From Demequina sp. (GTDB lineage Bacteria; Actinomycetota; Actinomycetes; Actinomycetales; Demequinaceae), in contig NZ_JADQBF010000078.1 of the NCBI RefSeq assembly GCF_016278775.1, forward strand, positions 1 to 43,576: a DNA stretch of 43,576 bases, given 5' to 3'. Under the pieces are notes generated by a model. The model did not search any database. It worked only from the letters and a program-made list of their open reading frames with translations, and had not been told where the DNA came from. Made by a program: the position numbers and the translations under genes. Below, piece after piece: positions 1 through 43,576 of the stretch; position 1 is the first letter of the stretch; every line of letters starts with the position of its first letter.

Positions 1-516
1 CACCGCGACCATTCCCACCGCAGCGCCCAGCAGGGCGCCCGCTCCGTTGAGAATGACGTCGTCAATATCGGCCACACGCCCGAGCGTGAGTTGCGCCAAC
101 TCGATGATGATCGACAGCCCGGTGCCCGCAACGGTTGCCATGATGACGCGGGCGATGAGCGGCGAGGTCCACAGCCACATCAGCAGGAAACCTAGCGGCA
201 CGAACATGGCGACGTTGCCCCACACATTCGCGGCGACAGCGTCGGATGCCCCTGCGCGCAGTCCACGGCGAATCTCCACGAAGGGCTCAATGTTGATGCC
301 CCCCGGTGCGTCCGGGTCGCCCACGCTGAACCCCAGCGTCGCCACCAGGATCGTCACGGTGGTCATGGCCAGCAGCACCAAGGGAGTCAGCCGCAGCGCG
401 CGGCGCATTCCGCCCAGCACCGCCACGACCACCACCAACAGTGCCAACGCCGCGACAACGCCGACGCCGACGAGCACTCCCGTCGTCACGCCGAACGACT
501 CCCAGCTGCCCCGCAT
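1..516 (-). CDS. VanZ-like membrane protein (3' end outside window)
   Basis: The reading frame is open from an ATG at 516 to the left edge, giving 172 residues without a stop, so the C-terminus is missing. A first hydrophobic helix lies at about residues 8-33. The typical VanZ core follows: a short loop containing INIEPF, then NVWGNVAMFVPLGF and a polar-in-membrane segment IIIELAQLTLGRVADIDD. VanZ proteins are small multi-helix membrane proteins; the founding member gives low-level teicoplanin resistance, but most homologues have no known role. An AGGGAGG ribosome site lies 6 bases before the ATG; a GTG directly upstream (519) is the alternative start. Resistance should not be inferred from the family alone. 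Confidence 0.8.
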   Translation of the reverse strand, partial: MRGSWESFGVTTGVLVGVGVVAALALLVVVVAVLGGMRRALRLTPLVLLAMTTVTILVATLGFSVGDPDAPGGINIEPFVEIRRGLRAGASDAVAANVWGNVAMFVPLGFLLMWLWTSPLIARVIMATVAGTGLSIIIELAQLTLGRVADIDDVILNGAGALLGAAVGMVAV

Positions 517-658
517 CACATGCCTCCCTGTGGGCGATCAACGACCGGCGCCGTCCATCGGTGCCTGCGCGTAGCCCCCATGATGACCAGGAAGGATGAA
601 GTCGCCCGCCCATATCGTTGCACTAGTGACCGACCGTTCCCAAGAAAGGGAGTGTGTG

Positions 659-898
659 ATGACCGATCACGAGCATCGTGACCAAGACAAGCCGGTTGAC
701 GTCGACAACGCGGCAGATCACCGCCCGGACCATGCGGGAGCGCCTCCGTGGCAGAGCGGTTCGCACAGCGACGGCGACGGCGAGAACCAGAACCCTGACG
801 CCAAGCAGCCGCCCGACTCGCAGATCCAGAAGCAGCAGCGAAGCCAAGGCATGAACCACTCCGGCTGGGAAGGCAAGAAGGGCCCGGTCCAGAAGTAG
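659..898 (+). CDS. small polar protein of unknown function, 79 aa
   Basis: A short gene starting at the ATG in GTGTGATG, preceded by AAGAAAGGGAG at good spacing. The product is almost wholly hydrophilic: the first 25 residues are rich in Asp and His (MTDHEHRDQDK), the middle holds Gly, Asn, Gln and Pro, and the C-terminus is basic (WEGKKGPVQK). There is no signal peptide, membrane helix or recognised domain, and the composition suggests disorder. It lies divergent to the VanZ-like gene and convergent to azlD. I do not recognise the family. The clean ribosome site and the biased composition make a real gene more likely than not. Confidence 0.6.
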   Translation: MTDHEHRDQDKPVDVDNAADHRPDHAGAPPWQSGSHSDGDGENQNPDAKQPPDSQIQKQQRSQGMNHSGWEGKKGPVQK

Positions 899-928
899 CG
901 ACGACGCTGGCGATGCCCACTCTCCCGC

Positions 929-1243
929 CTACAGTCCGAGCAGGCGGAACACCACGAAACCGACGGCTCCGCCGAGCAGAATCCAGTTGGTGTCGCGCTT
1001 CCAGATGGCGACCGCCGCGGCCGCCACGGCCATGAGATGCCACGCGCCAAATCCGCGGAAGCCGTCGTTGTCGAGTAGCAGCGTGTTGGCCGCGATGGCG
1101 GCCATGGCCGCTGGCCCTGCGAGTTCCAGGGTGCGCGCCCAGCCTGGTGACAGTTCTCGGTCACCTGCGAACAGCGCGATGCCGGAGTAGCGGATCGCGA
1201 ACGTCAGCGCGGCGGCCAGCGCGAAGAGGATGAGGGTGCTCAT
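929..1243 (-). CDS. azlD: AzlD-family branched-chain amino acid transport subunit (copy 1)
   Basis: This 104-residue protein has three or four hydrophobic helices and the AzlD landmarks: an N-terminal helix followed by IRYSGIALF, the LSPGWARTLE loop, and GFGAWHLMA near the end. AzlD is the small partner of AzlC in branched-chain amino acid exporters of the LIV-E type. The ATG overlaps the stop of the upstream azlC gene by four bases (ATGA, 1240-1243), so the two are translationally coupled. It is roughly 40% identical by eye to the second copy at 2806-3120. The actual substrate cannot be read from the sequence. Confidence 0.88.
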   Translation of the reverse strand: MSTLILFALAAALTFAIRYSGIALFAGDRELSPGWARTLELAGPAAMAAIAANTLLLDNDGFRGFGAWHLMAVAAAAVAIWKRDTNWILLGGAVGFVVFRLLGL

Positions 1244-2010
1244 GGGGCGCCCTCCCTTGGCTCGGTCTCCTCACCCGTTGGCGCGCCGCGATACCAACCA
1301 GCTGGGGCAACGAGCCTGGTCACGAGGATCCCAGCCAGCGTGGCGACGATGACGTTGGAGCCGTAGGGAAGGTCGCGGGTGGCGACGGCGGTAACCGCCG
1401 CAACAAGCACCGCCATGACGCCCGGCCTGTCGCTCACCGTGCGCAGGATGATCGCCAAGAACATGAGCGGCACGATGAACCCGATCTGCCAAGACAGGGG
1501 GATCACTGGCCCTACCAGGATCCCCACGAGCGTTCCAGCCATGGCCAGACCGGCGAACAGCGACGCGCCTCCCAAGAAGAACCAGCGTCGTCTCACGGCA
1601 TCTGGGATGCGCGGCGCGAAGTGCTTCTCGAAGGCCGCGGCCTGATCGGTGAGCAGGAACGCCAAGGCGAGCCGCCATCGGCGAGGGAACACCGTGTACT
1701 CGTGCGCTAGCGAGGCGGAGTAGAGCGCGAAGCGCGCCTGCACCACGGCCACAGTGGCCAGGATGATCACCCACGGCGCGCCCTTGGTGGCCAGGTCAAT
1801 GAGCGCCAGTTGCGCTGCCCCCGCATTGATGAGCACGGTGCCGATCCCGGCGGCCCACAGGGGCATGCCTGACGCCGCGATGAGCGCGCCCATGGCCAGG
1901 CCGAATACGGCGCCGCCCACCGACAACGGCAGCATCTGCTTGGCACCTTGCACGAACTGGTGGCGGAGGTGACGCGGGACGCGCAGGCTGAAGGAGTCGC
2001 GGTCGGTCAC
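1240..2010 (-). CDS. azlC: AzlC-family amino acid exporter (copy 1)
   Basis: A 256-residue membrane protein with AzlC hallmarks: the core segment LPLSVGGAVFGLAMGALIAA, then WAAGIGTVLINAGAAQLA, a RFALYSASLAHEY motif, and FLLTDQAAAF. These proteins form the large subunit of AzlCD branched-chain amino acid exporters in the cytoplasmic membrane. The start chosen is GTG at 2010, giving the usual family length; no ribosome site is evident. It is coupled to azlD by a four-base overlap. A lipoprotein gene and a second azlCD pair lie upstream on the same strand. Confidence 0.88.
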   Translation of the reverse strand: MTDRDSFSLRVPRHLRHQFVQGAKQMLPLSVGGAVFGLAMGALIAASGMPLWAAGIGTVLINAGAAQLALIDLATKGAPWVIILATVAVVQARFALYSASLAHEYTVFPRRWRLALAFLLTDQAAAFEKHFAPRIPDAVRRRWFFLGGASLFAGLAMAGTLVGILVGPVIPLSWQIGFIVPLMFLAIILRTVSDRPGVMAVLVAAVTAVATRDLPYGSNVIVATLAGILVTRLVAPAGWYRGAPTGEETEPREGAP

Positions 2011-2048
2011 AGAGCGAGTGTGTCACGCAGCGGGGGTGCTCCCGCTAG

Positions 2049-2714
2049 TCACATCGTGAAGGGGCACGCTCCCGCGAAGTCCTCGGAGCCGTACACCGGC
2101 CCGTTGGGGTCCTGGTCGGCGGCGTAGATGCGGATGTTCACCACGGTCCACGGCTCTGTGCCCCACGCGTCCGCGAGCTCGATCGTGACGAAGCCTTCCG
2201 GTCCGTCAAGCACCACGAGTTCCGTGCCAGCAAAGGAGGTCACCGAGGGCGTGGCCGGGTAGGCGGCGGCGACATCTGCCTGAGACGAGCCCACGTGAAT
2301 GCCCTCTGCCGTGGTGAGCGCGGGGTCGTACACGTCGATGCGGTCGATGTTCCCGCCGCTTGAGCCGCCGAGGCTTACGAGTTCGGGCGACGCGATGTAC
2401 ACGTAGCGGCCATCCCCTGCCGAGCAGAAGTCGGCGTCCCACAACACATCGGACTCGCCGGGGTTTCCCGCGACTGGCAGGTTGGTGTCGAGGCAGTTGA
2501 GGCGCCCAGGCACGATGCCGTCGTCCGCGCAGTCGGGCGTGGTGGGGGACGGCGACGCGGAGGTCGGCTCCGCTGACGGGCTGGCGGAAGCGGCGGTCGT
2601 GGGCGGGTCAGAAGGAGAGGGGCTCGGGCTTGGGGACTCGGCGCCTGTTGAGCATGCGGCGAGAGCGAGCGCGAGGCCTGTGGCCACGCCGACCAGGCGG
2701 AGGCGGGCATTCAT
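2049..2714 (-). CDS. secreted lipoprotein of unknown function
   Basis: The 221-residue product begins with a short basic segment and a hydrophobic helix ending in a lipobox (ALALAACSTG, Cys at about residue 24). A low-complexity linker of Pro, Ser, Ala and Thr follows (about residues 27-63), then a domain with three cysteines (CADDG, CLDTN, DFCSAGDG) and a final CPFTM. That domain contains GIHVGSSQADVAAAYP, the wording of many actinobacterial lipoproteins. GGGAG lies 7 bases before the ATG at 2714. It sits between two azlCD pairs on the same strand. The lipoprotein call is secure; a role in amino acid export would be guesswork. Confidence 0.82.
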   Translation of the reverse strand: MNARLRLVGVATGLALALAACSTGAESPSPSPSPSDPPTTAASASPSAEPTSASPSPTTPDCADDGIVPGRLNCLDTNLPVAGNPGESDVLWDADFCSAGDGRYVYIASPELVSLGGSSGGNIDRIDVYDPALTTAEGIHVGSSQADVAAAYPATPSVTSFAGTELVVLDGPEGFVTIELADAWGTEPWTVVNIRIYAADQDPNGPVYGSEDFAGACPFTM

Positions 2715-2805
2715 GACGGACTCCCATCCCGGCAGGCATCCGGTGAGCCTTCGCCGCTTGAAGGCACCAGAATGCATGCCTTCTGAGGCTGGCGCAACGG
2801 CTCGG

Positions 2806-3120
2806 CTACATCCCCGCAAGCAGCAGCAAGGCAAAGGCAGCGGCCCCCAGGGACATCGCCCAGCCGGATGAGCGCTTCCACAACGCCACGGCGATGGCCA
2901 CGGCGGCACCGAGGTGCCACGCCCCGAACTCCCTCCAACCGTCCTCGTCAAGAAAGAGCGAGTTGACGATGATGGCGCCCATGGCAGTGGGTGCTACCAG
3001 GCCCAAGGCGCGGCGCACGCGTGGCGACAACTTCTCCGGATTGCTGAGGAGCGCAATGCCGGACACCCGGACCAGATAGGTGCCAACGGCCACCACCGTG
3101 AAGATCAGGAAGACCCTCAT
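2806..3120 (-). CDS. azlD: AzlD-family branched-chain amino acid transport subunit (copy 2)
   Basis: A 104-residue hydrophobic protein with the AzlD pattern YLVRVSGIALL, LSPRVRRALGLV, AIIVNSLFL and EFGAWHLGAA. Its ATG overlaps the stop of the preceding azlC gene in ATGA (3117-3120). The layout matches copy 1, but the sequences have diverged strongly, so this is an old duplication or two separately acquired pairs rather than a recent tandem repeat. About 90 bases without an evident gene separate its stop from the lipoprotein start. Confidence 0.86.
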   Translation of the reverse strand: MRVFLIFTVVAVGTYLVRVSGIALLSNPEKLSPRVRRALGLVAPTAMGAIIVNSLFLDEDGWREFGAWHLGAAVAIAVALWKRSSGWAMSLGAAAFALLLLAGM

Positions 3121-3956
3121 AGCCCGCCCTCCGCCTCGTGCTCGGCGGCGTCGGCGAGCGACTCCGGGGGCATTCCGCGCGCGCGCCGACGAGCGTCGGC
3201 CCACTCCGCCCACGCGGTACCAGCCACAATGCCGGAGATGATGCCCACCATGACGTTGAGCCCATACGGCAGGCCCCGCGACGCCACCACCACGACCGCG
3301 GTGATGCCCAGCGCGACCACGTCCTCCGAACGGCGCAGCGTAGGCACCATCACCGCCACAAACATCAGCGGCACGATGAAGCCGATTTGCCATGAGTCGG
3401 GGATGATCGGGCCGGCGACCACCCCCACCAGGGTGCCCACAATCCACACCGTCACAAAGGGCAGCGCGCCGCCCAACACGAACCAGCGACGACGCACGGG
3501 GTCGGGGTAGCGGTCAGCATGCTGCAGCGCGACCACGGCCGCCTGATCGGTCATGATGTGGGCGAGGCCCAGCTTCCAGCGTCGCGGGAAGGCCGAGAAC
3601 ACCGGCCCGAGTGCCGCCGAGTAGAGCGCGAAGCGGGCGTTGATGATGAGCGCCGTCACGACGGCAATGACGGCTGGGGCGCCAGCACGCACCGACTCCA
3701 CCACGGAGATCTGGCTGGCGCCCGCCACCACCGACACCGACGCATACAGGCCGGTCCAGGGGTTGATCCCTGCGACGGGCACGAGCGCACCAAAGGCAAG
3801 ACCGAAGGCGGCAGAACCGGGCATCAGCGGCGCGATCGCCTTGAGCCCAGCCCAAGCGTCGGCCCATTGCAGGCGGCTGATGCCAAGAACGGGGCCGCCG
3901 GTGGCCGCGCCACTGCCGCGGTCAGCCGAGTCAGAATCGGGCCGGTGTGGCGTCAC
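3117..3956 (-). CDS. azlC: AzlC-family amino acid exporter (copy 2)
   Basis: Core AzlC motifs are present: IAPLMPGSAAFGLAFGALV, VVAGASQISVVESV, NARFALYSAALGPVF and HIMTDQAAVVAL. The frame is open upstream to a GTG at 4058 (313 residues), but the first 55 or so residues of that form are polar, Ser/Asp/Gly-rich and unlike a membrane exporter. I favour the GTG at 3956 (279 residues). Neither start has a good ribosome site. The gene is coupled to azlD copy 2. Bases 3957-4301, between this start and the divergent msrB, hold no gene I can support and should contain both promoters; I could not assign them. Confidence 0.78.
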   Translation of the reverse strand: MTPHRPDSDSADRGSGAATGGPVLGISRLQWADAWAGLKAIAPLMPGSAAFGLAFGALVPVAGINPWTGLYASVSVVAGASQISVVESVRAGAPAVIAVVTALIINARFALYSAALGPVFSAFPRRWKLGLAHIMTDQAAVVALQHADRYPDPVRRRWFVLGGALPFVTVWIVGTLVGVVAGPIIPDSWQIGFIVPLMFVAVMVPTLRRSEDVVALGITAVVVVASRGLPYGLNVMVGIISGIVAGTAWAEWADARRRARGMPPESLADAAEHEAEGGL

Positions 3957-4301
3957 CGGGCCAGTCTGGCACGAGCATCCGACGCCAGTGGCGTGAGAGT
4001 TGGCACCCGTGTCAGAACCCGGTTCACCATCGGGCACAATGGCGGGAACAAGTTTCACCGTCCCGTCGTTGGGAACGGTGTACCCGCCAAGGCGCGAGCC
4101 TCACGGGGAGATGTAGTGCGGCGCCCAGCTCCAACCCCCCCTCGGAGTTGGGCGCCTGCGCTCTCTTTCCGTGGGTCTCGCACTCTGGCGGGCGTGCGGC
4201 TGGTCAAGCTGCGCATGGCCCGGTTCGCCTCTCGACGTCGTGGAGACGCCGTCAAGGCGCCTCCGTCTGGCCCGCTAGCGTGAGGCACGGAAGGAGTGGC
4301 A

Positions 4302-4733
4302 ATGTCACCCAACAAGATCGTGAAGACGGACGCCGAATGGCGCGCCCAGCTCGGAGACTTCGAGTACAAGGTGTTGCGCGAGGCCGCCACCGAACGCCCC
4401 TGGACCGGCGAGCTGCTGGAGGAGAAGCGAGAGGGCGTCTACCGTTGCCGCGCGTGCGGAGTGGAGTTGTTCCGCTCGGACACCAAGTTTGATTCTCACT
4501 GCGGCTGGCCCAGTTTCTTTGAGGCCGAGAACGACGCTGTCACCCTGCTGGAGGACCGCACCCTGGGCATGGTGCGAGTGGAGGCGCGCTGCGCCGCTTG
4601 CGACTCTCACTTGGGTCACGTGTTCCCCGATGCTCCGCAGACGCCTACCGGCAACCGCTTCTGCATCAACTCGGTGTCGCTGACCTTTGACGACGGTGAG
4701 AACGACGACGCCGATCCGGGCGAGGCCGACTAG
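4302..4733 (+). CDS. msrB: peptide-methionine (R)-S-oxide reductase
   Basis: MsrB reduces the R epimer of methionine sulfoxide in oxidised proteins, normally with thioredoxin as electron donor. The 143-residue product has the full SelR/MsrB domain. Two zinc-binding pairs are visible (CRAC at about residue 49, CAAC at about 98), with the KFDSHCGWPSFFEAEN block, HLGHVFPDAP, and the catalytic cysteine in GNRFCINSVSL. An AAGGAG site lies before the ATG at 4302. The next gene starts on the base after the stop, so the two form an operon. The C-terminal tail is acidic (DDGENDDADPGEAD). Confidence 0.95.
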   Translation: MSPNKIVKTDAEWRAQLGDFEYKVLREAATERPWTGELLEEKREGVYRCRACGVELFRSDTKFDSHCGWPSFFEAENDAVTLLEDRTLGMVRVEARCAACDSHLGHVFPDAPQTPTGNRFCINSVSLTFDDGENDDADPGEAD

Positions 4734-5366
4734 GTGGCTGAGCGGCGAAATCACCGGCGCCCCGCCATGCTTGACATGGAGGAGGCCGAGCAGATCGAGG
4801 GCGACATTGACCCCTTGGATCGCGCGCTCGTGGCGCACGAGTCCGCGGCGGCGCTCGTCGCTCAGGCAAGGGCGTTGCGCGACCCTGAGGTGACGGCCCG
4901 TCTGGTGCGACTCGTGGACGAGGAGGGCATCGACACCGTCGCCATGATGTGGTCCAAGGCCGAGCCGCACACCCTGCCGGGTGCCCTGTGGCGCATCTAC
5001 ATGCTGCGCGAGTGGGTGAAGTTCTCTGCGGAGTCCGTCGCGCGGTCCTATCACCACGGCGTGCAGGCCGCGCAAGTGCGTCACGCGATCGCGGGTGTGG
5101 AGGATCCTCCCGGCCCTGACGAGGTGCGCACTCTCGCCGACCTCATCCTGTCGGGGGTGTTCACTGGGGACCTTGCGGTCGCGCTCGAACGGGCAGGCGC
5201 GTTTTGTCGCGTGGTCGCCACCGGCGCCGCCTTCGAGGCACAGTCGGACGAGGGCCACGCCGATGCTCGCGCCCACGAGGCCACGGTGCGCGCCGCCCAA
5301 CTGTTGCGCACCGGCGAAGAGCTGGAACGCTCGGCGATGCTGTGGCGGGAGCAGAAACTCGACTAG
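4734..5366 (+). CDS. conserved-looking protein of unknown function in the msrB operon
   Basis: The GTG start directly follows the msrB stop (TAGGTG), which implies translational coupling. The product has 210 residues, is soluble, acidic and mostly helical by composition, with no signal peptide or membrane segment. Notable stretches are MMWSKAEPHTLPGALWRIYM, VARSYHHGV and a C-terminal helix rich in Glu and Arg. The WS and LPGALWRIYMLREW segments look like a conserved core, but I cannot name the family. Base composition matches its neighbours. A hairpin about 130 bases after the stop (5496-5534) probably ends the transcript. Confidence 0.75.
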   Translation: MAERRNHRRPAMLDMEEAEQIEGDIDPLDRALVAHESAAALVAQARALRDPEVTARLVRLVDEEGIDTVAMMWSKAEPHTLPGALWRIYMLREWVKFSAESVARSYHHGVQAAQVRHAIAGVEDPPGPDEVRTLADLILSGVFTGDLAVALERAGAFCRVVATGAAFEAQSDEGHADARAHEATVRAAQLLRTGEELERSAMLWREQKLD

Positions 5367-5495
5367 GCGCCGCGGGCGCGCGAGGTGTCTTCTTCGTCAC
5401 TGGTTTGACTCGCGAGCCCGCATGGCGGAGTATCCTGAGAGAGGCGTCGGACCGTGGCAGCCCCGGGCTCCAACACCAGCCGCCTAGAGCGGCCT

Positions 5496-5534
5496 AAGCG
5501 CCGTCTGGCGCTCCCGGTCCGGCGCTTCTTCTTT
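5496..5534 (+). terminator. probable terminator with two alternative hairpins
   Basis: AAGCGCCG (5496-5503) can pair with CGGCGCTT (5520-5527), followed by TCTTCTTT, as in an intrinsic terminator for the msrB operon. The same left arm can pair instead with GGCGCT (5507-5512) over a 4-base loop. The two structures exclude each other. The opposite strand has no T-run, so a role for the convergent Nudix gene is less likely. Confidence 0.5.
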
Positions 5535-5571
5535 GCCCATGTGGGCCCCACGCGAGCCGTGGACGGTGCGG

Positions 5572-6546
5572 CTAGAGGGCTGGCTTGAGCAGGTGGCTCT
5601 CGACAGCGATCACGCGCGGCTCGCCCTCGTGGTCGATCACGTGGGCAATCAACACGCCTCCTGCCGGCAGATACGGCATGGTGCGCGGCAACGCTCCGCG
5701 CGTCTTCGAGGTGGTGTGTTCCCTCAGGATCTTCACGATGGTCGGCAGGGTGGGCCGGTGCACGCTCACCACCCTGTCGCGCTTCTTGCTGAGCAAGGCC
5801 CTGAAGGCCTTGGCGGTCGCCTCTGGATGCTTGGCGTGCTTGGGCTCGGTGAACGACGCGATGGTGCGGATCGGCAGACCCGCGGCCTCCGCGTACGGCT
5901 CGAGGGTCTGGCGGCAACGCAGCGCGGGTGAGGATGCAACCTTCGAGGTGCCGAACGCCGCGAAGAGCCCCACCAAGTCGCGCGCCCTCACCCTGCCGGC
6001 CTTCGTGATGGGTCGGTCGATGTCCTTGCCCTTCCACGCCTTGCGGCGCTTGGCCCTGGCGTGACGGGTGAGGATGAGCACTCGACTGCGAAGCCTGCCC
6101 GCCTCGTACTCGTCGATGAGGCGCTCGAGGGGGCGTAGGTCGTCGTGGAACGTGATGAGGTGTCGTGCCTGCTCGATCGTGAGCCACTTGACGTTGTCGA
6201 TCTCGTTCTTGGAGGCGTCCTTCACGGCCTCGCGCGCGATCGCTGCGGGGGCCTCGGACGAGATGACCCGCGCCGCCCAGTAGCGCACGATCTTCACCTT
6301 GCCGCCCGCGATGGGGTAGCGCAACGTGGGTAAGGGTTGGCCGAGCTCGATCACGCGCCCGGTCTCTTCCGCCACCTCGCGCACGGCACACGCCGGTAGC
6401 GTCTCGTCCACGTCCAGCTTGCCCTTGGGCCACGACCAGTCGTCGTAGCGCGGACGATGCACGGCGAGGACTTGAAGCTGGCCGCCCCGCACACGCCACA
6501 CCAGGGCGCCTGCCGCAAGAACGACGTCGGCGGGCTCTACTTTCAC
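5572..6546 (-). CDS. mutT1: MutT1-type Nudix hydrolase fused to a histidine phosphatase domain
   Basis: Two domains are visible in 324 residues. The N-terminal Nudix domain (about 5-135) carries the Nudix box: [20 protein letters not shown] then TG. The C-terminal histidine phosphatase domain (about 155-320) has the phosphate-binding motif LTRHARA, then [17 protein letters not shown]. Mycobacterial MutT1 has this same fusion and hydrolyses 8-oxo-dGTP and diadenosine polyphosphates; the substrate here is inferred from that. The ATG overlaps the ppk stop by four bases. The same ppk-mutT1 adjacency is known in M. tuberculosis (Rv2984-Rv2985), which supports the call. Confidence 0.9.
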
Positions 6547-8996
6547 TTGCGCTGTGTCCTACGTCGGGGCTGGCGTTCAATGAACATCGACTGCAAGTCG
6601 CGCAGCGGACCGTCAGGACCCGTGGTGGAGCGTTGCCAGGCGCCATCCGAGTTCAACTCCCACGCGGCGACGTCGTCGGCCATGGCGAGGTCGATGTTCT
6701 CGATCAGCAGCTCGCGTTGGGCGGGGTCCGCGATGGAGATGAGGGCCTCGATGCGCCTGTCCAAGTTGCGGTGCATGAGGTCCGCAGAGCCGATGTAGAC
6801 CACGGGCTCTTCCTCCCCGTGGAAGGCGTACACGCGGGAGTGCTCGAGGAACCGACCCAGCACGGAGCGAATACGGATGTTCTCGCTGAGTCCAGGAACG
6901 CCCGCTCGCAGGGCGCAGATGCCGCGCACCACCAGGTCGATCTTCACGCCCGCTTGGGAGGCTCGATACAGCGCGTCAATGATCTTCTCATCGACGACGG
7001 AATTGACCTTGAACTTGACCCACGCCTCCTTGCCCTCTTTGGCGCGGTCGGACTGGGCGTCAATGAGGTCGATGAGCCCAGCACGTACCGACGTGGGCGC
7101 GACCAGCAGTCGACGGAACTTGGCCTTGGGCGCGTAGCCAGAGAGTTGGTTGAAGAGCTTGGTGAGGTCCGACCCGACGTCCGGATCCTTGGTGAGCAGG
7201 CCGTAGTCCTCGTAGAGCCGCGCGGTGCGCGGGTGGTAGTTGCCGGTGCCGATGTGGCAATAGCGGTGCAGGCCGTCCTCCTCTTGACGCACCACCAGCA
7301 GCAACTTGCAGTGAGTCTTGAGACCCACCAGCCCGTACACCACGTGCACACCAGCCTGTTCGAGCTTGCGCGCCCACGAGATGTTGCGCTGTTCGTCGAA
7401 CCTCGCCTTGATCTCCACGAGTGCGAGCACCTGCTTGCCGTTGCGGGCCGCCTCGATGAGCGCATCGACGATCGGGGAGTCGCCGGACGTGCGGTAGAGC
7501 GTCTGCTTGATGGCAAGCACTCTGGGGTCAACGGCCGCTTGGGCCACGAATGCCTGCACCGAGGTGGAGAACGAGTCGTAGGGGTGGTGCAGCAGCACGT
7601 CAGAGCGGCTGAGGGCCTGGAACATGTCCTGTTCGTCTGCCGTCTCCACTGGCGCCAGCCTGTGATGCGTCGTTGGCCTGAACGCGGGGAACTGCAGGCG
7701 TGGTCGGTCGAGGTCTGCGATGACGTCGAGCCCGCGTAGGTCGAGGGGAGCCGGCAGGTGGTACACGTCTGAATCCGAAATGCCGAGCTCGCGCACCAGC
7801 AGTTCGCGCACCTTGGGGCTCAGGTCTTCTGCGACCTCGAGCCTCACGGCGGGGCCGAAGCGTCGTCGCAACAGCTCGCGCTCCATGGCCTTGAGGAGGT
7901 TTTCCGCGTCGTCCTCTTCGACCTCCACGTCTTCGTTGCGGGTGACCCTGAAGGTGTAGTGGTCCACCACGTCCATGCCGGGGAACAGGTAGTCGAGGTG
8001 GGCGCCGATGACCTCTTCGAGAGGCACAAAACTGCGCGGCTCGTCCGACAACGCCGAGGCGTCTGTCACTTGCGACGCCTTGCCCTTGGCGTCGACGCTG
8101 AGGAACCGTGGGAGAGTCTCCGGCACCTTGACGCGGGCAAAGTAGTCCTTGCCGGTGTCGGGGTCCCTGATCTCCACCGCGAGGTTGAGGGACAGGCCGG
8201 AGATGTACGGGAAGGGGTGCGCGGGGTCCACGGCCAGCGGCGTCAGCACGGGGAAGATGTCGGAGCGGAACAGCTTGCGCAGGCGCCGTTGTTCCGGCTC
8301 CTCGAGGTCGTCGTGCCTCACGAGCGTGATGCCCTCCTTCGCGAGAGCAGGGCGCACACGGTCGTGGAACACGTCGGCGTGGCGATCCATCAGTTCGTGG
8401 GCGTTCTCCGTGAGCAGCTCCACGAGGCGGGTAGCGCTGAGGCCCGTGGCGCTCGGCACGGCGAATCCGGCCGCGATGCGGCGCTTGAGGCCAGCCACCC
8501 GCACCATGAAGAACTCGTCGAGGTTGGAGGCGAAGATCGCGAGGAATCTGGCGCGCTCCAGGAGCGGAGTCGACTCGTCCTCCGCGAGCTCGAGCACCCG
8601 CTCGTTGAATGCCAACCAACTCAATTCACGGTCGAGGAAGCGATCGTCCGGGAGCCCCTCGGGTGGTTCGTGTGTGGGCTCCATGGGGTTGGGGAGCATC
8701 GGCACTGGGAAGGTCTCTTCGGACTCGATGATCGTGAGCGCCTCGGTGGTCGGGTCGGCCGGGAGGTCGTAGTGCTCATCCTCTGGCTCATCCTCTGGCT
8801 CGTCATCCAGGTCAGGCGCTGGCTCCTCACGGTGCCCGCGCTCGGGGTAGCCGGTGGGAAGAAGTGAGCCATCGGGCGCCATCGCCACCACGTCGGTGAC
8901 CTCGTAGTCCGCGTCGTTCACCTGCGGCACCGCGATGTCGTCCTGCTGAGTCGCTTGCTGGCCGGTGTCGGCGGGCTGCTGAGGGTCTTGGGGCAT
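6543..8996 (-). CDS. ppk: polyphosphate kinase with acidic N-terminal extension
   Basis: Ppk1 reversibly makes long-chain polyphosphate from ATP through a phosphohistidine intermediate. The product has 817 residues against about 690-740 for typical family members. The core begins near residue 115 with [20 protein letters not shown]. Other landmarks are [20 protein letters not shown], the HxK motif KTHCK expected to hold the autophosphorylated histidine, and [19 protein letters not shown]. The surplus is an N-terminal segment rich in Gln, Pro, Asp and Glu ([17 protein letters not shown]), probably disordered. The start is the ATG at 8996 after GATGGGG; an in-frame ATG at 9095 would add unlikely sequence. 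Coupled to mutT1. Confidence 0.95.
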
Positions 8997-9090
8997 GGCC
9001 CCATCGTGGCATGGTGGCGAGGCATGTGGCGAGCGTCTTTGGTGAACGTTCACGCGCCAGACGGGCCGCGCGCCGGAACCTCCGCGCGAA

Positions 9091-9108
9091 ATCATCCGTG
9101 GGGATGAT
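9091..9108. promoter_or_regulatory. palindrome between ppk and the GbsR-type gene
   Basis: ATCATCC-GTGG-GGATGAT is a perfect 7-base inverted repeat in the divergent intergenic region, about 95 bases from the ppk start and 35 from the regulator start. It could be an operator for either gene or part of the ppk 5' leader. No binding protein can be assigned from sequence. Confidence 0.4.
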
Positions 9109-9122
9109 GCGAGTTTTCATAA

Positions 9123-9142
9123 GTTTCAGATAGAACTGAAAC
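9123..9142 (+). promoter_or_regulatory. likely autoregulatory operator overlapping a leaderless promoter
   Basis: GTTTCAG-ATAGAA-CTGAAAC is a perfect 7-base inverted repeat whose last base touches the ATG at 9143. There is no ribosome site. TAGAAC (9131-9136) sits where the -10 box of a transcript beginning at the ATG should be. A dimer bound here would block RNA polymerase, as expected for self-repression by the MarR-type protein encoded just downstream. Confidence 0.6.
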
Positions 9143-9616
9143 ATGACCTCGTCACGACGGACCTCAGCGCACGACGCCTTCGCTGCCGAGGCCGCGCAGT
9201 TCTGGGAGTACGCAGGAATGTCTCGCGCCGCTGGCGCGATCCTCGGCCACCTCATGGTGTGCGAACCCGCTGCCCAGACTCAGGCGGAACTCGCATCGGC
9301 CCTGAGGCTCTCGTCGGGCGCCGTGTCTACCCAACTCCAAGCCCTCATCACGTCTGGCCTCGTGGAACGGGTGCGCCGCCTCGGCGTGCGCACGCAGTTC
9401 TATCAACTGCCGGAGGGGGTGTGGCTCAAACTCATGGGGAGCGAAGACGTGCGCATCGCCAAGCTGCGCGCCGTGTCGGACGCCGGCCTTGCCGCTCTTC
9501 CCGCCACCCGCCAAGACCGCATCACCACGTTGGACCTCATGGTCCGGTTCTTTGAGGCCGAATGGCCGCGCGTCATGGAGCGCTTTGACGAATTCATGAG
9601 AAAGGAAGGGTCATGA
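9143..9616 (+). CDS. GbsR/MarR-family transcriptional regulator
   Basis: This 157-residue protein has a winged-helix domain. After an N-terminal helix, MSRAAGAILGHLMVCEP leads into the helix-turn-helix TQAELASALRLSSGAVSTQL and QALITSGLVERVRRLGVRTQ (recognition helix and wing), then a helical C-terminus for dimerisation. The GMSRAAGAILG start of the domain is typical of the GbsR branch. The gene is read without a leader, and its ATG touches a palindrome that is the obvious operator. It overlaps the ABC ATPase gene by four bases, so it probably controls the exporter in response to a ligand or exported compound that cannot be named. Confidence 0.88.
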   Translation: MTSSRRTSAHDAFAAEAAQFWEYAGMSRAAGAILGHLMVCEPAAQTQAELASALRLSSGAVSTQLQALITSGLVERVRRLGVRTQFYQLPEGVWLKLMGSEDVRIAKLRAVSDAGLAALPATRQDRITTLDLMVRFFEAEWPRVMERFDEFMRKEGS

Positions 9617-10545
9617 CCACGACCCCCGTTATCGAGGTAGATCACCTCACCAAGCTCTTCGGCAACTTCACCGCCGTCGACGACGTCTCACTCGCCATTG
9701 AACAGGGCGAGATCTTCGGGTTCCTCGGCCCCAACGGCGCGGGAAAATCGACGACGATCAGGGCGATCCTCGACCTCATCCGCCCCACGTCTGGCACGTG
9801 TCGGGTGCTGGGCCTCGACTCCCGCAAGGACGCGGTCGAGATCCGCCGAAGCCTCGGCTTTCTCCCGTCAGATCTGGCGCTCTACCCCAACCTCACTGGC
9901 AAGCAGACGCTTCAGTACCTGGCGAACCTGCGCGGTGGCATCGACTGGGCTTGGGTGGACACACTCACCGCCCGCTTTGACGCTGACCTGTCCAAGAAGG
10001 TCGGCGAGCTGTCGTCTGGAAACCGCCAGAAGGTCGGCCTCATCCAGGCCTTCATGCACCGGCCGCGCGTCGTGATCCTCGACGAACCGATCACCGGCCT
10101 TGACCCGTTGGTTCAACTCGAGTTCCACAACCTCATGCGCGAACACGTGGGCGAGGGCAACACCGTCTTCCTGTCCTCCCACACCTTGAGCGAGGTGGAA
10201 CGCGTCGCCGACCGCGTCGGCTTCATTCGCCGCGGCCACCTCATCGCGGTCGAGGCCATGGCCGACCTTCAGGACAAGGCCCTGCGCCGCATCACCCTCG
10301 AGTTCCCTGAGCCAGTGCCCGCGGGGGACTTCCAGGGAATTGAGGGGGTGCATGAGGTGAGCGCCGAGGGCGCGTCAGTGACCGCCCAGTACGAGGGGTC
10401 GATGGCGCCGCTGCTCAAGGCCGCCACCGCGCACGGCGTGCTGTCGGTGAGCTCGGCGACAGTCGATCTTGATGAGATGTTCCTCGAGTTCTACCGCGAC
10501 GAGGTCGAGGCTTCCGGCGAGGCAGAACAGGGGTCGGCGGCATGA
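9613..10545 (+). CDS. ABC transporter ATP-binding protein (ABC-2 exporter)
   Basis: The ATPase subunit has 310 residues, a nucleotide-binding domain at about 6-215 and a C-terminal extension common in drug/lipid exporters. Walker A is GPNGAGKST, Walker B VVILDEPITGLDP, with the switch histidine in SSHTLSEVERV. The signature reads ELSSGNRQKVGL rather than the usual LSGGQ; this variant occurs in the ABC-2 exporter group. The gene overlaps its regulator at the start and its permease at the end (ATGA at 10542-10545), so all three are made together. The substrate is unknown. Confidence 0.93.
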   Translation: MTTTPVIEVDHLTKLFGNFTAVDDVSLAIEQGEIFGFLGPNGAGKSTTIRAILDLIRPTSGTCRVLGLDSRKDAVEIRRSLGFLPSDLALYPNLTGKQTLQYLANLRGGIDWAWVDTLTARFDADLSKKVGELSSGNRQKVGLIQAFMHRPRVVILDEPITGLDPLVQLEFHNLMREHVGEGNTVFLSSHTLSEVERVADRVGFIRRGHLIAVEAMADLQDKALRRITLEFPEPVPAGDFQGIEGVHEVSAEGASVTAQYEGSMAPLLKAATAHGVLSVSSATVDLDEMFLEFYRDEVEASGEAEQGSAA

Positions 10546-12200
10546 TGCTGCGCACCGTCTACCTCAAGAGCATCCGCGACCGGTGGCTCGGCGCTTCTAT
10601 CGCCGTCGGCTCACTGTTTCTGGTCGCGTGGATGGGGCTGTGGGCATACGCGGATAGCGACGACGCCGTTGGCGAGTACATGGCCAGCTTGCCCGACGCG
10701 TACACGTCCCTGCTTGGCGTTCCCCAGGACTCGGGAACGGCCGGACTGATGCTGGCAAACATGTTCAACTTCCTCGGCCCCTTCGTGCTGTGCGGCATCG
10801 CGGTGTCCATGGGTGCGCAGGCCTTCGCCGGCGAAGAGCGAGACGGCACCATGAACCTGCTCGCCACCGTGCCGCGCAGCCGTAGCAGGCTGCTTGCCTC
10901 GAAGACGCTCGCGGCCACCACGATCATCGTGGCGGCCTCCGTGTTGTCCTTCGCGTCCTACGTACTCGCCGCGGCCATCAGCGGATCCGATGCTGGCTCG
11001 CTCAACCTGGCGGCCGCCGCCGTTCACCTCGGCGCGGTCACGCTCGCCTACGGTGCATTCGCGCTCGCGGTCGGCGCTCTCACAGGGAACAGGGGCCTCG
11101 CCTCTGGTGCAGGCACTGGACTCATCGTGGTGTCGTTCTTGGCGTCGGGACTGCTCCCCATGATCGAGGGGTGGGCGGGCATCGCGAAGATCTTCCCGTG
11201 GTACTACATCGGCGGCGCACAACCGCTCATCAACGGCGTCAACTGGACGCAGGTCGTGGTGCTGGTGGCGATCGCGGGGGCACTCGCGGGCTTGGCTTGG
11301 TGGGGCGTCAACCACCGCGACTTGAGGTCAGCCGACACTTCCGGTTCCCTCCTTGATCGGCTACGCGACAACCCTTACCTGGAGCGCTCACTGGCGCTGC
11401 TCGCGGGTTCTGGCAGCAGTCGGGGCCTGGTGTCAAAGGCGCTGAGCGACTCGCGGGCCGTGCTCACCATCGCGGCCGGTGGCCTGTTCATGGTGTTGGT
11501 GATGCAGGGCCTCATGTTCCCCACGATTCAAGACTCGCTCGGTGGACTGGTCGAGGCCTTGCCGGAGGCGATGATGGCCATGGTCGGCTTCGCGGACTTC
11601 ACCACGGCAACTGGGTGGTACTTCGGCGAGGGGCTCAGCATCACGGCGCCCATCGCGGTCGCGGTGGTCGCGATCGGCGCCGGTGCCGCGCTCGCGGGAG
11701 AAGAGAAGCGGCGCACGGTGAGCGTGGTGCTTGGCACCCCCACGTCGAGGGCTCGGTTCGCGTGGAGCAAAGCGGCCGCCATGGCCGTGGGCAGCGTCAT
11801 CGTCGGCGCAGCAGTAGCTGCAGGCATCGCGGTGGGCAACCTCATCGTGGGCTTGGGTCTCGACTACGGGAACATCCTCGCTGCTGGCGCACTGACAGCG
11901 GGCCTCGGCGCGGTGCTGGGCGGCGCGGCGTTCTTTGCAGGGGCGTTGACCGGGCGCTCCGTGATCGCCACGGGCTTCGGCACGGGAGTCGCGGTGCTGG
12001 GTTGGGGGATCAACGCCTTCATTCCGGTGAATCCCGACCTGGCGAGCTGGGCGAAGGTTTCCCCCTTCTACTACTACGCGACACCGAACCCCTTGGAGGC
12101 CGGGCTCACGTTGTCTCACCTTGGGGTCTTGCTGGGCGTGGCAGCCGTGCTCGTGGCCGCCGGGGTGTTGGCGTACGGGAGGCGCGATCTGAACGGATAG
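10542..12200 (+). CDS. ABC-2 type permease, two fused halves
   Basis: A 552-residue membrane protein with about 12 helices in two similar halves (about 1-270 and 295-552). Each half has an early helix, then a GEERDGTMNLLATVPRSRSR or GEEKRRTVSVVLGTPTSRAR segment. That cytoplasmic element is characteristic of ABC-2 permeases and recurs at about residues 96 and 386, so one polypeptide probably supplies both membrane halves. The ends of the halves also match (KIFPWYYIGGAQPLINGVNW and KVSPFYYYATPNPLEAGL). It partners the ATPase upstream. Export of an antimicrobial or lipid is possible but not shown. Confidence 0.9.
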   Translation: MMLRTVYLKSIRDRWLGASIAVGSLFLVAWMGLWAYADSDDAVGEYMASLPDAYTSLLGVPQDSGTAGLMLANMFNFLGPFVLCGIAVSMGAQAFAGEERDGTMNLLATVPRSRSRLLASKTLAATTIIVAASVLSFASYVLAAAISGSDAGSLNLAAAAVHLGAVTLAYGAFALAVGALTGNRGLASGAGTGLIVVSFLASGLLPMIEGWAGIAKIFPWYYIGGAQPLINGVNWTQVVVLVAIAGALAGLAWWGVNHRDLRSADTSGSLLDRLRDNPYLERSLALLAGSGSSRGLVSKALSDSRAVLTIAAGGLFMVLVMQGLMFPTIQDSLGGLVEALPEAMMAMVGFADFTTATGWYFGEGLSITAPIAVAVVAIGAGAALAGEEKRRTVSVVLGTPTSRARFAWSKAAAMAVGSVIVGAAVAAGIAVGNLIVGLGLDYGNILAAGALTAGLGAVLGGAAFFAGALTGRSVIATGFGTGVAVLGWGINAFIPVNPDLASWAKVSPFYYYATPNPLEAGLTLSHLGVLLGVAAVLVAAGVLAYGRRDLNG

Positions 12201-12265
12201 CAGGTGCGTTCACGCTCACGACATCTGGTGGCGCTAGAGTTCCTCCAGACAACAGGAGGGGCGAT

Positions 12266-12961
12266 ATGGCACAGCGCTCGGAGAGCACGTCCGCGATTCT
12301 GGTGATGATTCTCGCGGTGGTCGGTGCCGCCGCGCTGCTGGTGGTACTGATGGGCCCCAGCGTCGTCATGGCCGCCGCGCGCGACGCGGTGGACTTTTTT
12401 GAGGGCGACGACGCCGATACGACGCCGACCACGGAGGTTGCCGCGGAACCCACCGAACAGGACGACGCGGCTCAGGACGACGCGGCCCTAGACGGTGCAG
12501 AGTTCGACGCCGCGTTCTCGTCTGGAGGCGAACCGAGCCCCCTTGCTGTGTCGGGGGACCTGCTTCCCGCTGGCGTGCCGGTCGACATCGACATGGTGGA
12601 CTTCTTCGACAACGTGCACCCGATGACCGTCACGATCGACGGTGTGACCCAGCGTGGCGAGTGCACGGTGGTGCTGATGCAGGTGACACCCGATGCGGAA
12701 CTCGGCGGCTTCGACCTGCCCACCGTAGGAATCGTCAGCGGCGGTTTGCACTACGAGGGCGGTGGGTGCGACACGACCGGGCTCGAAGACGCCGGCTATG
12801 CCTCGAGCATCGGGCTCGAGATTCCCGCCGGCCAGACGGCGGCGTACTACGACTTCGCCCAGCGACCCGATGGCACGCTCGCGGAGGTGGAGGCCGTCAC
12901 GGTGGAGGTGGCCGAGGGCGAGTACCTGTTCTTTGAGCCAGTGGAGAAGACGCTGACCTAG
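12266..12961 (+). CDS. membrane-anchored protein of unknown function
   Basis: A 231-residue protein with one membrane helix (about 9-38, ILVMILAVVGAAALLVVLMG). A strongly acidic, Ala/Asp/Glu/Thr-rich linker follows (about 45-85), then an outside domain of about 145 residues with two cysteines (RGECTVV and GGGCDTT) that could form a disulfide. AACAGGAGGGG precedes the ATG at 12266. It lies between the ABC exporter and the PAP2 gene, 65 bases after the former and 9 before the latter, so it may be cotranscribed with PAP2. I do not recognise the outside domain. Confidence 0.78.
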   Translation: MAQRSESTSAILVMILAVVGAAALLVVLMGPSVVMAAARDAVDFFEGDDADTTPTTEVAAEPTEQDDAAQDDAALDGAEFDAAFSSGGEPSPLAVSGDLLPAGVPVDIDMVDFFDNVHPMTVTIDGVTQRGECTVVLMQVTPDAELGGFDLPTVGIVSGGLHYEGGGCDTTGLEDAGYASSIGLEIPAGQTAAYYDFAQRPDGTLAEVEAVTVEVAEGEYLFFEPVEKTLT

Positions 12962-12970
12962 GCTGGTCCG

Positions 12971-13672
12971 ATGGTGGAGGACCTCTTGAGGCGGCTCACT
13001 TCCCCCACGGCGCGGGCGCTGTTGCCAGGGCTCCTGCTCACCGTCGCTGGCGTGTGGGCATTCGTGGGAGTGCTGGACCAGTTCCTTGAGCGGGACGACA
13101 TCTACCATGTCGACCAACCCGCGCTGGATTGGTTGATCGAGGTCCGCACCCCCTGGCTTACCACTGTCCTCACGGGAGTCACCAACACCTTCGGGCCGGT
13201 GATTCTGCCGTTTCTGGTGGGCATCGCGTGCGCGGTGTGGGCGAAGGTCAGCGGCGCATGGCGAGACCCCCTGCTGCTGGCGTCGGCCATGGTGATGTCC
13301 ACCCTGATCGCCATGGTGGTCAAGAGCATCGTCGCCCGGCCGCGTCCCGCCGATGACCTGCAGGTCATTCCCGGCCTCGAGACGTCCTACTCGTTTCCGT
13401 CGGGCCACACCACGGGCGCGGCCACGCTGGTGCTGGTGACGGCCTATCTGCTGTGGCGCCATCGGCGTGGCGGTCGGTCACTCGCCGTGTGGGCGGCCGT
13501 GTCTGCTGGCATCGTTCTGCTCGTGGGCGGTAGCCGCCTGTACCTCGGCTATCACTTTGTGACGGACGTGCTCGCAGGGGCGTGCCTCGGCGTGGTGACG
13601 CTCGGAATGGTGGTGGCTACGTCGCGATGGCTCGACCTACGCGGGCTCGAGGCCCCCGTAGATGGTGGGTAG
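12971..13672 (+). CDS. PAP2-family membrane phosphatase
   Basis: This 233-residue integral membrane protein holds the full three-part acid phosphatase signature: KSIVARPRP (KX6RP), PSGH, and SRLYLGYHFVTD (SRX5HX3D). Five or six helices surround these motifs. Members dephosphorylate lipid phosphates such as undecaprenyl pyrophosphate or phosphatidic acid on the outer membrane face; which applies here is not determined. The GTG or ATG choice is settled by the ATG at 12971. Its last 36 bases overlap the end of the convergent flavoprotein gene. Confidence 0.92.
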   Translation: MVEDLLRRLTSPTARALLPGLLLTVAGVWAFVGVLDQFLERDDIYHVDQPALDWLIEVRTPWLTTVLTGVTNTFGPVILPFLVGIACAVWAKVSGAWRDPLLLASAMVMSTLIAMVVKSIVARPRPADDLQVIPGLETSYSFPSGHTTGAATLVLVTAYLLWRHRRGGRSLAVWAAVSAGIVLLVGGSRLYLGYHFVTDVLAGACLGVVTLGMVVATSRWLDLRGLEAPVDGG

Positions 13673-15019
13673 GAACTCGGCCACCGTGGGGTGGATGGCG
13701 AGCCACGTGCCCAGGGCGGACGCGGGGGCATCCACGTGCATGAGGATCGACAGCGCGTGGATGACTTCGTCGCCATGGAGGCCGAACACTGCGGCGCCCA
13801 CCAGCCTGTCAGCGTCGTCGTCCACCACGAGGCGAATCACTCCTGGGCTGACGCCATCGAGGGCGGCGCGGGTCACCGAGGCCATCTCGTAGTTGGCGAC
13901 GGAGATGTTCAGCCCCGCCTCGCGGGCCTGCGTCTGCGTCATCCCCACCCGTCCCAGCGGGGGATCGGTGAAGAGCGCGTATGTCGGGATCCGGCCCTCC
14001 ACCGACCGGTCGCCCCCGGCCAGGTGGTCGGCGAGGATCTCGTGATCTTGGTAACTGGTGTGCGTGAAGGCTCCACGACCGTTGACGTCGCCCAGCGCGT
14101 AGATGCCGGGCGCCGAGGTGAGGAAGTGCTCATCCGTGGTGATGTAGCCGCGCTTGTCGGTCGCGACGCCGACGGTGTCGAGCCCCAGGTCCTCGCTGTT
14201 CGGGATGCGCCCTGCCGCCACCAGCACGCGGTCGCCCGCGAGGCGCTCTCCGCTCGCCAGCACCACCACCACACCGTCGCCATCGGCCTCGACGCTCTCG
14301 ATCTGCACGCCAGTGCGGACGTCCAGGCCCTCGTCGCGAAGCATCTGCGCCACCGCATCGGACACGTCGTTGTCCTCCCGGGCAATCACGCGGTCCCCGT
14401 GCTCCAGGATCGTGACGCGTGAGCCGAACCGTGCCCACACCTGACCCAACTCGAGGCCGATGTACGAGCCACCGATGACGATCAGGTGACCCGGAGCCTC
14501 CTTGAGGTCCAGCAGCGTGTGGTGGTCCAGGTAGTCGACAGTGTCGAGTCCGTCGATGGGCGGGGGGACTGACCTTGCCCCGGGGTTGAGGACGATGCGC
14601 GGCGCGGTGACCGTGGTGTCGCCAAAGGTGACCCTGTAGTTGTCGCCGTCCTTGCCGTCGAGCCGCGCGCGGGCGGTCACGTAGCTGATGGTCTCGTGAT
14701 TCTCGTAGTAATCGGTGGCGCCGTCTCGCCAGGCGCCGATGAGCGCATCCTTGCGGTCGATGGCCTCCGCGACGTTGACCGTGACGCCCTCGACGTGGAC
14801 CCCGTAAGGAGCGCCCGTGCGGGCGGCGTGGGCGGCGTGAGCCGATGCGCGCAGCGCCTTGGTGGGCCGGCAGCCGTCGTTCAGGCACGTGCCCCCGAAG
14901 GGGCCCTCCTGGAAGACGGCGACCCTCTCTCCGCTGGCGTCGAGCTTGGAGGCCAGCGACGGTCCCGCCTGGCCACCGCCGATGACGATGGTGTCGAACT
15001 GCGTGTGGTGAAGGGTCAT
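13637..15019 (-). CDS. mercuric-reductase-like FAD/NAD(P) disulfide oxidoreductase
   Basis: A 460-residue class I pyridine-nucleotide disulfide oxidoreductase. The FAD-binding motif is IVIGGGQAGPSLA, the redox-active pair is in GGTCLNDGCRPTK, the NAD(P)-binding motif is LIVIGGSYIGLELGQ, the second FAD motif is GIYALGDVNGRG, and the dimer domain ends with the catalytic ALSILMHVDAP/LAIHPTVAEF region (His-x-x-x-Glu-like). It lacks an N-terminal metal-binding HMA domain and the C-terminal Cys pair of true MerA, so mercury reduction is unlikely. The ATG at 15019 gives normal length; a longer frame upstream looks spurious. Divergent from the peptide-transport operon. Confidence 0.88.
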   Translation of the reverse strand: MTLHHTQFDTIVIGGGQAGPSLASKLDASGERVAVFQEGPFGGTCLNDGCRPTKALRASAHAAHAARTGAPYGVHVEGVTVNVAEAIDRKDALIGAWRDGATDYYENHETISYVTARARLDGKDGDNYRVTFGDTTVTAPRIVLNPGARSVPPPIDGLDTVDYLDHHTLLDLKEAPGHLIVIGGSYIGLELGQVWARFGSRVTILEHGDRVIAREDNDVSDAVAQMLRDEGLDVRTGVQIESVEADGDGVVVVLASGERLAGDRVLVAAGRIPNSEDLGLDTVGVATDKRGYITTDEHFLTSAPGIYALGDVNGRGAFTHTSYQDHEILADHLAGGDRSVEGRIPTYALFTDPPLGRVGMTQTQAREAGLNISVANYEMASVTRAALDGVSPGVIRLVVDDDADRLVGAAVFGLHGDEVIHALSILMHVDAPASALGTWLAIHPTVAEFLPTIYGGLEPA

Positions 15020-15245
15020 GTGAAGGCAAGCGTGTGGCGCGGCAGGTGTATTCCCTCGCGGTCCCTCGCGCTCACGCAAAGGATCACAATTTGGTAACGG
15101 TGTGGGGGCGGGCGGTCGCGAGGTGTTGCCACGATGTAAAGAAATCCATCTGCGCAGGTAAAACCGGTATCTTGCTGTGCTAACAAGGAGACTCGCAAGA
15201 CCGTCGGACGCATGTGCGACGGCGCCACAAGAAAGAAGGATAAGG

Positions 15246-16901
15246 ATGCTGCGCTCGCTCACTCACCGGCGTGCGGCGGTCGTGTCCGGAATCGCCATCG
15301 CCACGCTGGCCCTCGCGGCCTGTTCAGGCGATGATGACGATTCGGACCCCACCGGCGACAACGGCTCAAATGAGTCGCTCATTATTGGCACCACCGACAA
15401 GATCACCACCATTGACCCCGCGGGCTCGTATGACAACGGCTCATTCGCGGTCATGAACCAGGTGTTCCCGTTCCTCATGAACTCGCCGTATGGCACCTCC
15501 GATGTGGAGCCCGACATCGCGGCTTCCGCCGAGTTCACCTCTCCAGCCGAGTACACGGTCACCCTCAAGCCAGGGCTGACGTTCGCGAACGGCAACGACC
15601 TCACGGCCTCAGATGTGAAGTTCACTTTCGACCGCCAGATGGCGATCTTCGAGTCCGGCGCCGACGACGGCAATGGCCCCGGTTCGCTGTTGTACAACCT
15701 CGACAGCGTCGCCGCTCCCGACGACACCACGGTGGTCTTCACCTTGAAGTCGCCCAACGACCAGATCTTCCCGCAGATTCTGTCGAGCCCAGCTGGCCCG
15801 ATCGTTGACGAAGAGGTGTTCGCGGCTGACGCGCTGACGCCAGACGCCGACATCGTGGCTGGCGAGGCCTTTGCTGGCCCGTACACGATCACGAGTTACG
15901 ACCAGAACAACCTCATCAGCTACGAGGCGAACGAGGCCTACCAGGGCGTGCTGGGAGCTCCGAAGACCTCGGTGATCAACGTGAAGTACTACACCGAGGA
16001 GTCGAACCTCAAGCTGGACATCCAGCAGGGCAACATTGACGTGGCATACCGCTCGCTGTCGGCCACCGACATTGAGGACCTGCGCGGCGATGACGGCGTC
16101 AAGGTGGTTGACGGACCAGGCGGAGAGATTCGCTACATCGTCTTCAACTTCAACACTCAGCCTTATGGCGCGGCAACCCCGGAGGCGGACGCTAACAAGG
16201 CGCTCGCCGTCCGTCAGGCGGTCGCCCACCTGGTCGACAGGGCAGAGATCTCTTCGCAGGTCTACCGCGACACCTACATCCCGTTGTACTCGTTCGTGCC
16301 AGCAGGCCTGACCGGTCAGACGGAGTCGCTCAAGGGAATGTACGGCGATGGCTCAGGTGGTCCTGACGCCGATGCTGCGGAGGCCGTGTTGGCCGACGCA
16401 GGGGTGAGCACGCCCGTCGAGCTCGACCTCCAGTACAACCCCGACCACTACGGCGGTGGCTCCGCAGACGAGTACGCGTTGGTCAAGGACCAGCTCGAGT
16501 CGAGCGGACTGTTCTCTGTCAACCTGCAGTCCACCGAGTGGGTGCAGTACGCGAAGGACCGCACCGCCGACGTCTACCCGGCGTACCAGCTGGGCTGGTA
16601 CCCGGACTACTCCGACGCCGATAACTACCTGGCGCCGTTCTTCCTGGTCGACAACTTCCTGGGCAACCACTACGCCAACCAGGAAGTCAACGACATGATC
16701 CTGGAGCAGGCGGTCACGAATGACCCGGCCGCACGCACCGCCCTCATCGAGGACATTCAGGATGCCGTCGCCGCAGATCTGTCCACCCTGCCGCTGTTGC
16801 AAGGCGCGCAGGTGGCGGTGACCCGTGCCGACGTGTCGGGCGCAGAGGACACCTTGGACGCCTCGTTCAAGTTCCGCTACGGCGCCCTGTCCAAGGGCTA
16901 A
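15246..16901 (+). CDS. peptide ABC transporter substrate-binding lipoprotein
   Basis: This 551-residue protein begins with a lipoprotein signal (RRAAVVSGIAIATLALAAC), so it is tethered outside the membrane. It has the family 5 solute-binding layout: IIGTTDKITTIDPAGSYDN at the mature start, YTVTLKPGLTFANGNDLTASD, and ALAVRQAVAHLVDRAEI. These capture oligopeptides or related solutes for the importer encoded next. GAAAGAAGGATAAGG precedes the ATG. A strong hairpin follows the stop (16909-16943), so the binding protein is probably made in excess over the membrane parts. The position matches dppA next to acs in mycobacteria. Confidence 0.92.
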   Translation: MLRSLTHRRAAVVSGIAIATLALAACSGDDDDSDPTGDNGSNESLIIGTTDKITTIDPAGSYDNGSFAVMNQVFPFLMNSPYGTSDVEPDIAASAEFTSPAEYTVTLKPGLTFANGNDLTASDVKFTFDRQMAIFESGADDGNGPGSLLYNLDSVAAPDDTTVVFTLKSPNDQIFPQILSSPAGPIVDEEVFAADALTPDADIVAGEAFAGPYTITSYDQNNLISYEANEAYQGVLGAPKTSVINVKYYTEESNLKLDIQQGNIDVAYRSLSATDIEDLRGDDGVKVVDGPGGEIRYIVFNFNTQPYGAATPEADANKALAVRQAVAHLVDRAEISSQVYRDTYIPLYSFVPAGLTGQTESLKGMYGDGSGGPDADAAEAVLADAGVSTPVELDLQYNPDHYGGGSADEYALVKDQLESSGLFSVNLQSTEWVQYAKDRTADVYPAYQLGWYPDYSDADNYLAPFFLVDNFLGNHYANQEVNDMILEQAVTNDPAARTALIEDIQDAVAADLSTLPLLQGAQVAVTRADVSGAEDTLDASFKFRYGALSKG

Positions 16902-16908
16902 TCGCGAG

Positions 16909-16943
16909 GCGTGGGGGTCGGGATTCCCGGCCCCCACGCTTTT
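16909..16943 (+). terminator. intrinsic terminator or attenuator inside the peptide-transport operon
   Basis: GCGTGGGGG (16909-16917) pairs perfectly with CCCCCACGC (16931-16939), with further TCGGGA/TCCCGG pairing inside and TTTT after. It lies 8 bases after the binding-protein stop and 30 before the permease start, a usual place for partial termination that raises binding protein over permease. Confidence 0.82.
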
Positions 16944-16960
16944 GCGTTCCCGCCCGCCTG

Positions 16961-16966
16961 TAGAGT
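16961..16966 (+). promoter_or_regulatory. candidate -10 box for a leaderless permease transcript
   Basis: TAGAGT fits TAnnnT and lies 6 bases before the GTG at 16973. No ribosome site is present there and no convincing -35 was found. It would let the permease and ATPase genes be transcribed apart from the binding protein. Confidence 0.4.
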
Positions 16967-16972
16967 CCAGCC

Positions 16973-18067
16973 GTGGACATTGAGGACGCGAGTATGACGA
17001 CGTCGGTTGACACCAAGGCTCCTGAAGCGCGCCGAGAGAAATCGAGCGGCTCACTCGGGCGGTACATCGCAGTCAGAGCGCTGCTCATCATCCCGACGGT
17101 GTTCATCCTCGTCACCACCGTGTTCGTGCTGATGCGCTCCACGGGTGACCCCATCACCGCAGCTCAAGGCGGAAAGCTGCCGCCCGACCAACTCGCTGAG
17201 CGGATTGCGCAGGCTGGCTACGACCGCCCCATTCTTGTGCAGTACTGGGACTACCTCACCGACATCGCGAGCGGCGACTTTGGCACCACCTTGTCGGACC
17301 ATCGGCCGGTCACCGAGGTGCTCACCAACTTTGGCGCCGCCACTCTCGAGTTGGCCTTCTATGCGCTGATCGTTGCCTTCGCGCTCGGCATCCCGCTGGG
17401 AAGGCTCGCGGCGTATCACCGTGACAAGGCGCCCGACGCCATCTTGCGTGTCTCCGCCATCCTCGCCTATGCGACGCCGGTGTTCTTCGCCGGCCTGTTG
17501 CTCAAACTGATCTTCGCGGTGTGGCTCGATGTGCTGCCGGTTGCTGGTCGCGCATCGACTCGAACGGAACTCGAACTCCAACTGGTGGACAATCCCACCA
17601 ACATCTATCTGATCGACGCCCTCAAGACTGGCGACGGTGCGGTGATCGGTGACGTGCTGCAACATGCTGTGTTGCCGGCGCTCGCACTGGGCCTCCTCAC
17701 CGCCGGAGTGTTCTTGCGACTGGTGCGCACCAACGTGATCTCGACCTTTGGGGCGGGGTTCATTGAGGCGGCACGCTCGCGTGGAGTGCCCGAGCGCCGA
17801 CTGCTGCGCAAGCACGCCTACCGTCCGGCCCTCATCCCCATCGTGACCGTTATGGGCCTGCAGATTGCGCTCTTGCTGAGCGGCGCAGTGCTGACGGAGA
17901 CCACCTTCGAGTGGAAGGGCCTGGGCTTCCAACTTGCCCAGTACCTGCAGGCGCGCGACTTCGTGGCCGTCCAGGGCATCGTCGCCCTCTTGGCGGTGAT
18001 CGTCGCGCTGACCAACTTCTTTGTCGACATCATCGCCGCGCTGATCGACCCGAGGGTGAGGTACTGA
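16973..18067 (+). CDS. peptide ABC transporter permease, DppB-type
   Basis: A 364-residue inner-membrane permease of the binding-protein-dependent family. After a polar N-terminus of about 30 residues, the first helix is VRALLIIPTVFILVTTVFVL. The GDFGTTLSDHRPV element and the EAA loop (IEAARSRGVPERRLLRKHAY), which contacts the ATPase, are clear. It forms the channel with the next gene product. GTG at 16973 fits a leaderless start; the ATG at 16994 is an alternative that removes 7 residues. There is only one base between its stop and the next GTG. Confidence 0.93.
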   Translation: MDIEDASMTTSVDTKAPEARREKSSGSLGRYIAVRALLIIPTVFILVTTVFVLMRSTGDPITAAQGGKLPPDQLAERIAQAGYDRPILVQYWDYLTDIASGDFGTTLSDHRPVTEVLTNFGAATLELAFYALIVAFALGIPLGRLAAYHRDKAPDAILRVSAILAYATPVFFAGLLLKLIFAVWLDVLPVAGRASTRTELELQLVDNPTNIYLIDALKTGDGAVIGDVLQHAVLPALALGLLTAGVFLRLVRTNVISTFGAGFIEAARSRGVPERRLLRKHAYRPALIPIVTVMGLQIALLLSGAVLTETTFEWKGLGFQLAQYLQARDFVAVQGIVALLAVIVALTNFFVDIIAALIDPRVRY

Positions 18068-18068
18068 C

Positions 18069-19094
18069 GTGAGCCAGACACCCGCTGAGGACCTCGCACC
18101 CCACCGCTCCCGCTGGCAGCGACTGCCCATCGTCTCCCACTTGCGTATCAGCGTGGGAGTGCAGCACGGCATGCTCGTCGTCGGGCTGGTGCTGACCGGC
18201 ATCTTCCTGCTCACCGCCCTGTTCGCACCCCTGCTTGCGCCTTACGGCTTCTCCCAGTTGCGCGATGACTCCGGCATGTTCGGCGCACAACAGCCGCCGT
18301 CGAGCGAGCACTGGCTGGGCACCACTCAGGGAGGGCTCGACGTCCTATCGCGGCTCATCTGGGGCTCGCGCACGGCGTTGTACGTGATCGTGGTGGCGGT
18401 AGCCGCATCGATCGTCATCGGCGTCATCCTTGGCCTCATCTCCGGTTACTTCGGTGGTTGGCTCGACCGCACGCTGATCGTCATCGCGGACGCCATCTAC
18501 TCGTTCCCGTCCCTGCTGCTCGCCATCGTGTTGGCGATCGTGATCAGCGGAGGGCAGTCCGACATGTGGGGAGGCATCTTTGCCGCGGCGCTGTCGATCA
18601 CGGTGATCTTCATCCCGCAGTACTTGCGCGTCACCCGAGCGGAGGTGGTGCGCGTCAAGGCGGAGGCATTCGTGGAATCGGCCCGCGTCATCGGCGCGTC
18701 CAACCTGCGCATCATGACCAAGCACGTGCTGCGCAACGCCACCAGAACGCTTCCGCTGATCCTGACGCTCAATGCGTCTGAGGCGATCCTCACGCTCGCA
18801 GGGCTCGGCTTTCTTGGTTTTGGGATCGAGCCGACCGCAGCCGCTGAGTGGGGCTACGACCTCAACAAGTCGCTGTCGGACGTGACGAGCGGCATCTGGT
18901 GGACGTCGGTGTTCCCAGGCGCCGCCATCGTGCTCGTCGTGCTCGGCCTCACCCTGGTGGGCGAGAGTCTCAACGACCTCGCGGACCCGAGGCTACGCAA
19001 GCGAGCGGCTGGCGCGGAGCCGGTCGAGGATCTTGGCGTGGAGTTGCCCCGCACTGACGAGGGCGCGCAGACGCCACGAGAGGGGACGCTGTGA
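18069..19094 (+). CDS. peptide ABC transporter permease, DppC-type
   Basis: The second permease of the importer, 341 residues. An N-terminal helix (MLVVGLVLTGIFLLTALFAP) is followed by HWLGTTQGGLDVLSRLIWGS, typical of DppC/OppC proteins. The EAA loop reads ESARVIGASNLRIMTKHVLR. Five further helices carry the channel, and the C-terminal tail after DLADPRLRKR is polar and acidic. Start is GTG at 18069, directly after the dppB stop; the stop overlaps the ATPase start (GTGA), so the three are tightly coupled. Confidence 0.93.
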   Translation: MSQTPAEDLAPHRSRWQRLPIVSHLRISVGVQHGMLVVGLVLTGIFLLTALFAPLLAPYGFSQLRDDSGMFGAQQPPSSEHWLGTTQGGLDVLSRLIWGSRTALYVIVVAVAASIVIGVILGLISGYFGGWLDRTLIVIADAIYSFPSLLLAIVLAIVISGGQSDMWGGIFAAALSITVIFIPQYLRVTRAEVVRVKAEAFVESARVIGASNLRIMTKHVLRNATRTLPLILTLNASEAILTLAGLGFLGFGIEPTAAAEWGYDLNKSLSDVTSGIWWTSVFPGAAIVLVVLGLTLVGESLNDLADPRLRKRAAGAEPVEDLGVELPRTDEGAQTPREGTL

Positions 19095-20800
19095 CCAACG
19101 TCGTCGATATCCGCGACCTGGCGGTCACGTTCGCCACCGACTCGGGGCCGGTGAAGGCCGTCGATGGCGTGAGCTTCGCCGTGCGCGAGGGTGAGGTGCT
19201 CGCCGTCGTCGGGGAGTCGGGCAGTGGCAAGACCGTCACGGCCAAGACCATCTTGGGGCTGCTTCCAGAGACCGCGACCTTGCGAGGCGCGGTGGTGCTG
19301 AGCAGCAGGGACGGAACCACGGAGGGTGACGTAGTTCAGGTTTCCGGCTCTCGGCTGCGCGAACTGCGGGGGCGCGACGCAGCGATGGTGTTCCAGGAGC
19401 CGTCCACAGCACTCAACCCTGTCTTCCCTGTGGGTTGGCAGATTGCCGAGGGCCTGCGCGCCCACGGGAAGCTGTCGCGCAAGGAGATTCGGACCAAGGT
19501 GCTCGACGTGATGCGCCGGGTGGGAATCCCCGACCCGGAGTCGCGCATCAACCACTACCCCCACCAGTTCTCTGGCGGCCAGAAGCAGCGCATCGTCATC
19601 GCTCAGGCCCTGGTGCTCAACCCCGGCGTGATCGTGGCGGACGAGCCGACCACGGCGCTCGACGTCACCGTGCAGGCCGAGATCCTCGACCTGTTGCGTC
19701 GCTGCAGGGACGAGTTTGGTGCGGCGATCGTGCTCATCACCCACAACATGGGCGTGGTGGCAGACCTGGCGGACCGCGTGGCCGTGATGTATCAGGGCAA
19801 GATCGTCGAGCACGCCGACGTGAAGACGCTGTTCAGCTCTCCCAAGGACCCCTATACGCAGCAGTTGCTCGCGGCCGTGCCGCGCATCGGCGAGGGTCTG
19901 GCGAGAGCGCACGAGCGCGCCGCCCGTAGGCCAGAGGGCTGGTCCGACCAGAAGCCCGTGGTCGAGGCGAAAGACCTTCGCATCACCTATCCCGGGCGCT
20001 TCCGCCAGCCCGACTTTGTGGCCGTCGACGGCGTCGACCTCGCCATCCGACCAGGCGAGGTGCTTGGCCTGGTGGGGGAGTCCGGCAGCGGCAAGACCAC
20101 CATTGGGCGCGCGATGGCCGGGCTCACCAGGGTCTCTGGCGGATCCTTGCGGGTGCTCGACGTCGAGATGCACGGGGTGCGCGAGCGGCAGTTCCGCCCC
20201 ACACGCCGTCGCATCGGCTTTGTTTTCCAGGACCCGGCGACCAGCTTCAACCCGCTGCTCACCATCGCGCAGTGCGTGGCTGAGCCGCTCGTGGTGCACG
20301 GGCTGGCGGAGAACGCCAACGACGCTCGCGTGAAGGTGAACGAACTGCTCGAGGCCGTGCAACTTCCCGCCGCCTTTGGCAACCGCTACCCCCACGAGCT
20401 CTCTGGCGGTCAACGGCAGCGGGCCTCGCTCGCGAGGGCGATCGCGCTCGACCCCGAACTGCTGATCGCCGACGAGCCGACGTCGGCGCTCGACGTGTCG
20501 GTGCAGGCGCGGGTGCTCGACCTGTTCGACGAGCTCCACAGGGAACTGGGATTTGCGGCACTGTTCATCAGCCACGACCTGGCGGTGGTGGACATGCTTG
20601 CTGACAGGATCGCCGTGCTACACAGGGGGCTCTTGGTCGAGGAGGGAACAGGCGACGAGGTGCTCGGTTCGCCGCGCGAGCCGTATACCCAGCGGTTGCT
20701 CGCCTCGCTTCCTGTGCCGGACCCCGTTGAGCAAGCACAACGCCGAACTCAGTGGGAGGCGCTGCGCGAGGCCGACGAGCGGTCCGCGGCAGCAAGATAG
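19091..20800 (+). CDS. fused double ATPase of the peptide ABC transporter (DppD-DppF type)
   Basis: One 569-residue protein carries two complete ATPase domains that are separate proteins (DppD and DppF) in many bacteria. Domain 1 (about 5-265): Walker A GESGSGKTV, signature FSGGQKQR, Walker B VIVADEPTTALD. Domain 2 (about 295-555): Walker A GESGSGKTT, signature LSGGQRQR, Walker B LLIADEPTSALD. Each is followed by the YTQ(Q/R)LLA segment of the oligopeptide ATPase tail. It would power peptide import through the two permeases upstream. The same fusion is known in mycobacterial dppD. The 144 bases after it hold no gene I can support. Confidence 0.94.
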   Translation: MTNVVDIRDLAVTFATDSGPVKAVDGVSFAVREGEVLAVVGESGSGKTVTAKTILGLLPETATLRGAVVLSSRDGTTEGDVVQVSGSRLRELRGRDAAMVFQEPSTALNPVFPVGWQIAEGLRAHGKLSRKEIRTKVLDVMRRVGIPDPESRINHYPHQFSGGQKQRIVIAQALVLNPGVIVADEPTTALDVTVQAEILDLLRRCRDEFGAAIVLITHNMGVVADLADRVAVMYQGKIVEHADVKTLFSSPKDPYTQQLLAAVPRIGEGLARAHERAARRPEGWSDQKPVVEAKDLRITYPGRFRQPDFVAVDGVDLAIRPGEVLGLVGESGSGKTTIGRAMAGLTRVSGGSLRVLDVEMHGVRERQFRPTRRRIGFVFQDPATSFNPLLTIAQCVAEPLVVHGLAENANDARVKVNELLEAVQLPAAFGNRYPHELSGGQRQRASLARAIALDPELLIADEPTSALDVSVQARVLDLFDELHRELGFAALFISHDLAVVDMLADRIAVLHRGLLVEEGTGDEVLGSPREPYTQRLLASLPVPDPVEQAQRRTQWEALREADERSAAAR

Positions 20801-20944
20801 CGGGTAAACGGCGCATTTCGGGCGGCGTTGGTTGCCGGTGTGGCATTTGTCACGTTGGCCTGACGGTGCACTTCCGACGTGATCAGCGCCTTGCGTCCCG
20901 CGGCGCGCGACGGCGGAGTGAACTAGCTGAGGGGCTATTCCTCC

Positions 20945-23470
20945 ATGAGGGTGTTTTCATTCGCGCGGCCACTATGGGCCGCCCTGTTGGCGGTCGTGGT
21001 TCTTGGAACAACGGTGGTGACCGCTGGCCCCGCCCAGGCAGGCCCCGACGACCCGCTCTACCTGTCGGTCACCAAGACAGTGTCGAACGCCACGCCAGAC
21101 CCCGGCGAGCCCTTCACGTACACCATCCGGGTGAGTTGTTCGGAGGCGTCGTGCCTCAACGCCGTCCTCGAAGACACCCTGCCAGCTGAGCTGGCGGGCT
21201 ACTCCATCGAGGATGTGGCGTTCAACCCGAGCGCCTCTGTCATCCCGCGCGACATCACCTGGACGGTCGACGGCGTGCCTGGACCCTCCGCTCCGGCCGT
21301 GGCGACGGCGGACACGCAGTTGCTGGTGGAGTTCCAGGAAACCGTCACCGCCCCCACCGGCGTCGGCCTCCAGAATGGTCAAACCTTCACGGTCCTGTTG
21401 ACCTTGCAGGTGCCCAGCGAGCTGCCACCGGGGACCACGGAGATCACTAACACGGCCAGTACGAGGGCCGACAACTCCTCCGACTCGACGGACTCCGCCA
21501 CCATCACGGTGACCATGCCGGAGCGCATCGAGGTGGATGTCACCAAGGCCTGGACGCCCGCGACGCAGACCTTCCAGGTGGGACGCGCGTCGGCGATCGC
21601 ACTGTCGGCCACCAACACGTCCAACATCACCGTCGACTCGCTCGTGGTGCAAGAGCCTCAGATAGCACCGGACGGCGCGACCACGCTCGATGCGTCCAAC
21701 CCGTTCTCCATCACCGACTTCACCGGCTTCGCCGGATTCGCGATGCCCGCAGGAGCCACCACGGTCCAGGTTGACGCGTACGTGTTCGAGGCGGGTTCGT
21801 GGGGCTGGGTTGCGGGCAGCCCTGGGGCCGCTCCCGCCCTCCCTGCAGGCGTCACGGCGGCCGACGTTGGGGGCCTGCGCTTCGTGTTCGCGGGGGGCGA
21901 CATCGAGCCGGACGCGTCGACAACGGTGACGCTCGACCTCGCCCAGCGCGCGACCGACCGCGAGGGAGCGGACCTCTCCGCGGCCGTCCAGACCGTCCCC
22001 AACGTCGTCGAGGCGACGGCGACGGCCGACGGCCACACCCCCGCCACCGACACCGCGACGGCCACCCACACGGTCAACCCCGCGACGGTGCTGGCGGCGA
22101 CCACCAAGGACATCACGCCAGGCCGGATCGCCGCAGGCGCGACCGCCAGCGGACACATCGTCGCGACCAACGCCTCCGACGTCGGTGTGGTGGAGTTGCG
22201 CGCGGCAGACCTCGGCTACTTCACGGCAGAAGTGACGTTCGGCGGCTTCACCGCGCCGCCCACCTGGCCCACGGGGGCGGAGTCAGCCGCCGTCATCTAC
22301 CACCCCCTGGATGGCAGCCCCGCGGTCACCGTTCCCTTTGCCTCCGGCGCGACTCCGGCGGACCCGATACCGGCGATCTCGGGCTTTGAGGTCGTGTTCT
22401 CTTCCGCGACAGGAGCCATTGCGCCAGCCTCGTTCAGCGTCATCGACTTTGACATCGACACCACTGAGGACGCGATCGGCGGCCTCGCATCTGTCACCAC
22501 CACCAACACGGTGGAGACCTCGGTTGAGGCGTCGAACGGACTCACCGATAGCGCGACCGACCCCGCCAACTTGGTGCTGCTCGAGCCAGCCATAGACGTC
22601 ACGTTGAACAAGTCGATCTTGCCGTCCGCCGCGGTTGCTCCAGGCGAGCGCGTCGTGACCAGACTGGAGACGCGCCTGACCACTACCTCCGACTACATCA
22701 CGGCCGACACGATTGTGGTCGCGGACTCGTGGAGCGGTGCCGGTAGTTTCTGGGACGCCTTCGAGTTGGACAGTCTCGCGCCCACTCAGGTGCCAGCGGG
22801 CACCTCTCTCACGGTCGAGGTACTGGGCCCTGACACGGTGACGTGGGCAGTCGTGGGCACCTTCGCAGCGGACCCCTCACCCTTTCTCGCATCGATGACG
22901 GAGGCCCAACTGGTGACGGCGCTCGCGAGCGAGCCCTTCACGCTGCCTGAGGTCACGGGCATTCGCTTCACGTTCGAGAACTCAACGGGATTCGCGTCAG
23001 ACACCACGGTCACCCCGTATGTGGTCTCGCGGGCCATGGACACTCTGCGCAGCACCGGCGGCCCGACGGCGCCAGCGGACGGGACGGTCGTGTATGAGAA
23101 CTCCGGCTTTGCGGGCGGGTCTGGCGAGACCGAGAGCGGCACTCCTCTGAGCGACACTGACGACGACGTCGACCCCTCCACTGTCGAATCGGCAGCAGGC
23201 GCTGGCACTGCAAGCATCGAGAAGGCGTGGAGCCAGATCACGGTGCCTGCGCAGTCCGGTGCGGAGCGCTCCACGAGCCTGACGTGGTCCGTCGGCGAGT
23301 CGAACACGCAAGTAGCGATCACGGACTCGGCGGGCCTCACGGACCCCGACGCGCCGGAGGACACTGTCTTCGAGGCATTCGATCTGTTGTCACTCGACCC
23401 GATTGCGGCCAGTGACACACCCTTCACCAACGGCTGGTACATGAAGTACGACACTGTCGAGTCCGTGTGA
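20945..23470 (+). CDS. N-terminal part of a giant secreted repeat protein, ended by an in-frame TGA
   Basis: The 841-residue part starts with a classical signal peptide (cleavage after GPAQA, about residue 32). It consists of beta-rich modules of about 180-200 residues that open with phrases such as LSVTKTVSNATPDPGEPFTYT, VTKAWTPATQTFQVG and LNKSILPSAAVAPGERV, resembling DUF11/conserved-repeat surface domains. GAGGGG precedes the ATG at 20945. It stops at TGA 23468-23470 inside a module, while the same frame stays open afterwards to 26836. Alone it would be secreted without any wall anchor. It is best seen as the first half of one gene. Confidence 0.85.
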   Translation: MRVFSFARPLWAALLAVVVLGTTVVTAGPAQAGPDDPLYLSVTKTVSNATPDPGEPFTYTIRVSCSEASCLNAVLEDTLPAELAGYSIEDVAFNPSASVIPRDITWTVDGVPGPSAPAVATADTQLLVEFQETVTAPTGVGLQNGQTFTVLLTLQVPSELPPGTTEITNTASTRADNSSDSTDSATITVTMPERIEVDVTKAWTPATQTFQVGRASAIALSATNTSNITVDSLVVQEPQIAPDGATTLDASNPFSITDFTGFAGFAMPAGATTVQVDAYVFEAGSWGWVAGSPGAAPALPAGVTAADVGGLRFVFAGGDIEPDASTTVTLDLAQRATDREGADLSAAVQTVPNVVEATATADGHTPATDTATATHTVNPATVLAATTKDITPGRIAAGATASGHIVATNASDVGVVELRAADLGYFTAEVTFGGFTAPPTWPTGAESAAVIYHPLDGSPAVTVPFASGATPADPIPAISGFEVVFSSATGAIAPASFSVIDFDIDTTEDAIGGLASVTTTNTVETSVEASNGLTDSATDPANLVLLEPAIDVTLNKSILPSAAVAPGERVVTRLETRLTTTSDYITADTIVVADSWSGAGSFWDAFELDSLAPTQVPAGTSLTVEVLGPDTVTWAVVGTFAADPSPFLASMTEAQLVTALASEPFTLPEVTGIRFTFENSTGFASDTTVTPYVVSRAMDTLRSTGGPTAPADGTVVYENSGFAGGSGETESGTPLSDTDDDVDPSTVESAAGAGTASIEKAWSQITVPAQSGAERSTSLTWSVGESNTQVAITDSAGLTDPDAPEDTVFEAFDLLSLDPIAASDTPFTNGWYMKYDTVESV
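23468..23470 (+). other. single in-frame TGA dividing one surface-protein gene
   Basis: The frames before and after are the same, and the module continues across the stop: YDTVESV, stop, LYRAGLWQEV aligns with the QVDAYVFEAGSW segment of an earlier module, the stop falling at a tyrosine position. No other stop occurs in the 5.9 kb. The following base is C (TGAC), a context known to be leaky in E. coli. Confidence 0.85.
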
Positions 23471-23497
23471 CTGTACCGCGCGGGTCTCTGGCAGGAA

Positions 23498-26400
23498 GTG
23501 CTAGAGCCGGTGAGTGGCTGGGTTGACGCGTCAGGCCGCTTCGTGGGTTACGAACTGACGGCCACCGAGTCGGATGAGGCCACCGGCGTCAGGATCGTCC
23601 TCAGCGAGAACGCGACCGCGCGGGCCGACGCCCGTGCGGTGGGCGAGGACTACGATCCCTACGCCCCCGAGGTGGGAAGCGGCGTGGCGTCGAGCAGCGA
23701 GGCGCGCGAGTTCTCGCTGACGTGGCAGCTGCGCGACAAGATGCGCGGGAGCGGCGCGTGGGTCACGGATACCGCGCTGTACAACGGCGGCGCGCCCGGC
23801 GTGGTCGACAACACGGTGCTGCTGGAGGCGACACCCGAGAGTGGCGGCCCTGTCACCGGCACCGCCAATGACGAGATCGTGATCACCGACCCGGGCCCCG
23901 GCGTCACGGTCGACAAGTCCGTCTCGCCCACCTCCCTGCTCTACGTGCCGATGGAGGGAAGCCTCGCGTCGAGTTACCCGACCGCCAGGTTCCGGGTGGT
24001 CGCCCGAAACAACTCGGTCTCGCAGGCGTCCTACGTACGCGTCATGGACTCTCCTGTGTGTACCGATAGCGCGGACATTGTCACCTGCGAAAGCCCGGCC
24101 ACGGCGGCAGGGGCGCTCGCAGACCCGTTCACGTCCGGCGTGAACTGGCTGACAGCGGCTGGCCAGGGAAATCCGTTTGACCGCTTCAACCTCACCGATG
24201 TGGCCATCGCGGCGTCGATTCCGGCTCAGGTCGATCTCAATGCCTCGACGGTGTGGCTGCTGCACTACAACGCAGGGGTGTACTCGACCACGAGCCACAC
24301 GGCCGCCCAGGTCAACGCGATGTCTTCCAGCTCCCTGGCCGACGTCGTCGGCATCTCCGTGACGTTCCAGGACACAGACCCTGTCACCGACGGCGGCAGC
24401 ATCTCGTCGGCCAATAACCTGACCGTCACGCTCTACACCCGCTTGCGCACGCACCTACGTGTCAGCGGCGACGCGCAAACCGTCGCCGCGAACGAGCGGC
24501 TGAACGTGCCAAACCGCGCCTTCGCCCAGTCCTACGACCCCGTCCTGAACGACGGCGTCGGCACTGGAGCGGTGGACGCGGTATCGGCCAGGTTGACTGG
24601 CGGCGACATCAATGTGGCAGCGCTCAAGTCGGTCTCCCCTGCCGCGTTGACGGAACCCACGCGCAACGACCCGGTCACGGTCACGCTCGGTGCGAACCAG
24701 GGCACCGCGCCCGTCAGTTCACTCCCGCCTGCGGAGGTGCGCCTCACGGACGACGCTTCCACGTCGCCCGAGTTCTGGAACCAGTTCTCTTTCACCGGCC
24801 TGGGCACCCTCACGCCGCCTGCCGGAGCCGACCAGGTGGTCGTCTCCGTTTACGGGCCGTTTGGACCTGCGGGAACCATGACCTGGGTGTCGAGTGCCGC
24901 CACCTCGATTGCCGGTGCGACGGTGCCGGTGCCCTCTGGGCAGTACGCAGACATCCAGGGCTTGCAACTCGCGTTCTCACGGGCAGACGGCGGCTTCTTC
25001 TCGAACACCATGCCAGCCGCGTCGTGGAGCACATCGTCCACCTTCACGGTGAGTCTGAGGGACACCTATCGCGACTCCGGCGACACCGTGGCGCTCACGG
25101 GAACGGTGGACAACACGGTCACGGTCATCAGCGACCGCCTCAACGGCGAAACCTCGGTAGAGAGGACGGCCGCGGCGCAGATCAGCCTGAGCCCAGGCAC
25201 CTATGAGCTCGAGGTGAACAAGCTCGCGAACGACGGCAACCACACCGCCAGTGCAGGCGAGTCGGTGCCGTGGGACCTGACCTTCACGAACGCTGGCACG
25301 GGCTTCCTCACCATCACCGAGTTGCGAGACACGCTTCCCGCGGACCTGGTGTACCTGGGGGATACGGCACCCGTGTACACCCCGGACGCGTCTGGAATGC
25401 TGCCTGAGCCTGCCGACATGACGCAGGTGGGCAACGAGCTCGTGTTCACCTGGCCCTCCGACGCACGCACCATGGCGCCTGGCGAGACCTTCTCCTTGAG
25501 GCTGATGCTGGAGGTGCAACCCGGCCTCGCCGCAGGCGACCGGGCCACCAACGAGATGACGGTCACCACCGCCGAGACCCTCGCCTCGTGTGCCAACATC
25601 GACGACGGCGGTTCCACCACGTCGGCGTGGGCTGACGACCCCACCACGTGTGGCACGACGGACTACGTCACCCCCAGCGTCGGCCCCAACCTGTTCACGG
25701 TGAAGGGCGTGCGCGGCTCTCTCGACGGTGCGTCGAACCCGCTCAACCCCGAACAGGAGTGCCTGGCTTCTCTCGACGCCACCGGCGGCTCGTACTTCCG
25801 CGCACCTTGCGCCGCCAACAGCGTCATCGGCGGAGTCGATGACTGGGTGCTGCGTGCTCAGAATGCTGGCACCACCGGCCTGGACGAGATGGTGATGTTC
25901 GACGCATTGCCAGGGCCGGGCGACAGGTACTTGATCTCCGGTTCGAGCCGCGGCTCCAGCTACCGCCCGCAGATGCTCGACAACCTCGACATCGACGCCC
26001 CCACGGGAACGGACATCCAGATCGAGGTGACGGTCTCGCCGAACCCATGCGCCGGGACGTGGGCAGGCCTTGAGGGACAAGAACCGTGTGAGCAGAACTC
26101 CGAGGTGTGGGTGCTGTCGGGCCCCGGCACCGACTGGTCCACCGTGACCGCCTTCCGGATCTTCCTCGACTTCGCTTCCACCGACTCAGGAATGCTCTCC
26201 CCTGGAGACATCGTCGACGTCACCTACAGCACCGCGAACGTGCCAGCCACGTCGTCGGATCCCACGGGCGCCGAAGTTGACGTGCCGGTCGCCGACTCCT
26301 ATGCGTGGAATCAGTTCGGTGTGAAGTACCTCGATACAGGGGCGACCGCGTACCGCAAGATCGCCCCCGCTCGCATGGGCATCCACCTCATGACGGGCGC

Positions 26401-26836
26401 GCTGCAACTCGACAAGGTGGTGACAGGCGTGTACTCCCGCCTCGCGCCGAGCAGCTTTGTCGTGGACGTGGCGTGCACCGTGGAGGGTGCACCCGTGAAC
26501 ATGGGGGACTTCTCGCGACTGACGCTGAGTCGTGCGGACGGGTTCTCGGCCCTCATTGAGGGCGTGCCCGTTGGTTCCGAGTGCGTGTTGACGGAATCCG
26601 ACTCCGGAAGGGCCAACTCGGCGACCTTTGCAGGAGACGGCGTCACGCGAGTGTCCAGCGTGAGCGCCTCCGTACCCATCACGGCCGGGACCGTCACTGT
26701 CACGCTCACCAACAGGTTCGACAGCGAGCTTGCTTTCACGGGAGTCAGCGGGGTCTCGACCCTCATCCTGCTTGCGGTCGCTCTGGTTGGCCTCGGTCTG
26801 GTGCTGGCGGTGAGAGGGCACAGGCGACGCACCTGA
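23498..26836 (+). CDS. C-terminal part of the giant surface protein, LAFTG sortase-anchored
   Basis: The 1112 residues continue the module series (VTVDKSVSPTSLLYVP, VAALKSVSPAALTEPTRNDP, LEVNKLANDGNHTASAGESV). A cysteine-containing section with CASLD/CAANS-type residues follows, then a DUF5979-like domain (DKVVTGVYSRLAPSSFVVDV to VTLTNRF). It ends with the sorting signal LAFTG, a hydrophobic helix and RGHRRRT, as for substrates of a class E sortase. The GTG at 23498 has no usable ribosome site and no signal peptide follows it, so separate translation would give a protein that cannot be exported. Readthrough, a nonsense mutation or a sequencing error are the explanations. Confidence 0.8.
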   Translation: MLEPVSGWVDASGRFVGYELTATESDEATGVRIVLSENATARADARAVGEDYDPYAPEVGSGVASSSEAREFSLTWQLRDKMRGSGAWVTDTALYNGGAPGVVDNTVLLEATPESGGPVTGTANDEIVITDPGPGVTVDKSVSPTSLLYVPMEGSLASSYPTARFRVVARNNSVSQASYVRVMDSPVCTDSADIVTCESPATAAGALADPFTSGVNWLTAAGQGNPFDRFNLTDVAIAASIPAQVDLNASTVWLLHYNAGVYSTTSHTAAQVNAMSSSSLADVVGISVTFQDTDPVTDGGSISSANNLTVTLYTRLRTHLRVSGDAQTVAANERLNVPNRAFAQSYDPVLNDGVGTGAVDAVSARLTGGDINVAALKSVSPAALTEPTRNDPVTVTLGANQGTAPVSSLPPAEVRLTDDASTSPEFWNQFSFTGLGTLTPPAGADQVVVSVYGPFGPAGTMTWVSSAATSIAGATVPVPSGQYADIQGLQLAFSRADGGFFSNTMPAASWSTSSTFTVSLRDTYRDSGDTVALTGTVDNTVTVISDRLNGETSVERTAAAQISLSPGTYELEVNKLANDGNHTASAGESVPWDLTFTNAGTGFLTITELRDTLPADLVYLGDTAPVYTPDASGMLPEPADMTQVGNELVFTWPSDARTMAPGETFSLRLMLEVQPGLAAGDRATNEMTVTTAETLASCANIDDGGSTTSAWADDPTTCGTTDYVTPSVGPNLFTVKGVRGSLDGASNPLNPEQECLASLDATGGSYFRAPCAANSVIGGVDDWVLRAQNAGTTGLDEMVMFDALPGPGDRYLISGSSRGSSYRPQMLDNLDIDAPTGTDIQIEVTVSPNPCAGTWAGLEGQEPCEQNSEVWVLSGPGTDWSTVTAFRIFLDFASTDSGMLSPGDIVDVTYSTANVPATSSDPTGAEVDVPVADSYAWNQFGVKYLDTGATAYRKIAPARMGIHLMTGALQLDKVVTGVYSRLAPSSFVVDVACTVEGAPVNMGDFSRLTLSRADGFSALIEGVPVGSECVLTESDSGRANSATFAGDGVTRVSSVSASVPITAGTVTVTLTNRFDSELAFTGVSGVSTLILLAVALVGLGLVLAVRGHRRRT

Positions 26837-26971
26837 GGTCGAGCGTCCGGACGCCGCGAGCGTGTGCGGGGGTGTCAGTGCCCTGCAGCTGTGGCACATT
26901 GTGTGCAATGCATGTGTGAGGCTGCGCGCGGAGGGAGGGTCCGATGGGCCGACGTGAGGTTGCGGGGCGCG

Positions 26972-27754
26972 ATGGTGGATAGGCGCCTGCGTGTGATCGG
27001 GTGGAGCCTGATCGTGGGCGGACTCGTCGGATTGACGGTGCTCGCTGCGGCGTTCTACGCGATGGAGTACCTGCCGGACAGGGATGCTGAGGGCAGACCT
27101 CTCCCCAGCGCCTCCCCGGCCACGGCTACCGCCACCGCCACCGCCACCGAGCCAGCCTCGCCGAGCGAGAGCGCGCCTGCGTCGTCGTTTGACGACAGCG
27201 GGCTAGAGGCGCTCGAGGATCTCACGGTGCTGGGCGGGACCGATGTGCCAGCCGGGCTGTACCGCGTGATCGAACCCGTTGAAGGCGACAGCGGCGTCAA
27301 CGGCGGGATCCTGTTTGACCGCTCCTGCAAGTGGGGCCTGTACGAGGGTGCCGAGCGGGGGATTGACCAGATCGCGATGGCCAACGTGACGGACGGCGGC
27401 CATCCTGTGATGCGCATCGCTGACGGACAGCGCGCGTACTCCCAGAACTGCGGAGCGTGGGCGCTCGTGGACGAGCCCTTGCCAGCGTCGGCCGACCTCG
27501 CTACGTCCATCGACGACGGCTACTGGGCGGTGGGCATCGATGTCGCCGAGGGCACCTATGAGCGGCTCGGAGTTGTCGACGGTGACGACCCAGACACCTG
27601 GTGTGTATGGACGGTGCTTGAATCCTTTGAGCCAGGCGCCGCGACCGTCGCGCAAGAGTTCGACTTCACGGGGGACGGCCCCAGAACGGTGGACTTGGCC
27701 GACGGTCAGGTGTTGGACTCGAGCGTGTGCGGCGGCTGGCAGCGCGTCGGGTAG
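26972..27754 (+). CDS. membrane-anchored protein with two tandem extracellular modules
   Basis: The 260-residue product has a short basic N-terminus, one helix (about 7-29, VIGWSLIVGGLVGLTVLAAA), and a linker with an (Ala-Thr)n run encoded by a GCCACC microsatellite. Two similar modules of about 80 residues follow: VPAGLYRVIEP...CKWGLYEG...CGAWALVD and VAEGTYERLGV...CVWTVLES...CGGWQRVG. Each has a Cys-x-Trp and a Cys-Gly-x-Trp, so an internal disulfide is likely. This layout is common in actinobacterial lipoproteins of unknown role. The ATG at 26972 is preferred because an upstream extension is Cys-rich and implausible; a GTG at 26954 is also possible. Confidence 0.78.
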   Translation: MVDRRLRVIGWSLIVGGLVGLTVLAAAFYAMEYLPDRDAEGRPLPSASPATATATATATEPASPSESAPASSFDDSGLEALEDLTVLGGTDVPAGLYRVIEPVEGDSGVNGGILFDRSCKWGLYEGAERGIDQIAMANVTDGGHPVMRIADGQRAYSQNCGAWALVDEPLPASADLATSIDDGYWAVGIDVAEGTYERLGVVDGDDPDTWCVWTVLESFEPGAATVAQEFDFTGDGPRTVDLADGQVLDSSVCGGWQRVG

Positions 27755-27776
27755 TCGCGCGCCGAGCAGTCGCGCA

Positions 27777-29807
27777 TCAGTCCGCCTTGCCTGCGGCCAG
27801 GCCCTCCCGGATCGCATCCATCACCGACGAGTCGGCGAGCGTCGTCACGTCGCCCACCACCCTGTTCTCTGCCACATCGCGCAACAGCCGCCGCATGATC
27901 TTGCCGGAGCGGGTCTTGGGCACCTCGGCCACCACCAGGATGTCGCGCGGCTTGGCGAGCGGCCCGATCTGCTTGCGCACATGCTCGCGCAGAGCAGTGG
28001 TGACGGCCTCGCCCTCCGTCGGCACATCGGCCGCGTCGGAGCGCACAATCACGAACGCCACCACGGCCTGGCCAGTGATCTCGTCGTTGGCGCCCACCAC
28101 GGCCGCCTCCGCGACCCACGGGTGGGACACGAGCGCGTGCTCAATCTCCGTGGTGGTGAGGCGGTGGCCTGAGACGTTCATGACGTCGTCAACGCGGCCC
28201 AGCAGCCACAGGTCTCCGTCCACGTCCTTCTTGGCCCCGTCGCCAGCGAAGTACATGCCGTCAAAGTGGTTCCAATACGTGGACTGGTAGCGGTGGCGGT
28301 CGCCCCAGATGCCGCGCAGCATCGACGGCCACGGCTCGGTGATGACCAGGTAGCCGCCCTCGCCGTTGCGCACTGGCGACCCGGCGTCGTCCACCACCTC
28401 GATGGCGACGCCAGGGATGGCCGTCATGGCCGAACCCGGCTTGGTGCCCGTCACTCCCGGCAGCGGGGAGATCATGATGGAGCCGGTCTCCGTCTGCCAC
28501 CAGGTGTCGACGATGGGGCAGCGGTCGTAGCCGATCACCCGGCGGTACCACATCCACGCCTCGGGGTTGATGGGCTCTCCCACGGAGCCGAGCAGCCTCA
28601 GCGAGCTCAGGTCGTACTGGTCGGGAATGGCCTCTCCCCACTTCATGAAGGTGCGAATCGCGGTGGGGGCGGTGTAGAGGATGGTGACCTTGTACTCCTG
28701 GATGATCTCCCACCAGCGGCCCTCGTGCGGGGTGTTGGGCGTGCCCTCATAGAGCACCTGGGTGGTGCCGTTGATCATGGGTCCGTAGACGATGTAGGAG
28801 TGGCCGGTCACCCAGCCGACGTCGGCGGAGCACCAGTACACGTCGGTCTCCGGCTTGATGTCGAAGACGATCCGGTGCGTGTGTGCCACTCCAGTGAGGT
28901 AGCCGCCGGTGGTGTGATAGAGCCCCTTGGGGGTGCCGGTGGTGCCCGAGGTGTAGAGGATGAACAGGGGGTGCTCCGCCTCGACCCACACGGGCTCGTG
29001 CTCTGCCGGCTGCGGGTCCACCACGTCGTGCCACCAGATGTCGCGGCCGTCCTGCCACGCTGTCTCTTGGCCGGTGCGCTTCACGGTGAGGATGTGTTCG
29101 ACGCTCTTGCACGGCCCTGGATGCGCGGTGCCTTCACCGTGGCTGGCGAGGGCCTCGTCCACCAGGGGCTTCAAGGCGAGGTGGGAGCCCCGCCTGTTGC
29201 CGCCGTCGGCCGTGATGACCAACTTGGCCTCGGCGTCGTCAATCCTTTGGCGGAGGCTCTCGGCGCTGAAGCCGCCAAAGACCACCGAGTGGATGGCCCC
29301 GACGCGGGCGCAGGCGAGCATGGCGACCACGGCTTCTGGGATTTGGGGCAGGTAGATGGCGACCCTGTCGCCCTTGCCGATGCCGATCGACTCGAGGCCG
29401 CGCGCCGCCTTCTGGACGCGCTCGAGCATGTCGGCGTAGGTGAGGGTCTGGGTGTCGCCTGGCTCGCCCACAAAGTGGAAGGCGACGCGGTCGCCGCGGC
29501 CCTCGCGCACGTGGCGGTCCACCGCGTTGTCGCACGCATTGAGGGTGCCGTCGTGGAACCAGCGGGCCACAGGGGCGTCGGACCAGTCGAGGATCTCGGT
29601 GAAGGGTTCGTGCCACTCCAGGCGCAGCGCGGCCTCCCGCCAGTACTGGAGCGGATCGACCTTGGCCTTCTTGTACTCGTAGCTGGTCGCGTTGGCGTGC
29701 GCGGCCATGCCTACAAGAGGCGGGAAGATCCGCTTCTCGGTGTGCAGGTTCTCGAGGGTGTGACGGGACGGAGCGTAGCCGCCGGGGACATGGGCATCTT
29801 TGACCAT
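27777..29807 (-). CDS. acs: acetyl-CoA synthetase
   Basis: The enzyme makes acetyl-CoA from acetate, ATP and CoA through an acetyl-adenylate. The 676-residue sequence has the whole AMP-forming signature set: the adenylation loop YTSGTTGTPKG, VGWVTGHSYIVYGP for CoA and acetate binding, DTWWQTETGSIMIS, the hinge LGRVDDVMNVSGHR, and the catalytic lysine in PKTRSGKIMRRLL, the residue that is acetylated for control in homologues. The ATG at 29807 has no ribosome site but a promoter fitting a leaderless transcript (29814-29843). In M. tuberculosis acs also lies beside the dpp operon. Confidence 0.96.
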   Translation of the reverse strand: MVKDAHVPGGYAPSRHTLENLHTEKRIFPPLVGMAAHANATSYEYKKAKVDPLQYWREAALRLEWHEPFTEILDWSDAPVARWFHDGTLNACDNAVDRHVREGRGDRVAFHFVGEPGDTQTLTYADMLERVQKAARGLESIGIGKGDRVAIYLPQIPEAVVAMLACARVGAIHSVVFGGFSAESLRQRIDDAEAKLVITADGGNRRGSHLALKPLVDEALASHGEGTAHPGPCKSVEHILTVKRTGQETAWQDGRDIWWHDVVDPQPAEHEPVWVEAEHPLFILYTSGTTGTPKGLYHTTGGYLTGVAHTHRIVFDIKPETDVYWCSADVGWVTGHSYIVYGPMINGTTQVLYEGTPNTPHEGRWWEIIQEYKVTILYTAPTAIRTFMKWGEAIPDQYDLSSLRLLGSVGEPINPEAWMWYRRVIGYDRCPIVDTWWQTETGSIMISPLPGVTGTKPGSAMTAIPGVAIEVVDDAGSPVRNGEGGYLVITEPWPSMLRGIWGDRHRYQSTYWNHFDGMYFAGDGAKKDVDGDLWLLGRVDDVMNVSGHRLTTTEIEHALVSHPWVAEAAVVGANDEITGQAVVAFVIVRSDAADVPTEGEAVTTALREHVRKQIGPLAKPRDILVVAEVPKTRSGKIMRRLLRDVAENRVVGDVTTLADSSVMDAIREGLAAGKAD

Positions 29808-29813
29808 GGGGAC

Positions 29814-29843
29814 AGCCTAGGCCTTAGGTCATGGGTCGCTCAA
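29814..29843 (-). promoter_or_regulatory. promoter of acs (leaderless)
   Basis: On the minus strand, TTGAGC (29843-29838), an 18-base spacer and TAGGCT (29819-29814) are followed 6 bases later by the acs ATG. Spacing fits a housekeeping promoter with transcription beginning at or next to the start codon. No ribosome site is present. Confidence 0.6.
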
Positions 29844-29943
29844 CGCCCGGTTATGCGCGGCTCGCTCGGCAGTGCCCGAGTCCACGTTGCGGGCCCGCGG
29901 CGCTCCGAGGGCGCTCGCAGCACGTTCGTGCCAGCATGGATGG

Positions 29944-31245
29944 ATGGCTGACACCACGTATCGCGAGGGGTCTCTGTCGCTCCGAGGCGCGGTCGCCATG
30001 GGCACAGGCGTCATGGTGGGGGCGGGCATCTTTGCCCTCACGGGCCAGGTGGCCGACCTTGCCGGGCCGCTGTTCCCTCTCGCGCTCTTGGCCGCCGCTG
30101 GGGTCGCAGGCCTCGGCTCCTACTCGTACATCAAGGTGACCCGAGCCCACCCGTCGGCCGGTGGCATCGCCATGATTCTGAACCAGGCGTACGGGCGTTC
30201 CACCGTGACGGCCGGATCGGCCATGCTGATGGCGCTGTCGATGGTGCTCAACGAGGCGCTCGTGGCGCGCACATTCGGCACCTACCTGCTGGAGCCGTTC
30301 GGGTGGGGTTCGAGGTGGTTGGTCTCTGCCTTGGCACTGCTCCTCATCGTGGTGGCCGTGGCCATCAACCTGGCTCGCAACGAGAACATCGGCTGGTTCC
30401 AGACGGTGGGCGCGGTCGTCAAGATCGGCGGCATCGGGGCGCTCGCCATCGCCGCCATGATTGCCGCTGGGGGCGGCTACGAGGCTGGGTCAGAGGGACT
30501 CACCGCCGGATCGGGGGTCCTGGGCTTCATCGCCGCCGCAGGTCTAGGAGTGCTGGCCTACAAGGGCTTCACCACCATCACCAACGACGGAGCCGAGCTC
30601 AAAGACCCCTCCCGCAACGTCGGCCGGGCCATCGTCATCTCGCTTGAGATTTGCGCGGCCGTGTACTTGGTGGTCGCCTTGGGTGCAGGGTCCTCCCTCA
30701 CGGTCCAAGAGATCGTGGCCGCGCAGGACTACGCGCTGGCAGAGGCTGCCCGTCCCGCGCTCGGCAGCGCTGGCGTGATCGCGACAGTGGCCGTCGTGGT
30801 GGTCGCTTGCGCCACCGGGCTGGTGGCCTCCATGTACGCGGTGTCGCGGATGCTCACCATGGTGACCGACATGACGATGATCCCGCACCGCCACTTCGGG
30901 ATGCCAGGCCAGGTGCGCCATCACATGCTCGTGTACTTGGGCGTGGTGGCGGCGGTGCTGGCGGTGAGCCTGGACCTGTCGCAGATCGCCGCCGTCGGCA
31001 TCATCTTCTACCTGGTCATGGACGTGGTGATCCACTGGGGCGTACTGACACGGTTGCGGGAGGACGTGGGCGCGCGGCGGTGGGTGGTCATCTCCGCGAT
31101 TGCGGCCGACGCTGTGGTGCTGGGCGCGTTCATGGCGGCACGGGGCGCCGGGCAGCCGTGGGTGATCGTCGGTGCGGTGGTCGCGGTGGCCGTGGTGTAC
31201 GCGCTCGAGGCGTGGTATCTGAAGCGGCACCCTGACGAGGGCTAG
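29944..31245 (+). CDS. APC-family amino acid permease
   Basis: A 433-residue permease with about 12 helices. The first helix carries the family motif GTGVMVGAGIFALTG. The conserved loop PSAGGIAMILNQAYG, and GLGVLAYKGFTTITNDGAELKDPSRNVGRAI (the helix 6 region with a broken-helix Gly pair), place it among APC transporters that carry amino acids or related amines by cation symport or exchange. The ATG at 29944 is preferred; three ATGs lie close together (CATGGATGGATGG) and only the last keeps the frame. It is divergent from acs. The substrate cannot be decided from sequence. Confidence 0.88.
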   Translation: MADTTYREGSLSLRGAVAMGTGVMVGAGIFALTGQVADLAGPLFPLALLAAAGVAGLGSYSYIKVTRAHPSAGGIAMILNQAYGRSTVTAGSAMLMALSMVLNEALVARTFGTYLLEPFGWGSRWLVSALALLLIVVAVAINLARNENIGWFQTVGAVVKIGGIGALAIAAMIAAGGGYEAGSEGLTAGSGVLGFIAAAGLGVLAYKGFTTITNDGAELKDPSRNVGRAIVISLEICAAVYLVVALGAGSSLTVQEIVAAQDYALAEAARPALGSAGVIATVAVVVVACATGLVASMYAVSRMLTMVTDMTMIPHRHFGMPGQVRHHMLVYLGVVAAVLAVSLDLSQIAAVGIIFYLVMDVVIHWGVLTRLREDVGARRWVVISAIAADAVVLGAFMAARGAGQPWVIVGAVVAVAVVYALEAWYLKRHPDEG

Positions 31246-31252
31246 CTCGGCT

Positions 31253-31316
31253 CGCGCTGGAAGTGCATGAGAGCACGCTGGGGCCTCAAGCGCGCACCTG
31301 GTGCACTTCCAGCGCG
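31253..31316. repeat. 15-base perfect inverted repeat between convergent genes
   Basis: CGCGCTGGAAGTGCA (31253-31267) pairs without mismatch with TGCACTTCCAGCGCG (31302-31316) across a 34-base loop. It lies between the stops of the permease gene and the convergent membrane-protein gene. No T-run follows on either strand. The likely role is a two-way, U-less transcription barrier; a mobile-element remnant is possible. Confidence 0.7.
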
Positions 31317-31332
31317 GCGCACACAGCCGCCA

Positions 31333-32841
31333 CTAACCTTCCGCACGGCCTCTCAGGGTGATGGCGTCGGCTGTGGTGGTGGTGCCGTCCTCCCAGTCAA
31401 CGCGGAAGTCTCCCTGGATTGCCAGCAGCCACTGCACGACGGACGGGTCGCGATTGAGGAGCGTCCACGGTGGCTCAGTGGGCTCGGGGCATTCCGTCAT
31501 GCTCTCGAGTCGCACGGACGCGTCCGGATAGCCCTTAGAGCGGTCGATGGCCACCTCGCTGGGCGTGAACACGGGAGTGCCCACCGTAGCGACCCAGTAG
31601 GTCCCGACTCCTCCCTCGATGAGTAGCGCCGCCGTGGCGTCGTCCTGGATGTGCAGTGTGCCGCGACTCCGATTGCCGCTGGTGTACACGTCGATCAGGA
31701 TCGGCACCTCGGCACCGGCGGCGAGGTCCGCGAAGCTCGGGATGTCCATGAAGTCCGTCTCGAACTCGTCGTAGCCACCACTCCCGGTGAACTCGCCGCA
31801 GGCGAGGCGCTGGACGGGATCCGGCTCGGTGGGGGGCGGAGTGAAACCCAGATCGCCAAAGGTGATGTCGTGGTCAAGCGTCACGCCGACGGGTTCGGAT
31901 ACCAGGGTGACATCCAAGTCGTCCGAGTAGTCGGCCGAGTGAAAGGGCAGTGTCACCGAGCCGGACTCCCGGTCCAGTTGCACACCCGGCGGCAACGTCT
32001 CGGCGCATTCGAGGGGGACCACTTGGTTCCAGGATCGCCCGTCGTCGACGTATGACTGGCAATCGATGGAGCCGGGGTTCAGCACACCCCTCGTGGTGCC
32101 CGCCACGTAGTATCCATTGCCCTCGAGCTCGTGAAGCGCGACCAGCGGCGCACTCGTGTCCGCCTGTGACACCACGTACACCTGATACTCGCCAGCCGGG
32201 TAGGCGACGTCGTCGGAGCTCGGCCATGCACCCTGGTAGGCGAGGCACGGCAGGTCCTGGAACAACGCTTGGTCGAGTACCCTGCCGGCGGTCCAGTGGC
32301 TGCCGCGCGTCACCGTTTCGAAACTGTCGTCCCCGCCACCGCCACTGAAGCTATATCCGACCACCGCGTTGTTGTAGGTCAGCACCGCATAGCCACGGTT
32401 GACGAACACGGGCGCGCGGTCCGGGCCGTTGTAGTCCACGGCAGCCGTGATGCGCAGAGCGTCACTGGAGTTGCCGGCCCTGTCGACAGCGATAGATTGC
32501 GTGAAGCCTTGGTCCTCCGTCAACGTGGGCGGCACCTCCTCTCCGCAATCAAGAAAGCCCACATCCAGTTGGTTCAGGGCATCGACGTCCGTCGTGATGA
32601 ACTCAACCGCGTCCGGATCGGCTGACGCCGGCGCATCGTCCCTGCGGGACTCCTGCACCACTCCCGCCACCACCAGCGCGCCCACGGCCAACGCCGACGA
32701 CCCTCCCGCCATCGCCGCGTTGCGCCGCCTGCGTCGCCCGATGAGTCCACGAGTGGAACCCCCGGGTGAAGCATCGGCCGCCTGGAGGGCCCTGGCCCTG
32801 CCGTCGATCGACTCTGACATGAGGTCGTGAAGTGTGGGCAT
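31333..32841 (-). CDS. ECF-sigma-linked membrane protein with large outside domain
   Basis: This 502-residue protein has a cytoplasmic tail of about 40 residues (beginning MPTLHDLMSESIDG and ending in RRRRRN), one helix (about 42-62), and a beta-rich outside region with 7 or so cysteines. About residues 215-320 match the two proteins at 36886-39461: PAGEYQVYV, then a GV-PGS-C segment, ending DVTLVSEPVGVTLD. A further domain of about 190 residues follows. The ATG lies one base after the sigma gene's stop, so they are made together. It probably restrains or informs that sigma factor, but no zinc anti-sigma motif (HxxxCxxC) is seen. Confidence 0.8.
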   Translation of the reverse strand: MPTLHDLMSESIDGRARALQAADASPGGSTRGLIGRRRRRNAAMAGGSSALAVGALVVAGVVQESRRDDAPASADPDAVEFITTDVDALNQLDVGFLDCGEEVPPTLTEDQGFTQSIAVDRAGNSSDALRITAAVDYNGPDRAPVFVNRGYAVLTYNNAVVGYSFSGGGGDDSFETVTRGSHWTAGRVLDQALFQDLPCLAYQGAWPSSDDVAYPAGEYQVYVVSQADTSAPLVALHELEGNGYYVAGTTRGVLNPGSIDCQSYVDDGRSWNQVVPLECAETLPPGVQLDRESGSVTLPFHSADYSDDLDVTLVSEPVGVTLDHDITFGDLGFTPPPTEPDPVQRLACGEFTGSGGYDEFETDFMDIPSFADLAAGAEVPILIDVYTSGNRSRGTLHIQDDATAALLIEGGVGTYWVATVGTPVFTPSEVAIDRSKGYPDASVRLESMTECPEPTEPPWTLLNRDPSVVQWLLAIQGDFRVDWEDGTTTTADAITLRGRAEG

Positions 32842-32842
32842 G

Positions 32843-33379
32843 TCACTTCTCCCTTCGCGGGGTCACGAGGACCTCGACGCGTTCTTCATCCGGATCGGCA
32901 CCGAGCTCGCCTCGCAAGGCCTCGGCGCCGTCGTGCAGGTAGCGCTTCACGGTGCCGACGGCGAGGTGCAGGTGGTCGGCGATTTGCGCCATCGTGAGGT
33001 CGTCGTAGTAGCGCAGCACCACGCAGGCGCGCACCTGTGGGCTCAGCGAGGCGAGGGCGACGGTCACGGCGTCGCGGGCGTCGACATTGCTGGCGTGGTC
33101 GGGGCCGACGTCGGCGTGGGCAAGCCGCGCGGCGGAGCGCCTGAACAGCTGCTCGCGTCGCTTGTCATCCACAAACACGGACGCGATCGCTCGCCGCACG
33201 TAGTGCTCGGCGTGCCGGGCGGAGCTTAGCCTGCGGGGAGAGGAGAAGGTCCTCACCATGGCTTCCTGGACAAGGTCCTCCGCGGTGGCCTGCTGGCCGG
33301 TGAAGGCTACGGCGTACGCGAGCAGCGCGGGATAGCGCTGGTCAGCGAGCTCGTCGTAGAAGCCTTGCCACCGTGCCAT
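32843..33379 (-). CDS. SigE-family ECF RNA polymerase sigma factor (copy 1)
   Basis: A 178-residue sigma factor. Region 2 is recognisable from YPALLAYAVAFTGQQATAED to LVQEAMVRTF, with HAEHYVRRAIASVFVDDKRR for -10 recognition. Region 4 is LSPQVRACVVLRYYDDLTMA then QIADHLHLAVGTVKRYLHDG, a helix-turn-helix for -35 recognition. The start MARWQGFYDEL matches the MSRWDAHLGEL start of the second copy; an in-frame ATG at 33418 would add 13 residues. GGGGGAGG lies unusually close to the ATG. Transcribed with the membrane protein that follows. I found no clear ECF promoter upstream. Confidence 0.92.
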   Translation of the reverse strand: MARWQGFYDELADQRYPALLAYAVAFTGQQATAEDLVQEAMVRTFSSPRRLSSARHAEHYVRRAIASVFVDDKRREQLFRRSAARLAHADVGPDHASNVDARDAVTVALASLSPQVRACVVLRYYDDLTMAQIADHLHLAVGTVKRYLHDGAEALRGELGADPDEERVEVLVTPRREK

Positions 33380-33495
33380 GCCTCCCCCTTGCTCGGTATT
33401 CTCTTCCGCGTCTCTCATACAACACGAGCGCGAGCGGCAAAAGGTTGGTGCGCGCCCCAGCGTACGGGCCCCGGCGCGGCGGGAGGAGAAGACCG

Positions 33496-33690
33496 ATGGG
33501 CAAGGCAGAGGGGTTCGAGTACCGCGAGCGCAAGGGCGGCGAGGTGGCCATCACCCACCATGGGCGACCGGCCACCATTCTTCGCAAGGGCGCTGCCGCG
33601 CGGTTTCTGCGCGAGGTTGAGGCCGGAGATGCTCAAGTGGTGATGGCACGGGTCACCGGCAACTACAAACGCGGAAACGAGCGCGGCTGA
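33496..33690 (+). CDS. small protein, paralogue of the one at 35081
   Basis: A 64-residue basic protein after a strong GGGAGGAGAAG ribosome site. The first 50 residues share about 23 identities by eye with the protein at 35081: GF-YR-RK-GEV-I-HHG, then A-FL, GD-Q and M. The H-H-G in a predicted beta hairpin followed by a helix suggests a small alpha/beta fold of 50 residues. I do not recognise the family. It sits between a sigma cassette and an acyltransferase. Confidence 0.75.
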   Translation: MGKAEGFEYRERKGGEVAITHHGRPATILRKGAAARFLREVEAGDAQVVMARVTGNYKRGNERG

Positions 33691-33732
33691 CCCCGTGGCC
33701 CAAAGGCGCACGGCGCCCCCGTGAACAGGCGC

Positions 33733-33738
33733 TATCCT
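33733..33738 (+). promoter_or_regulatory. candidate -10 box for the acyltransferase gene
   Basis: TATCCT lies 7 bases before the ATG at 33746, where a leaderless -10 box would be, and no ribosome site is present. No good -35 is seen at 16-18 bases. Confidence 0.35.
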
Positions 33739-33745
33739 CCGGTGC

Positions 33746-35035
33746 ATGGGCAATGCAGCCGACCAACGCCACGCTGACCGCATCATGGGCGCCGACGGGA
33801 TACGGGCCGCCGCCGCGCTCGCCGTGATCTTCTCGCACATCTACCAACGCCTCACCCTGCCAATGCAGGCGGAGTGGTACCAGCAGGTCCAAGTCGTGTT
33901 TCTCAAGGGCGCCTTCGGCGTGTCCATTTTCTTCGTGCTGTCGGGCATGCTGTTGAGCTATCCGTTCTGGAAGGCGTACCTGGCGGGAGCGCCGATGCCG
34001 AGCATGCGGCACTACGTCCGGCGCCGTGCCGCACGCATCGTGCCCGGGTACTACGTCGGCCTGCTGGTGAGCTTTGCGCTCGCGTTCTGGCTCACGCCCG
34101 ACGCCGATTACAAGGTGTGGCGGCTCATCTCTGGCCTCACCTTCACATCGGGCTTTCATTACAAGACGTGGTTCCCGTCGTCGGTTAACGGCCCCCTATG
34201 GTCCATCAGCATCGAGGTCTTCAGCTACGTGCTGTTGGCAGGCATGATGGCGCTGCTGTTCTGGTGGGTGACGCGCCGCGCGGCCCGCAGCGACCGCGCC
34301 CCGCACCCGGGCACCCCGCTGCGCGGCCTGGCCTATTGGGCAGGCAACTTCGCGCTCGTGATCGTCCTCAATGGGTTGGTGGTGTCCACCTTCACGCTGT
34401 CCGACGAGGGAAAGGGATGGGGCTTCGGCGACATCGGCGGAGCCAAGGAATGGATGCCGGGCTACAACCCCTTGGGCTTCTTCGCGCACTTCGCTCTCGG
34501 GATCCTGGCCGCGTGGGCGATCGCATCGTGGCGTTCTCGCGAGAACCGTCGGCAGACTGGCCCCGGTCCGGTGAACCTCACCCGCTGGTGGTGGGACGTC
34601 GTCGCCCTGGCGGGCTTTGCCGGCGCCGGCTTCCTTGTGTGGCGCTACCGCTGGCCCGCCGAACCCAGCAACCTCGACGGCTTCCAACAACAGCCCTATC
34701 TCTTCCCCCTCTTCACGCTCTCGATCGCCGTCATCCTGGTAGGGCTCGCGCACTCCCGGCTGGTGGGGCGCCTCGTCGACAACCGCTTTGCCCGCTACAC
34801 CGCCACCATCTCGTTCGGCCTGTACATCTGGCACTACCTGCTGCTGTACCTGTTCTCGAACATCACCGAAGGCCAGTTTGAGTACTTCGGCATCACCGAC
34901 TGGGGTCGACACCTCGCCATCGGTGGGGCGATGCTGGCGATCGCCTACGGCATTGCGACCCTCAGTTGGCAGTGGATCGAGCGCCCTGCTTTGCGGTCGC
35001 GGTGGGCGAACAAGCGATACCCGGCCAAGCAATAG
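33746..35035 (+). CDS. acyltransferase 3 family membrane protein
   Basis: A 429-residue integral membrane protein of the OafA/OatA type, which moves acetyl or other acyl groups from the cytoplasm onto sugars or peptidoglycan precursors outside. The start GADGIRAAAALAVIFSH holds the conserved histidine after the first helix. GVSIFFVLSGMLLSYPFWKA and YVRRRAARIVPGYY follow, and NGPLWSISIEVFSYV is the usual mid-protein motif. About 10-11 helices are visible. It has no C-terminal SGNH domain. The target molecule is unknown; capsule or wall polymer modification is the general expectation. Confidence 0.9.
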   Translation: MGNAADQRHADRIMGADGIRAAAALAVIFSHIYQRLTLPMQAEWYQQVQVVFLKGAFGVSIFFVLSGMLLSYPFWKAYLAGAPMPSMRHYVRRRAARIVPGYYVGLLVSFALAFWLTPDADYKVWRLISGLTFTSGFHYKTWFPSSVNGPLWSISIEVFSYVLLAGMMALLFWWVTRRAARSDRAPHPGTPLRGLAYWAGNFALVIVLNGLVVSTFTLSDEGKGWGFGDIGGAKEWMPGYNPLGFFAHFALGILAAWAIASWRSRENRRQTGPGPVNLTRWWWDVVALAGFAGAGFLVWRYRWPAEPSNLDGFQQQPYLFPLFTLSIAVILVGLAHSRLVGRLVDNRFARYTATISFGLYIWHYLLLYLFSNITEGQFEYFGITDWGRHLAIGGAMLAIAYGIATLSWQWIERPALRSRWANKRYPAKQ

Positions 35036-35080
35036 GCGGCTGAGGTTGCAGGGGGCGCCCGCACGTGGTCCCATGAGCCT

Positions 35081-35356
35081 ATGAGTGGACCTAATGGATT
35101 CGACTACCGCACCCGCAAGAACGGCGAGGTTCACATCTTCCATCACGGCAAGCTGGCCAAGATGCTTAAAGATGAGGACGCACAGAAGTTCCTGGCGGCC
35201 ATCAAGGATGGCGACCCGCAGCAAATCATGGACGACGCCGTGGGCACCCAGAACTCGACCGGCAGGGTCTCCGGGGGTCCGACCGGTCCCGGCTCACACC
35301 TGCACGGCAACGGCGCGGGTCACGCGCCCACGCAGTTCCGGCGCAAGACCGGCTGA
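35081..35356 (+). CDS. small protein, paralogue of the one at 33496, with Gly-rich tail
   Basis: A 91-residue protein whose first 50 residues match the 64-residue protein upstream (GFDYRTRKNGEVHIFHHGKL, then AQKFLAAIKDGDPQQIM). It differs by an added tail rich in Gly, Thr and His (GGPTGPG, HLHGNGAGH) ending RRKTG. The ATG at 35081 has no clear ribosome site. Together the two copies bracket the acyltransferase gene. Function is unknown. Confidence 0.72.
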   Translation: MSGPNGFDYRTRKNGEVHIFHHGKLAKMLKDEDAQKFLAAIKDGDPQQIMDDAVGTQNSTGRVSGGPTGPGSHLHGNGAGHAPTQFRRKTG

Positions 35357-35389
35357 CACGCGGGGAGTCACCGGAACGCTGCCTCGAGC

Positions 35390-36253
35390 CTAGGGAGCCG
35401 GTGACGCCGCCGCCTCCCTGGACTCGCGTTCGGCGTTGACGGAGGCGATCGCGGCGTCAATGTCCATGGCCTTGCCGCGAGCCACCTCGCGAATCGGATC
35501 CACGACGTCCTGCCACGAGTCAGCGAAATAGCCTGTGCCGTCCGCGTACACCGCTGGCGTTGCTGCCACGCCCGCGGCCGTTGCGGCGTCGGTCGCAGTC
35601 GCTATGGCGTCGGCGTAGCGGTGCTCGGGAAACCGCGCCACGACGTCGTGTGGAACGCCGATGCTGGCGGCGAGGTCCCCGAGTTGCTCATCGGTGAGCG
35701 TCGAGCCCTCGGCGGGCTGGTGTTGCCACAGCAGGTGGAGGAACGCACCCACATGCTGTGGCGAACCGGCGGCCACCTCGTGAATGGCAGAGCCCGCGCG
35801 CGTCGAGTACGACCCGTCAGAGGAGAGGGAGTCGAAGAAGGCGATCGGATGGATGACGACGGTGGCGCCGTCGATCGCGCGAAGTTGGGGCTCGATGCTG
35901 GCGCCGAAGTCCGCGCAAGCTGGGCAGATGGGGTCGAGATAGACGTCCACCACCACGGTCTCCGCTGGCACCGACACCAGCACGGAGCCATCCTCGCCGA
36001 GCGGTAGCCCCTGATGGCCCGCAGTCGCGGCATCGCCGATCGCCGCGGTGCTGTATGGCCAGAAGGCGGGAATCGTCCAGGCGACTCCGAGCGCGAGCGC
36101 CCCCGTACTCACGGTCGCGGCCGACGCGATGGTCGCCCGCCGCACCACCCGTCGGCGGTGGGCACGCTGGCGCAGTGACGGTCGCTCGATCGCGGCGAGG
36201 TCGATCTCCGTCGCGGCGACATGCTGGCGCAGCGCGTCGTGAAGGGTGTTCAT
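35390..36253 (-). CDS. membrane-anchored DsbA-like thioredoxin-fold protein linked to an ECF sigma factor
   Basis: The 287-residue product has a cytoplasmic tail of about 45 residues (MNTLHDALRQHVAATEID, then an Arg-rich RRRVVRR), one helix (about 44-64), and an outside DsbA/thioredoxin-4 type domain. The active-site pair is in DPICPACADFG, and the cis-proline loop is GVAATPAVYADG. Such domains oxidise or reshuffle disulfides outside the membrane. The ATG overlaps the stop of the sigma gene (ATGA, 36250-36253). The tail resembles that of the protein at 31333 (MPTLHDL), which also follows a sigma gene, so it may contact the sigma factor. Redox sensing is an attractive but untested idea. Confidence 0.87.
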   Translation of the reverse strand: MNTLHDALRQHVAATEIDLAAIERPSLRQRAHRRRVVRRATIASAATVSTGALALGVAWTIPAFWPYSTAAIGDAATAGHQGLPLGEDGSVLVSVPAETVVVDVYLDPICPACADFGASIEPQLRAIDGATVVIHPIAFFDSLSSDGSYSTRAGSAIHEVAAGSPQHVGAFLHLLWQHQPAEGSTLTDEQLGDLAASIGVPHDVVARFPEHRYADAIATATDAATAAGVAATPAVYADGTGYFADSWQDVVDPIREVARGKAMDIDAAIASVNAERESREAAASPAP

Positions 36254-36813
36254 GGCCGGTCCTTTCGGTGCGAGGTGACGAGCACGGTGTTGCGGCGTTC
36301 GTTGCCGAGGCGGTCCCGGACGACGTCGGCGCCAAGGAGGTCGGCAAGGCGCGCGGACGCGTCGGACAGATAGCGCTTGACGGTGCCGTCCGCCAGGCCA
36401 AGGCGCGCGGCGATCTGGGACACCGTGAGGTCGTCGTAGAACCGCAACACGGCACACGCGCGCTCGCGCGGGCTCAACTGCGCGAGCGCGCCCCGCACAT
36501 CCACGGCCGCCACCACGGAGGGCTCGGGTCCTGGAACCGCGCCCTGCTCCACGGATCGTGAGTAGGCCCTGGTGAGTCGGGATCGCCTCCGGTGAGCATC
36601 GACAAACGCGCTCACGACGGCGCGGCGCACGTAGTTCTCGGCGTGGTGCACGTCCGCAAAGCCCTTGGTCCGCGCATAACTGCGCACAATCGCTTCCTGT
36701 ACCAGGTCTTCTGCTGTGGGCCGGTCGCCCGCGGTGAGCATCGTCGCGTAGGCGACGAGCGCCGGGTAGCGGCGCTCGACCAGTTCGCCCAAGTGCGCGT
36801 CCCAGCGGCTCAC
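36250..36813 (-). CDS. SigE-family ECF RNA polymerase sigma factor (copy 2)
   Basis: A 187-residue sigma factor closely related to copy 1. Region 2 includes YPALVAYATMLTAGDRPTAE, DLVQEAIVRSYARTKG and HHAENYVRRAVVSAFVDAHR; region 4 is LSPRERACAVLRFYDDLTVS followed by QIAARLGLADGTVKRYLSDA. The GTG at 36813 follows AAAGGAC at proper distance, deciding the start. It is coupled to the DsbA-like gene by a four-base overlap. The adjacent upstream operon (36886-40965) runs in the same direction, 72 bases away, so readthrough is possible. Confidence 0.92.
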   Translation of the reverse strand: MSRWDAHLGELVERRYPALVAYATMLTAGDRPTAEDLVQEAIVRSYARTKGFADVHHAENYVRRAVVSAFVDAHRRRSRLTRAYSRSVEQGAVPGPEPSVVAAVDVRGALAQLSPRERACAVLRFYDDLTVSQIAARLGLADGTVKRYLSDASARLADLLGADVVRDRLGNERRNTVLVTSHRKDRP

Positions 36814-36869
36814 GCGATGTCCTTTGCGTCTGTCATGTGCACCTCTACGCCCGTGGCGCCCAATACGTT

Positions 36870-36885
36870 GGGGAGGGACCTCCCC
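36870..36885 (-). terminator. palindrome right after the upstream operon's stop
   Basis: GGGGAGG-GA-CCTCCCC directly abuts the stop codon of the gene at 36886 and lies 57 bases before the sigma start. It could end that operon or serve as an operator for the next. There is no T-run, so the terminator label is tentative. Confidence 0.4.
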
Positions 36886-38475
36886 CTAGCCGTCGAGCTG
36901 TATCTCGACAGATAGCGGCAAACGAGCTTGGGTCGTGGAGATCCGTTCGTGCTTGCTCTGGGGCCCCTGGACGGGGGTGACTGTCCACGTACCCACCACG
37001 GCCGTGTGGCCGCTGAGGCGACCGTCGTCTTGGTCGATGCCGGCGCACCATTCTGGTTCTCCTACGCGTAGTCGTACGTTGGTGGGTCCCGCGTAGCGGT
37101 CGTAAGGGATCACGCCAAGCATCTCAAGCGGCGCGAAGCCCACCACCTCGTACTCGGGCCATCCGACCTCACCAGCGACAGACCGGTACCGCATGTAGAC
37201 GACGCGCGCGCCGGCGTCGAGCCGCACGGAGGCGCCGTCACTGGCAAGCCACGGCATGACCTGCGCCTGCACGATGCCAGGAGAGAGATTCTCGAAGGCG
37301 GGAAAGGGGGCCTCGATGCTCACGTCATCACGGCCGCCGTCGGTGTCGAAGCGCGACTCGCCCGTCGCCTCGAAGGCGCTGTAGTCGTTGACCACCGCGC
37401 CGCACACCACGTCGGCTCCTGACGCGAAACGAGTCGCGTCGCTCGTGTCGAAGCGGAAGAACCCCGTCCCCTCTTGGTCGTCGGGATAAGGGGCGAGCGT
37501 GAGGCTGAGCGGTTCGCTGACGAGCGTGACGTCGAGCGGCGCTCCGAGCTCGGTGGGGTCGTACATCAAGGACAGGGTCTGGCGGTCTGCATCCACCTGA
37601 GCGCCTGGTACGACGTCAGGCAGGCATGCGCGGACGATTTCGAGATTCGCCTCCAGCACCGCGCAGTCATAGGAGCCCGGTTGGTAGACGCCGCCTGGCA
37701 GCTTGGCGGACTCGTCAATCTCGAAGCCGCGCGGAAGTGCCTGGCCGAGCGCCACGGACTCCACGGTGGCGAAGATGCGGGTGTATGCCACCGCCGTGTA
37801 CTCGCCGGGCTCGACGGGGAACAGGTCGTATTCGCGCGGTCCACGCAATGACAACTTGCGACACGAGAAGATGTCGCTCAACGCGGGCACGCCAAACTCG
37901 GCGGGATCGGCTTCGGGCGTGACCGCCTCACGAAGTCGCTGCACGTCGAGCTTCGCGGCGCCGGCGATGGCACCGTCCTCGATGAGCACCACCCACAGAG
38001 GGCCACGAGCGGTCAGCCCGGGGTCGCCTTCGTTGTATGCGATGCTCGCCCAAAGGGAATCGACGGTCGCATTCGGCCAGATATCCTCGGTCGGTGCGAC
38101 CGATGCCGCAATCGAGAAGCCCCGTTCGCTGGCATTCGGTTCCGGGGCTGGCTCGCCGCAGATCGGGTAGTCGTTGAGCGACGCGAACTCGGCGCCTCCC
38201 CCAAGCGGGATCTGCGCAACACCCGGCAAGGCAGCTTCGGTCAGCGTGGGTGATGCCGAGGCCCCAGCGTCGGCCGCCCTGGTGGCCGATATCCACGCAC
38301 CCGCGCCAGCGAACACCAGCGCGCCCGCCGCCGCGACCGTCACTGTGCGCAAGGCCCACCGTTTCGCGAGCAGGCGCCCGATGGCCCGTTCCGCTTCGCG
38401 CGTGAGCGCAGGCGCGGCGTCGCGGCGTTCCCGGTGAAGCGACGCAAGCACGTCCTGAAGGCGACGTGACGTCAC
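36886..38475 (-). CDS. sigma-linked membrane protein with DVTLVSEP module, long form
   Basis: A 529-residue protein: a tail of about 40 residues (SRRLQDVLASLHRERRDAAP, ALTREAERAIGRLLAKRW), one helix (about 42-66), then a large outside region. Residues about 75-325 align with the whole outside part of the neighbour at 38472 (AALPGVAQIPLGGG against AALPAVAHIPLEGG; PGEYTAVAYTRIFATVESVA against PGTYEVFAAIRVFATPESVA) up to DVTLVSEPLSL. A further 200 residues follow, with VVCGAVV, VVYMRYRSVAGEV and GEPEWCAGID. The ATG overlaps the preceding gene by four bases. No enzyme motif is seen; I cannot name a family. Confidence 0.82.
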   Translation of the reverse strand: MTSRRLQDVLASLHRERRDAAPALTREAERAIGRLLAKRWALRTVTVAAAGALVFAGAGAWISATRAADAGASASPTLTEAALPGVAQIPLGGGAEFASLNDYPICGEPAPEPNASERGFSIAASVAPTEDIWPNATVDSLWASIAYNEGDPGLTARGPLWVVLIEDGAIAGAAKLDVQRLREAVTPEADPAEFGVPALSDIFSCRKLSLRGPREYDLFPVEPGEYTAVAYTRIFATVESVALGQALPRGFEIDESAKLPGGVYQPGSYDCAVLEANLEIVRACLPDVVPGAQVDADRQTLSLMYDPTELGAPLDVTLVSEPLSLTLAPYPDDQEGTGFFRFDTSDATRFASGADVVCGAVVNDYSAFEATGESRFDTDGGRDDVSIEAPFPAFENLSPGIVQAQVMPWLASDGASVRLDAGARVVYMRYRSVAGEVGWPEYEVVGFAPLEMLGVIPYDRYAGPTNVRLRVGEPEWCAGIDQDDGRLSGHTAVVGTWTVTPVQGPQSKHERISTTQARLPLSVEIQLDG

Positions 38476-39461
38476 TCAATCACCATATGGAGCGGCTCGC
38501 TCACGAGCGTCACGTCAAACTCGTGAGGCAGTGCAGAGGCGTCGTATAGCAGCCGCACCGTGCCCAGTTCCTCGTTGAGCTGCGCTGTGGGGACGGCGTC
38601 TGGAAGGCATGCTCGCGCCGTCACCGACTGGAACTGGAGCGCCCGGCAACCCCGGGAGCCCGGGGTGTACTCGACGCCTTTTTGTTTGGCACGCTCGTCC
38701 ACCGTGCGGTAGTCCGTACTCTCCAGTGACTGGTACAGCGCCACCGACTCGGGGGTGGCGAACACCCTGATGGCCGCGAAGACCTCATAGGTTCCAGGGT
38801 CGAGATCGTGTTCCAGGTAGATGTAGGCGCCCGAGTTGGTGTCCACGCTGATGCAGTAGAACTGGTCGGCAGCCAGCGAGGCGTGACCAGTGAGGCTGCT
38901 GCTCTGACCGAATTGTTGCCAGCCGAGCGTGGAGTCTTGAGTGATGATGGTCCCCGCCACCACGCCGTCGCGCACCGCGATGATTTCCATGGCGCCGGCA
39001 GTGATCACCGGTTCGCTTCGGCCCACAGGGACCTCAGCCGGCGCTGCCCACGTCACGGAAGCCGTTGCCATGCCGACGTCGCCGCTGCTCGTGATGTCGA
39101 TCGAGAGGCGCTCGTCTGGCGCCGTGGCGTGCGGGGCTGGGGCCTCGTCGCCGCACGTGAACTCGCCCCACCTGTGCTCATACTGCGGGCCGCCTTCGAG
39201 GGGGATGTGCGCCACCGCGGGGAGGGCGGCGTCCTCCAGCGCTGGCTCGCTCGCGACAGTGTCGCTCCACGACGAGAGGGCGGCCGTGGCGCCAACGTAC
39301 CCGCCAAGACCCACCACAGCGACAGTGGCGGCTCGGGCACCCCATCGCATCGCAAGGTGGCGGCGAATCGCTCGTTCCTCGTCGGGCGTCAGTGCGGCCG
39401 ACGCATCGCGGCCAGCGCGGAACAGCGAAGCCAACGCCTCACGGAGAATGGGTGCGCTCAT
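38472..39461 (-). CDS. sigma-linked membrane protein with DVTLVSEP module, short form
   Basis: The 329-residue protein has the same plan as its neighbour: tail (MSAPILREALASLFRAGRDA, then EERAIRRHLAMRWG), one helix (about 42-62), and an outside region with conserved cysteines (FTCGDE, QFYCISVD, RGCRALQ, ARACLPDAVP). It ends only seven residues after DVTLVSEP, exactly where the long form goes on with its extra domain. The stop overlaps the next gene's ATG, and its own ATG overlaps the degenerate sigma gene. This may be a duplicate that lost, or never had, the last domain. Confidence 0.82.
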   Translation of the reverse strand: MSAPILREALASLFRAGRDASAALTPDEERAIRRHLAMRWGARAATVAVVGLGGYVGATAALSSWSDTVASEPALEDAALPAVAHIPLEGGPQYEHRWGEFTCGDEAPAPHATAPDERLSIDITSSGDVGMATASVTWAAPAEVPVGRSEPVITAGAMEIIAVRDGVVAGTIITQDSTLGWQQFGQSSSLTGHASLAADQFYCISVDTNSGAYIYLEHDLDPGTYEVFAAIRVFATPESVALYQSLESTDYRTVDERAKQKGVEYTPGSRGCRALQFQSVTARACLPDAVPTAQLNEELGTVRLLYDASALPHEFDVTLVSEPLHMVIE

Positions 39462-40174
39462 CGCGTCACCACCTCGATCTCCAACTCCTCAGCACTGACG
39501 GTGAAGTCGGGAAGATCGTGCTCGCCCACCAGCGGCGCCAAGACGGCCGTGACGGCCTCGAGCAACGCGACCGCCTCTGCCCGGCCGGTGCGGAACAGGG
39601 CAGCCACCGAGTCGACCGACTCGCCGTCGAGGTAGTACCGCACTGCCGCGAGGCGCTCGTGTGGGCGCAACTCCACGAGGGCGTCGGCGAGGCGCTCGCG
39701 AGGGGTGCGTTGGTCTGGCTCGGGGGCCTCGTCTGCTGTCCGTGTGGTGCCCGCGTCTTGTTGGTGGGACACGCGATTGCTGCCGCGCTGCGCGTTTCCA
39801 GGAAGGTAGGGCGACGACGCATCGGCTGGCTCACGCTCGGCCACGGGCTGGCGCGGCGCTGGGTCTTGCACGTCGGCGGCGCTCGACGCTGCGGCACGCG
39901 ATGGCGCTTCGGCTTCCGGCGTCGGTTGCTGCTCGTCGGCGGGAGGCGCGACCGGGGCGGCGAACTCGCCGCCCGCGAGCCTGCGTGCCATGTCGTCCCG
40001 AGCAGCGCGAGCAAGGGCGGACACGGTGCCGATGCCTGCTGCGGACGCCGCCACCACTACGGCGTCTGACGCCATCCGCCTGGCCTGGTCATCGTTGCCC
40101 ATCACCAACTCGGCCCAGGCGGTGACCGCAGGAAGCGCCTCACGCGCAAGGGCGACACGACCCGACCTGGACAT
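39458..40174 (-). CDS. highly degenerate sigma-factor-like protein
   Basis: The 238-residue protein has two helical ends and a disordered middle. The N-terminal part (about 1-70, REALPAVTAWAELVMGNDDQ, ARRMASDAVVVAAS) sits where region 2 would be, but the usual DLVQEA core-binding motif is missing. The middle (about 70-170) is rich in Pro, Ala, Glu and Gln. The C-terminal part (LVELRPHERLAAVRYYLDGE, SVDSVAALFRTGRAEAVALL) follows region 4 of ECF sigma factors (compare LSPQVRACVVLRYYDDLTMA), with an altered recognition helix. Its place before two tail-helix-outside genes copies that of the real sigma genes. It may be a decoy, co-regulator or unusual sigma. The ATG at 40174 overlaps the HAD stop. 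Confidence 0.72.
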   Translation of the reverse strand: MSRSGRVALAREALPAVTAWAELVMGNDDQARRMASDAVVVAASAAGIGTVSALARAARDDMARRLAGGEFAAPVAPPADEQQPTPEAEAPSRAAASSAADVQDPAPRQPVAEREPADASSPYLPGNAQRGSNRVSHQQDAGTTRTADEAPEPDQRTPRERLADALVELRPHERLAAVRYYLDGESVDSVAALFRTGRAEAVALLEAVTAVLAPLVGEHDLPDFTVSAEELEIEVVTR

Positions 40175-40965
40175 CAGGACTCGAGCCTGCGCCGTCGAGC
40201 GGCCCTCATGAACAGAGCACCCACGACGACTCCTAGGGCCACAAAGAGGACCGAGGCGATCGCCGGGCCAGTCGCGTCGGCCTTGCGAAGGGCCACGGGC
40301 TTGCGGAAGTACAGCACGCCCCAACCGTTCTTGACGGCGGCGCGGCGCAGGCTCCTGTCGGGGTTCACCACAAAGCCGTGACCTACGGCGTTGAGCATGG
40401 GCGCGTCAGTGATGGAATCCGAGTAGGCGTACGACGCGTCCAAGTCGTAGCCGCGTTCTGCGGCGAGCTCGCGGATAGCTGTTGCCTTGTGTTGGCCGTA
40501 GGCATAGAAGGTGATCTGGCCCGTGTACGTGCCGTCCTTGATCTCCATCTGGGAGGCGATCCAGTGGTCCGCGCCCAAGAGCGTGGCGATGGGCGCAACG
40601 AGTTCCCCGCCAGAGGCGCTCACGACGACGACGTCGCGGCCGTTTTCTTGATGCCGACGGATCAGCGCAAGGGCCTCTTGGTATACGACGGGGTCGATGA
40701 GGTCGTGGACAGTCTCGGACACGATCTCCGTCACTTTGGAGACGTCCCAACCCTTCGCTAGCTCCGACAGGGCGTCGCGCAGCCTGCTGGTCTGGCGCTC
40801 GTCGGCGCCACCAACCGAGAACAGGAAGTGCGCGTACGCGGCGCGCAAGGCGTCGGTGCGAGTCACCAGGCCCTCGCGCATGAAGGGGCGGGAGAACGCT
40901 GCCGACGACGACGTGGCAATGATCGTCTTGTCGAGGTCGAAGAACGCGGCGCCGCTGCTAGCCAT
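40174..40965 (-). CDS. HAD-IB family phosphatase with C-terminal membrane helix
   Basis: A 263-residue SerB-like haloacid dehalogenase hydrolase. Motif I is FFDLDKTII with the nucleophile Asp, motif II is VVVVSASGGE, and motif IV is AYSDSITDAPML; a lysine in GQHKATAI fits motif III. A C-terminal helix (about 233-255, IASVLFVALGVVVGALFM) and an Arg-rich end follow, suggesting membrane attachment. The substrate is unknown. In actinobacteria a HAD-IB gene of this kind commonly sits next to the tad locus, as here. Its stop overlaps the start of the degenerate sigma gene (TGATG), so it heads a four-gene operon. Confidence 0.9.
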   Translation of the reverse strand: MASSGAAFFDLDKTIIATSSSAAFSRPFMREGLVTRTDALRAAYAHFLFSVGGADERQTSRLRDALSELAKGWDVSKVTEIVSETVHDLIDPVVYQEALALIRRHQENGRDVVVVSASGGELVAPIATLLGADHWIASQMEIKDGTYTGQITFYAYGQHKATAIRELAAERGYDLDASYAYSDSITDAPMLNAVGHGFVVNPDRSLRRAAVKNGWGVLYFRKPVALRKADATGPAIASVLFVALGVVVGALFMRAARRRRLES

Positions 40966-40983
40966 ACCTCAGCCTAACCTCAA

Positions 40984-41017
40984 GGGACGACGCGTGGAAG
41001 CGTCACTGCGTCGTCCC
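40984..41017. promoter_or_regulatory. inverted repeat between the divergent HAD and tadA genes
   Basis: GGGACGACGC (40984-40993) and GCGTCGTCCC (41008-41017) are perfect 10-base complements over 14 bases. GACGC in the left arm can also pair with GCGTC at 41000-41004. It lies 18 bases before the HAD ATG and 30 before the first tadA GTG, fitting a shared operator or a leader structure. Confidence 0.5.
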
Positions 41018-41046
41018 CAGGCGCGCGTTTCGCGGCGTCTCCCCTG

Positions 41047-42144
41047 GTGAGCGGGCCCACGCCAAGGTCAGCGGCCAGCCGCCGCCACGGTGGGCTTGTG
41101 ACAACACTCGAGTGGGTTCCCGACTGGCTACGCCGTCTCTTGGAAGTGCCGGGCATCACGGACGTGCTCATCAACTCGCCCCGCGAGATCTGGATCGATC
41201 GCGGCCTGGGGCTAGAACGGGCCGACGACGTGGTGCCGGGGGTGCTCCCGCGGTGGGAGGCGGCGGACGTGCGCGCGCTGGCCGTACGCTTCGCGTCATT
41301 GGGAGGGCGCCGGCTCGACGACGCGGCGCCCGCCGTGGATGCCCGATTGCCTGACGGCACGCGGCTGCACGCCGTGCTGCCTCCCGTCGCCGACGGCTGC
41401 GCCGTGGTGTCGCTGCGCATCGTCAGGTCTTCGTCGCTTGAGTGGGAAGACCTGGCGGTGTCAGGCATGCTCCACCGCGACCTCGCCCCCGTGGTGCGCG
41501 GCCTGGTGCGGTCGCGGCAATCGCTCATCCTGTCGGGCGCGACCGGGTCGGGGAAGACGACGCTTCTCGCGTCCTGCCTGGCTCAAGTGGACGCGGCGGA
41601 GCGCATCGTGCTGATTGAGGAGGCGGGGGAGGTGAGGGCAGACCATCCCCACGTAGTGCGGCTCGTGGAGCGGGCGGCCAACGTGGACGGCGCTGGCGCC
41701 GTCGGCTTGTCCAGACTGGTGCGGGAGGCGCTGCGCATGCGCCCCGACCGCATCGTGCTGGGGGAGTGTCGAGGCGCCGAGATCAGGGACGTGTTGCTCG
41801 CGCTCAACACGGGCCACCGAGGGAGCCTCACCACGCTCCACGCGAACGCTGCGGAAGACGTGCCCGCCCGTCTAGTGGGGCTTGGCGCGCTGGCGGACCT
41901 CAGCGAGCGCGCCGTCGCGCTTCACGCGGCCGCCGCCTTCGGGGGCGTCGTGCACCTGGTGCAACAGGACGGCAGGCGGCGGGTCGCGCAGGTTGCGCTG
42001 CTCGATATGGCCGACGGTCGGTTGCGGACGGTCCCTGCCGCCGAGGTTGACGCCGAAGGGCGCCTGACACCCGCCGTTGCCTGGCCGCGCCTCGTGGAGG
42101 CGGCGGGACTAATCGCCCCGGCCGAGCCTGTGAGGGCCGCATGA
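41047..42144 (+). CDS. tadA: TadA/CpaF-family pilus assembly ATPase
   Basis: This type II/IV secretion ATPase powers assembly of Flp/Tad pili. The 365-residue protein has the N-terminal GITDVLINSPREIWIDRG block, Walker A GATGSGKTT, the Asp box IVLIEEAGEVRADHPH, Walker B MRPDRIVLGECRG and the His box GHRGSLTTLHANAAED, a complete set. GTG at 41047 gives full length; GTG at 41098 (VTTLEWVPDWL) is an alternative and starts where the conserved part does. It overlaps the next gene by four bases. The septum-site Ssd-type gene that often precedes tadA in actinobacteria is absent. Confidence 0.92.
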   Translation: MSGPTPRSAASRRHGGLVTTLEWVPDWLRRLLEVPGITDVLINSPREIWIDRGLGLERADDVVPGVLPRWEAADVRALAVRFASLGGRRLDDAAPAVDARLPDGTRLHAVLPPVADGCAVVSLRIVRSSSLEWEDLAVSGMLHRDLAPVVRGLVRSRQSLILSGATGSGKTTLLASCLAQVDAAERIVLIEEAGEVRADHPHVVRLVERAANVDGAGAVGLSRLVREALRMRPDRIVLGECRGAEIRDVLLALNTGHRGSLTTLHANAAEDVPARLVGLGALADLSERAVALHAAAAFGGVVHLVQQDGRRRVAQVALLDMADGRLRTVPAAEVDAEGRLTPAVAWPRLVEAAGLIAPAEPVRAA

Positions 42145-42635
42145 GCGAGCAGCCCTCTGACATCGAAGGGCTTGCCGCCGTCGCCGCAGCGTCCCGGGCA
42201 GGCCTCGCAGCGCCCGATGCCTGGCGTGCGTGGGACCCGAGTCTGGCGCTCGACGGTCATGGAGCACCGGTGTGGGACCGCGCCGACACCCTGGCTGGCG
42301 AGGTACAGGCGGCCGCCCGGCTTGCGCACTCATCCGGCGTTCCTCTCGCCGACGTGGTCGAATCCTTGGTGCGGGTGGAACGCGCGCGTGGCGACGCCGC
42401 CAGGAGGCGTCACGCCGCGATGGCAGGAGCGCGGGCCTCGTCAAGGGTGCTCGCGTGGCTCCCGGCCGTGGGCATCGGGCTGGGACTGCTCGTCGAGCCG
42501 CGCACGGCAACGGTGTTACTCGCGACGCCCTTCGGTTGGGCGCTGCTGGCCGCATCGGCGCTTCTCGTATGGCTCGGAAGGTGGTGGATGCGCGCACTCG
42601 TGCGCGCTGCAATTGCGGCGGGTCGCGTGCCATGA
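42141..42635 (+). CDS. TadB-like type II secretion F-domain membrane protein
   Basis: A short (164-residue) protein: a soluble helical part (about 1-95, with EVQAAARLAHSSGVPLADVV and VERARGDAARRRHAAMAGAR, the usual F-domain pattern) and then two helices (SSRVLAWLPAVGIGLGLLVE and FGWALLAASALLVWLGRWWM). Family members form the inner-membrane platform of the Tad pilus with TadC. Actinobacterial versions are reduced in size as here. It is coupled to genes on both sides by ATGA overlaps. Confidence 0.82.
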   Translation: MSEQPSDIEGLAAVAAASRAGLAAPDAWRAWDPSLALDGHGAPVWDRADTLAGEVQAAARLAHSSGVPLADVVESLVRVERARGDAARRRHAAMAGARASSRVLAWLPAVGIGLGLLVEPRTATVLLATPFGWALLAASALLVWLGRWWMRALVRAAIAAGRVP

Positions 42636-43084
42636 CCGCGCCCACCTCCTTGGTTGCCGTCGTCGCGCTGATGGGCGCCGCCGTCCGTTCCGGCCTCGAC
42701 GTCAGAAGTGCTCTCGAGCAGGTGGGACGCGCGTGTGGCGGCGACGCTGAGGCGCTCTGCGCGGTGGCCGCCGCACTCGGTACGGGTGCGCCGTGGGACG
42801 ACGCGTGGGGCACGGCGCCCGCGCGCCTCGAGGTACTGGCGCGGGCACTGGCGCCTGCGTGGCACCAGGGCTCGAGCCCTGTGAGCGCCCTGACGTCATG
42901 TGCTGACTCCTTGTTGGACAAGGCGAGCGCCGCGGGGGAGGGCGCCGCCGCCGAGTTGGGCGTGAGGATTGCGCTGCCGCTGGCCCTGTGCCTGATGCCG
43001 GCCTTTGTGCTGACGGGAGTCGTCCCGCTGCTGATCGCCCTCGCGGGCGCCGTCATGAGCGACTCCGGCGGGGTTGCACCGTGA
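42632..43084 (+). CDS. TadC-like type II secretion F-domain membrane protein
   Basis: A 150-residue partner of the preceding gene product. It opens with a helix (SLVAVVALMGAAVRSGLDVR), continues with an F-domain helix bundle (SALEQVGRACGGDAEALCAV, WHQGSSPVSALTSCADSLLD, GEGAAAELGVRIALPLALCL), and ends in a hydrophobic pair (MPAFVLTGVVPLLIALAGAV). It should be the second platform protein of the pilus machine. The start ATG at 42632 overlaps the upstream stop. About 105 bases separate it from the pilin gene. Confidence 0.82.
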   Translation: MTAPTSLVAVVALMGAAVRSGLDVRSALEQVGRACGGDAEALCAVAAALGTGAPWDDAWGTAPARLEVLARALAPAWHQGSSPVSALTSCADSLLDKASAAGEGAAAELGVRIALPLALCLMPAFVLTGVVPLLIALAGAVMSDSGGVAP

Positions 43085-43189
43085 TGAGCGGCGTCGCACG
43101 TGTCGCAACCCGCGCGACCCCTCGACTTCCCCGGCGGCCGTCGGGGAGCAACCGCGGGGCGCCGCCCCGCCAAGGAAGGGAACATCACC

Positions 43190-43372
43190 ATGATTGCTCG
43201 TTGGACAAGACGCCTCGGCTCACGCAACGACGACGGTATGGCCACGGTCGAATACGCGCTCGTCACCGTGGCGGCGGCAGCCTTCGCCGCAGTACTCATC
43301 GCCATCATCAAGTCGCCAGAGGTGCGATCAGCTTTGGCGTCGTTGGTGAGTGGCGCCCTCGGAGCCGGGTGA
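43190..43372 (+). CDS. DUF4244 / Flp-type pilin-like protein
   Basis: A 60-residue protein after a strong AAGGAAGGGAAC ribosome site. A basic leader (MIARWTRRLGSRNDD) precedes G-MATVEYAL and one hydrophobic helix, the pattern of Flp pilins in which a TadV-type prepilin peptidase cuts before the helix and a Glu lies five residues in. A short Ser/Gly tail follows. It is the candidate pilus subunit of the tad locus. An ATG at 43100 in frame would add 30 unlikely residues. Confidence 0.87.
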   Translation: MIARWTRRLGSRNDDGMATVEYALVTVAAAAFAAVLIAIIKSPEVRSALASLVSGALGAG

Positions 43373-43376
43373 CTCT

Positions 43377-43576
43377 GTGAGGCACCTGGCGGCGCACGGG
43401 CGCGAGGCGGAGCGCGGCTCCGTCACCGTCGAGTTTGCGCTAGGCCTGCCAAGCGTGGTGCTGGTGGTGGCCCTGGCGCTCAGCGCTATGGCGTGGTCGC
43501 TTGAGGTGCAGGCGGCGCAGCGCGGCGCGGGCGAGGCCGCGCGAGCGGCGATCGTGCTGACCGATGCGGGCGCGCC
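43377..43576 (+). CDS. TadE-like pseudopilin (3' end outside window)
   Basis: The frame is open from GTG 43377 to the right edge, so only about 66 residues are visible. After a polar leader (HLAAHGREAE) comes RGSVTVEFALGLPSVVLVVA, the TadE/TadG-like cleavage and helix signature with the conserved Glu, then SLEVQAAQRGAGEAARAAIV. TadE-like proteins are minor pilins or assembly factors. It lies 4 bases after the pilin stop, in the same operon. The start could be elsewhere because no ribosome site is visible. Confidence 0.8.
   Translation, partial: MRHLAAHGREAERGSVTVEFALGLPSVVLVVALALSAMAWSLEVQAAQRGAGEAARAAIVLTDAGA

Follow-up and report, generated by a model that had tools for sequence, protein, structure and literature searches.

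Introduction

Internalin A (InlA) of Listeria monocytogenes is a sortase-anchored surface protein. Nonsense codons in its gene, inlA, shorten the product; as described, such codons have appeared repeatedly, in numerous strains, and have been examined experimentally. Another related design is that of multi-module proteins with DUF11 and DUF5979 domains and a LAXTG motif, found with a class E sortase, LAXTG being the signal of this enzyme class (PMC5148588). Interrupted coding sequences have been described in another actinobacterium, Mycobacterium smegmatis, where real mutations were mixed with errors and the interrupted genes were re-sequenced (PMC1852416).

The window analysed here, a stretch of 43,576 nucleotides, is contig C62 of a draft Demequina genome (G000; 2.52 Mb, 115 contigs, 93.9% complete), which is, at a guess, metagenome-assembled. 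It carries a surface-protein gene with an in-frame TGA that recalls each of these systems. As in inlA, a nonsense codon is expected to shorten the product, although the Demequina stop occurs in one genome and is known from sequence alone. As in the DUF11/DUF5979 proteins, DUF11 in the first half, DUF5979 and a LAFTG tail are encoded and the genome contains one class E sortase, but in G000 the anchor is severed from the leader by the TGA. As in M. smegmatis, a real mutation has to be told from an error; unlike the genes of that study, the Demequina gene is known from its assembly.

Organisation of the gene and its surroundings

The stop-to-stop frames 20927-23470 and 23471-26836 of the forward strand are in the same register and make up one frame, in which TGA 23468-23470 is the sole interior stop between the ATG at 20945 and the terminal stop at 26836. 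The frame contains 841 sense codons ahead of the TGA and 1121 past it, 1,962 in total. The first open frame (20945..23470, +) encodes a putative signal peptide and 841 surface-protein residues, with matches in the genomes G003, G013, G007, G048 and others. The signal peptide region MRVFSFARPLWAALLAVVVLGTTVVTAGPAQA (20945..21040, +) was assigned by eye from the translation, so that its end is approximate; it has a typical look and is conserved in G003. The second half (23471..26836, +) continues for 1121 residues, the earliest possible start past the TGA being GTG 23498. Its final 35 residues (26729..26833, +), delimited by the translation and a tail alignment, comprise the LAFTG sorting signal, a hydrophobic helix and the basic tail RGHRRRT. 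The analysis of frames and stops and the translation thus bear out two claims of the preliminary description made from the letters of the window: two long frames in register around a lone interior stop, and a probable leader in the first part with the anchor in the second. In G003, leader and anchor are joined in a single frame.

The DUF11 domain scored above the cut-off at residues 40-183 of the first half. The second half contains a DUF11-like stretch slightly below the cut-off, and DUF5979, above the cut-off, close to the C-terminal end. The single sortase match in G000 is a class E sortase (NF033747, 241 bits at a cut-off of 160). The product is best explained as a multi-module, adhesin-like surface protein of Demequina anchored by the class E sortase. 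The sorting signal varies among relatives, being LASTG in G013, LAFTG in G003 and one G007 copy, and LALTG in the other G007 copy.

Upstream of the gene lies an operon (15177-20800) whose last gene encodes an oligopeptide-type ABC transporter ATPase (19091..20800, +); gene by gene, the operon is 92-96% identical to that of G003. Downstream lies acs, a gene for an acetyl-CoA synthetase-like AMP-binding enzyme (27777..29807, -), 96% identical to its counterpart in G003 and 93% in G013. The G003 orthologue is flanked by the same operon and the same acs gene, and G013, whose contig begins within the surface-protein gene, has the same downstream neighbour. A further gene of the window, at 26864-27754, separates the surface-protein gene from acs and encodes an Rv1352/Rv1906c domain. 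No counterpart of it was detected by tblastn in the stretches retrieved from G003 and G013, in which the gap measures 669 and 140 bases, respectively. A scan for promoters and terminators returned no promoter-like sites and three terminator-like sites, with 2.3 expected by chance.

Orthologues and the interrupted module

The search for relatives covered 58 other genomes, 36 of them from the window's own genus, and the nearest matches in named Demequina records were at 80%, 64% and 55%. Both halves match uninterrupted single frames in G003 (1966 aa) and in G013 (1917 aa, truncated by the contig start), which confirmed that the two halves are evidently parts of one gene. Identity to these orthologues is 76-81%, and that of the adjoining transporter operon and acs is 92-96%. 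More distant matches, at 49-66% identity, were found in G048 and G007. The latter, a metagenome-assembled genome of Demequina lutea, carries two copies of the surface protein, one of which runs across contig ends.

The alignment with G013 crosses the TGA without gaps over 201 residues, and a single gap of 3 residues interrupts that with G003, some 40 residues ahead of the TGA. In the distant homologues the gaps lie further away, yet a residue is present at the TGA position. The preliminary description had also stated that the sequence across the stop aligns with other modules of the same protein. This was not confirmed, as the best local alignment score was 36, compared with a shuffled 95% level of 46.

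The module containing the TGA (23210..23893, +; approximately 228 residues) has a G003 counterpart whose AlphaFold2 model is a beta-sandwich with a mean pLDDT of 92.9. The TGA matches residue 86 of this model, in strand 80-89; in the predicted structure it falls within a beta-strand of a pilin/adhesin-like module, the fold matches having been obtained with VIA-align. PDB sequence searches gave no significant match, the best E-value being 0.52 for the module profile, with none for the second half.

The intact G003 module was searched against 44 genomes of the genus, including the window's own, and 18 matched. This number is a lower bound, because it misses several genomes in which other searches had located a distant copy. 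A stop within the module was present in one of the 18, the window's own genome, and no stop at this site was found in the other 17 or in 24 distinct aligned loci.

The codon at the position of the stop

The alignment database contained 39 loci, 35 of which aligned across the TGA (L039, L042, L046 and L058 did not), leaving 24 distinct loci after records of the same place were merged. Comparison of the codon among these loci gave a sense codon at all 24: Glu (GAG) at 15, Leu at five, Arg at two and Gln and Met at one each. The nearest orthologues all have Glu. An aromatic residue was found at none of the 24, contrary to the earlier placement of the TGA at an aromatic position. The proposed origin by one step from TGG to TGA is contradicted as well, since GAG, the codon of the nearest homologues, differs from TGA at all three positions. 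Either the lineage of the window passed through an intermediate sense codon, or several bases changed jointly, or a base call is wrong.

A probable recent nonsense change

It seems probable, at roughly 0.6, that the surface-protein gene recently underwent a nonsense change, confined to this lineage, that produced the TGA. Translation would then stop after 841 residues, and the secreted product would be a fragment that breaks off in an incomplete module and is devoid of the sorting signal. Synthesis of the anchored C-terminal part would be lost, and that part would be without a leader even if translation restarted at GTG 23498 or 23510. The correctness of the base calls, the secretion of the first part and the fate of the product are what we infer. 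This reading is favoured by the single frame, the single interior stop, the intact orthologues and purifying selection that is still unrelaxed. A pseudogene is recognised by a lesion absent from its orthologues, and, given correct base calls, the present lesion is absent from them. Against the nonsense change, TGA is unreachable from GAG by one base change and needs an intermediate codon or a local multi-base change, and the one TGA is the sole sign of decay.

Selection was compared between the lineage of the window and the intact lineages G003 and G013. With pairwise dS near 1, which makes the figures rough, branch dN/dS past the TGA was 0.143 in the window lineage and 0.128 and 0.146 in G003 and G013, while before the TGA the values were 0.133, 0.204 and 0.164, respectively. 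Neither a second stop nor relaxed selection was found past the TGA; the lack of decay beyond one stop is as expected if the TGA is very recent. Purifying selection past the TGA similar to that in the intact orthologues indicates that the TGA is very young, or an error, or suppressed. A bootstrap over the 1121 codons past the TGA put the upper limit (97.5%) for the possibly neutral share of the window branch at 0.078, with a dS of 0.41 for the whole branch, so that the TGA would be no older than about 0.03 synonymous changes per site.

A possible sequencing or assembly error

The main rival to a recent nonsense change, tentative and distinctly less probable, is an error of sequencing, consensus or strain mixing in the draft genome, the living gene being uninterrupted. 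The TGA is present in one genome only, it departs from a conserved codon at three bases, selection past it is entirely intact, and the assembly is a draft. There is also a precedent, as 28 of 73 interrupted genes re-sequenced in M. smegmatis proved to be sequencing errors (PMC1852416). However, by the design of that study, those errors consisted entirely of insertions or omissions of bases, with no miscalls (PMC1852416).

The quality of the sequence was assessed on 41 stretches (48 kb) aligned with G003 and G013. In six of them, including that with the surface-protein TGA, a stop lies over 30 residues away from the ends; to judge by their positions, the other five are shadow frames or frames that reach upstream beyond the true start. 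In this loose comparison, by the author's reading, the gene bodies in about 48 kb contain no other stop and both frameshift-like pairs sit in shadow frames, which stands against an error. The absence of other stops in gene bodies argues for a decent sequence quality, although it does not prove the base call in the surface-protein gene itself. A compensated pair of indels was also considered as a sign of error. Such a pair can be drawn at the TGA in both comparisons involving the window, yet it says little, because patches of this kind are common between intact genes (46, 30 and 53 in three pairwise comparisons).

Readthrough, recoding and a split gene as improbable alternatives

The preliminary description listed three possibilities: recent inactivation, a sequencing error and UGA readthrough. 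The first two stand, and the third was left without positive support. Readthrough would mean leaky UGA termination, maintained by selection, that yields a small full-length fraction anchored in the wall and a large secreted fraction, and it is improbable here. TGA is described as a leaky stop (PMC7918605), and C at position +4 as a context of inefficient termination, above all after UGA (PMC5289835). Purifying selection persists on the second half, and an extensive survey makes the case that dN/dS frequently stays below 1 in spite of in-frame stops (PMC7918605). The same survey, which uses low dN/dS to argue for readthrough, also describes in-frame stops as tending to be short-lived (PMC7918605), and the dN/dS observed here is equally well explained by a very young stop. 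The TGA is absent from all relatives compared.

The context does not single out this stop either. Among 230 open reading frame ends in 340 kb, with the frames chosen by a codon-usage rule, TGA occurs at 95, and 42 of these are followed by C, which makes TGAC the commonest TGA context in the sample and that of ordinary gene ends. No marked RNA structure was found past the TGA in comparison with shuffled sequences (z -0.8 and -0.6); the strongest value, z -1.7 for 23440-23550, was equalled or bettered by 14 of 200 shuffles. A more specific version, in which a selected leaky UGA in a giant wall-anchored adhesin determines, for one Demequina lineage, how much of the protein is secreted relative to the amount anchored and a near-cognate tRNA fills the conserved Glu position, is less probable still.

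In the same sample of 230 ends, heuristic in its choice of frames, TAG accounts for 112 and TAA for 23, and in G003 TAG, TGA and TAA account for 94, 62 and 30 of 186. In high-GC actinobacteria TGA is the dominant stop. TAG as the commonest stop in the sample therefore seems odd for such an organism.

A scan of 340,253 bases of G000 for open frames continuing in the same register past a stop gave 18 rows, among which the surface-protein gene is the only one with TGA. In the remaining 17, a start codon follows 1-17 codons further on, and they look like neighbouring genes. A control scan of 300,000 bases of G003 also gave ten rows, three of them with TGA, so that a row of this kind carries no weight on its own.

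A code with reassigned UGA is ruled against by the presence of the RF2 gene prfB, which scored over the cut-off, and by the 95 of 230 frames ending in TGA. Recoding by a selenocysteine or suppressor tRNA is unsupported, as no such tRNA was found in an incomplete set and the TGA is not conserved. No tRNA-Sec exceeded the cut-off; the best match, 45.9 bits compared with the required 47, lies at a tRNA-Ser called by ARAGORN. ARAGORN called 39 of the 40 Rfam tRNA matches, the remaining one lying at a contig end, and none of the 39 has a TCA anticodon, that of one being undetermined. The set is considered incomplete because tRNA-Ile(GAT) is missing from it. To one tRNA-like gene (L122:132-202; G000:C110:9682-9751) ARAGORN assigns an anticodon of two letters but no amino acid; a search of 18 other genomes with a 116-base stretch around this gene gave no DNA match at E 0.001.

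That the gene has divided into a pair of functional genes, the downstream one starting at GTG 23498 or 23510 (the 10th and 14th codons past the TGA, with AGGA at 23493-23496), is hardly credible, since the second part would start in mid-module without a signal peptide, which would make its LAFTG anchor unusable, and no relative's match is divided at the place of the TGA.

Biological significance

Should readthrough after all be true, the TGA would be an unusual leaky stop that splits a surface protein between the cell wall and the medium. An error at the TGA would mean a plainly intact gene. A nonsense allele in a surface protein is an ordinary kind of change. If the TGA is real, it would be one further example of a nonsense allele of recent origin, in a surface protein that evolves fast, and such changes can inactivate or release an adhesin.
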